NCBI RefSeq assembly: GCF_963082495.1
Contig: NZ_CAUJAN010000003.1
Span: forward strand, 310,001-374,000
Length of the DNA stretch: 64,000 nucleotides
Source of the DNA: Methanobrevibacter sp. V74
GTDB lineage: Archaea > Methanobacteriota > Methanobacteria > Methanobacteriales > Methanobacteriaceae
Direction of reading: 5' to 3'
The position numbers and the translations under genes are program-made. The notes beneath the pieces were generated by a model. It made no database searches, had not been told where the DNA came from, and worked only from the letters and a program-made list of their open reading frames with translations. Position 1 is the first letter of the stretch. Each line of letters opens with the position of its first letter. Shown here one piece after another: positions 1-64,000 of this stretch.

Positions 1-84
1 AACAAAAATACTTTAAAAGTTGATCCAACTTATGAGAGATTGATTAATTTTTGCGAAAAGAATGACTTATTATTAAAAATTTAG
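1..84 (+). CDS. C-terminal end of an unidentified gene (partial)
   Basis: An open frame enters from the left edge and ends at TAG (82-84). It encodes 27 residues ending CEKNDLLLKI. The mixed, charged composition looks like the tail of a real protein. There is too little to identify it. Confidence 0.45.
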   Translation, partial: NKNTLKVDPTYERLINFCEKNDLLLKI

Positions 85-163
85 GTAAACCTAAACTTTT
101 ATATATAATGAAGAATAATGTATAAACAAGAGATGAAAAGTATTTCGATACTTTAAACTCGAG

Positions 164-237
164 ACTCTTAATTGAGGTTTTGATTTTTCAAAGCCCATAT
201 AACTTTTCAACCTCAATTATAACCCTCAATTAAGAGT
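164..237 (+). promoter_or_regulatory. Inverted repeat in the argG leader with a competing second arm
   Basis: The 14-base arm at 164-177 (ACTCTTAATTGAGG) is perfectly complementary to 224-237. The outer GAG (161-163) can also pair with CTC (239-241) across one bulged base. The core CCTCAATT occurs twice on the right side (211-218 and 224-231), so the left arm could pair with either copy. It lies about 90 bases upstream of argG. Whether it acts as RNA structure, a protein site or neither is not shown by sequence alone. Confidence 0.45.
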
Positions 238-326
238 TCTCTTCTGTCAACTTTTTTTAAAAATTATAAATACTATTAAAAATATATTATGTTATATAAA
301 ACTTATTTTTATTATATGGTGATTAA

Positions 327-1505
327 ATGACTGATAAAGTAGTTTTAGCATTCAGTGGTGGGTTAGACACCTCCGTGTGTGTTAAATTATTAGAAGAAGA
401 ATATGATGTAGAAGTTATTACTGCTTGTGTAGATGTAGGGCAAGGTGAAGAAGAAATGGAAAAAGCAAAAACTATGGCATCAAAAATTGGTGGATTAAAA
501 CACTACAATATCGATGCTAAAGAAGAATTTGCAAACGAATACATCTCACGCGGAATTAAAGCAAATGCAGAATATGAAGGATATCCATTAAGTACTGCTC
601 TTGCAAGACCACTGATTGCTCAAAAAATCATAGAAGTAGCTGAAAAAGAAGGAGCAACTGCAATTGCACATGGATGTACTGGAAAAGGAAACGATCAATT
701 TAGATTTGAAGCAGTTATTCTTGCAATGTCTAACTTAGATATTATTGCACCAATCAGAGAAATGAATTTAACCAGAACGGAAGAAAAAGAATATGCTGAA
801 TCTAAAGGTATTGAACTAAGTTACGATAAAATTTACAGTATTGATGAAAACCTCTGGGGAAGAGCTATTGAAGGAGATGTATTAGAAGATCCTGCAAACG
901 AACCTCCAGAAGATATTTATGAATGGACTGCATCCTGGGAAGATGCCAAAGCAGAACCCGAAAAAGTATCTATTGAATTCGAAGAAGGCATACCTGTTGC
1001 TATAAATGGTGAAATGATGCCATTAATAGACATTATCAGAAAAGCAAATGAAATTGCCGGTGAAAACGGTATCGGTAGAGTAGATACAATTGAAAACAGA
1101 ATGATTGGTCTTAAAAGCAGGGAAATATACGAAACCCCCGGTGCAAAATTATTAATCGCAGCACACCAAGCATTAGAAGAATTAGTTTTAACTACTGACG
1201 AATTAAGATTTGCAGAATACATGTCAACACTTTATGCTGGTTTAGTATACAGAGCTCTCTGGCAAGAACCTTTAAGAGAAGATTTAGACCAAGCAATTGA
1301 TAAAATGCAAGAAAGAGTAAGTGGAGAAGTTGTAATGAAATTGTTTAAAGGTTCAATCCAACCAATCGTTAGAAAATCTCCTTTCAGCTTACACAGCATT
1401 GAACAAATTACCTTTGAAGACAAAGAAACTGACCAAAGAGAAGTCGAAGGCATGATTAAATACCACGGCCTTCAAGCTGTAAATTATCAAAAATTAAACA
1501 GATAG
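327..1505 (+). CDS. argG: Argininosuccinate synthase
   Basis: This 392-residue protein joins citrulline and aspartate with ATP to form argininosuccinate, the penultimate step of arginine synthesis, in the cytoplasm. The N-terminal PP-loop AFSGGLDTS is at residues 8-16. The family motifs [11 protein letters not shown] and [14 protein letters not shown] are present. Length is normal for the family. The start is supported by GGTGAT five to six bases before ATG. It is transcribed alone, with the structured inverted repeat upstream and a hairpin at its stop codon. Confidence 0.97.
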
Positions 1506-1534
1506 CTTTCAAGCTATCCCTTTACTTCTTTTTG
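1501..1534 (+). terminator. Hairpin at the end of argG
   Basis: GATAGCTT/AAGCTATC (1501-1518) forms an 8-bp stem with a 2-base loop overlapping the argG stop. It is followed by a T-rich stretch. It sits between the convergent genes argG and the helicase and could serve both. Confidence 0.5.
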
Positions 1535-3163
1535 TACGGCTTCTGTGAAATATTCATTGAAAAAGCCACGATTATATTCAAATAACTCTTTAAAACTAGA
1601 ATCAATTATATACATTACACACCAATCATCCTCATCACGTATTCCACGACCATAAGCTTGCATTAAAGCCATTACGGTTTGATAGTAAAACCATTTAGGA
1701 TCAATTTCTCTTCTATACTTTACTTGTTCATTTAATTGAGGATAAGGAATTTTATATATTATCTGGAATCTGCACAAATCACCTTTAAAATCAACACCAT
1801 CTTTAATGGAAGCTCCAATCAAAACACTATTGCCTTTAGATAAACTAAATTTCTTTAATACAGCGTTTCTGTTTTCACCCCCAACAAAAACTAACGGATA
1901 ATCTTTTAATTGATTTATAATCCAAAATGCCTGTTCATTACTTGAAGTGTGAATAACACCTTTTTCGTTTTCATGTTTATCAAGCAATTCCTTGACTTTA
2001 TCAATAGCTCGTTTATTCTTCCATTTAGGACCCCTACGTCCATTACCACTCATTCTTCCAACGAAATCTATATAAATTGGTCTTTTTGCCACATCAAATG
2101 GACTTTTTTCATAAATATAATGAGTTTCATCAGGATCAATATTATTCCACTTACAGAACTTGTCTTTGCTTCCCAATGTACCTGTTAAAAATATACGGAT
2201 GTTGCCTAAGCTTAATAGGTTTTGAGTGTCATCTACAACAGAAAATGGTTTGAATTCAGCTGAAATATCCATTTTATTATCCAATATAATATCTTTATCA
2301 GGCAAATCAATAATTAGATCCTTACTAGATAGTCCCAAACTAATTTCAACAAATGTTTTAAGGTCTTGTTCCAGATTTTGCTTTTCAACATAATCAAAAT
2401 CAGAATACTTTGAAGGATTGCTTTCAAACTCATCTAATGAAACTTGAACAGACTTGTTAGCATCTCCCTCAATTTTTTTAATTCTCTTTTTGCATTCCCT
2501 TATTAAATCATTGCAAATTCCAATCCAATACTCTGGATTTCTTTTTAAATCATAGATTGATTTTGTAAAATGCATTACTGGTTCAAAAATATCAATACCA
2601 AATTTTGTGGATATATATTCACGGTTTAGCTCAGATGAAGACAGCATTAACATTTTACGTTCCAAATTATGTGCTTCGTCTAAAATTAGCAATTCACGAG
2701 AATCCAAAATAGGATTTACAACACCCCCATAATATAAAAAATCATAATTAGTAATGACATTTTTAGCTTTCTGGGCCTCTTTAAATGCTATTCTAAACTC
2801 ACAATCACAGCATCTTCTTAAATTGTATTCCGCCTTAATACAAAAGTCACAGCTACCTTTATAATTACATTTATAATTTCCACGACCTTTAATTTCGACC
2901 AATATCTCTTCAAAATCATCCAAATATTGTTCTTGAAGTTGTTTAGTCATTGTTAAAATATATGAATCATCATACATATTGGCTAAGGTTGTAGCTATTG
3001 CAGATTTACCAATGCCTGTTCCCGCTTCGAGAATGATATTTTTAAATCCTTTTTTTATTGCAACGTTAATTTCATTGATGAGTCTGACCTGACTATTTCG
3101 GGGACTGTACTTCGGCAGTGACCAATGAAGCATCCATTCTAGAGTTGAATTATTACTATCCAT
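1514..3163 (-). CDS. XPD/DinG-type superfamily 2 DNA helicase with Fe-S cysteines
   Basis: A 549-residue ATP-dependent helicase-like protein. From the chosen start, Walker A AGTGIGKS is at about 47-54. A cysteine cluster lies at about 99-121 (C-x5-C-x2-C, then CC-x-C), placed as in the Fe-S domain of XPD/DinG helicases. The DEAH box is at about 162-165 and the motif VI-like QAYGRGIRDEDD is near the C-terminus. The open frame extends 25 codons upstream to 3238, but that stretch is hydrophobic and unlike the family, so the ATG at 3163 is preferred. The likely role is repair or unwinding of damaged DNA. It is convergent with argG. Confidence 0.85.
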   Translation of the reverse strand: MDSNNSTLEWMLHWSLPKYSPRNSQVRLINEINVAIKKGFKNIILEAGTGIGKSAIATTLANMYDDSYILTMTKQLQEQYLDDFEEILVEIKGRGNYKCNYKGSCDFCIKAEYNLRRCCDCEFRIAFKEAQKAKNVITNYDFLYYGGVVNPILDSRELLILDEAHNLERKMLMLSSSELNREYISTKFGIDIFEPVMHFTKSIYDLKRNPEYWIGICNDLIRECKKRIKKIEGDANKSVQVSLDEFESNPSKYSDFDYVEKQNLEQDLKTFVEISLGLSSKDLIIDLPDKDIILDNKMDISAEFKPFSVVDDTQNLLSLGNIRIFLTGTLGSKDKFCKWNNIDPDETHYIYEKSPFDVAKRPIYIDFVGRMSGNGRRGPKWKNKRAIDKVKELLDKHENEKGVIHTSSNEQAFWIINQLKDYPLVFVGGENRNAVLKKFSLSKGNSVLIGASIKDGVDFKGDLCRFQIIYKIPYPQLNEQVKYRREIDPKWFYYQTVMALMQAYGRGIRDEDDWCVMYIIDSSFKELFEYNRGFFNEYFTEAVQKEVKG

Positions 3164-3280
3164 AAAATTCCCAATCATTACCAACAAGTTGTTAATAATC
3201 ATTCTATAAAATATAATACTTAAATGTTTATTCATCAACTGATGAAAAATTAATTATTTATTAACAATATAAATAAAAAC

Positions 3281-3916
3281 ATGTCTAAAATTAACCAATT
3301 ACAAGAAATTATCAATAATTCAGACAATATTGTGTTTTTTAGAGGCACCAGTGTTTCAACAGAAAGTGGAATACCTGATTTTAGGTCTGAAAGCGGAATT
3401 TATAAAAGTTTAGAAAAATATGGAGACCTTTCGGAAAATATAATCTCCCATAGCTACTATCTAGACCATACCGAGGAATTTTTCGAATATTATAAAGACA
3501 CACTTGTTTTTAAGAATGCCCATCCCAATCCGGCTCATTTAAAATTAGCAGAGATGGAAAAGGCAGGCAAATTAAAAGCAGTTATCACTAAAAATATCGA
3601 TGGACTTCATCAAAAGGCAGGCAGTGAGGAAGTTTTAGAGCTTCATGGAAGTGTTCATAGGAACTACTGTCAAATTTGCAACAGACAATATGGATTAGAT
3701 CATGTTTTAGAAAGTGAAAGGATACCAAGGTGTGAATGCGGAGGTATTGTTAAGCCTGATGTTGTTTTATATGGAGAACCTTTAAAAAATGCTGTTTTAA
3801 ATTTTTCAGTTGACCTCATATCTCAAGCCGATACTTTAATTATTGGCGGCACTTCTCTTGTTGTTTATCCTGCCGCCGGATTAATAAATTACTTCAACGG
3901 TGAAAATTTGGTTTTA
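3281..3916 (+). pseudogene. Sir2-family NAD-dependent deacylase, 5' part, split by an insertion element
   Basis: The first 212 codons of a Sir2 homologue. Visible are SGIPDFR, NIDGLHQKAG, the catalytic-His motif ELHGSV, a CxxC...CxC zinc site, KPDVVLYGE and GGTSLVVYPAAGL. The frame runs into TAG, which is the first triplet of the inserted element. The missing 29 residues continue in frame at 5295-5384, giving 241 residues when joined, the usual Sir2 length. The N-terminal GAGxS motif reads GTSVS and TQN reads TKN, so the NAD pocket is altered. A truncated product could still be made, but it would lack the last Rossmann-fold segment. Confidence 0.92.
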
Positions 3917-5292
3917 TAGTTACTAACCAAACTTTTATTATAGATGTCGGATAAATTATAAAATATGTCTGGAAAATCTAAAATTAATGTTTTTAACAAA
4001 ATGACAAAAATCGCTTTGGATGAAGAAATCAGCAATTGTGTGGCTTACCATAGGTATTATCAAAGGCTAATTGCAGTCAAAATAGTTAGTGAAGGAAATA
4101 CCATAACTAATGCCGCAAATATATTGGGAAAATCCTATCAAACAGTTCACAGATGGATTAAAACATGTGAATCTGATAGGATTAGAAGGTTTAAAACCAT
4201 CTTTTGGTGGTGGAAGACCATCAAAATTAACTTATGATCAACTAATTGAATTAGATAAACTCATTGAAAAAACACCCAATATGTCAATGAAAGACGTACA
4301 TAAACTTGTTAATGAAAAATTCAATGTAAATTATAGTTTAAAGCAAATAGGAAAAATTATAAAGAAATTAGGATACAATTATAGCAAAGCATATCCTAAA
4401 TTTTCAAAATCCCCAAAAGATGCTGAAGAACAGTTAAAAAAAACTTAGAAGAATATAATGTAACAACAAATGATATTATAATCTTATTTGATGAAGCATC
4501 ATTCCAAAATGAACCCTATACTCAAAAATCACTATATAAACAAGGAACAAAACACACACAAACTGTAAATCCATACAAATTCAAAATCAACGCCACAGGA
4601 TCACTAACAATAAATGGAAATTCAACCATCACAATCACAAATTCATCAACAGCACCAGAAATTGCAATAGCACTTTTAAAATTAAGAGTAGCAAATACTA
4701 ACAATGAAAAATACAGTAAAAATATTAAACAAAATAATATCCGATGTTAATCTAACTGATAAAGACATAAACAAATTATTAATGAAAAATAACAAAAATA
4801 ATGAAATTTTTACAGCAAAAATTTTAAAAACATTAGAAAAAATATAAAGACAATACCACATCCACAATCACTAGAATCATTGGAAAAACACTGCAATAGA
4901 GAATCCCTCAATAATGTGAAAAAAAGAAGAGAAATAAGAAGAAAAATAACATTAAACCTATTACAAAAAGAAGACATAATAACAAAAATGCAAACCGAAC
5001 AAAGAATATGTTTAATTCTAGATAATTACAATGTCCACAAATCCGTATTTATCAAAAAAAATAGCATTATATCTTAATATTGAACTAATATACCTTCCAC
5101 CATACTCTCCTCACCTAAATCCAATCGAACAAATATGGAGACAAATGAAAAAAGAAATAAAACATTATTACCTTAAATCAAAAGAATTTCTACAAGAATT
5201 AACTATAAAAACATATAATGAATCGATTTCTGGAACAAAAGTTCATGACAAATGGCTCGAAACATTTATACCAAAAGTTTAGTAATTAACTA
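3917..5292 (+). mobile_element. IS630-type insertion element (decayed), inserted in sir2
   Basis: The 1,376-bp element is bounded by imperfect inverted repeats. The left end is TAGTTACTAACCAAACTTTT. The right end, read inward, is TAGTTAATTACTAAACTTTT. It is flanked by TA on both sides (3915-3916 and 5293-5294), the target duplication typical of IS630/Tc1-mariner elements. Removing element and one TA restores the sir2 frame exactly. The internal transposase is broken by several frameshifts, so the copy is not autonomous. Confidence 0.93.
3965..5282 (+). pseudogene. IS630-family transposase, frameshifted remnant
   Basis: Pieces in different frames together make an IS630 transposase. 3965 to about 4200 encodes a helix-turn-helix region (AANILGKSYQTVHRWIK). 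About 4180-4440 continues one frame over (GGGRPSKLTYDQL). About 4440-4750 holds the first catalytic Asp (ILFDEASFQ). 4880-5077 holds the second (LILDNYNVHKS). 5031-5282 holds the Glu-containing LPPYSPHLNPIEQIW. One shift lies in an A8 run near 4437. Four or more shifts are needed, so programmed frameshifting is unlikely. Confidence 0.88.
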
Positions 5293-5294
5293 TA

Positions 5295-5384
5295 ATTAAC
5301 AAAAGCAAAACACCTTATGACAACATTGCCAGTTTAGTCATTAACGATGCCATTGGTGATGTTTTCTCCCAAATCAAAATCTAA
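5295..5384 (+). pseudogene. Sir2-family deacylase, 3' part (last 29 codons)
   Basis: Immediately after the second TA the frame reads INKSKTPYDNIASLV... and ends FSQIKI at TAA (5382-5384). This is the expected Sir2 C-terminus: the INK..T segment usually contacts the adenine ribose of NAD. Splicing TTA (3914-3916) to ATT (5295) gives an uninterrupted 241-codon gene. The tail overlaps the 3' end of the convergent sfsA by about 51 bp. Confidence 0.9.
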
Positions 5385-6047
5385 AGATTCAGGAACTAAT
5401 TCTATTCCTTCTAGTTGATTATTGCATCTGTAGACTAGTATTTCAACACCGGCATCGTATGCATCATTTAAAGTTTGTGAAAATTTAGGATCATTTTCCC
5501 AGTTGGGTCTGAAGAACTTTCCAATCGGATGCTGTATTAAGAAAAACACGCAACATCTATTTCCCTCTTTTTTAAGTTTTATCAATTCTTTTAGATGTTT
5601 TGCACCGCGTTCGGTTGGTGCATCAGGAAATCTTGCTTCACCATCAACGATTAATGTAACTCCCTTTACTTCAACATAACATTCCTCATCTTCACGGGAC
5701 AAGTATATATCTATTCTGGAGTTATCGGCTGTTTTTTCTCTTACATGGTAATCATAACCCTCAAGCTCTTTTATTTTACCATTTATGATTGCATCATATA
5801 CAATACTGTTAGCTTGTTGAGAGTAAAGTGATACTAACACTCCCTTGTTTTCAACAAAATGCAGTGAAAATTTAGTTTTTCGATTTGGATTGTCTGATGG
5901 TTTAAGCCAAACGACTGCATCCTCAACCAATAACTCTTTACATCTTCCAGTATTTGGTACGTGAGCTATCTCTTTATTACCATCAATTTCTACTTCAGCA
6001 ATAAAGCGATTAGGTCTTGCTTTAAAAATTCCCCTAACATAATCCAT
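5334..6047 (-). CDS. sfsA: SfsA family DNA/RNA nuclease-like protein
   Basis: A 237-residue SfsA (sugar fermentation stimulation) homologue of normal length. It has the N-terminal RPNRFIAEVEI and AHVPNTGRCKELL motifs (OB-like half) and the C-terminal nuclease-fold half with YVEVKGVTL and FPDAPTERGAKHL. The family is reported to bind or cut nucleic acid; the physiological role is unclear. It overlaps the 3' end of nnr by 14 bp, so the two are probably cotranscribed. Confidence 0.9.
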   Translation of the reverse strand: MDYVRGIFKARPNRFIAEVEIDGNKEIAHVPNTGRCKELLVEDAVVWLKPSDNPNRKTKFSLHFVENKGVLVSLYSQQANSIVYDAIINGKIKELEGYDYHVREKTADNSRIDIYLSREDEECYVEVKGVTLIVDGEARFPDAPTERGAKHLKELIKLKKEGNRCCVFFLIQHPIGKFFRPNWENDPKFSQTLNDAYDAGVEILVYRCNNQLEGIELVPESLDFDLGENITNGIVND

Positions 6048-7575
6048 CTTTAATCACATTACCAATGTATGATACCAAATCAGTTGCTGAAAAGCCGTTT
6101 CCTTTATCATCATACGCCCTATCACCTGAAACACCATTTATGAAAACTCCTAAAGCAGCAGAGTCAAATGAATTTAGGCCTTGTGCAAGCAAACTGGCAC
6201 ATATTCCAGCTAATGCATCCCCAGTTCCACCAACAGTCATTCCGGCATTGCCAGATTTATTAATTCTAAAACTAGTGCCTGACAATATTAAATCATATTT
6301 GCCTTTAACTAGAACAGTCCCTTTAATTTGACCAGTGATTTTTTGAAATTCAGATATGTTTTCATCGACCTTTTTAAAGTCATATGAGTTAATGTCCAAC
6401 TTTAAATCATCACTAACATTGAAAAATGATTTAAACTCAAAGATATGAGGAGTCAATATAATATCTTCACGATTTTTGATTAATGATAAATTAACTTGTT
6501 TTAAGCTATCTGCATCCAATATAATTGGTTTTTTAATTTTTGTAGCTAAAACATTGAATAAATTTGAAGTTTCATCATCAATTCCAGCGCCAGGACCCAT
6601 TAAAACAGCATCAACATCACCAACAATTGACAATATCTCATCAGCATGACTTAATGATAGTTTATCCCCCTCAAGTGATTTTACAATTAAATCAGGAGAG
6701 GTTGCCTTGATAGCTTCAGCTGATTTTTCAGGTGTTGCAACATAGACCAAATCAGCACCGGCGCCAATAGCTGCCATACCTGCAATCGCAGGCGCACCAG
6801 AGTAATCATTACTTCCACCAATGATTAACAAACGTCCATTGTTTCCTTTATGAGATGATGAATCTCTATTTTTAAGTCTTAAAAAATCCCCATAACTTAC
6901 AAAGTATTCGGCTTCAAACGGTATTCCAATATCGGCAGTTACAAGACCTCCAACACATTTTTCATCAGCATGCCTTACACCATCCTTGATTTTATGAAAA
7001 CTAATTGTATAATCAGGAATCACGGCCAAATCACTTACCTCACCGTTTAATGGGTCCATTCCAGAAGGCACGTCAACACTAATTTTAATTCCATTTGACT
7101 TATTAATAACTTCAATGGCTCTTTTAATATTAGTCTGAAGTTTTCCTTTAATTCCAGTTCCTAAAAGTCCATCAACAATAATATATTCCCCTTTAGAGTT
7201 TTTATTAACCTCAGTATTATCAATATCTTCAAGAGTTTTTAAATTATAAATTGTTAAGTGTGATAGACGAGGATGCATGTTTTGCAAAATATCAAAGTTT
7301 ATTTTAGCTTCAGCTGAACGTATATTATCCTTTAGCATGTAAATATCCACATCATAACCTCTGTTCAACAAATATCTTGCAGCTACAAAACCATCTCCAC
7401 CATTTCCACCAGAGCCTGTAAAAATTATTATTTTAACAGGTTTTGAAAATGTATAAACTGCAATTTTGCCTATTTCTTCAGCTAAAGACTTTCCAGCCGA
7501 TTCCATCAAACATAATCGAGACAATCCCAAATATTCGCAATTAAAATCTGTAACCATCATATCAATAGGACGCAT
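6034..7575 (-). CDS. nnr: Bifunctional NAD(P)H-hydrate repair enzyme (epimerase/dehydratase)
   Basis: A fused YjeF-type protein that repairs hydrated NADH and NADPH. The N-terminal YjeF_N epimerase domain (about 1-210) has GSGGNGGDGFVAARYL. The C-terminal ribokinase-like dehydratase (about 220-505) has GRLLIIGGS, MGPGAG and AGMTVGGTGDALAGI, which binds the nucleotide. The frame could begin at GTG 7587, but ATG 7575 (MRPIDMMVTD) matches the usual beginning and gives 513 residues. It overlaps sfsA downstream. Confidence 0.93.
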   Translation of the reverse strand: MRPIDMMVTDFNCEYLGLSRLCLMESAGKSLAEEIGKIAVYTFSKPVKIIIFTGSGGNGGDGFVAARYLLNRGYDVDIYMLKDNIRSAEAKINFDILQNMHPRLSHLTIYNLKTLEDIDNTEVNKNSKGEYIIVDGLLGTGIKGKLQTNIKRAIEVINKSNGIKISVDVPSGMDPLNGEVSDLAVIPDYTISFHKIKDGVRHADEKCVGGLVTADIGIPFEAEYFVSYGDFLRLKNRDSSSHKGNNGRLLIIGGSNDYSGAPAIAGMAAIGAGADLVYVATPEKSAEAIKATSPDLIVKSLEGDKLSLSHADEILSIVGDVDAVLMGPGAGIDDETSNLFNVLATKIKKPIILDADSLKQVNLSLIKNREDIILTPHIFEFKSFFNVSDDLKLDINSYDFKKVDENISEFQKITGQIKGTVLVKGKYDLILSGTSFRINKSGNAGMTVGGTGDALAGICASLLAQGLNSFDSAALGVFINGVSGDRAYDDKGNGFSATDLVSYIGNVIKDGLC

Positions 7576-7625
7576 AATATCCCACACTTTTAATATCTAC
7601 AACAATACTTGTATTGTATTTACTA

Positions 7626-7823
7626 TTAATTAAATTTTTTCAAATCCAAAACTTTACGAAAATTGATTAAATTCCTAGCAATAGCTTTATCACTAAATTT
7701 ATATGAAAAATATAATAAACAAACATTGTTTAAATTGTTCACAAAACGGACAAACTTATTCCTATTAGTTACTCCCATAAGATGACATAATTTTTCACAT
7801 ACTCCCATTAGCTCACTACACAA
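7626..7823 (-). CDS. Possible small protein or gene remnant
   Basis: A 65-codon frame in the 300-bp gap between nnr and the AAA ATPase. It is rich in Asn, Lys and Leu and has no motif I recognise. The segment CEKLCHLMGVTNRNKFVRFV looks protein-like, but there is no convincing ribosome-binding site. It may be a decayed fragment or chance. Confidence 0.2.
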   Translation of the reverse strand: MCSELMGVCEKLCHLMGVTNRNKFVRFVNNLNNVCLLYFSYKFSDKAIARNLINFRKVLDLKKFN

Positions 7824-7886
7824 GACAATACGTACAGAAAAAAATAAAGGTTGCTATTGTCTCATTATTATAAAAAGAACAATGCA

Positions 7887-9050
7887 TTAATAGTTGATTA
7901 AACCAGTATCTTGATTTATCCCTAGATTTTGTAGGTATGATTTGAAAAGATTGTTTTTTAATTTATATTTGCCTCTTGCTGGTTTGATTATCATGTTTTT
8001 CTTAATTAAATTTTTTAATAATGCTGAGGGTTCTGAGTTTAAATTAGCATTATATTTTATATAAGAATAGGATAAAACTGTTTCATCACTTTCAGCCATC
8101 AAGCATAGTATTTTTCTTTCTTCCATAGTGGATTTGCTAAATAATACTTTAAATTCTCGTTGAGCTAAAATATTTAAGGAATGTATAGATGCCTTTTTAA
8201 ATTCAGCCATTGTTACTTTATTCCCCTCATTGATTTCGTCAAAACAGTTGTAAGCTAAAATTTGCATATAATATGGAATTCCATTAGATAATTCGTATAT
8301 TTCTTTTAAAACATCTTCTTCAAAGCTTACATTTTGTTTTTTAATTGGAATATTGATTGCTTCACATACTTCGTCGTATGATAATGGTCCTATTAGATAA
8401 GGTTCGAATATTCGTACTGCAGAGTCGAGTTTATCTTGTATTCTGTAGAAAATATCCTCTGAACCTGTAGCTACAAACATTATATTTTTTCCTTTTAAAT
8501 TTAATTCTACAAGAGCATTTTGTAAAATGCTTAGTATCTTCATTGTTTCTTCATTGCTCATTATCCTTTGAAGATCATCGAACAATAAGATTAAAACCGG
8601 ATTGTCAGAGTCTAACTCATCATAAATTACATTTAATATTTTTTCAAATGCAATGGCTGGGCTGGTTTTAGGTATTTCACGTGATAGAGATATGCCTCCA
8701 ATCAAGGGTATATTGATACCTAATGAATTTATTTTCTCCCAGAAATGACTGATATTGATATCTAAAGTGTCGGAACATTTTTCTATTATTAATGTATAGA
8801 TATCTTCAAAATTTCCTTCTATTAATGGAATTCTAACTGAGTATACATCATCAAAATTAGTTAATTCTTCTTGAAACTTTAATAATAATGATGTTTTTCC
8901 AATCCCTTTTGAGCCATATAATATTAAATGACCAGGAACCCCCTGTTTGGTTGATTGATATATTTTTTTAAGTTCATTTAGTTCTTCTTCACGACCAGTG
9001 AAATAAGATGGAAGAATTCCTGTTCGTTTTCTAAAAGGATTATGTTTCAT
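7887..9050 (-). CDS. Archaeal AAA-family ATPase with C-terminal winged helix
   Basis: A 387-residue P-loop ATPase. It begins NPFRKRTGILPSYFTGREEEL, typical of the archaeal ATPase (Cdc6/STAND-like) group. Walker A is GSKGIGKTSLL (about 46-56) and Walker B LILLFDDLQ (about 155-163), followed by a sensor-like MFVATGSED. The last 90 residues look like a winged-helix DNA-binding domain (LSYSYIKYNANLNSEPSALLKNLIKKNMI). Translation starts at ATG 9050 behind GAGGTTATAACC. The upstream region holds paired repeats that could be its own operators. The cellular role is unknown. Confidence 0.8.
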   Translation of the reverse strand: MKHNPFRKRTGILPSYFTGREEELNELKKIYQSTKQGVPGHLILYGSKGIGKTSLLLKFQEELTNFDDVYSVRIPLIEGNFEDIYTLIIEKCSDTLDINISHFWEKINSLGINIPLIGGISLSREIPKTSPAIAFEKILNVIYDELDSDNPVLILLFDDLQRIMSNEETMKILSILQNALVELNLKGKNIMFVATGSEDIFYRIQDKLDSAVRIFEPYLIGPLSYDEVCEAINIPIKKQNVSFEEDVLKEIYELSNGIPYYMQILAYNCFDEINEGNKVTMAEFKKASIHSLNILAQREFKVLFSKSTMEERKILCLMAESDETVLSYSYIKYNANLNSEPSALLKNLIKKNMIIKPARGKYKLKNNLFKSYLQNLGINQDTGLINY

Positions 9051-9073
9051 GGTTATAACCTCTATTAATAATT

Positions 9074-9210
9074 TTCATGATAAACATGAAAAAAATTTAT
9101 GATACTTATGTTTCTTATGTTTTTTAGAATATTTAAAAATTTTCATTAGAAAACATGAATTTCATAACTAACATAAAAGAAATTTATGATACTTATGTTT
9201 CTTATGTTTT
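9074..9210. repeat. Paired 31-bp direct repeats plus small palindromes between ATPase and channel genes
   Basis: The 31-bp sequence beginning AAATTTATGATACTTATG occurs at 9093-9123 and again at 9180-9210, exactly 87 bp apart. Before each copy is a palindrome: TTCATG-N5-CATGAA at 9074-9090, and ATGAATTTCAT near 9155-9165. The arrangement suggests operators for a DNA-binding protein, perhaps the adjacent ATPase with its winged helix. Confidence 0.6.
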
Positions 9211-9212
9211 CA

Positions 9213-9235
9213 GACTCTTTCAAAAACTTTGTTGA
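9213..9235 (-). repeat. Solo MITE-end-like sequence
   Basis: This 23-bp stretch (GACTCTTTCAAAAACTTTGT...) matches the terminal repeat of the MITE at 55966-56139 at about 19 of 23 positions. No matching second end is visible nearby, so it is a relic or a chance match. Confidence 0.35.
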
Positions 9236-9323
9236 TTTGAACTATCCATTGCCAAAACACATTATAGTTTAAAATATAGTAGAGTATATAAGTATAATTA
9301 TCTTAAGTTTTAGGAAAAATCAT

Positions 9324-10460
9324 ATGCGAAAAATAACATTTAAAATTTTAACAAAACTTCCAACAAAATACATTAGTAGTGGATTAATAATAATTATGGC
9401 CATTTTTATTTATGGTATCCTAGGTTCTTATTTTATAATGGACTTAAACCTTATTGATTCAATTTATTATGCGACCATTACAATGGCAACTGTTGGATAT
9501 GGGGATTATCTTCCTCAAACAGGAATCGAAAAATTATTTGCAACATCCCTAGCCCTTGCAGGAGTTGCTTTACTTGCATATGTATTTAATATGATGTTAA
9601 CAAATTTCCAGGAAAAAATGACCAAGTATTCAAAGGGAGCGAGAAAATTGAAAGCTATTGAAAATATGGAAGATTATTATATTATTTGTGGTTTAGGAAG
9701 AGTTGGGAAAGTGGTTTTTGATGAGTTAACCGATAGAAATCAGAATGTAATTGTTATTGAAAAAGACAAGGAAAAATGTGAAAACATTGAAGAAAAGAAA
9801 AACATTGTAATCCTAAATGGCGATGCCATAGAAAATGATTTAATTGCAAAGCTGGCAGGAACTAAATGTAGAAGCGTTATAGTCTGTACTGGAGATGATG
9901 TAACTAATTTATTTATAGTATTGACCATTAGAGAAACAAATCCTGATGCATGGATTGTATCAAGAGCCAGTAAACTTGAAAATATTAAAAGACTTAAAAA
10001 AGCTGGAGCAAATAAAATTGTATCCCCTGAAGTGATTGGAGGGGAAGGCCTTTATTATGAATCTGCAAGTCCTCATCTTTTAAGAGTGACTGTAAGACAT
10101 AACTCCGATGAAATTTATGAGGAATTTAAAATAATAACTAAACATGGATGTACATTAGAAAATATTGAGTATCACTTACCGGGAATTGAAACAACACTTA
10201 CCCGCCAAATTAAAACAATGAACATAGCAGATGGTCAGAGATTTGTAAATCGCCTAAGCATTCATGATGATCAAAAACAAGCATTAGATAACCTATACCG
10301 AAGTGCAAATAATATCCACTCCCATTTAATTTCAGGACCTAATAATACTACTTTTGATAAATTGCTTGAAGATTTAAGAAAACAAGAAGAGATTATTGGT
10401 GTTAATTTATCTAATGAAGAGATAGCTAAGCTAACTCAAAAAGAAATACTCAATAAATAA
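9324..10460 (+). CDS. MthK-like potassium channel with RCK/TrkA-N domain
   Basis: A 378-residue two-transmembrane channel subunit. The first helix is at about 18-38, the pore helix and K+ selectivity filter TVGYGD at 56-61, and the second helix at about 70-92. A Rossmann RCK domain begins YYIICGLGRVGK (118-129), and a C-terminal half extends to 378. In MthK the RCK domain binds Ca2+ and gates the pore; the binding residues cannot be assigned here. The gene is divergent from the AAA ATPase and near the TrkH/TrkA uptake genes. Confidence 0.9.
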   Translation: MRKITFKILTKLPTKYISSGLIIIMAIFIYGILGSYFIMDLNLIDSIYYATITMATVGYGDYLPQTGIEKLFATSLALAGVALLAYVFNMMLTNFQEKMTKYSKGARKLKAIENMEDYYIICGLGRVGKVVFDELTDRNQNVIVIEKDKEKCENIEEKKNIVILNGDAIENDLIAKLAGTKCRSVIVCTGDDVTNLFIVLTIRETNPDAWIVSRASKLENIKRLKKAGANKIVSPEVIGGEGLYYESASPHLLRVTVRHNSDEIYEEFKIITKHGCTLENIEYHLPGIETTLTRQIKTMNIADGQRFVNRLSIHDDQKQALDNLYRSANNIHSHLISGPNNTTFDKLLEDLRKQEEIIGVNLSNEEIAKLTQKEILNK

Positions 10461-10487
10461 AAAAAAATGAAGAGAATTAAATTCTCT
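10461..10487 (-). terminator. Terminator of ftr
   Basis: On the minus strand AGAGAAT-TTA-ATTCTCT is followed by TCATTTTTTTTATTT, a short stem with a T tract, just after the ftr stop codon. Confidence 0.6.
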
Positions 10488-11376
10488 AGAACAATTCGTG
10501 TAAATGCATAATAGCAGAACCTAATTTACCATCGAAGTTACCTGCTGAAATTTCAAGTACACCTTCAACAGCACAAGCAGCTTCAATTCCTGCTTTCATA
10601 GCTGCTTTTACAGATTCCTCATCAACACCATCGATAACTATTTCAAATACTCCGTTAGCATCTTCTCTAATGTCTGAATCAACTTTGTCTTTTAAAGTTA
10701 CACACATTTTTTCGTTAGTGGATGCATTTAAGAATTTTGAGTATTTGTTGGATCCTACTTTAGAACCAGAAGCGACCATACCTCCAGGAAATGGAGTAAT
10801 TACGCCTTCAACTTTAGAAATAGCTTCAACTGCTGCTTGAGCTGCGGCTACACCAATCATTTGTTCGGTCGCTAAGATAAAGAAGTTTCCTCCAGCCACA
10901 CCATTTTTGTATCCGAAGTCAGATTCTACTAAGAAGTCGCCGGACATGATTGGAATGGAGAACACTTTTCTTCCATCAATTTCTAATTCTTCTTCAAAAC
11001 CGTCCCCGAAGAATTTTAATTTTGCACCGGTGTTTAAAGTATCTCCAGATTCTAAACAGTTGAATGCTGCTGCGGTTGGAGCGGTTAAAATACACATTCC
11101 TATTCTTTCCATTAATTCATGATCTAGTGCTTTTTTACCACCTTGACAAATCATTATAACATAACCAGGTCTTCCATCGGGAGTGTTTTCTGCCGGTACA
11201 AAGCAGTCAATACCTGCTTCAGCAGGACATCCAATAACAGAAGTTCCGTAACCGGTAGCTTCAGTTGCTGCAATTTTTGCTAATTCTTCAGTTTCTGCAG
11301 TAACTAAAATTCTAGTTACTTTGATTCCAAAACCTTCTGCATAAGTATCTTTAATTTCTACGCCATTTATTTCCAT
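10486..11376 (-). CDS. ftr: Formylmethanofuran:tetrahydromethanopterin formyltransferase
   Basis: A 296-residue enzyme that moves the formyl group from formylmethanofuran to tetrahydromethanopterin, the second step of CO2 reduction to methane. The sequence is highly characteristic: [18 protein letters not shown] at the N-terminus, [27 protein letters not shown], and a conserved C-terminal half with [17 protein letters not shown]. It starts behind GGTGAAAAT-ATG. It is monocistronic, with its own terminator. Confidence 0.97.
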
Positions 11377-11718
11377 ATTTTCACCAAATTTTTTTAAAAA
11401 ATTAAATATTTTGTGATAATAAAGTTTATGAATATATATAAAAATAAAGTTTTCTATTTAATAATCATCATGGAAAAACATTATATGATTAAAAAAGCAT
11501 TTAACACCAATGAACTCATTTAAATATGGAATTTTACTTAAAATGTAAATTACAATCCAAGAATAATGCCTCCAACTAAGAACAATAAAATATATTCCAT
11601 ATAAAAATTTTAGATGTTTCTGCGTATAAATAAAAACCTGATACTTCTAAATTACAGAAGTTGTAAAATCAGGCAATTAAACATGATCATAATCAAACAA
11701 TATTTAGACAATAATCGC
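11377..11718. other. Non-coding interval between ftr and the flippase-like gene
   Basis: 342 AT-rich bases. The ftr promoter must lie at the left side (11380-11450). The only structure I see is the interrupted stem at 11637-11673. No credible gene is visible. Confidence 0.5.
11637..11673. repeat. Bulged hairpin
   Basis: CCTGAT plus ACTTCT pairs with AGAAGT, then six unpaired bases, then ATCAGG. This gives a 12-bp stem with one asymmetric 6-base bulge. It lies 46 bp beyond the stop codon of the minus-strand membrane-protein gene and could mark its transcript end, although no long T run follows. Confidence 0.35.
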
Positions 11719-12783
11719 CTATTCCTCAGATGATTCGTCGCCATCGGATTCTTCGATTTCACCAGAAGATGATGAAAAGGATATCTTATTTAAAATAGCT
11801 GATCCATAATATGGCAATATTATCAAACCGATTATGGTGGTCATCCAGAATGAGATTAACCTTTCAATTACAGTTGCGGCTGCACTAACTGAAGATGGAA
11901 TTCCTGTTGCGGAGTAAAACAGAATCATGACCCCATCAATAGCCCCAACACCTCCAGGAAGCAACGGAATCATACCGACAAGTGAAGCTACAATAAATAC
12001 TTCACCAATAATGACAATATTAACATTTGCGCCAAATGCTAAAAATACCAGATAAACTCTTAAAATTTCAAAAATCCAAATTAAAAAAGATAATGGAATA
12101 GTGTACAACAAACCCCTTTTATTTGAAATCAATAATTTCATAGTGTCTTGGAAACCGGAAATAATTCCATGTATTTTTTCTTCAAATTCCTCTGAGTTCT
12201 TCTTGTAAAAACGTCTGACAAGACCAATAATCCATCCATCCACCCTTTTTCCAAAATTAGGATTAATGCACATGTAAATAATACCAATTAAAACTGCAAT
12301 AATCGCGATGACTGCAAGAACCATTACAACAAGCATCCATGTGTCAAAATTAAAGTATAATGTCATTGCAGAAATTGTAATGGCTGCAAGAACAACGAAT
12401 GGAAATGTATCTAATGCCCTATCAGCAACAACAGTTGCAAAAGCTTCTTCCATTAAACAATTTTTCTCCTTATACAATAGATAAGCTCTTACAGGCTCTC
12501 CACCTCCACGTCCTGAAGGAGTAATGTTATTGACCGCAAGACCTACCATTACCATTGGAAGCAGTTTTCTTATACTGACATACATATCAGCAAGATTGTT
12601 GAGTATCTGCCAACGCAAGGTGTATAAAAAATAAGTAACAACTTGAACACCAACTGCTAAAAGTATAATATATAGATTAGCTGTTTTCAATGCCATAATA
12701 ACCTTATCGATTCCTACAAACCATAACATTATGACTAAAATAAGAATACTGAATCCAAATAATAATATTGTTTTACGGTCCAT
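11719..12783 (-). CDS. Flippase-like membrane protein (UPF0104/LPG-synthase TM domain)
   Basis: A 354-residue integral membrane protein with about eight hydrophobic helices and an acidic tail (ESDGDESSEE). Family motifs include the N-terminal WQILNNLADMYVSIRKL segment, NNITPSGRGGGEPVRAYLLYK at about 90-110 and PLLPGGVGAIDGVMI near 272-286. It belongs to the lysylphosphatidylglycerol-synthetase transmembrane-domain group but lacks the synthetase domain. Some relatives move lipid-linked sugars. Substrate unknown; possibly lipid or glycan export. It is divergent from trkH. Confidence 0.82.
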   Translation of the reverse strand: MDRKTILLFGFSILILVIMLWFVGIDKVIMALKTANLYIILLAVGVQVVTYFLYTLRWQILNNLADMYVSIRKLLPMVMVGLAVNNITPSGRGGGEPVRAYLLYKEKNCLMEEAFATVVADRALDTFPFVVLAAITISAMTLYFNFDTWMLVVMVLAVIAIIAVLIGIIYMCINPNFGKRVDGWIIGLVRRFYKKNSEEFEEKIHGIISGFQDTMKLLISNKRGLLYTIPLSFLIWIFEILRVYLVFLAFGANVNIVIIGEVFIVASLVGMIPLLPGGVGAIDGVMILFYSATGIPSSVSAAATVIERLISFWMTTIIGLIILPYYGSAILNKISFSSSSGEIEESDGDESSEE

Positions 12784-12862
12784 GATAATACCAACTTAAT
12801 ATTTTAATATTGAACTTTTGATACTTATAAATTTATATAGAATTTTAATCAATATTTACACA

Positions 12863-14296
12863 ATGAGATATATTAACAAAACTGACTTATATATAGTTAT
12901 AAGAAATTCAGGTATGATAATGGTTGGAATTGGATTAATGTGTTTAGTTCCAATAATTGTAGACTTAATATATTTCGAATTTAATTTTTTAGGATTTATA
13001 ATCCCCAGTTTAATTTCAATAGGTTTAGGACTATTTTTTACAAAATACTTTGAAGAATACTCATCAAATAAAATGCGCCTAAAACATGGGATGATAATTT
13101 CAGCACTTGCATGGCTATGGGCCAGTGTAATCGGTGGAGCAATCATGCTACTTGTAAGTGATTTGAGCTTCATCAACGGAGTTTTTGAAAGCATGTCCGC
13201 TTTAACTGGAAGTGGAGTTACCATGTATCAAAATGTTGAAGTCCTGCCCCATAGTATCTTATTTTTTAGATCTATTGAACAATGGGTTGGAGGATTAGGA
13301 ATTATTGTTATGACTGTAGCAATCTTAACAAGACCTGGAACCGCATCATCAAAATTGTACCAATCCGAAGCTCGTGAAGAACGCCTGAAACCTAGTATTA
13401 AAGCTACTCTTATGCAAACTATTAAAATTTATTTAATTTATACAGTGCTGGGAATTTGCTTATATTTACTTGCGGGAATGCCTGTTTTTGATTCGATTTG
13501 CAATACATTTACAATTATTTCCACCGGAGGCATGAGTATTAAAAATGCGAATATGGGTTTTTACCACAATGATGTGATTTACTTAATTTCTATTGTTTTA
13601 ATGATTTTAGGAGCTACAAGCTTTTTAGTCCATTATAAAGTTATTAAAACAAGAGGAAAATCCTTGATTCAGGATTTGCAATTTAAAGTGATGATTTCTT
13701 TAATAGCTATTGTTGCCGTTATACTTTATTTTGTCTCAGATATTGTTCCAATAGACTTACTTTTTACAATAGTATCTGCTGCAACAACAACCGGAGCCAG
13801 CGTCAATAGTTTTGACGTGATGATAGGATGGCCACCATTCGTATTAATCTGTATAATGGCATTGATGTTAATTGGAGGATCAAGTGGTTCCACAGTTGGT
13901 GCAATTAAACTTTCAAGAGTCATTGTATTCTTTAAAGGGATTTATAAACATATTCGTGAAATTTTATCACCCGAAGGCAGGGTTGTTCCAATAAAAATTT
14001 CAAAAACAAAAGTAAATGAAAAAACGGTTAGTGACAGCGGAAACTTCATTACTCTTTATATGATTTTTATTCTGGTTAGCTGGGCATTATTCTGTTTATA
14101 TGGTCACGATCCATTTAATAGTTTATTTGACACTATTTCAATTCAAGGAAACAATGGTGTGATCCTTGGAGAGATAAATTTCTCTCTTGAAGACCCTTTA
14201 AAGCTCGCGTGCATATTTAACATGTGGAGTGGAAGATTGGAAATATATCCAGTATTAATTACACTAAGAGCATTTTTCGAAGTATTTAAAAGATAG
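12863..14296 (+). CDS. trkH: TrkH potassium uptake protein
   Basis: A 477-residue K+ translocating subunit with many membrane helices. The four pore loops of the TrkH/KtrB family are visible: ALTGSGVTMYQN, ISTGGMSI, ATTTGASVN and QGNNGVI. EQWVGGLGIIVM and GGSSGSTVGAIKLSR are also family signatures. The open frame reaches back to TTG 12818, but ATG 12863 (MRYINKTD) is preferred. A TATA-like TTTATATA at 12832-12839 would place transcription near that ATG, giving a leaderless or near-leaderless message. It pairs with trkA 56 bp downstream. Confidence 0.93.
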   Translation: MRYINKTDLYIVIRNSGMIMVGIGLMCLVPIIVDLIYFEFNFLGFIIPSLISIGLGLFFTKYFEEYSSNKMRLKHGMIISALAWLWASVIGGAIMLLVSDLSFINGVFESMSALTGSGVTMYQNVEVLPHSILFFRSIEQWVGGLGIIVMTVAILTRPGTASSKLYQSEAREERLKPSIKATLMQTIKIYLIYTVLGICLYLLAGMPVFDSICNTFTIISTGGMSIKNANMGFYHNDVIYLISIVLMILGATSFLVHYKVIKTRGKSLIQDLQFKVMISLIAIVAVILYFVSDIVPIDLLFTIVSAATTTGASVNSFDVMIGWPPFVLICIMALMLIGGSSGSTVGAIKLSRVIVFFKGIYKHIREILSPEGRVVPIKISKTKVNEKTVSDSGNFITLYMIFILVSWALFCLYGHDPFNSLFDTISIQGNNGVILGEINFSLEDPLKLACIFNMWSGRLEIYPVLITLRAFFEVFKR

Positions 14297-14352
14297 GTTT
14301 ATATTATCTTAAAATAAATATTGATTATTAATTATTTTGATGAGGTAATATA

Positions 14353-15003
14353 ATGTATGCTATTATAATGGGAGGAGGTCGTGTAGGACTTGGCCTTGCA
14401 AATTTACTAATTGATAATGGTGCAGACATCACATTAATTGAAAGTGATGAATCATTATGTAATGAAGTTGCATCAGAACTCGATGCATTAGTTATATGTG
14501 GAAATGGAACTAGTTCCAAATTGCTTGAAGAAACAAATATTGAAGATGCTGACTTCTTTATTGCAACAACTGGAAACGATGAAGCAAACTTACTTTCATG
14601 CATTCTAGTTAGAAAATATAATGTTGAAACAATTATCGCACGTGTAAGTAACCCCGAACACGAAGAAGCATTTAAAGAAGTTGGAATTGATAGAGTAATA
14701 AGTCCGGAAATGAGTGCTGCAAAAGACTTAGCACAATATGTTACTAATCCAAGAGTATCTACATTAACCACAATCGGTGAAGGTGATGCAGAAATTATTG
14801 AAATGACAATAACTAACGATAAAGTTATTGGAAAACGTTTTAAAGAAGTATCCCCTACAAAAGACTACATCATTATTGCTACATATCAAAACGGTGAACT
14901 TGTAATACCTCAACCAGACAATACAATAGCTCGCGGAGAAAAAGTTTCTATCCTTGTTAAAAGAGGAACCTTAAAAAAGGTTTCTAAAAAATTAGAGCAA
15001 TAA
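14353..15003 (+). CDS. trkA: TrkA potassium uptake regulatory subunit
   Basis: A 216-residue cytoplasmic NAD-binding regulator of TrkH. The Rossmann TrkA_N domain starts MYAIIMGGGRVGLGLANLL and contains CGNGTS and ATGNDEANLL. The TrkA_C domain occupies about 135-216. The spacing to trkH and the preceding GAGGTAATATA-ATG fit an operon. The 3' end overlaps the convergent metallo-hydrolase gene by 12 bp. Confidence 0.93.
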   Translation: MYAIIMGGGRVGLGLANLLIDNGADITLIESDESLCNEVASELDALVICGNGTSSKLLEETNIEDADFFIATTGNDEANLLSCILVRKYNVETIIARVSNPEHEEAFKEVGIDRVISPEMSAAKDLAQYVTNPRVSTLTTIGEGDAEIIEMTITNDKVIGKRFKEVSPTKDYIIIATYQNGELVIPQPDNTIARGEKVSILVKRGTLKKVSKKLEQ

Positions 15004-15600
15004 ATAAGACATTTTAATATGTTCTTTTCCATTTTTCTCAACAATTGGTCCATGACCTGGGTAGATGTTTTTAACATCTAATTCCAATAATCTTTCAATA
15101 CTGTTTTTCATATCAGAATAGCTTCCACCAATATCCATTCGACCAACACCCCCACCGGCAAATATAGTGTCTCCACTAATTAAGTTTTCGCCATCCCAAA
15201 GGCAAATTCCACCACTAGTATGTCCCGGTGTGTGAATAACTTCAAAATCTTCTATTTTATCGCCATCAACAAGCTCAATATCCACTCTAGAGTTATCCCC
15301 TTCAAAATCAAAAGCAGAAAGTGAAGTGCCTAATGAATCTTTATTTTTCATGGAAATTGCATCTAATTCATGAACCGCAATCTTTGCATTAGGAAATAAA
15401 TAGTTTCCACCAATGTGATCAAAATGACAGTGAGTGTTTACAATTAATTCGACATTTTCCGGTTTGATGCCATTTTCTTTGAGTTTTGAGAATAAATAAT
15501 CCTTGTTATGTCCAGCACCAGTATCAACAAGAATGCTATCATTAATTAAATAACAATTTGAATCATAATTAAATCCCATTATAAAAACAATATTTGACAT
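14992..15600 (-). CDS. Metallo-beta-lactamase-fold hydrolase (glyoxalase II-like)
   Basis: A 202-residue MBL-fold protein. The zinc ligands are visible: NTHCHFDHIGG (about 55-65), HTPGHTSGG (about 118-126), SGDTIFAGGGVGR with the bridging Asp, and GHGP near 183. The length and pattern resemble glyoxalase II-type hydrolases, but the substrate cannot be deduced. It is convergent with trkA. Confidence 0.88.
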   Translation of the reverse strand: MSNIVFIMGFNYDSNCYLINDSILVDTGAGHNKDYLFSKLKENGIKPENVELIVNTHCHFDHIGGNYLFPNAKIAVHELDAISMKNKDSLGTSLSAFDFEGDNSRVDIELVDGDKIEDFEVIHTPGHTSGGICLWDGENLISGDTIFAGGGVGRMDIGGSYSDMKNSIERLLELDVKNIYPGHGPIVEKNGKEHIKMSYLLL

Positions 15601-15657
15601 GAAAGATAGTATAATTTAAAAAGTAATTAAAAGTTTTGAAAAAACTTTGTATAAAAA

Positions 15658-15806
15658 TGGGGTCATAGGGATTTGAACCCCAATCCGGGGATGTCTCTTG
15701 CCTCAGTACTCCAATTGTTCATCACAACAGGTACTGTTCAGTTACGCGTATATTTTCTTCAAAGACAACTGGAGTCCCCGATGCTGCCAGGTTACACCAT
15801 AACCCC
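15658..15806 (-). tRNA. trnW: tRNA-Trp (CCA) with intron
   Basis: The acceptor stem GGGGTTA (from 15806) pairs with TGACCCC (15659-15665), with A73 at 15658. The anticodon CCA is at 15772-15770. The T arm GGGTTCAAATCCC is canonical. With a canonical intron between positions 37 and 38 (15693-15768, 76 nt) the mature tRNA is 73 nt. CCA-3' is not encoded. The exact splice positions are inferred from the canonical 37/38 site. Confidence 0.95.
15693..15768 (-). ncRNA. tRNA-Trp intron with box C/D guide for C34 methylation
   Basis: In RNA sense the intron contains a C-type box GTGATGA (15725-15719), a guide CAATTGGAGTA and a D box CTGA (15706-15703). The guide pairs with pre-tRNA ACTCCAGTTG, with one G-U pair. 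The fifth base upstream of the D box pairs with C34, the first anticodon base. A second CTGA (15741-15738) may be D'. This fits the known archaeal pre-tRNA-Trp intron that directs Cm34. I found no clear U39 guide. Confidence 0.8.
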
Positions 15807-15857
15807 ACATAACATACAGTAGTAAATCTGATTTTAATAATATATAAATATTTGCAA

Positions 15858-16268
15858 TTATTCAAATTTCATTTGCTTATCAATACCGGTTATTTCATCA
15901 ATTTCAAAACCTTTTTCAAGTGCATAATCCTTTTCAACACGATAGTTTCCGTTTCTAGTTCTAGGAGTATTTTCAGGTTCTAAAAATATCCATTTAGTGT
16001 ATTTAAACCTCACCCCAATATAAGGTTTGGCACCGAATATTTTTGAAAACTCACAAAGGGAAGTAATTTGTTCTTCTTCAATATAAATTCTTTCTTTAGT
16101 AGTTGTTTTAACTTCAATTGCTAAATAAATTTTACCATTTCCCGCTAAAACATCAGGTAAAGGTCTTTTAGTAGCACCTCCAGAAGCGGGAGCACGCATA
16201 GCAGCAAACTTCCTATTCCACAACTTATGTACCAAATCCCTTTCTTCAGCAGATCCTTTTTTTGCCAT
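15858..16268 (-). CDS. hjc: Holliday junction resolvase Hjc
   Basis: A 136-residue archaeal resolvase that cuts four-way DNA junctions. The start is set at [17 protein letters not shown] (ATG 16268). Catalytic motifs of the nuclease fold are visible: E at 7, PLPDVLAGN with the metal-binding Asp, and [14 protein letters not shown] with the E-x-K pair. Length is normal. It sits inside a tRNA cluster on the same strand. Confidence 0.93.
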
Positions 16269-16368
16269 AAATAACACTCGATTAAATAATTTGATTTTAA
16301 CATTATATAAATAAAATGAGAGAGCATTTGCTAAGTATTCTAAAATTTGAAAAAATAGTTTTTATAAA

Positions 16369-16444
16369 TGGGGCCGGAGCCGAGATTCGAACCCGAGTCC
16401 CAGGATCCACAGTCCTGGAGGATGACCACCTACCCTACCCCGGC
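16369..16444 (-). tRNA. trnH: tRNA-His (GTG)
   Basis: GCCGGGG pairs with CTCCGGC and the anticodon arm CAGGACTGTGGATCCTG carries GTG. Discriminator C73 is followed by CCA (16371-16369), so the 3' end is encoded, unlike the other tRNAs here. No G-1 is encoded at 16445. Confidence 0.96.
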
Positions 16445-16477
16445 ATTTATTAAATTAAATAAAAAAAATTGTTAAAG

Positions 16478-16560
16478 TGCGGGAGCAGGGATTTGAACCC
16501 TGGTAGACCTGCGTCAACAGGTCCTAAGCCTGTCCCCTTTGGCCTCTCGGGCACCCCCGC
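16478..16560 (-). tRNA. trnL: tRNA-Leu (TAG)
   Basis: A class II tRNA with a long variable arm. GCGGGGG pairs with CTCCCGC. The anticodon TAG lies in CAGGCTTAGGACCTG. A73 is at 16478 and CCA is not encoded. Confidence 0.96.
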
Positions 16561-16615
16561 TTTAAAAGAAAGGATACATAGAAACCATTAAAAATCTTAA
16601 CAAAATTTTTTAGAA

Positions 16616-16690
16616 TGCTCCGGCCGGGATTCGAACCCGAGTCTTCGGCTCGAAAGGCCGAAATGATTGGCCGGACTACACCACCGGAGC
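16616..16690 (-). tRNA. trnE: tRNA-Glu (TTC)
   Basis: GCTCCGG pairs with CCGGAGC. The anticodon TTC lies in TCGGCCTTTCGAGCCGA. A73 is at 16616. Confidence 0.96.
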
Positions 16691-16720
16691 ACATATAATA
16701 AATAAAGTTTTAAGATACCA

Positions 16721-16794
16721 TGGGCCCAATGGGGTTCGAACCCATGACCTTCCGGTTATGAGCCGGACGCTCTACCTGGCTAAGCTATGGGCCC
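16721..16794 (-). tRNA. tRNA with CAT anticodon (Ile2 or elongator Met)
   Basis: GGGCCCA pairs with TGGGCCC. The anticodon CAT lies in CCGGCTCATAACCGG and the T arm is GGGTTCGAACCCC. The body (GGGCCCATAGCTTAGCC) resembles archaeal tRNA-Ile2, whose C34 is changed to agmatidine to read AUA. Elongator Met cannot be excluded. It is not the initiator, which is at 49588-49662. Confidence 0.9.
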
Positions 16795-16799
16795 AAAAA

Positions 16800-16872
<73 letters not shown>

Positions 16873-17062
16873 ATGAAACACCCAACTAACTTAACCAAAT
16901 AAAACCCATGATTAAAAATCAAAGACTTTAAACAGTAATAATAATTATACATTACATAGTATATAAATGTTTTGATTTTTCTAAAACTTTTATGGAAAAA
17001 ATCGTCAACATACATAAATTAGTCATTGCAGTATATAAACTTTAAGGAGCATATATAATAAC

Positions 17063-18043
17063 ATGGATTTTAACATATTTGACCTAATTAAAAAAGCCAA
17101 TGAAATTACTTTAAAGAAACATGGCGATTTAATAACTCTGGAAAGAGCAGTATTCTTATCTTGGTGGTGTAATAAAGGAGATTGTACCTTTTGTTATATG
17201 TCCACACAAAAAGATAAAATAAAAGATCCAAAGAAAGCTAGAAGAAATATTAATAATATATATGCTGAAGCTGAAATGTGCAGACGCCTTGATTGGAATA
17301 TAGAATTCCTATCTGGAGGATACGAATCCTTTACAACTCAAGAAATTAAAGAAATCGCCACAAATATAAAGAATATCACTGGAGATGGAGTTTGGTTAAA
17401 TACTGGAATTACTGATGAATTAAATCAGTACAGTTCAGAAATTAAAGGTATAACCGGTGCAGTTGAGGTAGCTAATCCCAAAATACACAAGAAAGTTTGT
17501 CCCTCTAAAAAATTAGATGACATTAGTAATATGTTAGATATTGCAGGAGATTTAGGATTTAAAAAGGCAATTACAATAATTTTAGGTCTTGGAGAAACTC
17601 TTGATGATGTTTCATATATAATCGATTATATTAGAGATCATAAAATTGATAGAGTAATCTTTTATTCGCTTAATCCTCACAAAGACACCATTTATGCAAA
17701 TTCCTCACAACCCCCTTCACTTTATTATGCTCAAGTTGTAGCACAAGTAAGGTTAGCCTTCCCAGATATTGAAATAATCTGCGGAACATGGATTGATAAT
17801 CTAGCAAATATCGGAATATTGATTCTGAGTGGAGCAAATGGAATAACCAAATTCCCCTTGTTTAAAATGTTTGGAACAAAATATGGTAAAAGAGTTGAAG
17901 AAGAAGTTAAATGGGCTGGAAGACAATTAAAAGGAACATTCACTAATAAAACCCAATTGGGATCTAAAGAAAGTGAAGTTTCCCCTGAGTTGGATAAATT
18001 CATTAAACGATATGTTAAAGAATCTTTAAAAAATAAATATTAA
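17063..18043 (+). CDS. Radical SAM protein with CX4CX2C cluster motif (BioB/HmdB-like)
   Basis: A 326-residue radical S-adenosylmethionine enzyme. The Fe-S binding motif CNKGDCTFC has four residues between the first two Cys instead of the usual three. LSGGYES corresponds to the GGE-type SAM site. EVANPKIHKKVCPSKKLDD and LGLGETLDD resemble biotin-synthase and HmdB-like enzymes. The reaction is unknown. It begins a set of three closely spaced genes with gpsA and a nucleotidyltransferase. A TATA-like TATATAAA at about 17032-17039 lies 25-30 bp before the ATG. Confidence 0.8.
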   Translation: MDFNIFDLIKKANEITLKKHGDLITLERAVFLSWWCNKGDCTFCYMSTQKDKIKDPKKARRNINNIYAEAEMCRRLDWNIEFLSGGYESFTTQEIKEIATNIKNITGDGVWLNTGITDELNQYSSEIKGITGAVEVANPKIHKKVCPSKKLDDISNMLDIAGDLGFKKAITIILGLGETLDDVSYIIDYIRDHKIDRVIFYSLNPHKDTIYANSSQPPSLYYAQVVAQVRLAFPDIEIICGTWIDNLANIGILILSGANGITKFPLFKMFGTKYGKRVEEEVKWAGRQLKGTFTNKTQLGSKESEVSPELDKFIKRYVKESLKNKY

Positions 18044-18079
18044 TTACAACATTAAAATAATTAAAAATCAAGGTGTAAA

Positions 18080-19051
18080 ATGACATTAAATGTAGGCATT
18101 ATTGGAGCCGGTTCACTAGGAACAGCAATTTCACAAACAATAAGGGAAAATGTAGATCAAATATTATTGCATGCGAGAAATCAAGATTTGTGTGATGATA
18201 TTAATACTACTGGATACAATACACAGTATTATCCTAATCAAAAATTAAATGAAAATATTAAAGCAACAACTGATTTGAATGATTTAAAACAATGCGAAAT
18301 TATATTTTTAGCAATCCCCTCTTCTGCTTTTAGGGAAACTTTAAAAAACTTAAAAGAAGTAATTTCTAATGATGTAATTCTTGTTACCACAGCAAAAGGG
18401 ATTGAATATCCTTCTCTTAAAACAATGGGCGATTTAATATCTGAATATTTTGATGAAAATTATGTTGCATTATCCGGACCCAATTTTGCATCTGAAATAA
18501 TGATAAACCAACCAACAGTGACAAATATTTCATCAAGAAAACGTGAAAACTCCCTGAAAGTTAAAGAGGTATTGTCAACTAAACAATTTAAAGTTAAAAT
18601 AATTGATGACATTAAAGGAATTGAACTTTGTGGTGTTTTGAAAAATATAAATGCAATAGCTAACGGAATTTGTGAAGGAATGAACATCAATGAGAATGCC
18701 AGATACAGCATCTTAACTAAAAGTTTTAAGGACACCATTAAAATCATTGAGGCAATTGGAGGCAATTGCGATACAGTTCACGAATATTGTGGATTTGGAG
18801 ATTTAATTTTAACCTCAACTTCTTCTGAAAGTAGAAATCACACTCTTGGAATTTTATACGGCCAAAGATTAATTATTGATGAAGCTGCAAGTGGCATTGT
18901 ATTTGAAGGAAAAAATTCTATTAAAGCAATAAAGGATATTTGCACTAAATATGACATCAATAGCGACACTGTAGATTTTGTTTATGATGTAATTATTAAA
19001 AGGACAAATCCTATTAAAGCATTTAATATGTTATGGGACAAATTTGAATAA
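18080..19051 (+). CDS. gpsA: NAD(P)-dependent glycerol-3-phosphate dehydrogenase-like protein
   Basis: A 323-residue GpsA homologue. The N-terminal dinucleotide-binding GIIGAGSLGTAIS (6-18) is followed by TTAKGIE, ALSGPNFASEI, the catalytic Lys context CGVLKNINAIANGI and FGDLILTS. It would reduce dihydroxyacetone phosphate to sn-glycerol-3-phosphate. Archaeal lipids use glycerol-1-phosphate, so this enantiomer is probably for another product, such as a glycerol-phosphate surface glycan. It starts behind AAGGTGTAAA-ATG and is 11 bp from the nucleotidyltransferase. Confidence 0.85.
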   Translation: MTLNVGIIGAGSLGTAISQTIRENVDQILLHARNQDLCDDINTTGYNTQYYPNQKLNENIKATTDLNDLKQCEIIFLAIPSSAFRETLKNLKEVISNDVILVTTAKGIEYPSLKTMGDLISEYFDENYVALSGPNFASEIMINQPTVTNISSRKRENSLKVKEVLSTKQFKVKIIDDIKGIELCGVLKNINAIANGICEGMNINENARYSILTKSFKDTIKIIEAIGGNCDTVHEYCGFGDLILTSTSSESRNHTLGILYGQRLIIDEAASGIVFEGKNSIKAIKDICTKYDINSDTVDFVYDVIIKRTNPIKAFNMLWDKFE

Positions 19052-19062
19052 AAGGTGAAAAA

Positions 19063-19830
19063 ATGATTGGAGTAATTTTATCAGCAGGAATGGGCACTAG
19101 ATTAATGCCACTTACAAAGGACATACCAAAACCATTACTTGAAGTGAATGGCATGACCTTACTTGAAAGAATGATGAAAAATTTAATGGCAGAAGATATT
19201 AAAGAATTTATTGTGATTGTTGGATACAATAAAGACAAAGTAGAAGATTTAGTTCCTAAATTAAAAGAAAAATATTCCATTAACATTAGAATTTTAGAAA
19301 ATGAAAAATATGACGTTACCAACACTTCCGTTTCAACATATATCGCAAGCAAATACATTGAAGAAAATCAGATGGACGATTTTATATTAATTAATGGAGA
19401 CAATGTTGTTGATCCTGAAATTATCGCAAGAATAGCTGAAAGAGAAAATACCAGTTTAATTGTAGATAATTTTAAAGATTTAAACGAGGAGTCATTTAAA
19501 TTAATTATTGAAAATGAAATATTTGATGAAGATAAATCAATAGCCAATGGAACTATAAAAGAAATCGGAAAAGGGATTGATATTCCTAGTTCTACAGGGG
19601 AATTTATTGGTGTTTCAAAAGTATCTAAAAATGACATAGTTAAATTTAATGAAATTCTTGAAGACTTAATGGATGAAGATAAACAGAATTATTATGATTT
19701 TGCATATAAAACATTGAGCAATATCAGTACAATTGATTATGTTTTAACAAATGGACTTAAATGGACCGAGATTGATGACCATAACGATTGGAATCAAGCT
19801 CAAAAATTAATTGATGAGTTTGAAAACTAG
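19063..19830 (+). CDS. Sugar-phosphate/phosphocholine-type nucleotidyltransferase
   Basis: A 255-residue protein with the nucleotidyltransferase signature LSAGMGTRLMPLTKDIPKPLLEVNG (5-29) and a metal-site GDNVVDP (about 112-118). The pattern (NTSVSTYIA, EIDDHNDWNQA near the C-terminus) resembles LicC-like cytidylyltransferases, so an NTP-activated alcohol or sugar is expected. Together with gpsA this suggests activation of a glycerol-phosphate-like unit; that is inference. It is last in the radical SAM-gpsA operon and has its own terminator. Confidence 0.82.
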   Translation: MIGVILSAGMGTRLMPLTKDIPKPLLEVNGMTLLERMMKNLMAEDIKEFIVIVGYNKDKVEDLVPKLKEKYSINIRILENEKYDVTNTSVSTYIASKYIEENQMDDFILINGDNVVDPEIIARIAERENTSLIVDNFKDLNEESFKLIIENEIFDEDKSIANGTIKEIGKGIDIPSSTGEFIGVSKVSKNDIVKFNEILEDLMDEDKQNYYDFAYKTLSNISTIDYVLTNGLKWTEIDDHNDWNQAQKLIDEFEN

Positions 19831-19855
19831 TTCATCAATTTTTATTTATTTTTTA
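19811..19855 (+). terminator. Terminator of the gpsA operon
   Basis: TTGATGA (19811-19817) pairs with TCATCAA (19832-19838) across the stop codon. It is followed by TTTTTATTTATTTTTTATT. Confidence 0.55.
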
Positions 19856-19962
19856 TTATTTTAAAATCCCTACCAATATCCTATTTTTTAACAATGTTTA
19901 TAAATTGAAATGAACAAATATGATGATAGTATAAAAAATTATCCTAAAAGGGAGGAATTACT

Positions 19963-21333
19963 ATTAGTGACGATGTCGATATGATGTGTGGACTTGAAAT
20001 CCACGTGCAATTAGAAACTGAATCAAAATTATTCTGTGATTGTCCTACAAATTACCAGGATGCACCAATTAATTCAAACATCTGTCCAGTTTGTCTTAAT
20101 CAACCAGGTGCAAAACCACATCCTACAAATGAAAAAGCATTGGAAAATGCACTGATGATTGCTTTAATGCTTAACTGTGAAATTGATCAGGACGTCATTT
20201 ATTTCATGAGAAAACATTATGACTATCCGGATTTGCCTTCAGGATATCAAAGAACTTCAGTTCCTATTGGAATTAAAGGTGAACTAAATGGAATTAGAAT
20301 TAGAGAAATTCACGCTGAAGAAGACCCCGGTCAATTTAAACCAGACAGAGGTACTGTTAACTTCAACCGTTCAGGAATTCCGTTAGTTGAAATTGTAACT
20401 GAACCAGATATAAAATCTCCTGAAGAAGCAAGAAACTTCTTAAAAGAATTAATTCGAGTTTTGCAATATAGTGGAGGAGCTCGTGGAGAGGGAACCATGA
20501 GAGCAGATGTTAACATCTCCATCAATGGAGGAAACAGGGTAGAAATGAAAAACGTTAACTCCATTAAAGGTGCATACAAAGCATTGAAATTCGAACTTGT
20601 AAGGCAGAAAAATCTTATGAAAAGAGGAGTTGAAGTTAAGCAAGAAACTCGTGCATATCTTGAATCTCAAATGATTACTGTCGGAATGAGATTAAAAGAA
20701 GATGCTGATGATTATCGTTTTATTACAGACCCAGACCTTCCACCAATGAAAATTTCTGATGAAACTATCAAAAGAATCTTAGACACCATGCCTGAAGCAC
20801 CTCACAATAAAGTGAAAAGATTCGTTGCAGATTACGGCATTGATGAAGAATCTGCTAAAGTATTGACTTCCGAACTCGATTTAGCTATTAGTTATGAAGA
20901 AGTTGTAAAAGAAGTTGATTCTAGATTTGCAGCTAAATGGATGAGGGATGAACTTAAAAGAGTATTATCCTATAATAAATTAGACTTTGCAGATAGTGGA
21001 ATTAGTGTCGATGATTTAGTTGAATACTTAAAAATGATTGAAACAAAAGAAATTACCGCTAAAGCAGCTCATAAAATCATTGAACAAATGCCAAACAGTG
21101 ATAAAACACCTAAAGAAATTGCTGAAGAATTAGGTTTGCTTGGTGTTGTAAATGAAGATGAGACATTATCCGCTGTTAGACAAGCTATTGAGGAAAATCC
21201 AAAAGCAGTTGATGATTACTTAGCTGGTCAAAAAGCTTCACTTAACTTCTTAGTGGGTCAAGTAATGAGATTAACCCGTGGAAAAGCAGACCCTGGAGAA
21301 ACTGTTAAACTTTTAAGAGAAAATATAGAATAG
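19963..21333 (+). CDS. gatB: Asp-tRNA(Asn)/Glu-tRNA(Gln) amidotransferase subunit B, ATT start
   Basis: GatB with GatA and GatC converts mischarged Glu-tRNA-Gln or Asp-tRNA-Asn. MMCGLEIHVQLETESKLFC and NQPGAKPHPTNEKALE are diagnostic; Cys residues form the zinc site. The C-terminal YqeY-like tail reaches 456 residues. The first in-frame ATG (19981) is 25 bases from a strong GGAGG (19951-19955). ATT at 19963 is seven bases from it and in frame, giving ISDDVDMMCG. The nearby GTG (19967) and ATG (19973) are out of frame. I therefore assign the ATT as start; ATG 19981 is the fallback. Confidence 0.92.
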   Translation: MSDDVDMMCGLEIHVQLETESKLFCDCPTNYQDAPINSNICPVCLNQPGAKPHPTNEKALENALMIALMLNCEIDQDVIYFMRKHYDYPDLPSGYQRTSVPIGIKGELNGIRIREIHAEEDPGQFKPDRGTVNFNRSGIPLVEIVTEPDIKSPEEARNFLKELIRVLQYSGGARGEGTMRADVNISINGGNRVEMKNVNSIKGAYKALKFELVRQKNLMKRGVEVKQETRAYLESQMITVGMRLKEDADDYRFITDPDLPPMKISDETIKRILDTMPEAPHNKVKRFVADYGIDEESAKVLTSELDLAISYEEVVKEVDSRFAAKWMRDELKRVLSYNKLDFADSGISVDDLVEYLKMIETKEITAKAAHKIIEQMPNSDKTPKEIAEELGLLGVVNEDETLSAVRQAIEENPKAVDDYLAGQKASLNFLVGQVMRLTRGKADPGETVKLLRENIE

Positions 21334-21348
21334 AAAAGGGGACACTAT

Positions 21349-22161
21349 ATGGCAGAGAAAAAGTCTTTTGTAAAAGATTATATGACCCGAGATGTAATTT
21401 CTGTTTCTCCAGACACTGAAACTGACAAAATAATAGATTTAATGAAAGAAAGTCACCACAACAGTTACCCTGTTGTTAAAAACAATAAACTGGTGGGAAT
21501 GGTAACTGCATTTGATGTTGTGGCAAAGGAATGGGCAGACACAGTTTCAGGAATAATGAGTACTAACCTAGTTGTCGCTAATCAAGATTTATCAATAAAC
21601 GATGCTTCTAGAGTAATGTTTAGAAAGGGCATTTCAAGAATGCCTGTTGTAGATGCTGATGGAGCATTAGTTGGCATTATTACAAATACTGATATGGTCA
21701 GGTCACATATTGAAAGATCCACACCAAATAAAGTGGAATACTTTAAAAAGACTATGGAACAATTATATGGCATTAAAACTACCTTGAAACATATGCCTGT
21801 TGAAACTAAAAAATTAAGGCCTACACAAGACAGAGTTTATGCAGATGAACTTGAAGGAAGAGCTTATGAGTTGGAAAAAGGATTGGCCGAACCTGCAATT
21901 GTTGTTAAAACTGATGATAGATGGATTTTAGTTGATGGGCATCACAGAGCAGTAGCTTCAGTCCAAAGAGGTTATGAAACTGTTGACTCTTATGTTGTTG
22001 ATTTAGGCAAAGATATCAAATTAGGTATGGAAAAAACTGCTGATAAAGCAGGTATTAAAACATTTGATGATATTGAAATTATTGACGATGATAAACATCC
22101 ATTAATTGCAATTACTGAAAGTATGCAAGATCAAGAATCAAACGGTGATGATGATGAATAA
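21349..22161 (+). CDS. CBS-domain protein with ParB/Srx-like domain (SerK-like)
   Basis: A 270-residue cytoplasmic protein. Two CBS motifs fill about 1-122 ([14 protein letters not shown] and [14 protein letters not shown]). A ParB/sulfiredoxin-fold domain follows at about 150-235, with [13 protein letters not shown] and [10 protein letters not shown]. The DGHHR motif is shared with archaeal free-serine kinase SerK, so it may be an adenylate-sensing small-molecule kinase instead of a DNA-partitioning protein. It lies 15 bp after gatB and overlaps hisE, so it may be cotranscribed with both. Confidence 0.8.
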
Positions 22162-22444
22162 TGATGAAATCATAAGAGAAGTTTATGAAGTTTTACAATC
22201 AAGAAGAGACAATCCTATTGATTCTTATACATCTAATATCATGAAAGATAGTGATAAAAAAGCTGAAGATAAGATATTAGAAAAAATCGCTGAAGAAGCT
22301 GGAGAAGTAATAATAGCTTCTAAAAACGATGAAAATTTAGTTTATGAATCCGTTGATTTAATCTTCCACACTTTATTGCTTTTAGTTCATAAAGGAATAG
22401 AACTTGATGAAATCTATGAAGAGTTTGCTAGAAGGCGGAAGTGA
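22154..22444 (+). CDS. hisE: Phosphoribosyl-ATP pyrophosphatase
   Basis: A 96-residue HisE, second step of histidine synthesis. It has [18 protein letters not shown] (metal-binding EExxE-type helix) and [15 protein letters not shown], the all-alpha NTP pyrophosphohydrolase pattern. The start is placed at the third of three adjacent ATGs (22148, 22151, 22154), since GGTGAT at 22144-22149 lies just upstream. It overlaps the CBS gene by 8 bp. Confidence 0.92.
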
Positions 22445-22507
22445 GTAAAAATTTATAAATAATTTTTAACATAATTTTAGATAATTGAAAACATATTGGT
22501 TATTACT

Positions 22508-23272
22508 ATGTTTGACACAAATTCGGAAAAAAAATTTTTGCTAACAGAGCTAGTTAAAAAGAATTTAACTTCAAAATATAAAGATTCCGTTTTAGGAATT
22601 TTATGGAGTTTTTTCAATCCTCTCTTAACTATGTTAGTATTTACATTAATCTTTTCCATGCTGTTTGGAAGAAATATTCAAAACTATCCTGTTTACTATT
22701 TAGCAGGAAGATTGGCATTTGATTTTTACAACCATGGGACTAAAGGAGCTATGAACTCAATTAGAAAGGATGCTAATTTATTAAAAAAGATTTATGTTCC
22801 AAAACTGATGTTCCCTATTAGTTCTGTTTGTTATGAATTTGTTAACTTTTTAATATCTTTCGTGATATTGTTTGGAGTTATGCTAATTACCGGAGCACCT
22901 TTCCATATAACATTAATATACACTATAATTCCTCTTTCTTTTTTAGTGGTATTGGTATTTGGAGTTGGGCTTATATTAGCAGTTTGCAATACTTATTTCA
23001 CAGATATCGGATACCTGTACAACGTATTTACTTTAGTATTATTATATGCATCTGCAATGTTTTATCCAATCGAGATTGTTCCTTCACAAGTACAATTCAT
23101 ATTTACCCTGAATCCCGTTTATTGTGCAATGTCCTGTTTTAGACAATGCGTATACGGAGCAATACCTGATTTCACAATGATACTTTATTTAGGGGCATTT
23201 GCATTTACTACATTAGGAATAGGAATATTATTATTTAATATCTATGATAAAAAATTAGTTTTAGAATTATAA
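22508..23272 (+). CDS. ABC-2 type exporter permease (TagG/Wzm-like)
   Basis: A 254-residue membrane protein with about six helices. It has the polysaccharide/teichoic-acid exporter pattern: KNLTSKYKDSVLGILWSFFNPLL at the N-terminus, KIYVPKLMFPISS in the first cytoplasmic loop, and a C-terminal NPVYCAMSCFRQC. The start is at ATG 22508. It is 9 bp before its ATPase partner. Likely substrate: a lipid-linked surface glycan or polyol-phosphate polymer. Confidence 0.88.
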   Translation: MFDTNSEKKFLLTELVKKNLTSKYKDSVLGILWSFFNPLLTMLVFTLIFSMLFGRNIQNYPVYYLAGRLAFDFYNHGTKGAMNSIRKDANLLKKIYVPKLMFPISSVCYEFVNFLISFVILFGVMLITGAPFHITLIYTIIPLSFLVVLVFGVGLILAVCNTYFTDIGYLYNVFTLVLLYASAMFYPIEIVPSQVQFIFTLNPVYCAMSCFRQCVYGAIPDFTMILYLGAFAFTTLGIGILLFNIYDKKLVLEL

Positions 23273-23281
23273 GGTGTTATT

Positions 23282-24136
23282 ATGGGCATTATAGGAAAAA
23301 TAAAAAATAAAATTAATATACTCTCCAATGACTCTGATAATACCGCTGAAAAACTTGATAATAATGTTGCGGTTAAAGTTGAACATGTATCAATGGAGTT
23401 TAAAATCACTAAAGATAAAATTGATACCTTGAAAGAGTATGTTATCCGAACTATTAAACGCAATAAAGAAGAAAAAGAGAAAATTAGAGTCTTAGATGAT
23501 ATCAGTTTTGAAATTTATAAAGGGGATAAGCTTGGAATTCTGGGATTTAATGGAGCTGGAAAAAGTACACTTTTAAAAATATTATCCGGAATATATGAAC
23601 CTACATATGGAAAAATACGAATCAACGGTAAAGTTGCCCCATTATTGGAGTTGAGTGCTGGCTTTGATAAGAACTACACTGGAAAAAACAATATTTACTT
23701 AAATGGTGCTTTTTTAAGCATGGACAAAAAGCTACTTGATGAAAAATATGATGAGATTGTAGAGTTTTCAGAACTTGGTGAATTTATCAATTACCCAGTT
23801 AAGAATTACTCCTCAGGTATGAGAGCTAAATTAGGTTTTTCAATAGCCACTCTCATACAACCAGACATATTGATTGTAGATGAAATTTTATCTGTTGGAG
23901 ATATTAAATTTAGAAAGAAAAGTTCTGAGAAAATTAATGAACTTATGGCTGAAGGAGTGACAGTATTGCTCGTTTCACATTCTATCAGCCAAATTAGAAA
24001 AATCTGTGACAAGTGTATTTGGATTGATAATGGAAAACTTGTCATGGAAGGTCCTGCTGATGAAGTTTGTGATGCATATGTCGAAAATGCTGAAGGCAGA
24101 AAAAAAAATAAGAAAAAAAAGAAAAATAAAAAATAA
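23282..24136 (+). CDS. ABC exporter ATP-binding protein (TagH/Wzt-like)
   Basis: A 284-residue ATPase. Walker A is GFNGAGKST (about 88-96), the Q-loop lies in GKVAPLLELSAGF typical of polysaccharide exporters, the ABC signature is NYSSGMRAKLGFS, Walker B is PDILIVDEIL and the switch His is in LLVSHS. A 50-residue N-terminal extension precedes the ATPase domain, and the C-terminus is a lysine-rich tail. It lacks the Wzt C-terminal carbohydrate-binding domain. Confidence 0.9.
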   Translation: MGIIGKIKNKINILSNDSDNTAEKLDNNVAVKVEHVSMEFKITKDKIDTLKEYVIRTIKRNKEEKEKIRVLDDISFEIYKGDKLGILGFNGAGKSTLLKILSGIYEPTYGKIRINGKVAPLLELSAGFDKNYTGKNNIYLNGAFLSMDKKLLDEKYDEIVEFSELGEFINYPVKNYSSGMRAKLGFSIATLIQPDILIVDEILSVGDIKFRKKSSEKINELMAEGVTVLLVSHSISQIRKICDKCIWIDNGKLVMEGPADEVCDAYVENAEGRKKNKKKKKNKK

Positions 24137-24150
24137 CCTGAGGCAGAATT

Positions 24151-24657
24151 ATGGATAAACGTTGGATTGGAATTATTATTGTATTACTTGCAGGATTAGG
24201 ATGTATGTACCTTGTTGTCAGTAACTCTACCAGTGTAGGCAATGCAGTTTCTGTGATTAGTGATGTTGCAGTAACATTGCCTCCAGGATATATCACAACT
24301 GATGACGGCAGCAGATATTGTGTATTCCATAATAAAAAAACAAATGAAGTTATTCGCATTAAATGTTTAGAAAAAGTGACCAATAACAATGAAGAATATA
24401 ATAAGAAACTGAAATCATTAACTCAGCAAGATGACATAATTATTAAGAAGAATTTTACAAACAAAAATTTAAGTATGATTGAATATGAAAACCAATCGTC
24501 TAAAGACGAAAAGGACAATGCAATAGCATACTTTGATAAGTGCAATCATACATTCTCGATGAAGCTTGAACATTTTACTAATGAAACCAGTAAAGAAAAT
24601 GCGATGAACTTTATTATCGAACAAATTAAATTCGATTTCAAACAAAATAAAGGATAA
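24151..24657 (+). CDS. Membrane-anchored hypothetical protein
   Basis: A 168-residue protein with an N-terminal membrane segment (RWIGIIIVLLAGLGCMYLVV, about 4-23) and an extracytoplasmic domain of mixed beta/alpha character (VAVTLPPGYITTDDGSRYCVF...). It is 14 bp after the exporter ATPase. I do not recognise the family; it is probably a surface protein. Confidence 0.65.
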   Translation: MDKRWIGIIIVLLAGLGCMYLVVSNSTSVGNAVSVISDVAVTLPPGYITTDDGSRYCVFHNKKTNEVIRIKCLEKVTNNNEEYNKKLKSLTQQDDIIIKKNFTNKNLSMIEYENQSSKDEKDNAIAYFDKCNHTFSMKLEHFTNETSKENAMNFIIEQIKFDFKQNKG

Positions 24658-25218
24658 TCATTTTAAATTATATTCCATATTGTGCATTCCTCTTTCAAAA
24701 TTGAGGAATTTTACTCTTTTTTTATTGAATTCTTTAAACCCCATTTTTTCATAAAGCCTGTAAGCTCCATTATTTCTAAAGTCAGCATCCAAAAGCACTC
24801 TATTTAAATCTTCATCACGAGCCCAATTGATTACATCAACTAAAACTTTTCTACCTAAACCTTGGCCTCTTAAACTATTGTCGATTGCCAGCTCGGCTAC
24901 ATATAAATCTCCAGGTTTGACGTCACATAAAACAAAGTAATCTAGGATATCTACAATTAATAACCTTAGAGATTTGAAATTGAAATGCTTTGGAAATTTA
25001 TTTACATAGTAAATCAAAATACCTATAATCTCATAATCATCATTTAATATTACAAGGAATGTTTCTAGATCTTCATCTTTTAAGCTTTTAGAAATGGATT
25101 TGATAGCGCCATTAGAACTTTTAAAAAGCATGTCAAATGTTCTAAAGTCAACATCATAAACTAGCTTAGCTACTTTAGATACATCATGTATTTCAGGATT
25201 AAAAATTTCATATTTCAT
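24658..25218 (-). CDS. GNAT-family N-acetyltransferase
   Basis: A 186-residue acetyltransferase with the acetyl-CoA site LAIDNSLRGQGLGRKVLVDVI (motif A, Q/RxxGxG/A) and YRLYEKMGFKEF near the C-terminus. The substrate is unknown. It directly abuts larB on the same strand (stop and start adjacent), so cotranscription is likely. Confidence 0.87.
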   Translation of the reverse strand: MKYEIFNPEIHDVSKVAKLVYDVDFRTFDMLFKSSNGAIKSISKSLKDEDLETFLVILNDDYEIIGILIYYVNKFPKHFNFKSLRLLIVDILDYFVLCDVKPGDLYVAELAIDNSLRGQGLGRKVLVDVINWARDEDLNRVLLDADFRNNGAYRLYEKMGFKEFNKKRVKFLNFERGMHNMEYNLK

Positions 25219-25980
25219 TTAATCACTATTTACAATTGTTAATGCGAATACTCCAGCGCCAAATCCATTATCGATATTTACAACTGCAATTCCAGGAGCA
25301 CATGATTGAAGCATTGCATCTAGAGCTACCCTGCCACCTTCTCCAACACCATAACCTACAGAAGTTGGAACGGCAATTACAGGCACATCTACAAGGCCCG
25401 CAACAACAGAAGGCAACGCCCCTTCCATTCCAGCGCAAACTATAAATGCCCTAACGCCCTGACCAACCATATATGCAATTTGAGGAAAAAGCCTATGGAT
25501 TCCTGCAACACCAATATCATAAGAGGTAATTGATTCACATCCTCCTTCTTCAACTATTACACGGGCTTCTTCTGCAATATTAATGTCAGATGTTCCGGCA
25601 GTTATAATGCCAATTTTTGCAATAGGATCTTTTTTTGTTATTTCTTTTCTAATTATTAAAATGTGAGCTCGTCTGTTATAGTCAAAAATATATGAATTTT
25701 CGCCTAAATCCCTTTCTATCTTTTCATACCTCTCAGATGACAATTTTGTAATTATCAAGTCATCATCACTTTTTTTAAGGAAATTTTTGATTATTGTAAT
25801 TAAATCGTCATAATCTTTACTTGGAGAAAATATTGCTTCTGGAAAACCTGTTCTCTCACTGCGTTTAATATCAAACTTAGCAATATCATCAAATTCTAAA
25901 ATATTATCCGCTTTTAGAAGTTGTTCTGCTTGGTCAATATCAAGTTGGCCATTAGCTAATTTTTCAAGAATATCTTTCAT
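25219..25980 (-). CDS. larB: LarB-like pyridinium-3,5-biscarboxylate mononucleotide synthase
   Basis: A 253-residue protein of the LarB/AIR-carboxylase-like family. LarB carboxylates nicotinic acid adenine dinucleotide in the nickel-pincer cofactor pathway. The C-terminal PurE-like domain has [40 protein letters not shown] and VPTSVGYG. The N-terminal 90 residues are the helical LarB extension ([18 protein letters not shown]). No larC or larE is in the window. Confidence 0.88.
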
Positions 25981-26035
25981 AATATAATATATAAGATAAA
26001 ATTATATAAAATTTAACTTACAATATTATAATTTA

Positions 26036-28276
26036 ATGAAGGCATTAAAGATTTTAACTGAAGGTATTGTCCAAGGAGTGGGATTTAGACCATATGTATA
26101 TAGGCTAGCGGCTGACTTAAATCTAAAAGGATATGTTAGAAACCTTGGAAATGTGGTTGAAATCACAGTTGAGGGTGAAAATGCCCTTGATTTTGCAAAG
26201 AGACTTCCACTTGAATTACCCCCAATTGCAAAAATTGATTCAATGAAAGTTAGTGAAGTTGAAGTGGAAAATTATTCTGATTTTGAAATAATTGAAAGTG
26301 AAGATTCCTATTCAGGAGTTAGTGTAATACCTCCAGACATTGCAATATGTGACAGATGTCTGGAAGAAATTAGAGATCCTAATGATAGGCGCTATAAATA
26401 TCCATTTAATGCATGTACCGATTGCGGACCCAGATTTACAGTTATTGAAAGTGTGCCTTATGATAGAATTAGAACCTCCATGGAGGAATTTCCATTATGT
26501 GAAAATTGCCTAAGTGAATACGGGCAACCCTTAGATAGACGGTATCATGGTGAAGCTATTTGTTGTGGTGATTGCGGACCTCAAATGGCCATTTATAAAG
26601 GAAATGAAAAACTAAATGTTGAAAATCCTATTAAAAAAGGTGCAGAAATCTTAAGTGATGGAGAAATACTTGCAATTAAAGGTATTGGAGGAACACATCT
26701 AGCAGTTGATGCTTATAACGATGAAGCAATAAATGAATTGAGAAAACGTCTGAACCGGCCAAGTCAAGCGTTTGCAGTAATGTGTAAAGATTTAGAAAGC
26801 TTGAAAAAATATGCCCAACTATCCAAACGAGAAATCGAAACATTAACCTCCAATAAAAGACCTATTGTTATTTTAAAGAAAAATGAAAATTATAACTTCC
26901 CTGAAAGCTTATCACCCGGTCTGCACAATATTGGAGTGATGCTTCCCTACTCACCAATGCATTACTTATTATTTGATGAAAGCAATATTGACACATTAGT
27001 TATGACATCAGCCAATATTCCAGGTGAACCAATGGTGATTGATAACGCTGAGATAATTACAGGCGTTAATGAATATTCCCTCATCCATAATCGTAAAATC
27101 CTAAACAGATGTGATGACTCTGTAATCAGATTTAGAAATGACGAGTTATCCTTTATTAGACGATCACGCGGATACACTCCAGAACCCTATACAATCAGTT
27201 ATGAAACTAATGATTTGGATGTGCTTGCATTGGGCCCTGAACTTGATGTGACATTTTCAATAGCTAAAGGAAATAAAGCATATCCTTCACAGCACATTGG
27301 AAATGCAAACAAATCAAAAACATTAGAATTTTTAAAAACCGCAATTAGCAATATGGAAAGAATTCTAAAAATCAATGAATTTGATGTGATTGCCTGTGAT
27401 ATGCATCCTCATTTTTTTACTACACGTTTAGCACATGAATTATCTCAAAAGTATGGTGCAGAAGTCCTGCCAGTGCAACACCATCATGCACATTCAGCAG
27501 CACTTGCCAATGACCATGGAATTGATGAGCTGATTAGCATTGCTGCTGATGGAGTGGGATATGGAAGCGATTCAACTAGCTGGGGAGGAGAAATACTTTA
27601 CACAGATATTAACTCGTTTGAAAGAATGGGCAATTTAGAGCCTCAGCTAATGCCCGGTGGAGATGCTGCAACAAAATATCCTGTAAGAATGCTTGCAGGT
27701 ATCTTAAAAGATGATGAGCTAATAAAAAAGTATGCTGATTATTTCAGATATGGCGAAATTGAGATTAAAAACATTAAAAAACAAATTGAAGCTGGAATCA
27801 ATGTAGGAGTAAGCACAAGTACAGGCAGAGTGCTTGATTCAATGGCTGTGGCCTTGGAAATTTGTCATGAGCGTACCTATGAAGGAGAATGCTCAATGAA
27901 ACTTGAATCGGCTGCATATTACTCAACCAAAAAGCTAGAAATCCCTGTGATAATCGAAAATAATCAATTGAACACAACTGAAATTTTACGTGAAGTTGTA
28001 AGATTATACCAAAGTGGAGAAAAAAAGGCTGATGTTGCATCTGCAGGTCAAATTGCTGTGGCAAATGGCTTAAGCGAACTTGCAATTCAAGCATCCGATA
28101 AAAAGAATATCGCCGATATTGGAGCCACCGGAGGAGTATTTTATAATGAAGCCATTACCGATCAAGTTAAAAATTGCATTGAAAAAAATGGTTTTAATTT
28201 CATTCAACACACGAATACCTGTGCCGGAGATGGATCTGTATCTTTAGGTCAAAGTATTGTGGCTAAAAAAATGTAA
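26036..28276 (+). CDS. hypF: Carbamoyltransferase HypF
   Basis: A 746-residue hydrogenase maturation protein that uses carbamoyl phosphate to supply the CN ligands of [NiFe] centres. The order is normal: acylphosphatase domain (about 1-90, VQGVGFRPYVYRLA), two zinc fingers (CDRCLEEI...CTDCGP and CENCLSEY...CCGDCGP), YrdC-like domain (about 190-375, LAIKGIGGTHLAVDAYND) and Kae1-like domain with HHHAHSAALAND and GVFYNEAIT. The ATG at 26036 begins MKALKILTEGIVQG. It probably serves the Frh hydrogenase encoded elsewhere in this window. Confidence 0.96.
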   Translation: MKALKILTEGIVQGVGFRPYVYRLAADLNLKGYVRNLGNVVEITVEGENALDFAKRLPLELPPIAKIDSMKVSEVEVENYSDFEIIESEDSYSGVSVIPPDIAICDRCLEEIRDPNDRRYKYPFNACTDCGPRFTVIESVPYDRIRTSMEEFPLCENCLSEYGQPLDRRYHGEAICCGDCGPQMAIYKGNEKLNVENPIKKGAEILSDGEILAIKGIGGTHLAVDAYNDEAINELRKRLNRPSQAFAVMCKDLESLKKYAQLSKREIETLTSNKRPIVILKKNENYNFPESLSPGLHNIGVMLPYSPMHYLLFDESNIDTLVMTSANIPGEPMVIDNAEIITGVNEYSLIHNRKILNRCDDSVIRFRNDELSFIRRSRGYTPEPYTISYETNDLDVLALGPELDVTFSIAKGNKAYPSQHIGNANKSKTLEFLKTAISNMERILKINEFDVIACDMHPHFFTTRLAHELSQKYGAEVLPVQHHHAHSAALANDHGIDELISIAADGVGYGSDSTSWGGEILYTDINSFERMGNLEPQLMPGGDAATKYPVRMLAGILKDDELIKKYADYFRYGEIEIKNIKKQIEAGINVGVSTSTGRVLDSMAVALEICHERTYEGECSMKLESAAYYSTKKLEIPVIIENNQLNTTEILREVVRLYQSGEKKADVASAGQIAVANGLSELAIQASDKKNIADIGATGGVFYNEAITDQVKNCIEKNGFNFIQHTNTCAGDGSVSLGQSIVAKKM

Positions 28277-28300
28277 AAAAGTTTGAAAATTAATTCAAAC
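28264..28300 (-). terminator. Terminator of the heat-shock-linked regulator gene
   Basis: On the minus strand GTTTGAA-TTAATT-TTCAAAC is followed by TTTTTTACATTTTTTT, placed four bases after the regulator stop codon. It may also affect the convergent hypF transcript. Confidence 0.6.
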
Positions 28301-28304
28301 AATA

Positions 28305-28880
28305 TTATTTAGTTTTCATGGTTCTCTCAAGAATATATTCCGCTCTTTCTAAAAGATTGCCATATAATCTGATTTGATTTTTCAACTCGTCAATTGCTTC
28401 GAGTTGACCGTCATCGATTCTTTTTTCAATGTCTAATAATTTAGACCATTCGTCCCCAGATGGTAGTTGTAATGTATTGAGCATGTCATCTGTAAGTTGT
28501 ACATCGAAGTTGTTTCTATTAATCGTAATATGTATGTTAACTTCATTTTGTAAATCGTAGTATTTACGTGGACGACCTCTTAAAATCTTTCTATAAGAAG
28601 AATTTAAGATACCTATATCTTCCATTGCACGAAGGTGCGCAATAATAGCTTTTTGACCAATGTCCAGTTCATTGGAAATTTCACTTACAAACATAGGTTC
28701 TTCTCTTAAAAGATTTATAATATCTCTTCTAGTTTTACAACCCATTACATCAAGGATATCTTCCACATCCATGTCTTCAGCAGGGCCATTGTAGTTAGTT
28801 CTTAATTCTATGTGACCTTTAGGCATTTCGACATTTCTGCGAGTTCTTTCATTTTTCTCAATGTCGTTTGTATTATTCAT
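28305..28880 (-). CDS. Winged-helix (ArsR-like) regulator next to grpE-dnaK-dnaJ
   Basis: A 191-residue DNA-binding protein. The winged helix is at about 40-110: DVMGCKTRRDIINLLREEPMFVSEISNELDIGQKAIIAHLRAMEDIG, then RKILRGRPRKYYDL as the wing. The C-terminal third looks helical or coiled-coil and may mediate dimer formation. It is divergent from the chaperone operon, an arrangement I recall from Methanothermobacter. The motifs at 28945-29100 are candidate binding sites. A role as heat-shock repressor is inferred. Confidence 0.82.
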   Translation of the reverse strand: MNNTNDIEKNERTRRNVEMPKGHIELRTNYNGPAEDMDVEDILDVMGCKTRRDIINLLREEPMFVSEISNELDIGQKAIIAHLRAMEDIGILNSSYRKILRGRPRKYYDLQNEVNIHITINRNNFDVQLTDDMLNTLQLPSGDEWSKLLDIEKRIDDGQLEAIDELKNQIRLYGNLLERAEYILERTMKTK

Positions 28881-28944
28881 GATTATACTTTCTGTATCGA
28901 AACCTTTATATAACTTTTTGTTACTATAATAATGTAAGAGAAAG

Positions 28945-29100
28945 ATAACTTTTGGTTACTTTAATATTTGGTTCAGAAAAACTTAAGGTAATAACTCTTA
29001 TTTGATGAACCATTTTCCTATATGTCCATAAATTCCCAAAAACCAATATTAAAGAATCATAAGAATAACTTCTCGGTTAAGAGTTATTACATTGGTTTTT
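28945..29100. promoter_or_regulatory. Repeated motifs between regulator and grpE (candidate heat-shock operators)
   Basis: ATAACTTTTGGTTA (28945-28958) and ATAACTTCTCGGTTA (29065-29079) are near-identical partial dyads (TAAC...GTTA). In addition GTAATAACTCTTA (28988-29000) is the exact reverse complement of 29078-29090, and AAAAACCAAT (29037-29046) is the exact reverse complement of 29091-29100. All fall in the 245-bp divergent intergenic region. Confidence 0.6.
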
Positions 29101-29125
29101 CTAAAAACCTAAATAAGGTGTCAAG

Positions 29126-29677
29126 ATGACTGACGAAAATAAAGGCAAAACTGAAGTTAAAGACGAAGATATTCAGGAAAAATATGAAGAACTTCTTGAA
29201 AAGTTAACTTCAAAAGATGAAGAAATTGAAAAGCTCGAAAAAAATCTTGAAAAATCCGAAAATGAAACTCAAGAATATATCTCGCTATCACAAAGACTTC
29301 AAGCGGATTTTGAAAATTTCAAAAAAATTACTGACAAAAGAAATCAAGATTTAATAAAATTCGCAAATGAAAATGTTATAAAATCATTTCTTGATTGCTA
29401 TGAAGACTTTGGAAGAGCTTTAGAAACTGAAAAAGATGAAGATTTAAGAAATGGTGTAGAACTCATATATAATAAATTCAGTGATGTTTTGAAAAAAGAA
29501 GGAGTTAATGAAATTCCCACAAATGGTGAAAAATTCGACTTAAACAAACATGAAGCATTGATAGTGCAAGAATCCGACGATGTTGAAAATGGATACATTA
29601 TTGAAGAGTTGATGAAAGGATATATGTATAAAGACAAGGTTCTTAAATATTCAAAAGTTATAGTTTGTAAAAAATAA
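29126..29677 (+). CDS. grpE: Nucleotide exchange factor GrpE
   Basis: A 183-residue GrpE. A long N-terminal coiled coil (about 15-80, KLTSKDEEIEKLEKNLEKSE) leads to the LQADFENFKKITDK signature, and the C-terminal beta domain has LNKHEALIVQE and KVLKYSKVIV. It releases ADP from DnaK. It starts behind AAGGTGTCAAG-ATG and is first in grpE-dnaK-dnaJ. The system was probably acquired from bacteria, as in other mesophilic methanogens. Confidence 0.95.
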   Translation: MTDENKGKTEVKDEDIQEKYEELLEKLTSKDEEIEKLEKNLEKSENETQEYISLSQRLQADFENFKKITDKRNQDLIKFANENVIKSFLDCYEDFGRALETEKDEDLRNGVELIYNKFSDVLKKEGVNEIPTNGEKFDLNKHEALIVQESDDVENGYIIEELMKGYMYKDKVLKYSKVIVCKK

Positions 29678-29719
29678 TGTTTATTAAATAATATATTGAA
29701 AAAAAATAAGGTGATAATT

Positions 29720-31594
29720 ATGTCTGATACTAAAAAAGAAAAAATTATTGGAATTGATCTCGGTACAAGTAACTCTGCAGCATCTGTGCTCGTAGGTGGT
29801 AAACCTACTACAATCCCATCTGCAGAAGGTGCAAGTCAATATGGTAAATCATTCCCAAGTTATGTTGCATTTACCGAAGAAGGTCAAATGTTAGTTGGTG
29901 AACCAGCAAGAAGACAAGCAGTAACAAATCCTGAAAATACAATCAGTGCAATTAAAAGAAGTATGGGTACTGATTACAAAGTTACTGTAAACGGAAAACA
30001 ATATTCCCCACAAGAAATTTCCGCATTTATTTTACAAAAAATTAAAAAAGATGCAGAAACCTTCCTCGGAGAACCTATAGAAAAAGCTGTAATTACAGTA
30101 CCTGCTTACTTTGACGACAACCAAAGAACCGCAACAAAAGACGCAGGAACTATTGCTGGACTTGATGTTGTAAGACTCGTAAACGAACCAACCGCAGCAA
30201 GCCTTGCATATGGTCTTGATAAATCCGAAGACGATGACATGAATATTATGGTATACGACTTAGGCGGAGGTACCTTAGACGTGACTATTATGGAGTTCGG
30301 TGGAGGAGTATTTGAAGTAAAATCCACTAGCGGAGACACCCAACTCGGTGGTACCGATATGGATAACGTATTAATCAAATACTTAGCTGATGAATTTAAA
30401 GCAAAAGAAGGTATTGACTTAATGGATAATGACCAATCCGTGCAAAGATTAAGAGAAGCTGCTGAAAAAGCGAAAATAGAATTATCCACTACCACAACCA
30501 CTGAAGTAAACTTGCCATTCATTGCAATGGGAAGTGATGGAGCTCCTAAAAACTTAATTATCTCACTTACAAGAGCAAAATTAGAAGAGCTCGTTGATTC
30601 AATTGTCGAAAAATCAGGTAAACCAATGCAACAAGCATTAGATGATGCAAAAATGACCAAATCCGAAATTGATAAAATCATCTTAGTTGGTGGACCTACA
30701 AGAATGCCAATTGTACAAAAATTCGTCGAAAAATTCATAGGAAAAACAGTTGAACGTGGTATTGACCCAATGGAATGTGTATCTATGGGTGCAGCTATTC
30801 AAGGAGGAGTATTAGCTGGTGAAATTAAAGATATCGTATTATTGGACGTGACTCCATTATCCTTAGGTATTGAAACCTTAGGTGGAGTATCCACTACTTT
30901 AATTGAAAGAAACACTACTATTCCTACCAAAAAAAGCCAAGTATTCTCCACTGCTGCAGATAACCAGCCTTCAGTAGATATTAATGTATTGCAAGGGGAA
31001 AGAAAAATGGCGGCTGACAATACCTCTCTCGGACGTTTCCAACTTATAGGCATCCCACCTGCACCAAGAGGCGTTCCGCAAATTGAAGTAACCTTTGATA
31101 TTGACGCAAATGGTATTATTAATGTAACTGCTAAAGATAAAGGAACCGGTAAAGAGCAAGCTATTACCATTACCTCCTCCACCAAATTGTCCGATGAAGA
31201 AATCGAACAGAAAATCAAAGAAGCAGAAATGAATGCTGAAGCAGACAAGAAAAGACAAGAAGAAATAGAAATCAGAAATAATGCAGACTCATTAATTTAC
31301 ACTTCAGAAAAAACTTTAGATGAACTCAAAGATCAAGTATCTGAAGATGAAAAAACTAAAGTCGAAGGACTTGTAGCTGAATTAAGAGAACTTATAGCTG
31401 GCGATGATGTTGATGCCATTAAAGCAAAGTCTGATGAATTATCTAATCTAATTCAAGAGATTGGTGCTAAAATTTACCAACAAGCACAAGCAGAAGCACA
31501 AGCTCAACAACAAGCAGGAGCTGACCCTAATGCTGGTGCTAACAATGGTGATGATGACACAATTGATGCAGACTATGAAGTAAAAGACGATTAG
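29720..31594 (+). CDS. dnaK: Chaperone DnaK (Hsp70)
   Basis: A 624-residue Hsp70 starting [19 protein letters not shown]. The ATPase signatures [27 protein letters not shown] and [11 protein letters not shown] are present. The linker [14 protein letters not shown] joins the substrate-binding domain, and the tail is a Gln/Ala-rich disordered segment ending [14 protein letters not shown]. The frame extends to 29696, but AAGGTGAT (29709-29716) fixes ATG 29720. It works with GrpE and DnaJ in the same operon. Confidence 0.97.
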
Positions 31595-31730
31595 AATAAA
31601 TAATACGGTTTTATTGAGATTGTTAGGTTATAAACAAAATCAGAATCAATCAGTAATAAACTAACATTTAGATAAAACTATTATTTCTTCTAACTTATTA
31701 TTTTTTATAATTATTTTTTAAGGTGAATAA

Positions 31731-32873
31731 ATGGCAGACAAGCGTGACTATTATGAAGTTCTCGGAGTAGATAAAAATGCTGATGAAAAAACAATAAAAA
31801 AAGCTTATCGTAACTTAGCAAGAAAATACCATCCAGACGTTTGTGACGAGGAAGGAGCTGAAGATAAATTTAAAGAGGTAAGTGAAGCTTATGCTGTCTT
31901 GTCCGATGATGAAAAACGTCAAAGATATGATCAATTTGGTCATGCTGGAATGGATGGATTTACCGCTGAAGACTTCTATCAAAACGTGAACTTCGAAGAC
32001 ATATTCCAAGGATTTGATATTGGAAACATATTTGATATGTTTGGATTTGGTGGAGGATCCCGCTCAAGAGGAAGAACAGGCCCTCAAAGAGGTTCAGACA
32101 TTTACACTGAAGTTCCAATCACTCTTGAAGAAGCATTTAATGGATGCGAAAAAGAAATTAAAATTACAAGAAGTGAATTATGTCCAACATGTCATGGTTC
32201 TAAATCAAAACCCGGATCTGATCCCGTAACTTGTAGCGTATGCGGAGGAACAGGTCAAATTAAAGAAGTTAGCAATACATTCTTAGGTCAAATGGTTAAT
32301 GTTAAACCATGCAGAAAATGTGGCGGAACCGGTAAGATAATTACCGATCCATGTGAAGACTGTCACGGTAAAGGAAGTAAAAGAAAAACAAAAACTATTA
32401 AAATCGAAATTCCAAATGGTGTTGATGAAGGAAACCACTTAAGAGTATCCGGTGAGGGTAACTGTGGTGAAGCCGCTGGTCTTGAAGGTGATTTAATAGT
32501 AACTATACATGTTAAAAAACATGAAAAATTCATCCGTGAAGGAGATCACTTATACCTAGAACAACAAGTAAGTTTCCCACAAGCAGCATTAGGTGATGTT
32601 ATAAGCATTCCGACTATTGAGGGAAAAGAAGTTGAATTCAAAATTACACCTGGAACACAAAGCGAAACGGTTTACAAATTAAGAGGACAAGGTATGAACT
32701 CTGTTAGACATTCCAGTAGAGGAAATATGTATGTAACTGTTAAGGTCGTTGTTCCTAAAAAACTGAACTCAAAACAAAAAGAATTACTTGAAGAATTCGC
32801 TGAAGTCAGCGGAGAAGAGATTAAACATATTGAAAAAGGACTCTTTGATAGAGTTAAAGATGCTATGAAGTAA
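31731..32873 (+). CDS. dnaJ: Chaperone DnaJ (Hsp40)
   Basis: A 380-residue class I DnaJ. The J domain (about 5-68) has the HPD motif (KYHPDVCD). A Gly/Phe region with FGFGGGSRSRGR follows. Four zinc repeats are seen: CPTCHGSK, CSVCGGTG, CRKCGGTG and CEDCHGKG. The C-terminal substrate-binding domains are complete. It starts behind AAGGTGAATAA-ATG, 136 bp after dnaK. Confidence 0.97.
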   Translation: MADKRDYYEVLGVDKNADEKTIKKAYRNLARKYHPDVCDEEGAEDKFKEVSEAYAVLSDDEKRQRYDQFGHAGMDGFTAEDFYQNVNFEDIFQGFDIGNIFDMFGFGGGSRSRGRTGPQRGSDIYTEVPITLEEAFNGCEKEIKITRSELCPTCHGSKSKPGSDPVTCSVCGGTGQIKEVSNTFLGQMVNVKPCRKCGGTGKIITDPCEDCHGKGSKRKTKTIKIEIPNGVDEGNHLRVSGEGNCGEAAGLEGDLIVTIHVKKHEKFIREGDHLYLEQQVSFPQAALGDVISIPTIEGKEVEFKITPGTQSETVYKLRGQGMNSVRHSSRGNMYVTVKVVVPKKLNSKQKELLEEFAEVSGEEIKHIEKGLFDRVKDAMK

Positions 32874-33180
32874 GTTAGTTTTTACTAATTTACTCCACCT
32901 ATTTTTATTGAAACTATAGTTAATTAAACTATACCTAACTTATTTTTACATTGAAATTATTTATTGATAATTTAATAATTTGATAGGATGCTTTTTAAAA
33001 TATGCATTGCATTTCCTGTGATATACATAACCTAATTAATTTTAGAGGATGTGTAGAATTAAGGAGTTTTTAGACAATGTTAGTCTTAAAATAATCAAGA
33101 AAACGACTGGTTAAATCAATACAACCAATGAAAAGAAATATGATTTCTTAATGAACCTTGACAACAATGAATCAAGTGAT
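32874..33180. other. Non-coding interval after dnaJ
   Basis: About 300 AT-rich bases between the convergent dnaJ and adhesin genes. Very short frames only (an ATG near 33078 stops after five codons). I see no RNA gene or repeat apart from the adhesin terminator at its right end. Confidence 0.5.
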
Positions 33181-33184
33181 ACTT

Positions 33185-33225
33185 GAAAAAATAAAAAAAA
33201 CAATAGAGATTGAAAAATCTCTATT
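33185..33225 (-). terminator. Terminator of the first adhesin gene
   Basis: On the minus strand AATAGAGAT-TTTTCA-ATCTCTATT (33225-33202) is followed by G and TTTTTTTTATTTTTTC, a classical stem plus U tract overlapping the stop codon. Confidence 0.75.
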
Positions 33226-36200
33226 TGATAGTAATTTTAACTTTTTTACTTGCTGCTTTGTAATAAGAGTTACCTGCAAATTTAACTTTAGCTGTGTATG
33301 TGCCTTTTTTAGTTAATTTAATCTTAAAGACTGCATTACCTTTGGAATTAGTTTTTGCATTGTAGATTTTGTCTTTGATTTTTAAGGTAACTTTAACTTT
33401 GTTAATGCCTTTTTTCTTACTGTCTTTTAGAACAATATTGTATTTTTTGGTTTTCTTAGCCTTGAAAGCTTTCTTATTAGCAGTTAATTTAGTTGCTTCT
33501 TTGGTGATTTTAACTGTAGCAGTAAGTGTAGAAGCTACATAATTACTATCACTGTTAAATTTAACAACTAACTTTTGAGTTCCTGTTTTAGTTGCAGCCA
33601 GTCTAAATTTAACGACTCCTGCAGAATTGGTAATTCCAGTTTGAGTTTTACCATTGAATGTGATAGTCACTTCTTTATTAGCTAAAGGATTGCCCATATC
33701 ATCTTTTAATGTTATGTCGTAATAAGATCCAGATTTAATTGCAGTCAATAAAACAGTTTTGGAACTAACTCCTGCAATTTCAGATAATCTTTTTTCAATA
33801 TTAATGTGACCTTTAACAGATTTAGGGCCGTAGGTTTCATTACCAAAATAGGTGACATATACATTGTATTTGCCAACATCCCAAGCAGATACTTCAAATG
33901 CTGCAACACCTGAATTATCGGTTGTTGTATTTATCTTGTTTAACCCAGCAGATAAGAAAACAGTTGCATTTTTAATAGGATCTCCATTTTCATCTGATAA
34001 AATCGCATAATAGATAAGACCACTATTATAAACAGTATTATAATCCATAACTGAAATAATTACTTTATATTTAGGACTTGAATCAGTAATGACAGTTGAA
34101 GGTCCCGCATTAGCAACAGAATTAGAACCTACACCTTTTTTACCAGTTAAGTAATTATTTGAAATGGTTGCATTATTGCCGTTTAAGTTAACTGCATAAT
34201 CCCCTGAAGTTTGAATGGTGTTGTTTGCAATTGTGGCATTTCCAGCAGCAATTTTAACACCTACAGTATCAGTTCCCATGGAATCCCAAATTGATAAATT
34301 ACCTTCATTTGAAGCTTCGGAAGTAATGTTATTGTTTGTTATATTTATCTTATCAACCTTAGATCCAATACCAATAGTGTGATTTCCAGTTACATAAATA
34401 ATATTGTTATCAATAAGTGCTTCATCTCCACCTACTTCAATACCTACAACATAATAAGCATTGCCATGAATTTTATTATGGGTAATGTTAACAGAAACGC
34501 TTTTACCACTCATACCAGAGTAAATACCATAAGTAGAATTATTAGCATTGACAGTGATTACGTTGGATTCAACATTACCATAACCGCCTTCAATATCAAT
34601 ACCATCAGCATAATAATTAGCAGAAGAGGTTATATTATTAAAGCTAATAGTAAAATTATCTGCCTCAATAATAATGCCATAAATGTAAGTATTTCCCAAA
34701 GAATTAATATTATTATTCTTAATTATCGCATTACCCGTATCAGTGAAATCTAAAACATAAATAGTATCTGAATTACCAACAACATCAACAAAAGTTGTAG
34801 TAACATTATTAGAAGCAAAAATAACATCTTCAGAATTTACGACAACAATTCCACTAGACTTAGCATGACGTACATAATTCCAAGAGCCTGGAGGCTCTTC
34901 AATCCAAGGAACGAAAGCAGAAACTAAATTTAAATTTAATTCGTTGTCAAAAATGTGAACCCCATTACTACTAAAGACATATATTCCATTGCTGGTGATG
35001 TTTTCATTTACATTCCCTACAAAATTCACAATATTGCCGCTCATGGTCAATTCATCCATGCCTTTAGCATATACTGCATAATTATCAGTTTCGCCTTTAG
35101 CAATGACATTAATTACATTGTCTTCCAAATCAATGTCGCCACCTAGAATTAAATTAACACCAATAGAAGTAGAATTTATAGAGTTATCAGAAATATCCCA
35201 ATCTCCTTTAACACTAATCCCTGCACTTTCCATATGTATCATGGAATCTCCAGTACTTTGATTACCAATATTGGAACCTAAGCTATTGATTTGGTTTCCA
35301 GAGATAGTTCCTTCATCTAAAGAATTTGCAACAATAGCAACAGTGTGATTACCATTTAAAGTAATTTTATTGTCAGATATTACAGGATTCTTCATGACAA
35401 TTTCAAACCCACAAGCAGCATAAGCATTACCGGTGATTATATTATCTGAATAAGTAACATTTTCAATAGGTCCCATCAGTTGATAGGCATAAATACCATA
35501 CACTACGTTAGGTGCAGTTATTTCAATTACATTTCCAGAAACTTTCCCATTAGAAGAAGGTCCTCCGACAGCAATAGCATTTGCATAATTTGCTTCAGCA
35601 GTAATATCGAAATTATTATTAGTTAATTCAAATTCATCTGCAACTATTGACATACTATAAATATACCCATGACCGTTAGCAGTGATGTTATTATCACTAA
35701 CTACAACATTTTTACAAACATTCGGAAAAGTAAAATCAGTATAATTCATATTAGCATTGCCAATAGTTACCACATAAATAGTATCCGAAGATCCAGAAAT
35801 TCCACTATAATTGAGTTTTATATTATTTCTGGTCAAAGTTACATTTTCACATGTAAGAAATACGATACCCTCACTAAAAGCTTCAAGATTATAATTCAAA
35901 TCATATTTTACATCAACTGAAGGCATGATAATATTATAAACATTATCCGACATAGTGACATTTCTTCCGCCTTCAACACGGACAGCATTGTTTATATTAG
36001 CTCCTTCAGTAGTTCCAACATAAGTGATAGTATTTTTTAAAAGATTTAATGTAGTTATATTCTTTGCCAATATTGCAAAACTATCCATAGATTTTAATGA
36101 TAGAAAATTAATTACATTATTAGAAATTGTAACATCATCTACATTTTTTACATTAACTAAATACATATTACTATTCATATTCAAATTAAAGCCATCAATT

Positions 36201-36619
36201 ACAACATTGTTTTCTTTAATGATGAATGCTATGTTATTAAATGTGGCATTACGTCCAGTGAAGGTAACAGATTTTGCAATAGTGATGCAATATACACCAA
36301 TATTACTAAAATCACCTTCAAAAATTAATTCAGTAGCATTAGAAGTTAATACCCCATCTTCATCAAAGTAATTATAAAATGTATCATTAGTTACCACATT
36401 ACTATCAGAGATACTACCATTATCTTGAAGAATGCCACCATTATCACTTTCAAGTTCACAACTACCTTCATCAATAGTTAGAACTTCATTATCTGTAGAT
36501 ATTTCATCATTTACTTGGCTAGCAGTAATATTCCCATCATCGGCAGCAAAAGCCACACTAGCAGAGAATAATACGATAGAAAGCAAAATTAATGAAATAA
36601 ATATGTTTTTTCCTTTAAT
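33221..36619 (-). CDS. Adhesin-like surface protein, beta-helix plus Ig-like repeats, ATT start
   Basis: About 1,132 residues. From the ATT at 36619 the N-terminus is a good signal peptide (IKGKNIFISLILLSIVLFSASVAFA, shown in parts: IKGKNIFISL then a hydrophobic core ending AFA). Right-handed beta-helix repeats rich in NN and SGN (about 80-850) follow. Two or three Ig-like domains (KVIISVMDYNTVY..., SSKTVLLTAIKSGSYYDITL..., KLTANKKAFKAKK...) end in a Lys-rich tail suited to binding pseudomurein. No ATG/GTG start fits: the first TTG is inside the signal peptide, whereas GAGGTG (36630-36625) lies five bases before ATT. Confidence 0.85.
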   Translation of the reverse strand: MKGKNIFISLILLSIVLFSASVAFAADDGNITASQVNDEISTDNEVLTIDEGSCELESDNGGILQDNGSISDSNVVTNDTFYNYFDEDGVLTSNATELIFEGDFSNIGVYCITIAKSVTFTGRNATFNNIAFIIKENNVVIDGFNLNMNSNMYLVNVKNVDDVTISNNVINFLSLKSMDSFAILAKNITTLNLLKNTITYVGTTEGANINNAVRVEGGRNVTMSDNVYNIIMPSVDVKYDLNYNLEAFSEGIVFLTCENVTLTRNNIKLNYSGISGSSDTIYVVTIGNANMNYTDFTFPNVCKNVVVSDNNITANGHGYIYSMSIVADEFELTNNNFDITAEANYANAIAVGGPSSNGKVSGNVIEITAPNVVYGIYAYQLMGPIENVTYSDNIITGNAYAACGFEIVMKNPVISDNKITLNGNHTVAIVANSLDEGTISGNQINSLGSNIGNQSTGDSMIHMESAGISVKGDWDISDNSINSTSIGVNLILGGDIDLEDNVINVIAKGETDNYAVYAKGMDELTMSGNIVNFVGNVNENITSNGIYVFSSNGVHIFDNELNLNLVSAFVPWIEEPPGSWNYVRHAKSSGIVVVNSEDVIFASNNVTTTFVDVVGNSDTIYVLDFTDTGNAIIKNNNINSLGNTYIYGIIIEADNFTISFNNITSSANYYADGIDIEGGYGNVESNVITVNANNSTYGIYSGMSGKSVSVNITHNKIHGNAYYVVGIEVGGDEALIDNNIIYVTGNHTIGIGSKVDKINITNNNITSEASNEGNLSIWDSMGTDTVGVKIAAGNATIANNTIQTSGDYAVNLNGNNATISNNYLTGKKGVGSNSVANAGPSTVITDSSPKYKVIISVMDYNTVYNSGLIYYAILSDENGDPIKNATVFLSAGLNKINTTTDNSGVAAFEVSAWDVGKYNVYVTYFGNETYGPKSVKGHINIEKRLSEIAGVSSKTVLLTAIKSGSYYDITLKDDMGNPLANKEVTITFNGKTQTGITNSAGVVKFRLAATKTGTQKLVVKFNSDSNYVASTLTATVKITKEATKLTANKKAFKAKKTKKYNIVLKDSKKKGINKVKVTLKIKDKIYNAKTNSKGNAVFKIKLTKKGTYTAKVKFAGNSYYKAASKKVKITIK

Positions 36620-36770
36620 AATTACACCTCTTATAAATTAATTAATTCAAATGTTCAATAGTCAACTAAATTTAATAAATTAACGACTACACTTAAGATT
36701 AAGTTTAATAACATATTTAAATTTTATTAAATAAAAATTGAAAAAAAAGTAAAATAAATGTTAAATACCT

Positions 36771-39700
36771 TTATCTTTTAATAGTAATCGTATTAGATAT
36801 TTTACATTTACCATATTTTGAAATAATTTTATATTTACCCACTTTTAATTTTTTAAGGGACAACATAACAATACCCTTTTTATTGGTTTTCACTTTGTAT
36901 GTTTTTCCTTTAAATTTGATGGTGATTTTTTTATTTTTTAATGCCTTGCCATTCTTATTGACCAATTTAACTGAAAATTTAATTTTTTTAGCTTTTTTCG
37001 TAACTATGTTTTTAGTGATTAATGTTGGTTTGATTTTTAATTCATTGGAAACTTTATCACCATGATACTCGGCAGTTATTTTATAAGATCCTGCGTTCAG
37101 TTTTAAAGATTTGGAAACATATCCCCTTTTATCAGTTTTAAGATTGTATGTTATACCATTAACTTTAACTTTTACAATATGACCTGCTCCAACATATTTG
37201 CCTTTAGAATCCATAATGCGAAGCTTATAAGTAATAGTATTGCCATAGTAAACAGCATAATTTTTATTTCCAGTAATTGCAGGCATTACAGTAACATCTG
37301 CTGTGCTTTTAGATCCATAATAAGCATCATCCCCAGCATAAGACACGTGAACTCTATAATTTCCTCTTGAAATTGGAGGTAAACTAATTTGACCGGCAGA
37401 ATTAGTAGTTAAAGGGTAAGTAGTACCAGCCACCATGACAATGACTTTTTTATTAGACATGACACTACCGTTTTGATCTTTTAATGTGGCTAAAATACCC
37501 CCCGGATAAACTTTTGAATTAATTGTAATGCTTGTTGAAATAAGCCTATATGCAGTTAAATTAGCATTAGCAGTAACTGTTTCAAAATAATCGGGATTTT
37601 TAATTTCTACAAGTATTTTAGGATTATCACTGTAAATTTGAGGAATTTCAGCAGTTAAAATAGCTTTACCGTTAACATCACTAACAACTTTTCCTAAATA
37701 ACTATAAAACCCATCATCCACAACATTAAATTCAACTGTTATTCCGCTAACAGGATTTCCCAAAATATCTACAAGAGTTGCTACAAATATTGCATTTCTT
37801 GCAATAGCTCCGGTAACATTATCAACATGTACAGTTAAATCACCTTTTCTTATTTCTAAGGTTGATTCGAATTCAGTGTATTTATAATTTTCTTTAAATA
37901 CGTTAGCATGAATCAAATATGTAGCCGGAGTATAATCGATGAAGGTATAATTAAGTGTTGCAGTGCCATTTTTGATTACAACTTGTTGAATTTCACCATT
38001 CATAGAACTAAATGTAACATTAGCTCCCTCTAAACCAACATCAGTAGTTGTAAATACAAATGTTCCCTTCTCCAAATATTTTATAACTATATCCGAGAGG
38101 GTTCCAGTTACTAAATACTTATAATTTTTATCAACAGTATTATTAACTGTAGTATTTACTGCATAATTTCCAATACCATTTTCACTGTCAAGATAATTAG
38201 AATAAATTACATTATCAATGGCAATATCATCAATAATAACTGCATAACCAAATTTGGAAGTGATATTATTTTCAGAAATATTATTATAAGATGAATTTAA
38301 TTTAAGATAGACTCCTGCAGTTCCAGTCCCTGTTGGATCAAAGTTTATAAAATTGATTTCATCACCAGTTGCATTAACAAAAATAATATTTGAGGTTAAT
38401 TTATTATTTTGTGCTTTAACAATTCTTGAACCATATGATTGTTTGGCGTTAATTTCAAAGGTATTATTATTAATTATGTTATAATTAGAAGAATAAACAT
38501 CTATCCCATAAACCATTTGTGAATTTAATGTTAAAATGTTTTTTTTGATAGTGGATCCTTGAGACATTTCTAAATTAATACCATATATAACACAATCTGC
38601 TCGGGCATTTACAATATTGCCTATTATAGTAGTGTTTTTAGATTTATCACCAATTATTATTCCTTCAACACAATAAGTACCATTTAAACGAATATTGTTA
38701 TTAATGAATTGGTTATTTGATGCATCTTGGCCAATTGGAGCCTCAGCTCCAGTTTGAGAACCTAAAACCCCAACACCATAAATGTAATTATCATATCCAT
38801 AGATATAGATATTATTATTTGAAACAGTATTATTGTGGGTGTTGTAATATAAATCAATACCTACAAGTGAATTTGTAGAATTAGTTTTGTTATATGTTTG
38901 GTTTAATTTTGAAGTAACAGTTACATTATTTCCAGAAATGATATTATTTGATGAAAAAGCCGTTAAGATACCATAAGTCCTGTAAACTTCAGCTAAAACA
39001 TAAGTTCCATTTAAAGTGTTTCCACTGGTGCAGACTTCATTACCAGAAGTACAAGAACTATTACCAGAACCTGGAATCTCACCACCAGAAGTGCAGGTTT
39101 CATTTCCGGAAGTACATACTCCCCCACCACTAATGTAGACTTCGGAAGTTCCATTGGTAAAGATAGTATTATTTATAAATCTACAATCTTCCGCAGTATA
39201 AGCAAGTAGAGTATAAGTTAAATAATTACCTGAAGATGAAAGTTTATTTCCAATTATATCAACATAAATAGATTCAATTACATAAATAGCATAAGCTGCA
39301 TTTTTATCATAAACATCAATGCTACAGTTAGTGATTGTAGCACCAACGGCCCGGTAAACTAAAACTCCCCAACCATTTGAAACTTTATCGTTTCGGATAG
39401 TTAAATTTTCCATCCAAACACCATTCGAGTAAATTTTAAATTTGACATTGTGAAAAATTGGGTTTTTACCGGTTATTTTAACTGCGGAATTAATGAAAAT
39501 AGTTTTATTTGAAAAAGTACCCTCAAAGTGTAAAGTATCCCCATCTTTAATAGTAGCAGACAAATAACCATTAGCACTAATGTATTCATCATAATTAGAA
39601 TTATTAATTATATAGTGAGTCCCATTAAATTTGTATTGGGGTTTTGATGGATCATATGATCCTTCTGGTGTTGCAACAATACCTGTGCCTTTAGGACCGC

Positions 39701-41069
39701 TATTATCTTCAATCCTATAATATTCAGATGCATCTGCATCTCTTGCATCAATTGAATAAGTATTATTAGTTGAAACATAATTATTTATAATTGTAATATT
39801 TCCAGGCATTTTATGAACACTCATTTTTTGAATTAAAACACATACACCATAGTGACTATATATAGTATTATTATCTACTGTTAAATTAAAAGAATGAGTA
39901 TTGAATAATACTCCTGCACCAGAAATAGTTGAAATGAAATTATCTTCAATGTTAATATAAGATCCGCAAGGATAAATACCAGTTCCTTGAAATATTACCT
40001 CCACGGTATTATTTTTAATAATAGAATAATCTAAAGCTGAAATACCTGAACCTGTTGGGATGATCTTTGCATTTTTAATTGTATTGTTAATAACAGTGGA
40101 ATAAAGAGCAGCTACAATACCATATTCTCCCCCAATTTCAACTGAAGGATTATTGAAATCAGCCCCTGTGAGGTTAATAATTTTATTATTTATAATTATA
40201 TTTCCAGTTCCTGAAGTTGAAATTCCCCTATATGCTCCAATAACCCTATTAGAGTTTATTGTATTATTAGAACCCATAATTTGAATACCGTAACTCCAAG
40301 AAGTAGGCAATACGTTGTATTTTATAGAATTATTATAAATTATATTAAAATTAGAATGACCTCCATTAAAATATCCTCCAGGATAACTAGATAGATAAAT
40401 TCCATTTGCATCATCACAAATTATCTTATTATTTGCTATATAATTATAATGAGATCCACTTATGACCAGTGGAGGTGCAGACCTTGTTCCATGACCATAA
40501 GTAATTCCGAAGGTTGTTAATTTATTATCCGTAACATTATTATGATTTGCATTATTTCCAATACCAATAGCATAAGAAGACATACCATTATTTTTAATTG
40601 TACATCCACTTATAACACAATTACTTGCACCATTTAAAAACACACCACACTTGTAATCCTCAGAATTATTAATATTTAAATTAGAAATTGTACTTCCAGA
40701 TGCTCCGTTATAGAACATGAAAATACAATTTTTAAGAACATTTGTGCTTGATCCTACAACATTTACTTGTTTTTTAAAGGAAAATGTCTTATTTGAAAAA
40801 ACACCGTCAATATTGAGAGTATCACCTTCATTAACAGAAGTTGAAATTAATACCCCATTCTCAAAATAATTCTTATACGTAGTAGGAGTAACCGTGTGAG
40901 AATTTGAAGTTAAAACTTCTTCACTAACTACATCACTATTATCTGATGTAGACAATTCAATAGATTCATCACTACTTACAGTATCATTTAAATCATCGCT
41001 AGCACTAACAGCAGTGATAGATACCAATAATAGTAATAAAATCAATATCATATTAATTTTTTTAAACAT
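36771..41069 (-). CDS. Large adhesin-like surface protein, beta-helix plus Ig-like repeats
   Basis: A 1,432-residue secreted protein. A signal peptide (MFKKINMILILLLLLVSITAVSA) precedes two beta-helix blocks (about 60-470 and 500-1000), each introduced by a (Y)FENGVLIS/(Y)ISANGYLSATIKDGD-type segment. Then come Ig-like domains (about 1040-1350) and a Lys-rich C-terminal domain (KFKGKTYKVKTNKKGIVML). Residues about 645-686 hold four CTSG(N/G) repeats interrupting the helix. The start ATG follows GAGGCAGAAT. Likely role: attachment to host or other microbes at the pseudomurein surface. Confidence 0.87.
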   Translation of the reverse strand: MFKKINMILILLLLLVSITAVSASDDLNDTVSSDESIELSTSDNSDVVSEEVLTSNSHTVTPTTYKNYFENGVLISTSVNEGDTLNIDGVFSNKTFSFKKQVNVVGSSTNVLKNCIFMFYNGASGSTISNLNINNSEDYKCGVFLNGASNCVISGCTIKNNGMSSYAIGIGNNANHNNVTDNKLTTFGITYGHGTRSAPPLVISGSHYNYIANNKIICDDANGIYLSSYPGGYFNGGHSNFNIIYNNSIKYNVLPTSWSYGIQIMGSNNTINSNRVIGAYRGISTSGTGNIIINNKIINLTGADFNNPSVEIGGEYGIVAALYSTVINNTIKNAKIIPTGSGISALDYSIIKNNTVEVIFQGTGIYPCGSYINIEDNFISTISGAGVLFNTHSFNLTVDNNTIYSHYGVCVLIQKMSVHKMPGNITIINNYVSTNNTYSIDARDADASEYYRIEDNSGPKGTGIVATPEGSYDPSKPQYKFNGTHYIINNSNYDEYISANGYLSATIKDGDTLHFEGTFSNKTIFINSAVKITGKNPIFHNVKFKIYSNGVWMENLTIRNDKVSNGWGVLVYRAVGATITNCSIDVYDKNAAYAIYVIESIYVDIIGNKLSSSGNYLTYTLLAYTAEDCRFINNTIFTNGTSEVYISGGGVCTSGNETCTSGGEIPGSGNSSCTSGNEVCTSGNTLNGTYVLAEVYRTYGILTAFSSNNIISGNNVTVTSKLNQTYNKTNSTNSLVGIDLYYNTHNNTVSNNNIYIYGYDNYIYGVGVLGSQTGAEAPIGQDASNNQFINNNIRLNGTYCVEGIIIGDKSKNTTIIGNIVNARADCVIYGINLEMSQGSTIKKNILTLNSQMVYGIDVYSSNYNIINNNTFEINAKQSYGSRIVKAQNNKLTSNIIFVNATGDEINFINFDPTGTGTAGVYLKLNSSYNNISENNITSKFGYAVIIDDIAIDNVIYSNYLDSENGIGNYAVNTTVNNTVDKNYKYLVTGTLSDIVIKYLEKGTFVFTTTDVGLEGANVTFSSMNGEIQQVVIKNGTATLNYTFIDYTPATYLIHANVFKENYKYTEFESTLEIRKGDLTVHVDNVTGAIARNAIFVATLVDILGNPVSGITVEFNVVDDGFYSYLGKVVSDVNGKAILTAEIPQIYSDNPKILVEIKNPDYFETVTANANLTAYRLISTSITINSKVYPGGILATLKDQNGSVMSNKKVIVMVAGTTYPLTTNSAGQISLPPISRGNYRVHVSYAGDDAYYGSKSTADVTVMPAITGNKNYAVYYGNTITYKLRIMDSKGKYVGAGHIVKVKVNGITYNLKTDKRGYVSKSLKLNAGSYKITAEYHGDKVSNELKIKPTLITKNIVTKKAKKIKFSVKLVNKNGKALKNKKITIKFKGKTYKVKTNKKGIVMLSLKKLKVGKYKIISKYGKCKISNTITIKR

Positions 41070-41161
41070 ATTCTGCCTCGCTACATTGAATTCAAGATTA
41101 TTTTAAAAATAATCTAGCATATTATTATGTTTGGAAATAAAATATATTTAAAAATTTCTAA

Positions 41162-41202
41162 AATTTAAAAAAATAAAAAAAAGTTGATGATTAGTAATCA
41201 TC
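41162..41202 (-). terminator. Terminator of the CobN-like gene
   Basis: On the minus strand GATGATT-ACT-AATCATC is followed by AACTTTTTTTTATTTTTTT at the stop codon. Confidence 0.65.
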
Positions 41203-44200
41203 ATCTTCATCTTCATCATTTCTCCAATATCCAACTAAGAATATTGCAATTAAAATGATTACAGCAACAATGACAAATATTGGCATACTAGATTCAACTG
41301 CACTAGCTGATTTAGCTGCAGATTTTTCAGATACCTCATATGCATTAGCACCAGAGTCTCCAGAACTAGCATCAGAGGAGGAAGACTGTGAACTTTGAGA
41401 TTCGGCAGTGGTTTTTGCATCACCAGATTGTGAAGCATCTATACCAAAAGCGGTCTTTCCACCATTCCTGTTACTTGATGCATCATCAGAAGTTTTGTTA
41501 ACTAATTTTTTTGCATTAGAATCATCTTTACCAGTTTTACCATTATTTGAACCTTTATGATCTGAATTTGCACCATTGCTCTTTTCATCAACCATTTGAT
41601 ATAATGGATCAGTATTTGTTGCATGAGCCAATATTTCTGCAAATTTTTGTTTTTGAGCTGAAGTTAATGAACTTTGTTGAATAATCTTAGAATTAAATGC
41701 AAGGTTTTTACATGTGTGGTGACAACATGCTACACCATACTTGATTACTTGTCGCATATATTCATCAGCTAATTTTTGAACAGTGCTTTTGTCAGCAGCC
41801 CAAGTTCCTTGATTTGCAAGATAAACCATCCATGCAAGAGAAGTTTGATAACCTGCAGAAGTTGTTGCTCCATTAATACTTCCCTTCATACCTAACAAAG
41901 TGCCGGCTAATTGATTACCCAATTCTTTTTCAAGTTTACCATTGCTTATTGTTAAACCTCCAAACATATTCTGGATTCTTGATGCATAAGAGTTCATTCC
42001 AGTACCCCCACCATTAATAAGAGGGGCGTAATATTTAGGGTTTAAAAGCATTGATCGAATTTCGAACTCAACTTCATCTTCATAGGTTCTTGCAACATAC
42101 TTATTTTTATTTCTTATATCGACAAATGCAGTATCCGGTCTTGACTGACCTGATTGTAGTCTCAATATAGTAGCTGCATTGTATAATCCTCCAAACCAAT
42201 CATAGTAATCATCTGAATCTAATAATCTCCAAGTACTGTCAAAATTCTGTGTAATTAACTCAGTCTTATTAAGCAAATAAATGAAGTTTGCTTTTTGATT
42301 GGTAATTACAATATTACCCTTTTCATCAAGAGTCCATGAATAAGAAACTCTTGAAAGATAAACATCCATTGCAAATTGATTAAGAGTACTTTTATTCCAG
42401 TCAGCAGTGTTTGGAATAAGAGTAGACATACCAGTTCCTTCCAATACATTACCCGGAAGACCAAATAATCTATCAAGTGAAGGATTTTCTGCATAGTGTT
42501 TTTTAACAAAATTGTTTGCTTCGTTTTCACCTTCTGCAAAAGCAGCGAGTTTTACCGCTTGTAACATCCATGAAAGCCAATCTTTATTGCTTGTAACTAT
42601 ACTTGCAAATACGTCAATTCTAGGTCTGTTTACAACTGTCCCATTAGATAATTTAACAGTAAGTGAACTTAACGGAAGTTTTTCAACACCTGTAACTTTA
42701 CCATTACTTTCCCATACTGGTTTACAACCAAGGAAATATAAGAATTCCGCAATTCCAATACCTTCTGTTCTTGAAATTTCTGTACCCCATAAGATTAATG
42801 AAGTTAATTCCGGCCAGCGGCCATGTTTTTCATAGTATTGGGAAAGTAACAAATCAACGATTTTGACAGCTGATTGATATGCTGACTCTGAAGGCATTCT
42901 TGTTGGATCAGATGCATATCCATCATGACCTGTTGGAATTGAATCACCATAAGATGGGTCTGCAAATAACCCTGATGAAACATATCCTCCTCGAAGAGCG
43001 GTTAAAATAGCGTTCCATTCATTGTTGTTTTGGATTTTAATAATAACTTGCTCAGCATATAATGTTGAGTTGTATAATGCAGAATTTTTTACAATATTAT
43101 ATTTAACAGTTAAATCCTCAATTGAAGAACCGTTAACTAAATCGGTTATGAAATTTCTCAAGAATTGTTTTATCACATTAGCTTGAACTAAATAATTTAA
43201 ACTACCTGAAATGTCCTCATTGAAATTCAATCCTTTAAATTCAGGATATAGGAATTCCATGATTTGATTATAAATCTTAGTTTGAGAAGTTGTAATTGTA
43301 ATAACCTCTTCAATGAGTTCATTGCCGGTTAATATTTTACCTAAAGAATGTAAACCGTAAGTGATGAAATCATCTTCCATATCTTCAAGATATAAATGCA
43401 AATCATCCATCCATTTTTGGAATGTTTCATTAGACTCTATAAATTTTCTAAAACCTAGAGAAGGAGCCAGTTTAATGATTTTTTGTTTATACTCTTCTGC
43501 ATTAGAACTTACATTAAGATTTACTTGATCTTTATAGTATGTAATATAATTATTTAATACTGTATAATTGCCATATAAACCTGATGAAACCATAGCAGGA
43601 GTCATGTGAGTAATCAACAATGCTGCAATCCTATCACGTGCAACCATAGCTTCTCCAGGGTTAGATACAATATAAGGATACAATGTAGGGTTTAAAGTTA
43701 ACTCAAAAGTCCAATCCCCTGCAACAGCACCTAAATTAGTACCCGGCAACCATTCCAGAGTTCCATGAGTCCCCATATTGACAATTGCATTTACTTTAGC
43801 TATCTTATCTAACCATTTATAGAAAGATACATAGTATTGTGTTGGTGGCAAAGTTAAATCATGGTAATTCTCTATTGTTTTCAATTCTTCCCAGCCTCTA
43901 CTTGGTTGGAATGTGATAAATACCTTACCGAACCATATTCCTGGAACAACCATATATTGTTCATTAGCACCATTATAAACCATTGACGGACCTAAACCTG
44001 AACCCCAGTAGTCTGTCATGTTTTTAATTAAGTTAGTTGGAATATCTTTAATCAAATTACGGAAAACTTTTGTTGAAATTAACTGATTATGTTCAACTAG
44101 TGACCCATAATTGTTTTCAACATAATCTTTAAGAAGACCGTATGCCCATGAACCTTTATTACCCATTGAAAAGATAATTTCTTCAAGTTGACTGGCATTT

Positions 44201-46047
44201 AGTTTTTTCCTAATGTCCCCTCCAGTATCATAGCCTGCCTCATATAATTTGACAATTAAATCATATGTGGACTGAGTTACATTCAAGTAGGATGCACCAA
44301 TTTCTGCTTTACCAGGAGGATAATTATACAATACAATAGCTATAGTTTTATCAGAGTTATTTAAATCTTTTAAATCCGCCCAACCACAGCTTAATTTTAC
44401 CATTTTATCTACACCGGATTGAATAACATGAGTTTTTCCGGCGCCATCTACATATGATAAGATTACAGGACCAAAAACCCCTTCAAAACTTGGATAGGTA
44501 ACGGCATAAGTCCATTCAACTTGAGGACCCAATTCAGAGTTATAACTGTATTCAGATATTTCATTAACACCTTTTAAAACTGATAAATCGATTTCGGATA
44601 AATCTGATTCCGCTGAACCATTTGCATAACTTAAAGACCAACTATATAATGAAGTTACTGATGAGATGCCAATTTTAGAACACTTTACAATTCTATTTAG
44701 AATTGAAGAAGCAGAAGGATTTGTACTTGTTTTAAATAAATTAAAAGCAGGCCTACCGCTTTCCTGATAACCTCTAATTAGAGCATCAACAACATCTCCA
44801 CCACAATAGTAAGTGACAATAGCTATAAATTTTTGATTATAAGATATATTATTCTTAAAATCTTTTTCGAATTTACTGAATAACTCTTTTGGATCCAAAG
44901 TAGTTTCAACCCAGTTTTCATAGTTTTCTTTCATCCAATTCAAACTACCATCTGAAGTTTTAGTATAACCAGGATTTGTTGTAATCCACTTATTAATTAA
45001 GCTTGGTTCCGGTACAAGTGTATACCTTCCTAAATCAGGATGATAAAAACCGCATTCCGGACTCATTAAAGGAAGTCCATTATCATTTAAAGTAGGATTA
45101 GAATATTTTGATGGTTCGATTAAATGACGAACATACTTGAAATAATTATCCATATTACTTATTAAAACTTCAGAATCCTTTATATCCTCTGATTGGAAAT
45201 ATGACCCAATATATGTATTTTCAATAGTATCATAAGTATTATTAGATTCACTTGCTCCAATTATATGCAAACCAGTTGCATTTAGGATTTCTTGTGAATA
45301 AACACCAAATGTATAAGCAACCCTATAATTTTTATTCGCAGGAGAATTAGCTAATAACTGTTTAAGATAGGATGCTGTAAATTTATTATATGCGGAATTT
45401 TCAGCAAACATATCAATATGAATATAATTAGCATATCCAGCTAACCATGCCCTTGATTCATCAAAATTAGTAGTACTAATATATGCAATACGCCTGGACA
45501 TATTCATCAACAGGTCCACTTTCTCATTATGAGAGGAATAATCTACCAATAACAATATGTCGGGAACAAACATTACATCATCCATATCAAGAGTTCCACT
45601 ATACTTAGTAAAATCAACATTAAATATCTTAAAAGATTTATAAGTTGAATAAGAAAATTCTAAATTATACTTTAATGAACCTAATCCAGTAAATGATACA
45701 ATACCATCTTTATTTGTAGTTTTAGTAGAAATCAAGTTATTTGAAGAATCAAATAATTTAACCGTTGCTCCACCTAACTTAATACCATCCTCCGTCCATG
45801 TTTTGCCAGTTTCATTATAAGAATCATAAACGTGAACATTAATTGTATTACTTGCCCCCAATATTTCCGCACCTGATTGAGAAGCCTGGACATCGCCAAC
45901 ATTCGAATACAATGTTGTTTCTTCTAACTCACATGGAGTACTCACCACATCAGATATTGTTTCATTATCTCCTGCAAAAACACTGCCTACAGAAAATACA
46001 AGCAATATTGAAATAATTAATGCGAATAACAATCTATTATCTATAAT
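41191..46047 (-). CDS. Secreted, membrane-anchored CobN/BchH-like protein, ATT start
   Basis: About 1,618 residues. From ATT 46047 the N-terminus is a signal peptide (IIDNRLLFALIISILLVFSV...FA). A carboxypeptidase-regulatory/Cna-B-like domain (about 60-130, GGATVKLFDSSNNLISTKTTNKDG) comes next. A full CobN-type chelatase large-subunit region (about 140-1480) has NMGTHGTLEWLPG (near 760), GYASDPTRMPSESAY, LILWGTEISRTEGIG and VACCHHTCKNLAFN. A Ser-rich linker leads to a C-terminal membrane helix (FVIVAVIILIAIFLVGYW) and acidic tail. It is thus outside the cell, where ATP-driven metal insertion is unlikely. SD GGGGGTG sits six bases before ATT. Confidence 0.85.
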   Translation of the reverse strand: MIDNRLLFALIISILLVFSVGSVFAGDNETISDVVSTPCELEETTLYSNVGDVQASQSGAEILGASNTINVHVYDSYNETGKTWTEDGIKLGGATVKLFDSSNNLISTKTTNKDGIVSFTGLGSLKYNLEFSYSTYKSFKIFNVDFTKYSGTLDMDDVMFVPDILLLVDYSSHNEKVDLLMNMSRRIAYISTTNFDESRAWLAGYANYIHIDMFAENSAYNKFTASYLKQLLANSPANKNYRVAYTFGVYSQEILNATGLHIIGASESNNTYDTIENTYIGSYFQSEDIKDSEVLISNMDNYFKYVRHLIEPSKYSNPTLNDNGLPLMSPECGFYHPDLGRYTLVPEPSLINKWITTNPGYTKTSDGSLNWMKENYENWVETTLDPKELFSKFEKDFKNNISYNQKFIAIVTYYCGGDVVDALIRGYQESGRPAFNLFKTSTNPSASSILNRIVKCSKIGISSVTSLYSWSLSYANGSAESDLSEIDLSVLKGVNEISEYSYNSELGPQVEWTYAVTYPSFEGVFGPVILSYVDGAGKTHVIQSGVDKMVKLSCGWADLKDLNNSDKTIAIVLYNYPPGKAEIGASYLNVTQSTYDLIVKLYEAGYDTGGDIRKKLNASQLEEIIFSMGNKGSWAYGLLKDYVENNYGSLVEHNQLISTKVFRNLIKDIPTNLIKNMTDYWGSGLGPSMVYNGANEQYMVVPGIWFGKVFITFQPSRGWEELKTIENYHDLTLPPTQYYVSFYKWLDKIAKVNAIVNMGTHGTLEWLPGTNLGAVAGDWTFELTLNPTLYPYIVSNPGEAMVARDRIAALLITHMTPAMVSSGLYGNYTVLNNYITYYKDQVNLNVSSNAEEYKQKIIKLAPSLGFRKFIESNETFQKWMDDLHLYLEDMEDDFITYGLHSLGKILTGNELIEEVITITTSQTKIYNQIMEFLYPEFKGLNFNEDISGSLNYLVQANVIKQFLRNFITDLVNGSSIEDLTVKYNIVKNSALYNSTLYAEQVIIKIQNNNEWNAILTALRGGYVSSGLFADPSYGDSIPTGHDGYASDPTRMPSESAYQSAVKIVDLLLSQYYEKHGRWPELTSLILWGTEISRTEGIGIAEFLYFLGCKPVWESNGKVTGVEKLPLSSLTVKLSNGTVVNRPRIDVFASIVTSNKDWLSWMLQAVKLAAFAEGENEANNFVKKHYAENPSLDRLFGLPGNVLEGTGMSTLIPNTADWNKSTLNQFAMDVYLSRVSYSWTLDEKGNIVITNQKANFIYLLNKTELITQNFDSTWRLLDSDDYYDWFGGLYNAATILRLQSGQSRPDTAFVDIRNKNKYVARTYEDEVEFEIRSMLLNPKYYAPLINGGGTGMNSYASRIQNMFGGLTISNGKLEKELGNQLAGTLLGMKGSINGATTSAGYQTSLAWMVYLANQGTWAADKSTVQKLADEYMRQVIKYGVACCHHTCKNLAFNSKIIQQSSLTSAQKQKFAEILAHATNTDPLYQMVDEKSNGANSDHKGSNNGKTGKDDSNAKKLVNKTSDDASSNRNGGKTAFGIDASQSGDAKTTAESQSSQSSSSDASSGDSGANAYEVSEKSAAKSASAVESSMPIFVIVAVIILIAIFLVGYWRNDEDEDDDY

Positions 46048-46246
46048 CGTTTTCACCCCCTTTATGCCCAATTAGAAACATAGCAAAAAAAATTTACTAT
46101 AATCTTAAGTTTAATTTGAAAATATATAAAACTAACTAAAATCAAAACAATATATGGAAAAATAAAACGAATTGTACACAAATAAGATACATTTAAATAT
46201 TACATTGACCTAATAAGAAACACTAACATTATATGAGGTGACATTA

Positions 46247-47080
46247 ATGCGCAAAATAATGATTTTACTAGCTATAATCATTGTTGGAATGCTCATTCCA
46301 GCAGGATTTTCAACAAGCGATACGCAAGCAGTAATAACCTATGGGGAAACAACCCACCACAATGCCGGCTATAAAAATATTGTTGATACTTTCTTTGTAA
46401 AACAGTCCGGTGTGGATTTACACGGTGTTGATTCCAAAATAATCACTGCAAATAATGTAAATAAGATTTCACGTGACATTACAGGTAAAACTTATTCATC
46501 TAACCAAATATATTCTTCAGCACTGGTGGATTTAAACGAAAATGATGATTTAGAAGTTAGTGTAGACAAATCAAAAATTACTACAATAACAGGCAATATG
46601 TATCTTTCTGCACTTAAATCAGCAGGAATTAGAGCAGGACACGTATATGTAACCAGTCCAGTAACTGCAACTGGAGAATCTGCTCTTGCAGGAATTATGA
46701 ATTCCTATGAAGCGGCAACTGATACTAAAATTCCTGACAATATAAAAGAAGCAGCCAATAATGAGATTTATACCCAGGCAGAAATCGTTGAAAACTCGGA
46801 TGTTAATGCTGATGAGTTATCCAAATTGGTTGATGATGTAAAAGAAGAAGTGGTGGAAAACAATATTACCGACCACCAAACTATTGTAAACATTATCAAT
46901 AATTACACTGTTATAAACAACATCAACATTACAAACAGTGATATTGAAAACCTTGCAGAAAGTATTGAACAAATACAAAACGTTCAAGGGGATGTAAACA
47001 CCTATCAAACTGAAGTATCAAATGTCTTAAACAACACTACTGATAGTACAGCAGGCGGATTATTTGGATTATTCAATTAA
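46247..47080 (+). CDS. DUF1002 family secreted protein
   Basis: A 277-residue protein with a signal peptide (MRKIMILLAIIIVGMLIPAGFS) and the DUF1002 (YpuA-like) pattern VITYGETT...NAGYKNIVDTFF, SSALVDL and GIRAGHVYVTSPVTATGESALAGIM. The C-terminal part is Asn-rich and probably helical. Function unknown. Start ATG 46247 follows GAGGTGAC (46235-46242). It is divergent from the CobN-like gene. Confidence 0.82.
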   Translation: MRKIMILLAIIIVGMLIPAGFSTSDTQAVITYGETTHHNAGYKNIVDTFFVKQSGVDLHGVDSKIITANNVNKISRDITGKTYSSNQIYSSALVDLNENDDLEVSVDKSKITTITGNMYLSALKSAGIRAGHVYVTSPVTATGESALAGIMNSYEAATDTKIPDNIKEAANNEIYTQAEIVENSDVNADELSKLVDDVKEEVVENNITDHQTIVNIINNYTVINNINITNSDIENLAESIEQIQNVQGDVNTYQTEVSNVLNNTTDSTAGGLFGLFN

Positions 47081-47415
47081 TCCGAATCTCTTTTTAATTT
47101 TTCTATTTCTCCAAGATTCAAGATAATGAAATTTTTATATTTTGGATTGGCCAATATCTTATATTGCTTTTTCCCAGATTTAGCATATGCTTCATTCATT
47201 AAATCTTGTAGGACATCAACATCAGAAGTTAATATAAGATCTAATTTTATCATTTCTTCATCACTTAATGACTCTAAAAATGATCGGATAGTTGATTTAA
47301 ATTTTAATACAATGTTTGAATTTTTACGTGCCATCATTTCCAATACAAATGAAGGTGCAATTGTGAATAAATGTCCGTATTCTTTTATATCTTCATATGA
47401 AAGTTCCTCAGCCAT
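47077..47415 (-). CDS. Conserved hypothetical protein, 112 residues
   Basis: A soluble, mostly helical protein (MAEELSYEDIKEYGHLF..., SFLESLSDEEMIKLDLIL..., YKILANPKYKNFIILNL). No catalytic motif recognised. A GGCGATATT-ATG start is reasonable. It overlaps the DUF1002 gene end by 4 bp, convergently. It forms the left edge of the rnpB-associated island. Confidence 0.6.
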   Translation of the reverse strand: MAEELSYEDIKEYGHLFTIAPSFVLEMMARKNSNIVLKFKSTIRSFLESLSDEEMIKLDLILTSDVDVLQDLMNEAYAKSGKKQYKILANPKYKNFIILNLGEIEKLKRDSD

Positions 47416-47499
47416 AATATCGCCATTACTTATAATATATTTCTAACATTATTAAATTTTATGAGTATGTAAGATTTTATAGGACTCCTACATGATTAT

Positions 47500-47771
47500 T
47501 TTTAAAGTTGAAATTACATTTCAGTGAAAATTCATTTAATTTAAAAAATATTGGTTTAAATAGTAAATTACTTAAACACGCCAGATTATTTATCAATATA
47601 AGGATGCTGCTTTCTTTTAGCAATACAAACAACATCTATCGAAGCAATATCTCATATTCACATATTTCTAAAACCGAGTATAATTTTTTATAGCATTTGA
47701 AGATAAACCTCTTAGTTTAACTAACTTTCTTAACCGAACATCATCTTTTGAAAATTTGGTTTTAGTCGTCA
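47500..47771 (-). pseudogene. Tyrosine-integrase N-terminal remnant (copy 2)
   Basis: From ATG 47771 the frame reads MTTKTKFSKDDVRLRKLVK then LRGLSSNAIKNY, closely matching the start of the integrase remnant at 49227. After TAG the homology continues in another frame (YSVLEICEY) and another (SIDVVCIAKRKQHPYIDK), paralleling SDIVRIGKREQKPFLVRK in copy 1. The left limit is approximate. At least two frameshifts or stops are present. Confidence 0.75.
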
Positions 47772-47798
47772 TGATTAATAATATGCAAATTACCACCA

Positions 47799-47831
47799 TT
47801 TGGTAACCCACATAATTACATGGCATGTTAA
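47799..47831. repeat. 33-bp att-like direct repeat, copy 2
   Basis: Identical to 49258-49290 over 33 bp, starting TTTGGTAACCCACATAATTA and ending GGCATGTTAA. The last ten bases equal the 3' strand of RNase P RNA helix P1. It lies 27 bp upstream of the integrase remnant start, as does copy 1 (30 bp). Confidence 0.85.
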
Positions 47832-47861
47832 GAATAAGCTACATAAAATTATGTGGGTTAC
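47803..47861. repeat. Perfect 15-bp inverted repeat at the att copy
   Basis: GTAACCCACATAATT at 47803-47817 is exactly reverse-complementary to 47847-47861, 29 bp apart. The same core GTAACCCACAT also occurs at 49262 and in rnpB at 49293. The pattern is that of paired recombinase-binding arms. Confidence 0.7.
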
Positions 47862-47909
47862 TAACTAAAAATAGAGCAAAACTACAACGAATTTCAACAA
47901 AAAACATAC

Positions 47910-48284
47910 TCATATAAATCTATTTGTTTCTTTTAAAAATTCTTCAGCTTCAACTATTCTTTTTTTAGCTAACTTTTGACCAATATCATCAATAGCATCA
48001 TAATCAGCATTTTCCCTATCTGATTGGGCATTAGCCAGATATTTGTAAACATTATACTTAAAATCATCTTCTTTAACATATTTTAAACTAAATAATTGAA
48101 TTAAACCCTGATGAGATTTTGGAATTTTACAATTCTTTTTAAGTAACAATGCCTTAGCACATAAAAACATACAGTAATAAGATAATGAAACAGAATCAGC
48201 ATAACCTTCAATTTCAAATAAAGCTTTGCTATGTTTTAATTTAGTTTCAGCTTTAGTAATAAACGCAATAATTTCTTCATCCAA
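47910..48284 (-). CDS. HEPN-domain protein (toxin-like partner of MNT)
   Basis: A 124-residue helical HEPN protein (KAETKLKHSKALFEIEGYADSVSLSYYCMFLCAKALLL...). The conserved C-terminal motif here reads SDRENADYDA; I see no histidine after the Arg, so the classical RX4-6H ribonuclease motif is absent or altered. It starts at TTG 48284, six bases after GGTG, and overlaps the nucleotidyltransferase gene by 8 bp. Such pairs act as toxin-antitoxin modules in which the MNT partner modifies the HEPN protein. Confidence 0.85.
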   Translation of the reverse strand: MDEEIIAFITKAETKLKHSKALFEIEGYADSVSLSYYCMFLCAKALLLKKNCKIPKSHQGLIQLFSLKYVKEDDFKYNVYKYLANAQSDRENADYDAIDDIGQKLAKKRIVEAEEFLKETNRFI

Positions 48285-48582
48285 TTACAACACCTTCTCT
48301 TAAAACATTAGTTAAAAATGAATAAGATTTAGTTTTATTAAAGTGTTCTTCGCTCATTACATGAGCTGAAATAAGTTCTCCTTTATCATACATAATCCAT
48401 GCAACAGCATCTGCTATTTTATCATCAATCTCCATATGATGATTGGATATGATTAAAATATCTATATCTGACTCCTCAGTATCATCACCACGAGCAACAG
48501 AACCAAACAACATAATTGATTTAACATAATCTGATTTGATAGTATTTGCAAATTCTTTAGCTATTTCAATTCTATCATTCAT
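48277..48582 (-). CDS. MNT-type nucleotidyltransferase (antitoxin-like)
   Basis: A 101-residue minimal nucleotidyltransferase with the GSVARGDDTEESDIDILII motif (GS...DxD), complete for AMP transfer. Start ATG 48582 follows AGGTGATT. It is translationally coupled to the HEPN gene. The pair lies between two att-like repeats and is probably cargo of an integrated element. Confidence 0.88.
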   Translation of the reverse strand: MNDRIEIAKEFANTIKSDYVKSIMLFGSVARGDDTEESDIDILIISNHHMEIDDKIADAVAWIMYDKGELISAHVMSEEHFNKTKSYSFLTNVLREGVVIG

Positions 48583-48714
48583 AATAATCACCTAAGATAA
48601 GTAATATAATATTTAATATCAAACTTCCCCATAATAAATATTTGCAAAATAATGATATTATCTACAATTATTACAACTACCACAAGATAATTAATACAAA
48701 CATGAATAATTTTA

Positions 48715-49227
48715 TCAATACTCATCACTACTTCTTAAACCAGTTGTCACGAAAAAGGAAATGATATCTTTATCCCTAATACTTTTACAAAATGACATTG
48801 CCATCTACTTCTCTCTATGAAATTATATATTCATCACGAATTCTATCTCTTTGAATAACAATATCAATAGGTTTTGGTTTTTCTATATCATACTCTCCCA
48901 ATAAAGCTCTAAAAGTATCCAATTTAAGTTTTAATGTAGTGTTGGATAAATTTTTACTTTCTAAATAATCATGGTATTTGAATTGATATTCAGTAACAGA
49001 CCTATCTTCTAGCTCCAATATTTTATATTACCCAGTTTCCTTACTAAAAATGGTTTCTGTTCCCTTTTACCAATACGAACAATATCAGATGGATTTACTT
49101 CAAATAAATTAAATATTTCATTAAAAACAGTGTCATAATTCTTTATAGCATTTTTAGTTAAACCTCTTCGTTTAACCATCCTATTTAATCTAATATCTTC
49201 TTCAGAAAATTTGGTTTTGGTTGTCAT
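48715..49227 (-). pseudogene. Tyrosine-integrase remnant (copy 1), frameshifted
   Basis: Three pieces in order. 49227-49009 gives MTTKTKFSEEDIRLNRMVK...GKREQKPFLVRKLGN. 49018-48815 gives a core-binding domain (YQFKYHDYLESKNLSNTTLKLKLDTFRALL). 48798-48715 gives FFVTTGLRSSDEY, which matches the first catalytic-Arg box (GLRxxE/D) of tyrosine recombinases. The shifts are near 49015 and near 48800, and the rest of the catalytic domain is missing. It begins 30 bp from the att repeat next to rnpB. Confidence 0.82.
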
Positions 49228-49257
49228 TTAATAATATGCAGATTACCATCATAAATG

Positions 49258-49290
49258 TTTGGTAACCCACATAATTACATGGCATGTTAA
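49258..49290. repeat. 33-bp att-like direct repeat, copy 1, overlapping the rnpB 3' end
   Basis: Identical to 47799-47831. Its last ten bases (49281-49290) are the 3' strand of RNase P RNA helix P1, so integration here would preserve the RNA gene. Confidence 0.85.
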
Positions 49291-49565
49291 TAGTAACCCA
49301 CATTCTGTTTTTACAGCATTCATCTTAGCGAACTACCTTGCCTACACAAACGATTATCGGCAACTTTGTTCTTGCATCCTATGGAATGGCCGTTTCACCG
49401 CTTCTTTTAATGTCCTCAAGCAATATCATAGTCAACCATTAAAAGTCGTGTCGTTTCTGCTCCAGAGTCATACTTCTCAGTATACGTTTTTCAACGCCAT
49501 AGATTTTGTTTGATGTGCGGAGTTTCCTTAGTTTACGAAAAACCAGTAGCTGTCTTTAACTTGCC
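49281..49565 (-). ncRNA. rnpB: RNase P RNA
   Basis: A 285-nt RNA that processes tRNA 5' ends. In RNA sense, GGCAAGTTAA (from 49565) pairs with terminal TTAACATGCC (to 49281) as helix P1. The conserved GGAAACTCCGC (49527-49517) is near the 5' end. ACAGAATGTGGGTTAC (49308-49293) is the conserved region near the 3' end. GAAACGGCC-type and AGTTCGCTAAGATGAATG segments also fit archaeal type A RNase P RNA. The region is visibly richer in G+C than its surroundings. Ends are inferred from P1. Confidence 0.9.
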
Positions 49566-49587
49566 AGAAAAAATTTTGATTAAAAAG

Positions 49588-49662
49588 TAGCAGGGCCTAG
49601 ATTTGAACTAGGGATCTCGGGGTTATGAGCCCCGCGGGTTCACCAGACTACCCCACCCTGCT
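49588..49662 (-). tRNA. Initiator tRNA-Met (CAT)
   Basis: AGCAGGG (from 49662) pairs with CCCTGCT. The anticodon arm CGGGGCTCATAACCCCG has the run of G-C pairs typical of initiator tRNA, and the 5' A1-U72 pair is archaeal initiator-like. A73 is at 49588. It is 22 bp upstream of rnpB on the same strand and may be cotranscribed with it. Confidence 0.95.
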
Positions 49663-49753
49663 ATATACAGAAATAGTCTAATAACTATAATTAATTATGT
49701 AATAGGTATTATATAAAGCTTTCGTAAAAATGGAAAAAATCAAAGAAAATATA

Positions 49754-50266
49754 TTAATTATTTTCTAATGATTCAATTCTTTTATCTAAATCATCCAACT
49801 TTTCTTCAGTGATTTTTTTGAATTCCTCAGATGATTTTTTAAATTCCTTATAATCCTTATCCAAATCATCTACACTATCAGCAGTTTCATTGAATTTCTT
49901 CTCCAAATCCACTAAATCATCAGTAGTTGCTAAAGACCAATCTTTAATTAATTCATCACTTTTAGCATCAAGAAATGCATCAAGTTTATTAGAAAATCCA
50001 TCAGTGTTTAATCCGGACATGTCAATGTCACTTAATTTGACTTTGATTCTTTTAGTCATGGATTCTTCTTTATCTGGAGAAACTGCATTTTCAGATAAAT
50101 CAGCAGGATTGCCTCCTAAAACTTCCTCCATATGTGCATCTGCACTTGATGGCACATAATCCCTCAATTTATTCAAGGCAGAAGGATTATTTAATAAATA
50201 ATAGTAAACTAAAATTGCAATAGCAAGTATTAAAATTATAACCGCAATCGCTTCAGTAACATCCAT
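49754..50266 (-). CDS. Membrane-anchored coiled-coil protein
   Basis: A 170-residue protein with one N-terminal membrane helix (AIAVIILILAIAILVYYYLL, 6-25), an acidic linker and a C-terminal coiled coil (about 112-170, FNETADSVDDLDKDYKEFKK). AGGTGTAAAT-ATG start. It is eight bases after the neighbouring coiled-coil gene, so the two probably form a unit. Function unknown. Confidence 0.7.
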   Translation of the reverse strand: MDVTEAIAVIILILAIAILVYYYLLNNPSALNKLRDYVPSSADAHMEEVLGGNPADLSENAVSPDKEESMTKRIKVKLSDIDMSGLNTDGFSNKLDAFLDAKSDELIKDWSLATTDDLVDLEKKFNETADSVDDLDKDYKEFKKSSEEFKKITEEKLDDLDKRIESLENN

Positions 50267-50274
50267 ATTTACAC

Positions 50275-50682
50275 CTATTTATTCATTTTTTTAAGTTTAG
50301 CTTCTTTTTGCTCGATTTCTTTAAGCATTTTTTCCAATTTTCTTTGTTCAGTTTCAGCTTCGAGTCTAGCTAATCTTTCATTAATTTCAGAATGAAGATA
50401 ACCAACACGACTTCTAGCTTCAGTGGTTGATTGTCTAATAGCTGAAAGACTGTCCTGTTGCTCTTGCGGTAATGGAATAGGATTATCCATTAATCTTTTA
50501 GATTCAATATCTTTTTCCACCATGGACATTTTTTTAAGTTCAATTTCTTTTTCAAGCATTAAAATTGAATTTTTAGATTGTGAAATACTTTTCCATTGGA
50601 AAACGATGATAATTAATACAATAGCAACAATAACCAAAATTATTAATAAAAAAATTTGGTCTGGAATTGTAGGAATATCCAT
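50275..50682 (-). CDS. Membrane-anchored coiled-coil protein
   Basis: A 135-residue protein with an N-terminal membrane helix (IFLLIILVIVAIVLIIIVF, about 9-27) and a long coiled coil (about 38-135, Lys/Glu/Leu-rich, EIEQKEAKLKKMNK at the end). First gene of the pair with 49754-50266; divergent from map. The two could associate through their coiled coils. Function unknown. Confidence 0.7.
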   Translation of the reverse strand: MDIPTIPDQIFLLIILVIVAIVLIIIVFQWKSISQSKNSILMLEKEIELKKMSMVEKDIESKRLMDNPIPLPQEQQDSLSAIRQSTTEARSRVGYLHSEINERLARLEAETEQRKLEKMLKEIEQKEAKLKKMNK

Positions 50683-50779
50683 TTTTTAAACCTCCAATTT
50701 ATATATAAATTGTAATACAAAATATTATATAAACTTTATCAATTAAATATTTAATTGATTAAACAGAAGGTAAAAATTT

Positions 50780-51697
50780 ATGATAGAATCCTATATTGAA
50801 TCTGGAAAACTAGCTTCTAAAATTCGTGGCGAAGCCTCTAAAATGATTAAAGATGGCACTCTAGTTATTGATTTGGTTGAATATGTAGAAAGTGAAATTT
50901 TAAAAGCAGGTGCGAAAATTGCTTTTCCATGTAATGTATCTCTAAATGAAGTTGCTGCACATTATACATCTCCTGCAGGAGATAAAACTGTAATTCATGC
51001 TGGAGATATGGTGAAATTAGATTTGGGTGCTATGATTGATGGGTATATTGCTGATACTGCAATTACTATAATCGCAGATGGAAATATTGATGAAAACTAC
51101 ACTCAAGATGAAATAAACCTGCATGAAGAAATAGTAGAAGCATCAGCAGCAGGCCTTGAAGCTGCAATATCGACTGTAAGAGCAGGTGTTGAAGTGTCCA
51201 AAATAGGACAAGCGGTTCATGAAGCAATATCAGAATATAAACTAAATCCAATTTTCAACCTAACCGGACATAGCTTAGAACAAAATAATTTACATGCAGG
51301 AATCTCAATACCGAATTATGACAACCACGACAAATATGTTTTAGAAGAAGGTCAGGCAATAGCTATTGAACCGTTTGCAACAAATGGAGAAGGAATTGTC
51401 AATGATGCTCCGGGACATTATATTTACTCATATATGTCAAATAAGCCATTTAGAATGAAAAGCACACAAAGAATTTTGAAATACATTCAGCATAAACACA
51501 GATTTGTTCCATTTTCAGGCAGATGGATAACAACTGAATTTGGTGAGAGAAAAGGAGCAATAGCACTAAAACAGTTATCTGAAGCTATGGCAATTTATCC
51601 TTATGCACCATTACGTGAAAAGCAAGATTGTTTTGTAAGCCAAAAAGAACATACAATAATTGTTGAAAAAGAAGGTTGTACTGTAACAACCATTTAA
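50780..51697 (+). CDS. map: Type II methionine aminopeptidase
   Basis: A 305-residue enzyme that removes initiator Met. Pita-bread fold ligands are visible: HYTSPAGD region, KLDLGAMIDGYIADTAIT (two metal Asp), NLTGHSLEQNNLHAG (metal His), EEGQAIAIEPFAT (metal Glu) and the final KEHTIIVEKEGCTVTT Glu. The type II insertion (about residues 200-270) is present. ATG at 50780 follows GAAGGTAAAAATTT. Confidence 0.95.
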   Translation: MIESYIESGKLASKIRGEASKMIKDGTLVIDLVEYVESEILKAGAKIAFPCNVSLNEVAAHYTSPAGDKTVIHAGDMVKLDLGAMIDGYIADTAITIIADGNIDENYTQDEINLHEEIVEASAAGLEAAISTVRAGVEVSKIGQAVHEAISEYKLNPIFNLTGHSLEQNNLHAGISIPNYDNHDKYVLEEGQAIAIEPFATNGEGIVNDAPGHYIYSYMSNKPFRMKSTQRILKYIQHKHRFVPFSGRWITTEFGERKGAIALKQLSEAMAIYPYAPLREKQDCFVSQKEHTIIVEKEGCTVTTI

Positions 51698-51725
51698 TTT
51701 GGATTTACCCGCAATATCTTAATTT

Positions 51726-51765
51726 TAAAAAAATAAAAAGAAAAGAAGTAGAATTAGTATTCTAC
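51726..51765 (-). terminator. Terminator of the frh operon
   Basis: On the minus strand GTAGAAT-ACTA-ATTCTAC (51765-51748) is followed by TTCTTTTCTTTTTATTTTTTT, overlapping the frhB stop codon. Confidence 0.7.
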
Positions 51766-52605
51766 CGGAAGAGGTAAACCTAATTTAGCTCTTCTTTCAA
51801 TTTCTTTTCCGTTTTTCTCTTTTTTTTCAGCAGCTAATTTTTCAAGTAAACCAAGACCAGGTTTTACTTCGTCCATTGGTTTTGTTTCGATTAAACCAGC
51901 ATCAACAGCTGCTTTAAAGATGGATTCACCATCATCTGTTCTGGTTAAAACAGTAGACCATCCGTTAGGAGATCCTACTGAACCTGTAGATACATCAGCC
52001 CATTCAGCAACATAATCCCTACAAATGTTACATCCAGCTTGTTCATATCCGTGTGTTTCTTTAATAGCTAAACCTGAGTCTTCACCATCTTTAGTTAACC
52101 AGAATTTTCCCTTACCAATGTCCATTTTAGTAGCATCAGTTAATTTGTCAAATCCCAATTTTGCAGTTGCAAAAGTATCAAGAGAAGCCATAGGGAAGTT
52201 TTCCATACAGTAAATACCAATGATCAATTTAATTTTATCAGCGACAAATCTAGTAAATGGATACGCTTGTGCTTTTCTTAAACCTTGGGTTTGGCATGGA
52301 GTTGTAACAATACCTACTTTTTCTAAACCGTATTGGCGAGTAGCATCTTTTAAAGCTGACAACATTGGAGATATTGAGTATTTAGTACCTGCATTTGCGA
52401 TAACTTCCTCAGAAGAAGTTGCTACAATAGGACTAGGTCTCCAATCATCATCAGGAGTTCCAGCTACAACTGCACCTTCAATGATTCCCTCATCAAGCGC
52501 ATAACAAAGTAATGCTGAAACAATTCCTCCATCTTGTGATACATCTAAAATTTTACTATTAGTTGATCTAGCAGATAATGCTTCTTTATAAGTACCTAAT
52601 GGCAT
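51754..52605 (-). CDS. frhB: F420-reducing hydrogenase, beta subunit
   Basis: A 283-residue FAD and F420-binding subunit that passes electrons from the hydrogenase to F420. It starts [14 protein letters not shown], with [27 protein letters not shown], a Cys-containing [10 protein letters not shown] and [15 protein letters not shown] (4Fe-4S and FAD region). Last gene of frhADGB, 11 bp after frhG. Confidence 0.96.
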
Positions 52606-52616
52606 GTCAAATCCTC

Positions 52617-53441
52617 CTATAATCCTGTTTCCTCTTTAATTCTATTTATAGGTAACCATGCTCTCGGACACATTGTATAACAAGATCCGCATTTAATACA
52701 TCTGTCCCTATCACAGCTAGGTCTTCCTTCAGAAAATCCCATAGCTCTTGTAGGGCATGCAAGAGCACAAGTTCCGCATCCAGTACATAATCCGTTAACT
52801 ATTATATTAGTCAATACATCACAGCCGCATCCGGCGTTACAAGCAGCTTTATCGATTGCAGGTTGCAAGTATTCCATGTCACCATTGCATAATGCCACAA
52901 CAACTTTTGCAATCATTTCAGGAGCTACAGGACATCCCGGAAGTGCGCAGTCAACATTAACTAAAGAACTGATTGGTGCAAAAGATTCGTGTTTAGGTTG
53001 TGCTTGTTGACCTCCACGTGCAAATGTTGTAAAGCAACCAGTCATAGCACAAGAACCGAATGCGCAAATTAAACCGGATTTTTCTCTTGCCATTAACAGT
53101 TCCTGAACACTGTGTTCATCTTGTAAACAGACAGACCCTTCTATTAAACATGAGTCCATTTCAGGCATTTCTTCAGCATAAGTACCATGAACCCATTTAT
53201 CGACTAAAGTTTGCCCATATACAATGTCAACCATATCAGTTAAGACTGTAGATAAAATGTCATAATTTTCAGTTAAAGACATTGCATCACCAGTACATCC
53301 ACTTAAGTGTATGTAACCAATACGCGGTTTTGATGAAGCAGCTTCAACTTCTTCTACAGGAGCAGCTTCAACCCTCTCTTCTACATCAGATGTGATTTCT
53401 TCTTGAGAACCACCAAAAACTTTTTTTAACTTTTCGAACAT
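52617..53441 (-). CDS. frhG: F420-reducing hydrogenase, gamma (small) subunit
   Basis: A 274-residue [NiFe] small subunit. An acidic N-terminal extension (about 1-36) precedes the small-subunit domain ([34 protein letters not shown]). Two ferredoxin-type clusters lie at the C-terminus ([18 protein letters not shown] and [15 protein letters not shown]). The proximal cluster and three [4Fe-4S] wires feed FrhB. It overlaps frhD by 16 bp. Confidence 0.96.
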
Positions 53442-54010
53442 TTTTTAACCCCGATTTCATTGAAAATAAGATCAATAGTTTTAGGAATTGCCTTAACTAC
53501 AGGTTCTGTTAAACCCATATCAACGTCCGGAGTTGGAATTTCAGCTGGTTTGCAACCAACAACAACAACCTCACATTTTTCTGAAATTTTTTGAAGAGGT
53601 TCTTCAACAGTCATTCCGTGAGGATTATCGTATTTTCCTACTTTCATTATATTAGGATCAAATACTTGCACATAACCAGGCTCTGCATCAAATTCGACTA
53701 CATCAACAACAATTAGTTTTTTCCAATCATATTCTTCATAAAGTGGGAAGAAGTTGGTTGGGGCTGCAGTTCCACCATCAATGAATTGAATACCATCAGG
53801 CAATTCAATACCTTCAAATTTCTCTTTGATTTGATTTAGAACATCTTTATCAAATTCATTTTCCACATATGCAGTTATGGCAGGGTCATAATAATCATTT
53901 TTATCATTAGAGTATTTTTGTAGAATGTTTATAAGTATTGGACCATATCCGTCATCTTTAAATAAAACATTTCCGCATCCTATTACAATAATTTCCGAAT
54001 CGTAAGGCAT
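53426..54010 (-). CDS. frhD: Hydrogenase maturation protease FrhD
   Basis: A 194-residue endopeptidase that trims the large subunit after nickel insertion. The family N-terminus [16 protein letters not shown] is followed by [13 protein letters not shown] and [11 protein letters not shown]. The nickel-sensing Glu/Asp positions fit (KDDG and VVDVV). It lies 15 bp after frhA. Confidence 0.94.
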
Positions 54011-54025
54011 TTATTTTCCTCCAAA

Positions 54026-55252
54026 TTAAATTTTCACCATTTCATTTTTGATTATAGATTTATCTTCATCATCAACTACCATCACGTGAGTAGCGCAAGA
54101 TAAACATGGATCGTATGCCCTAATTACATGTGGACCTAATTCATGATGGAAACCTTCTATAGCCGGACCCATTGTTGGAATATTCCATGTAGTAGGTACA
54201 ATTGCAGAATAGAATTGAGTTTTACCATCTTTAACTTGTGCCATGTGTGCATTGGTTCCTCTAGGACCTTCAATAATACCGAAACCTAATTCCCCAGTGC
54301 CTCTTTTATCATAGCTTACATTAGCTGGAGCAGAAGTGTCAATTGCATCTAATGCATCCATACAGGATTGATAGTTTTTCATCATTTCATCAGCACGAGC
54401 TACGTGTTGAGCTATAACTCCTTTTCCTTTAAATCCTTCGAATTTTTCCATTCTTGCTCTAGGACCTGTTTCCACATTGGTGCCGTTGATTAATGGAATT
54501 ACTGAACATGCTTTTTTACCAATTTCAGGGTCATCATACCATGCTTCAGGCAATACTTCTGAAAATGCATCCATATCAAACTCGTTTACACCATAAGTCG
54601 GGTGCACTGCGAGTAACGGTTGGTTTACTACACCTAAATCTTCAGGAATACCTATTTTCTCTGCACTTTCAGAAACACATGTTTTAATAAATTCAATATG
54701 TTCTTCGAGTTTAGGTTTAAGTGCAGTCATTCTTTCTATTAATCTTTCTTTTGCAAATGGAGTAAGGTTTCTTGCCATTCCACCTACTCTCACATCAGAT
54801 GGATGGATACCTTCACCAGCAACCATGTCAACAACATATTGAACATTTTTTCTTACTTCACTCACACTATCAACTGCAGCGGCAAATTTATCAGCCGGGA
54901 CAAAATCTGTTGCAATTAAAAAATGATGAATGGCGGCACTGTTAATATTGTGTGCTGCTAAGGTAGCTTCTCTTAACAATCGAGCTGCTTTAGGAATTTC
55001 AATACCTAATGCCTGATCTATAGCTTCAGCAGATGCTAAAGTATGAGGAATTGGACAAACCCCACAAATCCTTTGGCATAAAACTGGAGCTGTTTCTGGT
55101 GCTTTGTTAAGAACCATCTTCTCCAAACCCCTTACTGGAGTTATACTTAAATACATACCTTTTGTAACAATCCCTTCATCGTCCACTTCCATGACTAGCT
55201 CGGCATGGCCCTCCTGACGAGTTGTAGGGGATATAACTACTCTATCTTTCAA
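54026..55252 (-). CDS. frhA: F420-reducing hydrogenase, alpha (large) subunit, TTG start
   Basis: A 408-residue large subunit that holds the [NiFe] site. Cys ligands are in [12 protein letters not shown] (about 60-71) and DPCLSCATH near 385-393. The last 18 residues after the second Cys pair may be the peptide removed by FrhD. The frame extends upstream to 55324, but GAGGTGAC followed by six bases and TTG (55252) gives [15 protein letters not shown], the normal N-terminus. First gene of the operon; divergent from 55412. Confidence 0.96.
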
Positions 55253-55411
55253 ATATGTCACCTCAATTATATTAGAAACTAACAATATTATTATATATTC
55301 CTTATTATTAATAAGTGACTTCAAATGAGATTAATCGAAATATATATAATAGATAAAGAACTAAGATTATTTATTATAAAAATTAATAATACTTGACAGG
55401 AGGGAAATAAA

Positions 55412-55933
55412 TTGGATAAAGCAAATATAATTATTTCAGTAATTATTGTGTTATGTATTGCAGCGGCTGTTGCAGCATATGGAATAACCAATAGTGGGAA
55501 CCCAATATTCTCTGATTTATCCAGTATGAGTGCAAAAGATGATAATGCTGGACATGGTGTTGGAAATAATTCCAACATTGGAAATAATTCAGGTTCATCT
55601 GTAGCAACTACAACAGGAAGTTCAAGTTCAACTGGATCAAGTGGATCTGGTAGTTCATCAGGAAGTTCAAGTTCCGGAGGATCATCCTCTGGAGGAAGTT
55701 CAAACTCCAGAGGCAGTGGCAGCGGTAGTAATGGAGGTGGCAGTTCAAACACCCATTTATCTTACTCATCAGCAAAAGCAATTGCAAATGATGCAATTTT
55801 AGAAGAAGGTTGCTATGCTGGAAGCGGTTACTATTCTGGAGGATACTGGTACTTTAATGTATATGATGCAAAGGGCAATGTAGTTGACACAATTGCAGTA
55901 AATGATAAAACTGGATTTACTGAAAGAGCCTAA
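55412..55933 (+). CDS. Secreted or anchored protein with Ser/Gly linker
   Basis: A 173-residue protein starting at TTG 55412 behind GGAGGGAAATAAA. The N-terminal hydrophobic segment is NIIISVIIVLCIAAAVAAYG (5-24). A low-complexity Ser/Gly region fills about 50-115. The C-terminal domain (AKAIANDAILEEGCYAGSGYYSGGYWYFNVYD...) resembles a short PepSY-like fold. No function assigned. Confidence 0.65.
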   Translation: MDKANIIISVIIVLCIAAAVAAYGITNSGNPIFSDLSSMSAKDDNAGHGVGNNSNIGNNSGSSVATTTGSSSSTGSSGSGSSSGSSSSGGSSSGGSSNSRGSGSGSNGGGSSNTHLSYSSAKAIANDAILEEGCYAGSGYYSGGYWYFNVYDAKGNVVDTIAVNDKTGFTERA

Positions 55934-55965
55934 GGATTAAATTTAATCCTTTCTTTTATTTTTTT
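55932..55965 (+). terminator. Terminator after the Ser/Gly protein gene
   Basis: The palindrome AAGGATTAAATTTAATCCTT (55932-55951) is followed by TCTTTTATTTTTTT, directly at the stop codon. Confidence 0.75.
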
Positions 55966-56139
55966 GGCACTTTCAAAAACTTGTGTGATAACTAATTTTT
56001 TCGATTAATCTATTCATTTAAATTTTTCAAAATAACGGATTAATTAGCTTTAAATTATAAAAATAACTCCAAATATTAAGAAAAAGTTTTTAATAAAAAA
56101 CTTGAAGATATTTAAATCACACAAGTTTTTGAAAGAGCC
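55966..56139. mobile_element. MITE-like element, 174 bp
   Basis: The 23-bp terminal inverted repeats GGCACTTTCAAAAACTTGTG.. (55966-55988) and its complement at 56117-56139 differ at one position. The interior is AT-rich, non-coding and contains a CTCCAAATATTAAG segment also found near 62485. No target duplication is obvious. It sits 14 bp from the left end of the IS4 element. Partial copies: 9213, 62434-62515 and 63014-63075. Confidence 0.8.
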
Positions 56140-56153
56140 GAATGATTTATAAC

Positions 56154-57907
56154 CATTCCTAGAAACTTAAGATTTTTCATGTGAAATTTTTTATTAATTC
56201 TGTTTATTTGATAACGTTGTTATATTATTTTGGGATTAGGATTTGATTTTCGTAAGTTTTTTATATGATTTGTGAACAGAACTATTAAACAAGATGTGAA
56301 AACTCACTAATTTTTGGTGAAATTATTTGATTAGTGTGTTTTTTTCTTGTTTCCTGGATGTTTATTATAAACATCCGGGGTTTTTCGTTCTTTATTATTG
56401 TATTGATTTTCTTTATATTGTATTAGTTCTTTAGATGCTTCTTTTACTATAAAATCGATTATTTGCTCTCTTTTCGTTTGCGTTTCAAATATTAGGTCAA
56501 ATAAGAATAAATAGATGTTTCCCGTTATTTTTGCGAAATTCGACTGATAAATTATTTTTTCATCTTTATTTCTGGGTATTCTTGTTATATTGTTTTCTGC
56601 ATGATTTTTAATTGTCATTGCTAGGTTATAAACGAATATGTGGGCGTGAAAATCTTGTTCGATTATTGTTCTTCGAATTCCGCTGAAATCTTCGATTTCG
56701 ATTAAATTTTTTAATCTGTCAAATCCAGTTTCAACTGACCATCTTTTACCATATAATTCTTTTAAATCTTCTGTTGAGAATTCTTCAGATGTTAAATTTG
56801 TTGCAAGTATTTCAGGTTCGTTCTTACCAATATCTACTAATGCTATGCGAATTTCTAATCGCCCCATCTTTCTTGCTTTTTCTTTTAAATTTTCATCATC
56901 AAAATGACTTAATCTATTATTTGTTAAATTTATTTTTATAATTTCATCATTAGTCTTCATTTGTTTGATTAAATGTCTAAATACATTTTTTGGTAGTCTT
57001 ATTAAAAATTTAGAGTTTAAATCAATGGTTTTTGCCATGAGTTCGATTGATGGATATCCTCGATCGTAAATGGTAATTAATTTTGTAATGTTTAATCTTT
57101 GTTTTAAGTTCTCTAAATGTTCAATTGCTAAATCTACTTCATTTATTGTTGTTTCAACAATTTTTGCTGTTAAAATATGTTTAGAATGAACGTCTAAAAG
57201 ACATGAAACTCTTGCACGAATTCTTTTTTCTTTTAACAGGTTTTCATCACCAACAGGGAATTCTTCACGTGTTAAAGTAACATTGGGAAGATCAATAATA
57301 CTTCCATCACAAGCACTAACAATATATCCTTTAAATTTTGAAAATCCAGAATATTTGCCATATAATTGGTCAATAAAAGATTCATTCATATCAATAAAAA
57401 CTTTTGGGTCAATGAACATTCTTTGTTTTCCAATTCCTTGGCTAGAAATTGTTTTAAACTTCTTATTCAATCCTATTGTGAAAAATCTAATCGTTTCAAT
57501 ATAAGATGTACAGCTTCTTTGAGAAAGAATAAATGTTGTATACTCTTTTTGAGTCATTTTTCTATCTCTAATAAACTTATTATCTTCAGTTACATATTTT
57601 TCAGATATAAAAACATCAAATAAACTGAAAAAATCTTTGACAAATCTATCATAAGAATACATCAATCCAACCCCCAATCAAATAAATTCATGATTAAAAA
57701 ACTTTAATTACTTATATAAATATATATAATTAATAATATTTAAAATAAACTATTAATAATTATTAAAATTAGATATAAATAAATTAAAATTAATTAATAA
57801 AGTATTAAAATAAATAATAACGGATTAAAGCAAAATAAATCAAAATTAGCAATTTCAATGAATAAACAATGATAAAAAAAATAAAAAATCTTAAGTTTCT
57901 AGGAATG
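56154..57907 (-). mobile_element. Complete IS4-family insertion sequence
   Basis: A 1,754-bp element with perfect 24-bp terminal inverted repeats: 56154-56177 begins CATTCCTAGAAACTTAAG and 57884-57907 is its complement. It holds one transposase gene, which appears intact. I could not identify a target-site duplication. It is inserted between the MITE and two tRNA-Arg genes. Confidence 0.88.
56331..57662 (-). CDS. IS4-family transposase
   Basis: A DDE transposase of 443 residues from ATG 57662 (MYSYDRFVK). Catalytic motifs: first Asp in SACDGSIIDLP, second Asp in ITIYDRGYPS, and the Y-(2)-R-(3)-E-(6)-K signature in YGKRWSVETGFDRLKN. The frame is uninterrupted and the terminal repeats are perfect, so the element may still be active. 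Confidence 0.92.
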   Translation of the reverse strand: MYSYDRFVKDFFSLFDVFISEKYVTEDNKFIRDRKMTQKEYTTFILSQRSCTSYIETIRFFTIGLNKKFKTISSQGIGKQRMFIDPKVFIDMNESFIDQLYGKYSGFSKFKGYIVSACDGSIIDLPNVTLTREEFPVGDENLLKEKRIRARVSCLLDVHSKHILTAKIVETTINEVDLAIEHLENLKQRLNITKLITIYDRGYPSIELMAKTIDLNSKFLIRLPKNVFRHLIKQMKTNDEIIKINLTNNRLSHFDDENLKEKARKMGRLEIRIALVDIGKNEPEILATNLTSEEFSTEDLKELYGKRWSVETGFDRLKNLIEIEDFSGIRRTIIEQDFHAHIFVYNLAMTIKNHAENNITRIPRNKDEKIIYQSNFAKITGNIYLFLFDLIFETQTKREQIIDFIVKEASKELIQYKENQYNNKERKTPDVYNKHPGNKKKTH

Positions 57908-57965
57908 TTTAAAAATAGATAAATATATATAATAAAAATTACAAAATTATTATTGCTGTTAGTGA

Positions 57966-58041
<76 letters not shown>

Positions 58042-58089
58042 CTTACTAAAATCTTTTTTTAAAATATTTTTTATAATTAATTTAATTTT

Positions 58090-58163
58090 GGGCTTGTAGC
58101 CTAGTCTGGAAGGGCGTAAGACTCCTAATCTTAAGATCGAGGGTTCAAATCCCTCCAAGTCCG
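58090..58163 (+). tRNA. trnR: tRNA-Arg (CCT)
   Basis: GGGCTTG pairs with CAAGTCC. The anticodon arm TAAGACTCCTAATCTTA carries CCT. G73; CCA not encoded. It lies 50 bp after tRNA-Arg (TCT). Confidence 0.95.
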
Positions 58164-58167
58164 TTTT

Positions 58168-59346
58168 TTAAAAATTATCTAAAGTAATCATTTTAGGTTT
58201 TTTAACTTCTTTTTTAAAACAGATTTTACCGTATTGGCCTCCACCTCCAGGCATAATGTCAATTGTGTTATTTCTGAAAGATTCAATAGCTAAAGAAACA
58301 TCTGCATCTATTTTTTTAATATCATTAACATCCTCATTTATTAAAACATCGATTTCAGTTTTAAAATTATCAATTAATTTCCGCCATATCCCCTGGACAG
58401 TTTTTGTAGTAACTCCTTTATTGTAAACTGATGAGATTATTTCGGCTAATGGCATTAAATGAACATATTTTGGCCTAAAAGAAGGATGGTGAGGTTTGTT
58501 AAAATCGGCAATTTCAGATATTCTATAGTCCACTCCTTTTTTAATTGTACCTCCGCAGCTGCATTTCATTTTATTCTCACGAGCAGTTGCAGGATCAATT
58601 AATCTGTAGCATTTTGTACATGCAGTCATGTGATATTTCCCCAAATTTGGCACCAAACCATAATTTGCTTTAATATCCTTGTGTTTAATGGCTTTTTTTA
58701 TTGAAGAAAATGAAATATCCTCAAGCTCCATCTGATTAAATTCACGACCTAACCTATGTGGCCAAGGGGAATGTGCATCTGAATTTGTTAAAAATGGAAA
58801 GTCCTTAAGTTCAGATATCGTATCTGCCATATCTGTATCTGCTGAAAGACCTAATTCAACAAAATCCGGCTTTTTTTCATAACAATCATAAATGCTGTCA
58901 TAAGATTTATACATTCCAGTCCAGGGAGTAAATGCATGTGCCGGACCAATCAAACAACCATAATCATGAGCCAATTCCAATAGCTCCGCACCTCCAAGAT
59001 GTGTTTTGGGCCTTCCATCAGTAGCTTTGTTTTTCGAAGGCAACTTATTAGATAATTCACGGGCAATATCCAAATCAGGGATGATTATTACATGATGAAT
59101 TCTATGTTTTGCTTCAACTTCTGTTGTTAAAACAAAATCCATAGAATTGGCAGTATAAATTCCATCACCTGAATAAGTAGTGCTTTCTTGAACAATATCT
59201 AGCCACTTTGGATGAAATGCATCCCCAGTTCCTAATAATTGCAGACCTTTTAATTTGGATTTAGGAGCCATATTATTAATTAGCATATCCTTAGACGATG
59301 CCATTGAAAAACAACTGTGAATGTGAAAATCAGCATTTACTAACAT
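58168..59346 (-). CDS. PHP-domain DNA repair endonuclease EndoQ-like
   Basis: A 392-residue protein. The N-terminal PHP motifs are ADFHIHSCFSMA, GTGDAFHPKW, TEVEAKHRIHHVI, GPAHAFTPWTG and FLTNSDAHSPWPHRLG. A zinc finger follows (CTKCYRLI...CSCGG) and then a C-terminal extension. This order is that of archaeal EndoQ, which nicks DNA 5' to deaminated bases. Its end is close to and opposite tRNA-Arg. Confidence 0.88.
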   Translation of the reverse strand: MLVNADFHIHSCFSMASSKDMLINNMAPKSKLKGLQLLGTGDAFHPKWLDIVQESTTYSGDGIYTANSMDFVLTTEVEAKHRIHHVIIIPDLDIARELSNKLPSKNKATDGRPKTHLGGAELLELAHDYGCLIGPAHAFTPWTGMYKSYDSIYDCYEKKPDFVELGLSADTDMADTISELKDFPFLTNSDAHSPWPHRLGREFNQMELEDISFSSIKKAIKHKDIKANYGLVPNLGKYHMTACTKCYRLIDPATARENKMKCSCGGTIKKGVDYRISEIADFNKPHHPSFRPKYVHLMPLAEIISSVYNKGVTTKTVQGIWRKLIDNFKTEIDVLINEDVNDIKKIDADVSLAIESFRNNTIDIMPGGGGQYGKICFKKEVKKPKMITLDNF

Positions 59347-59355
59347 GATTAAATG

Positions 59356-59901
59356 TTAGAACGTATTATTATTTAATATTTTTTTAACTTCATGAAGTGA
59401 GCATTTCTGGTTATTATCTGTTAAATCAGTGTTAATTTCACTATTTGATTTGAAATCTTTTAAAAAAGCGTTTGTTTTATGCATTAACTCAATGATTTCT
59501 TTTTGAGTAGTGGGATATTGAAGTTTTAATGTTGGAATGTCTAAATCATTAACAATTTTAACCAGCAAACTATGAGCGTTATTACATGAATTGCCTCCGA
59601 ACAATATTAACTCATTTAAAGAATCGTACATTCTTTTATAGTTTTTCGGACGCTTTCCAATAATTATGGCTGCATCAGCATCATCAATAATTTTAGAAAA
59701 TAAAAACAGTCTTGATTTTACACCAGATGGAAGTTCACTAGACGAATATTTGGTAATTAAGCTATTAAAGGTTAAATTTCCATCACAAATATCCATGTTA
59801 TCATATTTGGAAAAATTAGATGGAGATAAATAAGTGTGTCCATTTTTTTCGATTAATGGAATGACAATCATTGAAGCATCAGGTATGACAATAACATTCA
59901 T
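59356..59901 (-). CDS. DUF2121-like conserved archaeal protein
   Basis: A 181-residue protein from ATG 59901 (MNVIVIPDASMIVIPLIEK), the first ATG after an AT-rich leader inside a longer open frame. It shows an alternating alpha/beta pattern (DDADAAIIIGKRP, YDSLNELILFGGNSCNNAH). It resembles methanogen DUF2121 proteins. Function unknown. It follows the PAC2 gene on the same strand. Confidence 0.6.
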   Translation of the reverse strand: MNVIVIPDASMIVIPLIEKNGHTYLSPSNFSKYDNMDICDGNLTFNSLITKYSSSELPSGVKSRLFLFSKIIDDADAAIIIGKRPKNYKRMYDSLNELILFGGNSCNNAHSLLVKIVNDLDIPTLKLQYPTTQKEIIELMHKTNAFLKDFKSNSEINTDLTDNNQKCSLHEVKKILNNNTF

Positions 59902-59929
59902 AAAAAAAGTAAATGAATATTGGATTGAA

Positions 59930-60703
59930 CTATCCAATATATCTTAAATCATCAGCATTTCCAGCATTGGCTTTGTTGATCAAATCCTGTTCCATTTGCT
60001 GAGCCTTAGCAATCATTTCTCTGGTTTTTTCAGCTCTTTCTTCTAATTTATTAGTATTGATTTCAAAATTGAGCAATAATGATAATTTATTCAATAAAGC
60101 TTCAGCAGCTTCAGCATCAATAAAGTAACCTGGAGTTTCCCCCATGAGACAGCATCCTTCGATTCCTTTACGAGTTCCCAAACCTAAGAATAATCCGGAA
60201 GCCCCAACAATGCCACCGTCATTAGATCTTACTTCAATCTCAGCTTCTTTTAATAATTCAACATTAGCTTCACAAGTAGCCGCTCCAAAGACTTTGGGAT
60301 TTTCAATAGGTTGTGGGGAAGTAACCATGCCGCCTAAAGTGAAAATTCCATTAATATTGTAATTTGAAACAAATTCTAAGACTTCTTTACATACCAAATA
60401 TTGTCCTTCAGGAGATAAAGCCTGAGTGTTGCCTACAAGAATAATTAAATCTAAGTTATCTTCACCAACATCTTTTAAGTAATACAACTCATTTAACATG
60501 TTCTCGATTATGCCCTCTTCTTTTACAAAAACTTGCGGAGGAAATGATGGAGAATAAATTTCAGCAAATTTAGTAGCTCCCAATTCATCAATAATATAAT
60601 CTGCAGCTAATTTGCCAACATGTCCAAGACCAGGCAACGCTTCTATAAAAATAGGATTATCCAATTCGATTTCTTCTAAAACACTTATTTCAGTAGTATT
60701 CAT
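59930..60703 (-). CDS. Proteasome assembly chaperone family (PAC2) protein
   Basis: A 257-residue PAC2-domain protein (about 1-215, [56 protein letters not shown]) followed by a C-terminal coiled coil ([21 protein letters not shown]). It may help proteasome assembly; this is inferred from the family. The nop10 stop codon lies inside its Shine-Dalgarno AAGGAGT. Confidence 0.87.
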
Positions 60704-60710
60704 ACAATAA

Positions 60711-60881
60711 CTACTCCTTATTCATTGCTTCTTTTTTTAAAATACGGCGGTATTTACCATATTTATCCTCAACTGAAAATTTAGGAGGATAAATTACTTT
60801 AAGTTGCCCGCCACATTTTGGGCAAGCATCTTTCAAAGTATAAATTCCACATTCAGGACATTTATTCATTTTCATATTCAT
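60711..60881 (-). CDS. nop10: H/ACA RNP protein Nop10
   Basis: A 56-residue protein needed for rRNA pseudouridylation with Cbf5, Gar1 and L7Ae. It reads [25 protein letters not shown]... with two CxxC zinc knuckles, then [19 protein letters not shown], a complete Nop10 pattern. Start ATG 60881 is six bases after the aIF2-alpha stop; ATG 60875 or 60869 are alternatives. Too short for many gene callers. Confidence 0.95.
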
Positions 60882-60887
60882 AAGAAT

Positions 60888-61688
60888 CTAATTATTATCT
60901 AACTCTCTTAAAAATGAACCGTTGCCTCCAGATCCTTCAACAACTGCAATACATCTTTCAGCAGCTGTTTTAAGAGTTTTTTCCGCCAATATATAATCAG
61001 TAGATTTTACGGTAATCCTATATCTTGGAGCACCAACACATTGGACTTTAATCTCTTCTTCCTCATTGTCATGTTCTTCAGCAGCCCTTAGTGCAGCAAT
61101 GATAACATCAACACCATCAGGTACAAAAGTTTCAATATCTACATAACCACTAATGTGAACTTCAGGAGGAGTAATGTTTTTTACAGCTACTTCAGCAATA
61201 GCATCAGCCCAATCCTGAGGGATTCCTTCTTCAGTTAAAGATTCTGCTCCTTCATCAGCAGCAGTTTCAAAAGCGCCATAAACATCCCCAAAGATGTCCA
61301 TGAGCTCATAACCTACTTCATCATAAGCTTCATTTAAAGTCTTATCTAAAGATTTAGCAGATAATTCTAAGAATTTTTCAGCTTTTTGTTCAATTTTCCA
61401 ATGTTGGATTTTTTTAGTTCTTTGGTCTTCACGGATTCTTTTTAAAGAAGCATCAACATGCCCCTTTTTAGGGTTTACTCTTAAAACACGACAGACAATC
61501 TTTTGATTTTCTCTTACATGATCTCTAATATTTTTAACCCATCCAGAAGATACCTCAGAAATGTGAATGAAAGCTTCTTTGCCCTGATATTCTTCTAATT
61601 TAGCAAAAGCCCCATAATTAAGAACTTTATATACTGTACCGACAATAAGTTCCCCTTCATCAGGCCATTCTTGATTTTTTCTTACCAT
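60888..61688 (-). CDS. Translation initiation factor aIF2, alpha subunit
   Basis: A 266-residue aIF2-alpha. The S1/OB domain (about 10-85) is [35 protein letters not shown] helical domain follows, then an alpha/beta C-terminal domain ([15 protein letters not shown]). It belongs to the heterotrimer that carries initiator Met-tRNA to the ribosome. It is in the conserved archaeal block L44e-S27e-aIF2a-nop10. Confidence 0.96.
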
Positions 61689-61750
61689 ACTCTCACCAAC
61701 ATTTAATAGAAATTATAAAAAATAGTAAAAAATAAGTTTAAAACTAAAAT

Positions 61751-61930
61751 TTAGTTTAAAACTTTTTCAATGTGTGCAGTGATTTTAGCTTTAGCACCGC
61801 GAGATTTGACAAGGGTTTTGCCACAAATAATACATTTTACATCAGATGCTGCACGATCAAAGATTACTTGTTCATTGTCACAATCCAAACATTTAACTTT
61901 TAAAAAGTTTCCTCTACCTTTACTAACCAT
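61751..61930 (-). CDS. Ribosomal protein S27e
   Basis: A 59-residue zinc-ribbon ribosomal protein (MVSKGRGNFLKVKCLDCDNEQVIF...VKCIICGKTLV). Two CxxC pairs bind zinc. Start ATG 61930 is preferred over 61939. It is ten bases after L44e. Confidence 0.95.
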   Translation of the reverse strand: MVSKGRGNFLKVKCLDCDNEQVIFDRAASDVKCIICGKTLVKSRGAKAKITAHIEKVLN

Positions 61931-61940
61931 GTTAACCACC

Positions 61941-62219
61941 TTATTTAGCTACGAATTCAGGTTTACCTGTTCTGAAAGATTGTTTAATGTGAGATTTTCC
62001 ACATTCCTTACATTTAAGTCTTAAATCTAATTTTTTAACTGGTTTGTTTCCAGCAGGTAAAGGCCTTGGGTAACCTCTGTAACCAGCAGTTACACGTCTG
62101 AATTGTCTTTGTCCCCAGGTTAATTCACTAGCTTTTCTTTTCTTTGCAGTGTGAACTTCATGTACTGTGTGTCTTTTACAATGAGGACAATATGTTCTTT
62201 TTTCCTTTGGTATTTTCAT
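61941..62219 (-). CDS. Ribosomal protein L44e
   Basis: A 92-residue ribosomal protein ([27 protein letters not shown]..., [12 protein letters not shown]). Two CxxC zinc sites and the basic middle [18 protein letters not shown] fit L44e. GGTGAAAAA-ATG start. First gene of the translation block. Confidence 0.96.
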
Positions 62220-62433
62220 TTTTTCACCGTTAATTAATAAGTTATGATAAATCTAGTTGTGAATTTATCTAAATTCAATTTCTATCAAAAAAGTAGAGAT
62301 AAAAACTGCATTGTAACGCATCAAGTCTACATACAGCAGAAATCCAAATTATATAAAATACAATTTTTTATTATCACAAATAGATACAATTAATATGTCT
62401 ATAAATTAAGTTATTTAAAGGTAATGGAAAACT

Positions 62434-62515
62434 TGCACTTTCAAACTTTAGTGATAGATTATTTTTTTAATTATAAAGATGCCTCCAAATATCAGAAAAC
62501 AGTTTTTAGGAGGTT
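62434..62515. repeat. Degenerate MITE copy
   Basis: GCACTTTCAAA...GTGATAG (62435-62457) resembles the left end of the 55966 MITE, and CTCCAAATATCAGAAAACAG followed by TTTTTA matches its interior. Confidence 0.5.
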
Positions 62516-62567
62516 TGTCATTAAATCCATAATTTCTTAATTTTTCTTAGTTTTCTAATTTTTATAG

Positions 62568-62743
62568 TCTTGAAAGGTGATTATGGCATTTTGAAATTAA
62601 TCGGAACTACAAAAAATGCAGTTGACAACGAAAATCAACTAATAAATACCATTTACAACCTTACAGGACAAGTTAATCTAATTGATACAACATATTTAAC
62701 ATTAAACACTACTAAAAATGTTAACTGTTTATCATTAAGATAG
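62568..62743 (+). pseudogene. Possible coding remnant
   Basis: An open stretch ending at TAG (62741-62743) reads ...KGDYGILKLIGTTKNAVDNENQLI then NTIYNLTGQVNL. AAAGGTGATT-ATG is present (62574-62585), but that ATG frame stops after three codons (MAF). It may be the end of a lost gene whose start shifted out of frame. No family recognised. Confidence 0.25.
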
Positions 62744-63013
62744 ACAGTACGCCGTATCTGAAACAAGCAATTTTAATTAAAGTTTATGAATTTTAAGAAA
62801 TTGCTGTTCAAACCTATTGAAATTTAAATTTAATAAAAATTTGCATTTTCTCAGATTGAAAAAACGTAAAAATTCATAACTCAAAAAATTGATGAAAGCA
62901 TTTAAATTTAAAAACAAATGAAAATTAATAGTGAAAATGACAAAAATGGGGAAAAATATTAAAAAACAAAATTAATGACAATCCCCTTAGTGAAAAATTT
63001 GTTTAAAATGAAA

Positions 63014-63075
63014 CACACAAGTTTTTGAAATATCCAGAAAACTAAGTGAGTGTCAAAACTAATATTTTTTCGATG
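63014..63075. repeat. MITE-end relics
   Basis: CACACAAGTTTTTGAAA (63014-63030) equals 17 bases of the right end of the 55966 MITE. 63038-63075 resembles the segment inside its left end (AACTAAT.TTTTTTCGAT). Confidence 0.5.
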
Positions 63076-63125
63076 CATAATGATTTAGCATTTAACAATT
63101 TGGCGGGGATATTGTAAAAACATTA

Positions 63126-63995
63126 TTAAATTTTAACCTTGCGACCTTTTCTATTTTTGAAAAATATTTTTGCATTAATTAATGGCAATGTTACTATATC
63201 TTGTGATCTGAAAGGTCCATAAACTTTCTCATCAACACATACAATAGCGCCTATTTCATCAAAAACAAGCATTGTAACAAGTTCTGTTTCTCTTGCCACA
63301 CTTTGCGATTCAAAATCATAAACCTCATTTTGACTATCAAAAGCGTTTGGGTTATCTTCAATATTTCCAGCAGATTTTGATTGAACTTTTTTGATTGGTT
63401 TAGGGTTAACTTCAGAAACCTTAGGCTCAATAACCTCACTAACAGGTTTGGGACTAACTTCAGAAACTTTAGGCTCAATAACCTCACTAACAGGTTCTGA
63501 ATTGGATTTTTTAATAGTTTTTCCAATTCCGGAGGTTAATGTATTTTTCTGAGGTTCTTTAGGTTTTATAATATGTTTTTTACTAAATTCTTTGTCATCG
63601 GAATATTCTGCAATGGAAATATTATTTCTATGGTTTTTTAAAACATCAATTAAAGAATAATAAAATTTTTCTTCCTCTGGAGTTAAATTTAAAGGGGTTG
63701 TATCCACTAAATCAAACTTTTGCTCATCAGTGAATAAATGATAAGATCTTTGTATATTTACAACAGCCGCTTCTGAAATTTTCTTCTCGCGTCTTCCGCA
63801 AATTTCATTTGCAATAATTTGAGATTGTTTAAGTAATGATAAAGCTTTAGAAAATGGATCGCTCATTGCCTGTTGTTTTAAAGCATCTATATACTCATGC
63901 ATATCACTGTAAAAAGTCTCATCTACACGAGCTAATGTGCCATTGTTGCGCTCTTTTTTCTGAATTTTTCGCAATACTTGAAAATATTGATCCAC
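63126..63995 (-). CDS. GINS complex protein (Gins51-like)
   Basis: A 289-residue archaeal replication factor linking MCM, Cdc45-like proteins and polymerase. A helical A domain (about 1-125, YFQVLRKIQKKERNN, SLLKQSQIIANEIC) precedes a linker with a repeated 16-residue unit, and a small beta B domain (about 240-289, TMLVFDEIGAIVCVDEKVYGPF) is at the C-terminus. This A-then-B order fits Gins51. It starts at GTG 63995; TAA lies immediately upstream in frame, so the start cannot be farther out. Confidence 0.85.
   Translation of the reverse strand: MDQYFQVLRKIQKKERNNGTLARVDETFYSDMHEYIDALKQQAMSDPFSKALSLLKQSQIIANEICGRREKKISEAAVVNIQRSYHLFTDEQKFDLVDTTPLNLTPEEEKFYYSLIDVLKNHRNNISIAEYSDDKEFSKKHIIKPKEPQKNTLTSGIGKTIKKSNSEPVSEVIEPKVSEVSPKPVSEVIEPKVSEVNPKPIKKVQSKSAGNIEDNPNAFDSQNEVYDFESQSVARETELVTMLVFDEIGAIVCVDEKVYGPFRSQDIVTLPLINAKIFFKNRKGRKVKI
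63397..63492 (-). repeat. Tandem 48-bp repeat in the Gins51 linker
   Basis: Two adjacent 48-bp units (63397-63444, 63445-63492) encode PVSEVIEPKVSEV(S/N)PK twice. They differ at few positions. The repeat lengthens a disordered linker between the A and B domains. Confidence 0.85.
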
Positions 63996-64000
63996 TTAAT

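Follow-up and report, generated by a model that had tools for sequence, protein, structure and literature searches.

Archaeal integrative elements of the pNOB8 type keep their integrase gene whole and target the 3' end of a tRNA gene. The composite islands of the staphylococcal cassette chromosome (SCC) depend on serine recombinases (ccr), and their target is rlmH. Cassettes inserted serially at one specific site are already known from integrons and SCC. Integrons have been reported in Archaea, according to the accessible portion of PMC9668308. In this study, we analysed a locus in Methanobrevibacter at which the anchor, the integrase and the site all differ from these systems. No report of rnpB, the RNase P RNA gene, as an integration site was found in the open full text of PMC; most subscription papers lie outside that collection, and a prior report is possible. 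The terms 'rnpB' and 'RNase P' were absent in a term search of the available text of an archaeal tyrosine recombinase review (PMC8371274). Integration at rnpB was likewise not found in the accessible portions of PMC12134362, PMC11705971, PMC8371274, PMC2705793, PMC9668308, PMC2516327, PMC3053259 and PMC10763512. From sequence comparison, we put at roughly 0.8 the probability that in this Methanobrevibacter genus the rnpB 3' end serves as the attachment site of tyrosine-integrase elements and of small cassettes that share their right-end site. The rnpB end in these gut methanogens looks like a docking site, at which an element and cassettes would insert one behind another.

The window, that is, the whole stretch of 64,000 nucleotides that was analysed, carries rnpB at 49282..49564 on the minus strand (RF00373, 197.5 bits, model positions 1-288, the whole model), and all other window features described below lie on the same strand. 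A tRNA-Met gene at 49587-49662, 22 bp upstream of rnpB, is possibly co-transcribed with it. The original prediction had reported two identical 33-bp repeats, and these are exact at 49258..49290 and 47799..47831. The copy beside rnpB, the putative attL, consists of the last 9-10 nt of rnpB (the 3' strand of helix P1) and the element left arm GTGGGTTACC. As had been proposed, it contains the final P1 strand, TTAACATGCC (49290-49281), which opens the repeat on the minus strand and pairs with the 5' strand GGCAAGTTAA at 9 of 10 positions. Across 50 rnpB loci with both strands readable, 8 or 9 of the 10 P1 base pairs are conserved. With up to 3 mismatches allowed, a search of the 2.3-Mb genome for 30 bases of the repeat found two occurrences and no others, and the reversed control gave 0. 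When the 14-nt rnpB-end core of each of 54 loci was sought within 3 kb downstream (at most 1 mismatch), 9 matches were found, against 0.0 expected from shuffled cores. These results indicate that the repeats are beyond chance.

Each repeat is followed by a decayed integrase start. Integrase relic 1 (48724..49227) covers Int residues 10-178 with several stops and is 48% identical to the 599-aa Int of the relative G050. Relic 2 (47580..47799) is broken by a frameshift and stops into two pieces in two frames, 47799-47656 (residues 1-48) and 47651-47580 (residues 52-75), which match the 599-aa Int of relatives at 50-56% identity. The MTTK start codon lies 30 bp from the repeat in relic 1 and 26 bp in relic 2, in agreement with the predicted spacing of about 30 bp. 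Pfam identified 0 families in one relic, and in the other only a sub-threshold Phage_int_SAM_5 match (E 0.025). The relics are known as tyrosine integrases because the Int of relatives, unlike Pfam alone, matches both; their supposed kinship to each other and to tyrosine recombinases is thereby upheld. A further C-terminal relic of the Int family was observed in the same genome at C3:284538-284976. It lies roughly 73 kb from rnpB, contains stops and is not accompanied by a site.

The toxin-antitoxin-like pair expected between the repeats is present, with both genes open and over Pfam cut-offs, and the predicted order rnpB-att-int-MNT/HEPN-att-int is correct. The MNT nucleotidyltransferase (48277..48591, 104 aa, antitoxin-like) matches PF01909/PF18765 (NTP_transf_2/Polbeta). 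Its gene overlaps by 8 bp that of the HEPN protein (47910..48284, 124 aa, toxin-like; PF05168, E 6e-17). MNT is 67% identical to its homologues in G004, G015 and G050 and 70% to that in G054; for HEPN the values are 40% to the element copies and 52% to the cassette copy in G054. MNT reached the cut-offs of the general nucleotidyltransferase families and scored 34.7 bits with the curated MntA model, whose cut-off is 60. The RX4-6H motif was sought in the window HEPN and is absent. The two proteins may act as a toxin-antitoxin pair.

The relatives compared were 67 genomes of the genus, 57 of them with an rnpB match and most of them draft or metagenome assemblies. Int was found beside rnpB in 6 of the 67 and is intact in 3: G015, G045 and G050 each carry a 599-aa Int, 96-100% identical to the query, directly behind rnpB. 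Intact elements with int next to the rnpB-side att site, which the original prediction had named as a check along with empty sites, thus exist. The relatives thus possess the intact tyrosine recombinase expected of a site-specific integrative element; both copies in the window are broken. The three intact proteins match PF00589 at 37.7 bits (cut-off 27.1), and candidate catalytic residues R175, H311, R314, H347 and Y358 were assigned by eye. Both element ends were found in G015 (14.4 kb) and G050 (15.6 kb), where the element lies between attL and attR. An attL-type left end after rnpB is common to G004, G015, G045, G050 and G036, and in G015, G050, G036, G004 and the window the elements are flanked by direct repeats, one of which overlaps the rnpB end. 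From rnpB, the gene order is int, small membrane and zinc-ribbon proteins, a primase-helicase (1051-1052 aa, on the opposite strand in G015 and G050), restriction-modification genes (an Eco57I-type methylase in G015 and a specificity subunit in G050), MNT and HEPN. The last two genes are open in the G015 and G050 elements and stand about 80 bp before the right end; the MNT/HEPN pair is the right-end module of the integrase element. The left parts of these two elements are 96.5% identical over 3.76 kb, versus 82% for the 1 kb upstream of rnpB. No right end appears on the G045 contig, whose genes farther on look bacterial; the contig may therefore be chimeric. Decayed elements lie behind rnpB in G004 and G036, that of G004 retaining part of the primase and MNT/HEPN.

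Close relatives of Int also occur away from rnpB, as fragments in G001 and G054. The G001 fragment (G001:C3:325000-342000, 8424-11160) holds Int residues 405-599 at 98% identity with the genes that follow, and it adjoins genes resembling cas1 and cas2. A solved-structure search with Int returned chance-level matches only. Among the element proteins scanned, PHROGs matches were limited to integrase, primase and unknown families. A viral origin was considered and rejected, as viral contigs held no Int relative and no exact site pattern.

The right-end site spans about 95 bp and was found in 24 copies in 19 of the 67 genomes, each oriented like the rnpB end next to it. On 22 occasions the site shares a contig with rnpB sequence and lies 0.4 to 15.6 kb downstream of it. 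The other two (G054:C66 and G059:C45) stand on contigs starting at the core and are linked to rnpB through contig ends only. The 24 sites were aligned (A1) and modelled (R1), and all genomes of the genus were searched with this profile. They scored 50.8 to 90.7 bits and no further full copy appeared, a search that tests the location of the site and not its existence because these 24 sites were themselves the input to R1. The next-lower matches were the rnpB ends themselves, at 41 bits or less. A full site is present in 15 of the 48 rnpB loci having at least 1 kb of downstream sequence. With reversed sequence, R1 gave no match at E <= 10 in 773,126 bases. Matches on the opposite strand were weak (16.6 bits or less), the strongest being the element's inverted left arm at rnpB. 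A scan with an 18-base score gave 25 extra forward matches versus 5 on the opposite strand, at a low threshold and with some loci double-counted; because of these opposite-strand matches and the double counting, it was dropped for the whole-site profile. In 138 genomes of the family, R1 detected no full site outside the genus and gave three weak partial matches of 20-21 bits. In another genus, where rnpB was matched in 3 of 4 genomes, the P1 end is a different one, TTAGCAGGC, and the flank is rich in T. A divergent partial site was observed in G021:C18 (about 4091-4139), with arms GTAACAT/ATGTTAC instead of GTAACCC/GGGTTAC; the palindrome is kept, and the assembly gives it no link to rnpB.

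In the window, a right-end (attR-type) site assigned to the first element occupies 47809..47895 (R1 positions 2-88, 63.8 bits genome-wide, alignment A1). It overlaps an attP-like junction at 47800..47864, in which inverted arms GTAACCCACAT...ATGTGGGTTAC flank the core TTAACATGCCATG (inverted repeat I4, 87% complementary). The element right end (GTAACCCACAT...) precedes the distal repeat, and the left end (...ATGTGGGTTACC) and the int start follow it. What follows the right end in G015 and G050 is the chromosomal or cassette flank ATGAATATTAATTATT, not an element left end. Because a right end precedes it and a left end with int follows, we read the distal repeat at 47799..47831 as the joint of two tandem elements, the right end of element 1 joined to the left end of element 2. 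The Int-type repeat (the core followed by the GTGGGTTACC arm) occurs at 5 of 54 oriented rnpB loci (the window, G004, G015, G045 and G050) and, on a split contig, in G036. Every carrier has an intact or broken int, and the window alone has two copies. Of the outer element, the remainder and its own right end are gone, and the window holds no second full site. These results suggest that two integrase elements probably inserted in succession, in line with the at least two successive integrations of related elements into rnpB first proposed. The integrases of both are now broken and most of the two elements has been lost, the MNT/HEPN pair of the inner one staying open.

Beyond the outer remnant, at 47415, the window continues with a chromosomal neighbour gene (47077..47415). 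In four relatives, G001, G026, G032 and G049, the family of this neighbour starts 72-112 bp after rnpB and no full right-end site is present. These are the empty sites that had been sought among relatives. The distance from a downstream marker, DUF1002, to rnpB had a median of 10.1 kb at 6 loci with a full site, compared to 2.1 kb at 19 loci without one (Mann-Whitney one-sided p 0.0013).

Copies of the site also stand serially and bound cassettes of 0.4-2 kb, with three sites in series in G061 and likewise in G015. The cassette segments hold one or two genes. These encode a Cys-rich 86-aa protein (K), DUF2115, radical SAM, TfoX_N, LtrA, a 2TM protein, DUF2085 with a second protein, and MNT with HepT. 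Several are MNT/HEPN-type pairs, some HepT-like with RX4HXY, and a HepT-like protein of G065 has RX4-6H. Some small cassettes hold a second core copy without any int. In 6 of 16 multi-member flank groups, a shared downstream sequence follows rnpB in one genome and a site in another. K stands behind rnpB in G035 and G043; the loci at which it follows a site are G015, G014 and, at the contig start, G059:C45. DUF2115 follows rnpB in G029 and a site in G022, G015 and G023; radical SAM, rnpB in G061 and a site in G015; LtrA, rnpB in G028 and a site in G061; and sequence X, rnpB in G013 and a site in G038 and G061. The Int left end is found behind rnpB in six genomes and behind a site in the window. 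Since a given cassette stands behind rnpB in one species but behind a different cassette or an element in another, insertion appears to be both precise and serial. All 5 copies of K at 90% identity or more are in rnpB arrays, and the next best match, at 70%, is elsewhere. The DUF2115 cassette type at 91% or more is found in 4 of 4 cases in rnpB arrays; the next best match is 63%, and less similar paralogues occur elsewhere. Between G035 and G043, K is 100% identical over 426 bp and the sequence beyond it differs.

Short cassettes could instead be what deletions left of large integrase elements, these alone being mobile and the order differing through different right-end genes. The elements of the window, G004 and G036 have clearly decayed in the stretch from int to the right end, and the MNT/HEPN pair of full elements recurs in G054 in a short cassette without integrase, as such a history would leave it. 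However, the cassettes start after rnpB with the flank ATGAATATTAATTATT and not with the element left end, and a T-run of at least 5 is found in 37 of 47 non-Int rnpB flanks compared to 0 of 6 Int-first flanks. Depending on the species, the same cassette is first behind rnpB or behind other cassettes, with the boundary at the site. On this evidence we regard deletion as an unlikely source of the cassettes and favour their own insertion at rnpB.

Ordinary homologous recombination through the shared core of about 38 bp might also swap or stack rnpB-linked segments between strains with no dedicated recombinase. Exact repeats of 20 to 48 bases join the rnpB and distal copies in several genomes, and most cassette arrays are now without Int of this family, since only 6 of the 67 genomes have it beside rnpB; arrays such as those of G035, G061 and G028 have no close Int copy. 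A conserved 95-bp site with inverted arms, however, exceeds what homology needs, and it forms the right end of elements whose tyrosine integrase adjoins across the junction. We judge this explanation quite improbable next to site-specific insertion.

In G014, positions +1 to +2003 after rnpB form an ABC transporter segment that ends in a copy of the last 34 nt of rnpB. Because it ends in this copy and not in a full site, the segment may be another kind of element with the same target. Such a stretch of true rnpB sequence would also fit immobile repeats that arose by duplication of the rnpB end, an account to which we give next to no credence, contradicted as it is by the intact integrase elements, the empty sites and the changed cassette order. 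A second, shorter rnpB-like gene was observed at G049:C50:3031-3210 and G034:C74:9838-10064 (75.7 and 115 bits), with flanks 87% alike; it may be a mobile copy, a contaminant or a real second gene. G015:C133 gave a 67-bit archaeal RNase P match, below the cut-off, and is probably a bacterial contig in that assembly.

The inverted repeat of the site is real, with 73.8% of cells paired compared to 28-38% in slid controls. Two-sided changes amounted to 3 pairs, compared to 3.2 in shuffles. Because it is well kept without an excess of two-sided changes, the repeat fits protein-binding arms on double-stranded DNA and lends no support to recombination through a single-stranded hairpin. The same covariation bears on a true integron with an IntI integrase, an attI and cassettes whose attC sites fold as single strands. 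The locus does resemble one: cassettes of one or two genes stand in series, each closed by one of a set of related recombination sites that contain inverted repeats, and integrons in Archaea are on record in the accessible text of PMC9668308. However, the integrase here lies inside a mobile element and is not fixed by the anchor beside an attI. In NCBIfam, Int matched XerA_Arch best (39.4 bits, cut-off 220), then XerC and PRK00283, all below cut-off. No other family, and no integron-integrase model, matched at E <= 0.01; the presence of an IntI model in that library is assumed from its description. A true integron was therefore rejected as highly improbable.

We favour a mechanism in which a circular element or cassette enters through Int-mediated recombination between its own site and the rnpB 3' end, whose make-up is a conserved GTGGGTTAC, the P1 3' strand TTAACAKGCC and then ATGAATATTAATTATT. 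Int would bind the GTGGGTTAC arms, one of them being the conserved sequence of rnpB itself, and strand exchange would occur in the core between TTAACAKGCC and ATGAATATT. Any circle that enters at rnpB would bring along the 3' flank, so each insertion would land directly behind the gene and restore a working P1 strand to it. Newer insertions would push older ones away, and the array would grow. We infer excision, catalysis by Int, circular intermediates, insertion next to rnpB and not at other points of the array, and mobilisation of cassettes in trans from the sequences; Int is the putative recombinase of the cassettes because element and cassette sites are the same. Cassettes would also bring a T-rich, terminator-like flank like that of the empty site, which Int elements would not. 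Because this flank is missing, rnpB transcription may run into int when an element is first in line, and int may possess its own promoter. Each capture would swap the last strand of an essential ribozyme; it is a tentative idea, rated just under an even chance, that selection for RNase P function thus enforces exact recombination and preserves the anchor.

If this reading is correct, an essential and near-universal ribozyme gene anchors a platform for gene capture in gut methanogens. It would account for the transfer of small genes, toxin-antitoxin-like pairs and restriction genes from species to species at a single locus, and the order of cassettes would be a record of insertion order in a lineage. 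It would also be an integron-like system with another integrase and another site, testable in cultured relatives.

The adjacent nucleotidyltransferase and HEPN genes are like those of MntA-HepT, whereas the window MNT falls under the MntA cut-off and its HEPN is without RX4-6H, unlike MntA-HepT type VII. As in SCC at rlmH, insertion is serial, the 3' end of an essential gene is restored each time, and members occur with and without a recombinase. In SCC the recombinases are serine enzymes and the target is a protein gene, whereas here a tyrosine integrase matching PF00589 acts, by our reading, on an RNA gene, rnpB, and neither ccr nor rlmH is involved. With integrons the locus shares an anchor followed by an array of small cassettes, related inverted-repeat sites and an order that varies with the host; it differs in that Int has no IntI match and sits on the largest mobile member, and in that the anchor is a ribozyme gene. 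Like pNOB8-type archaeal elements, the integrase elements have a tyrosine integrase, an att site over the 3' end of a structural RNA gene, restoration of that gene end and int beside one att. They differ in their target, rnpB, and in sharing their site with a series of small cassettes that lack an integrase.
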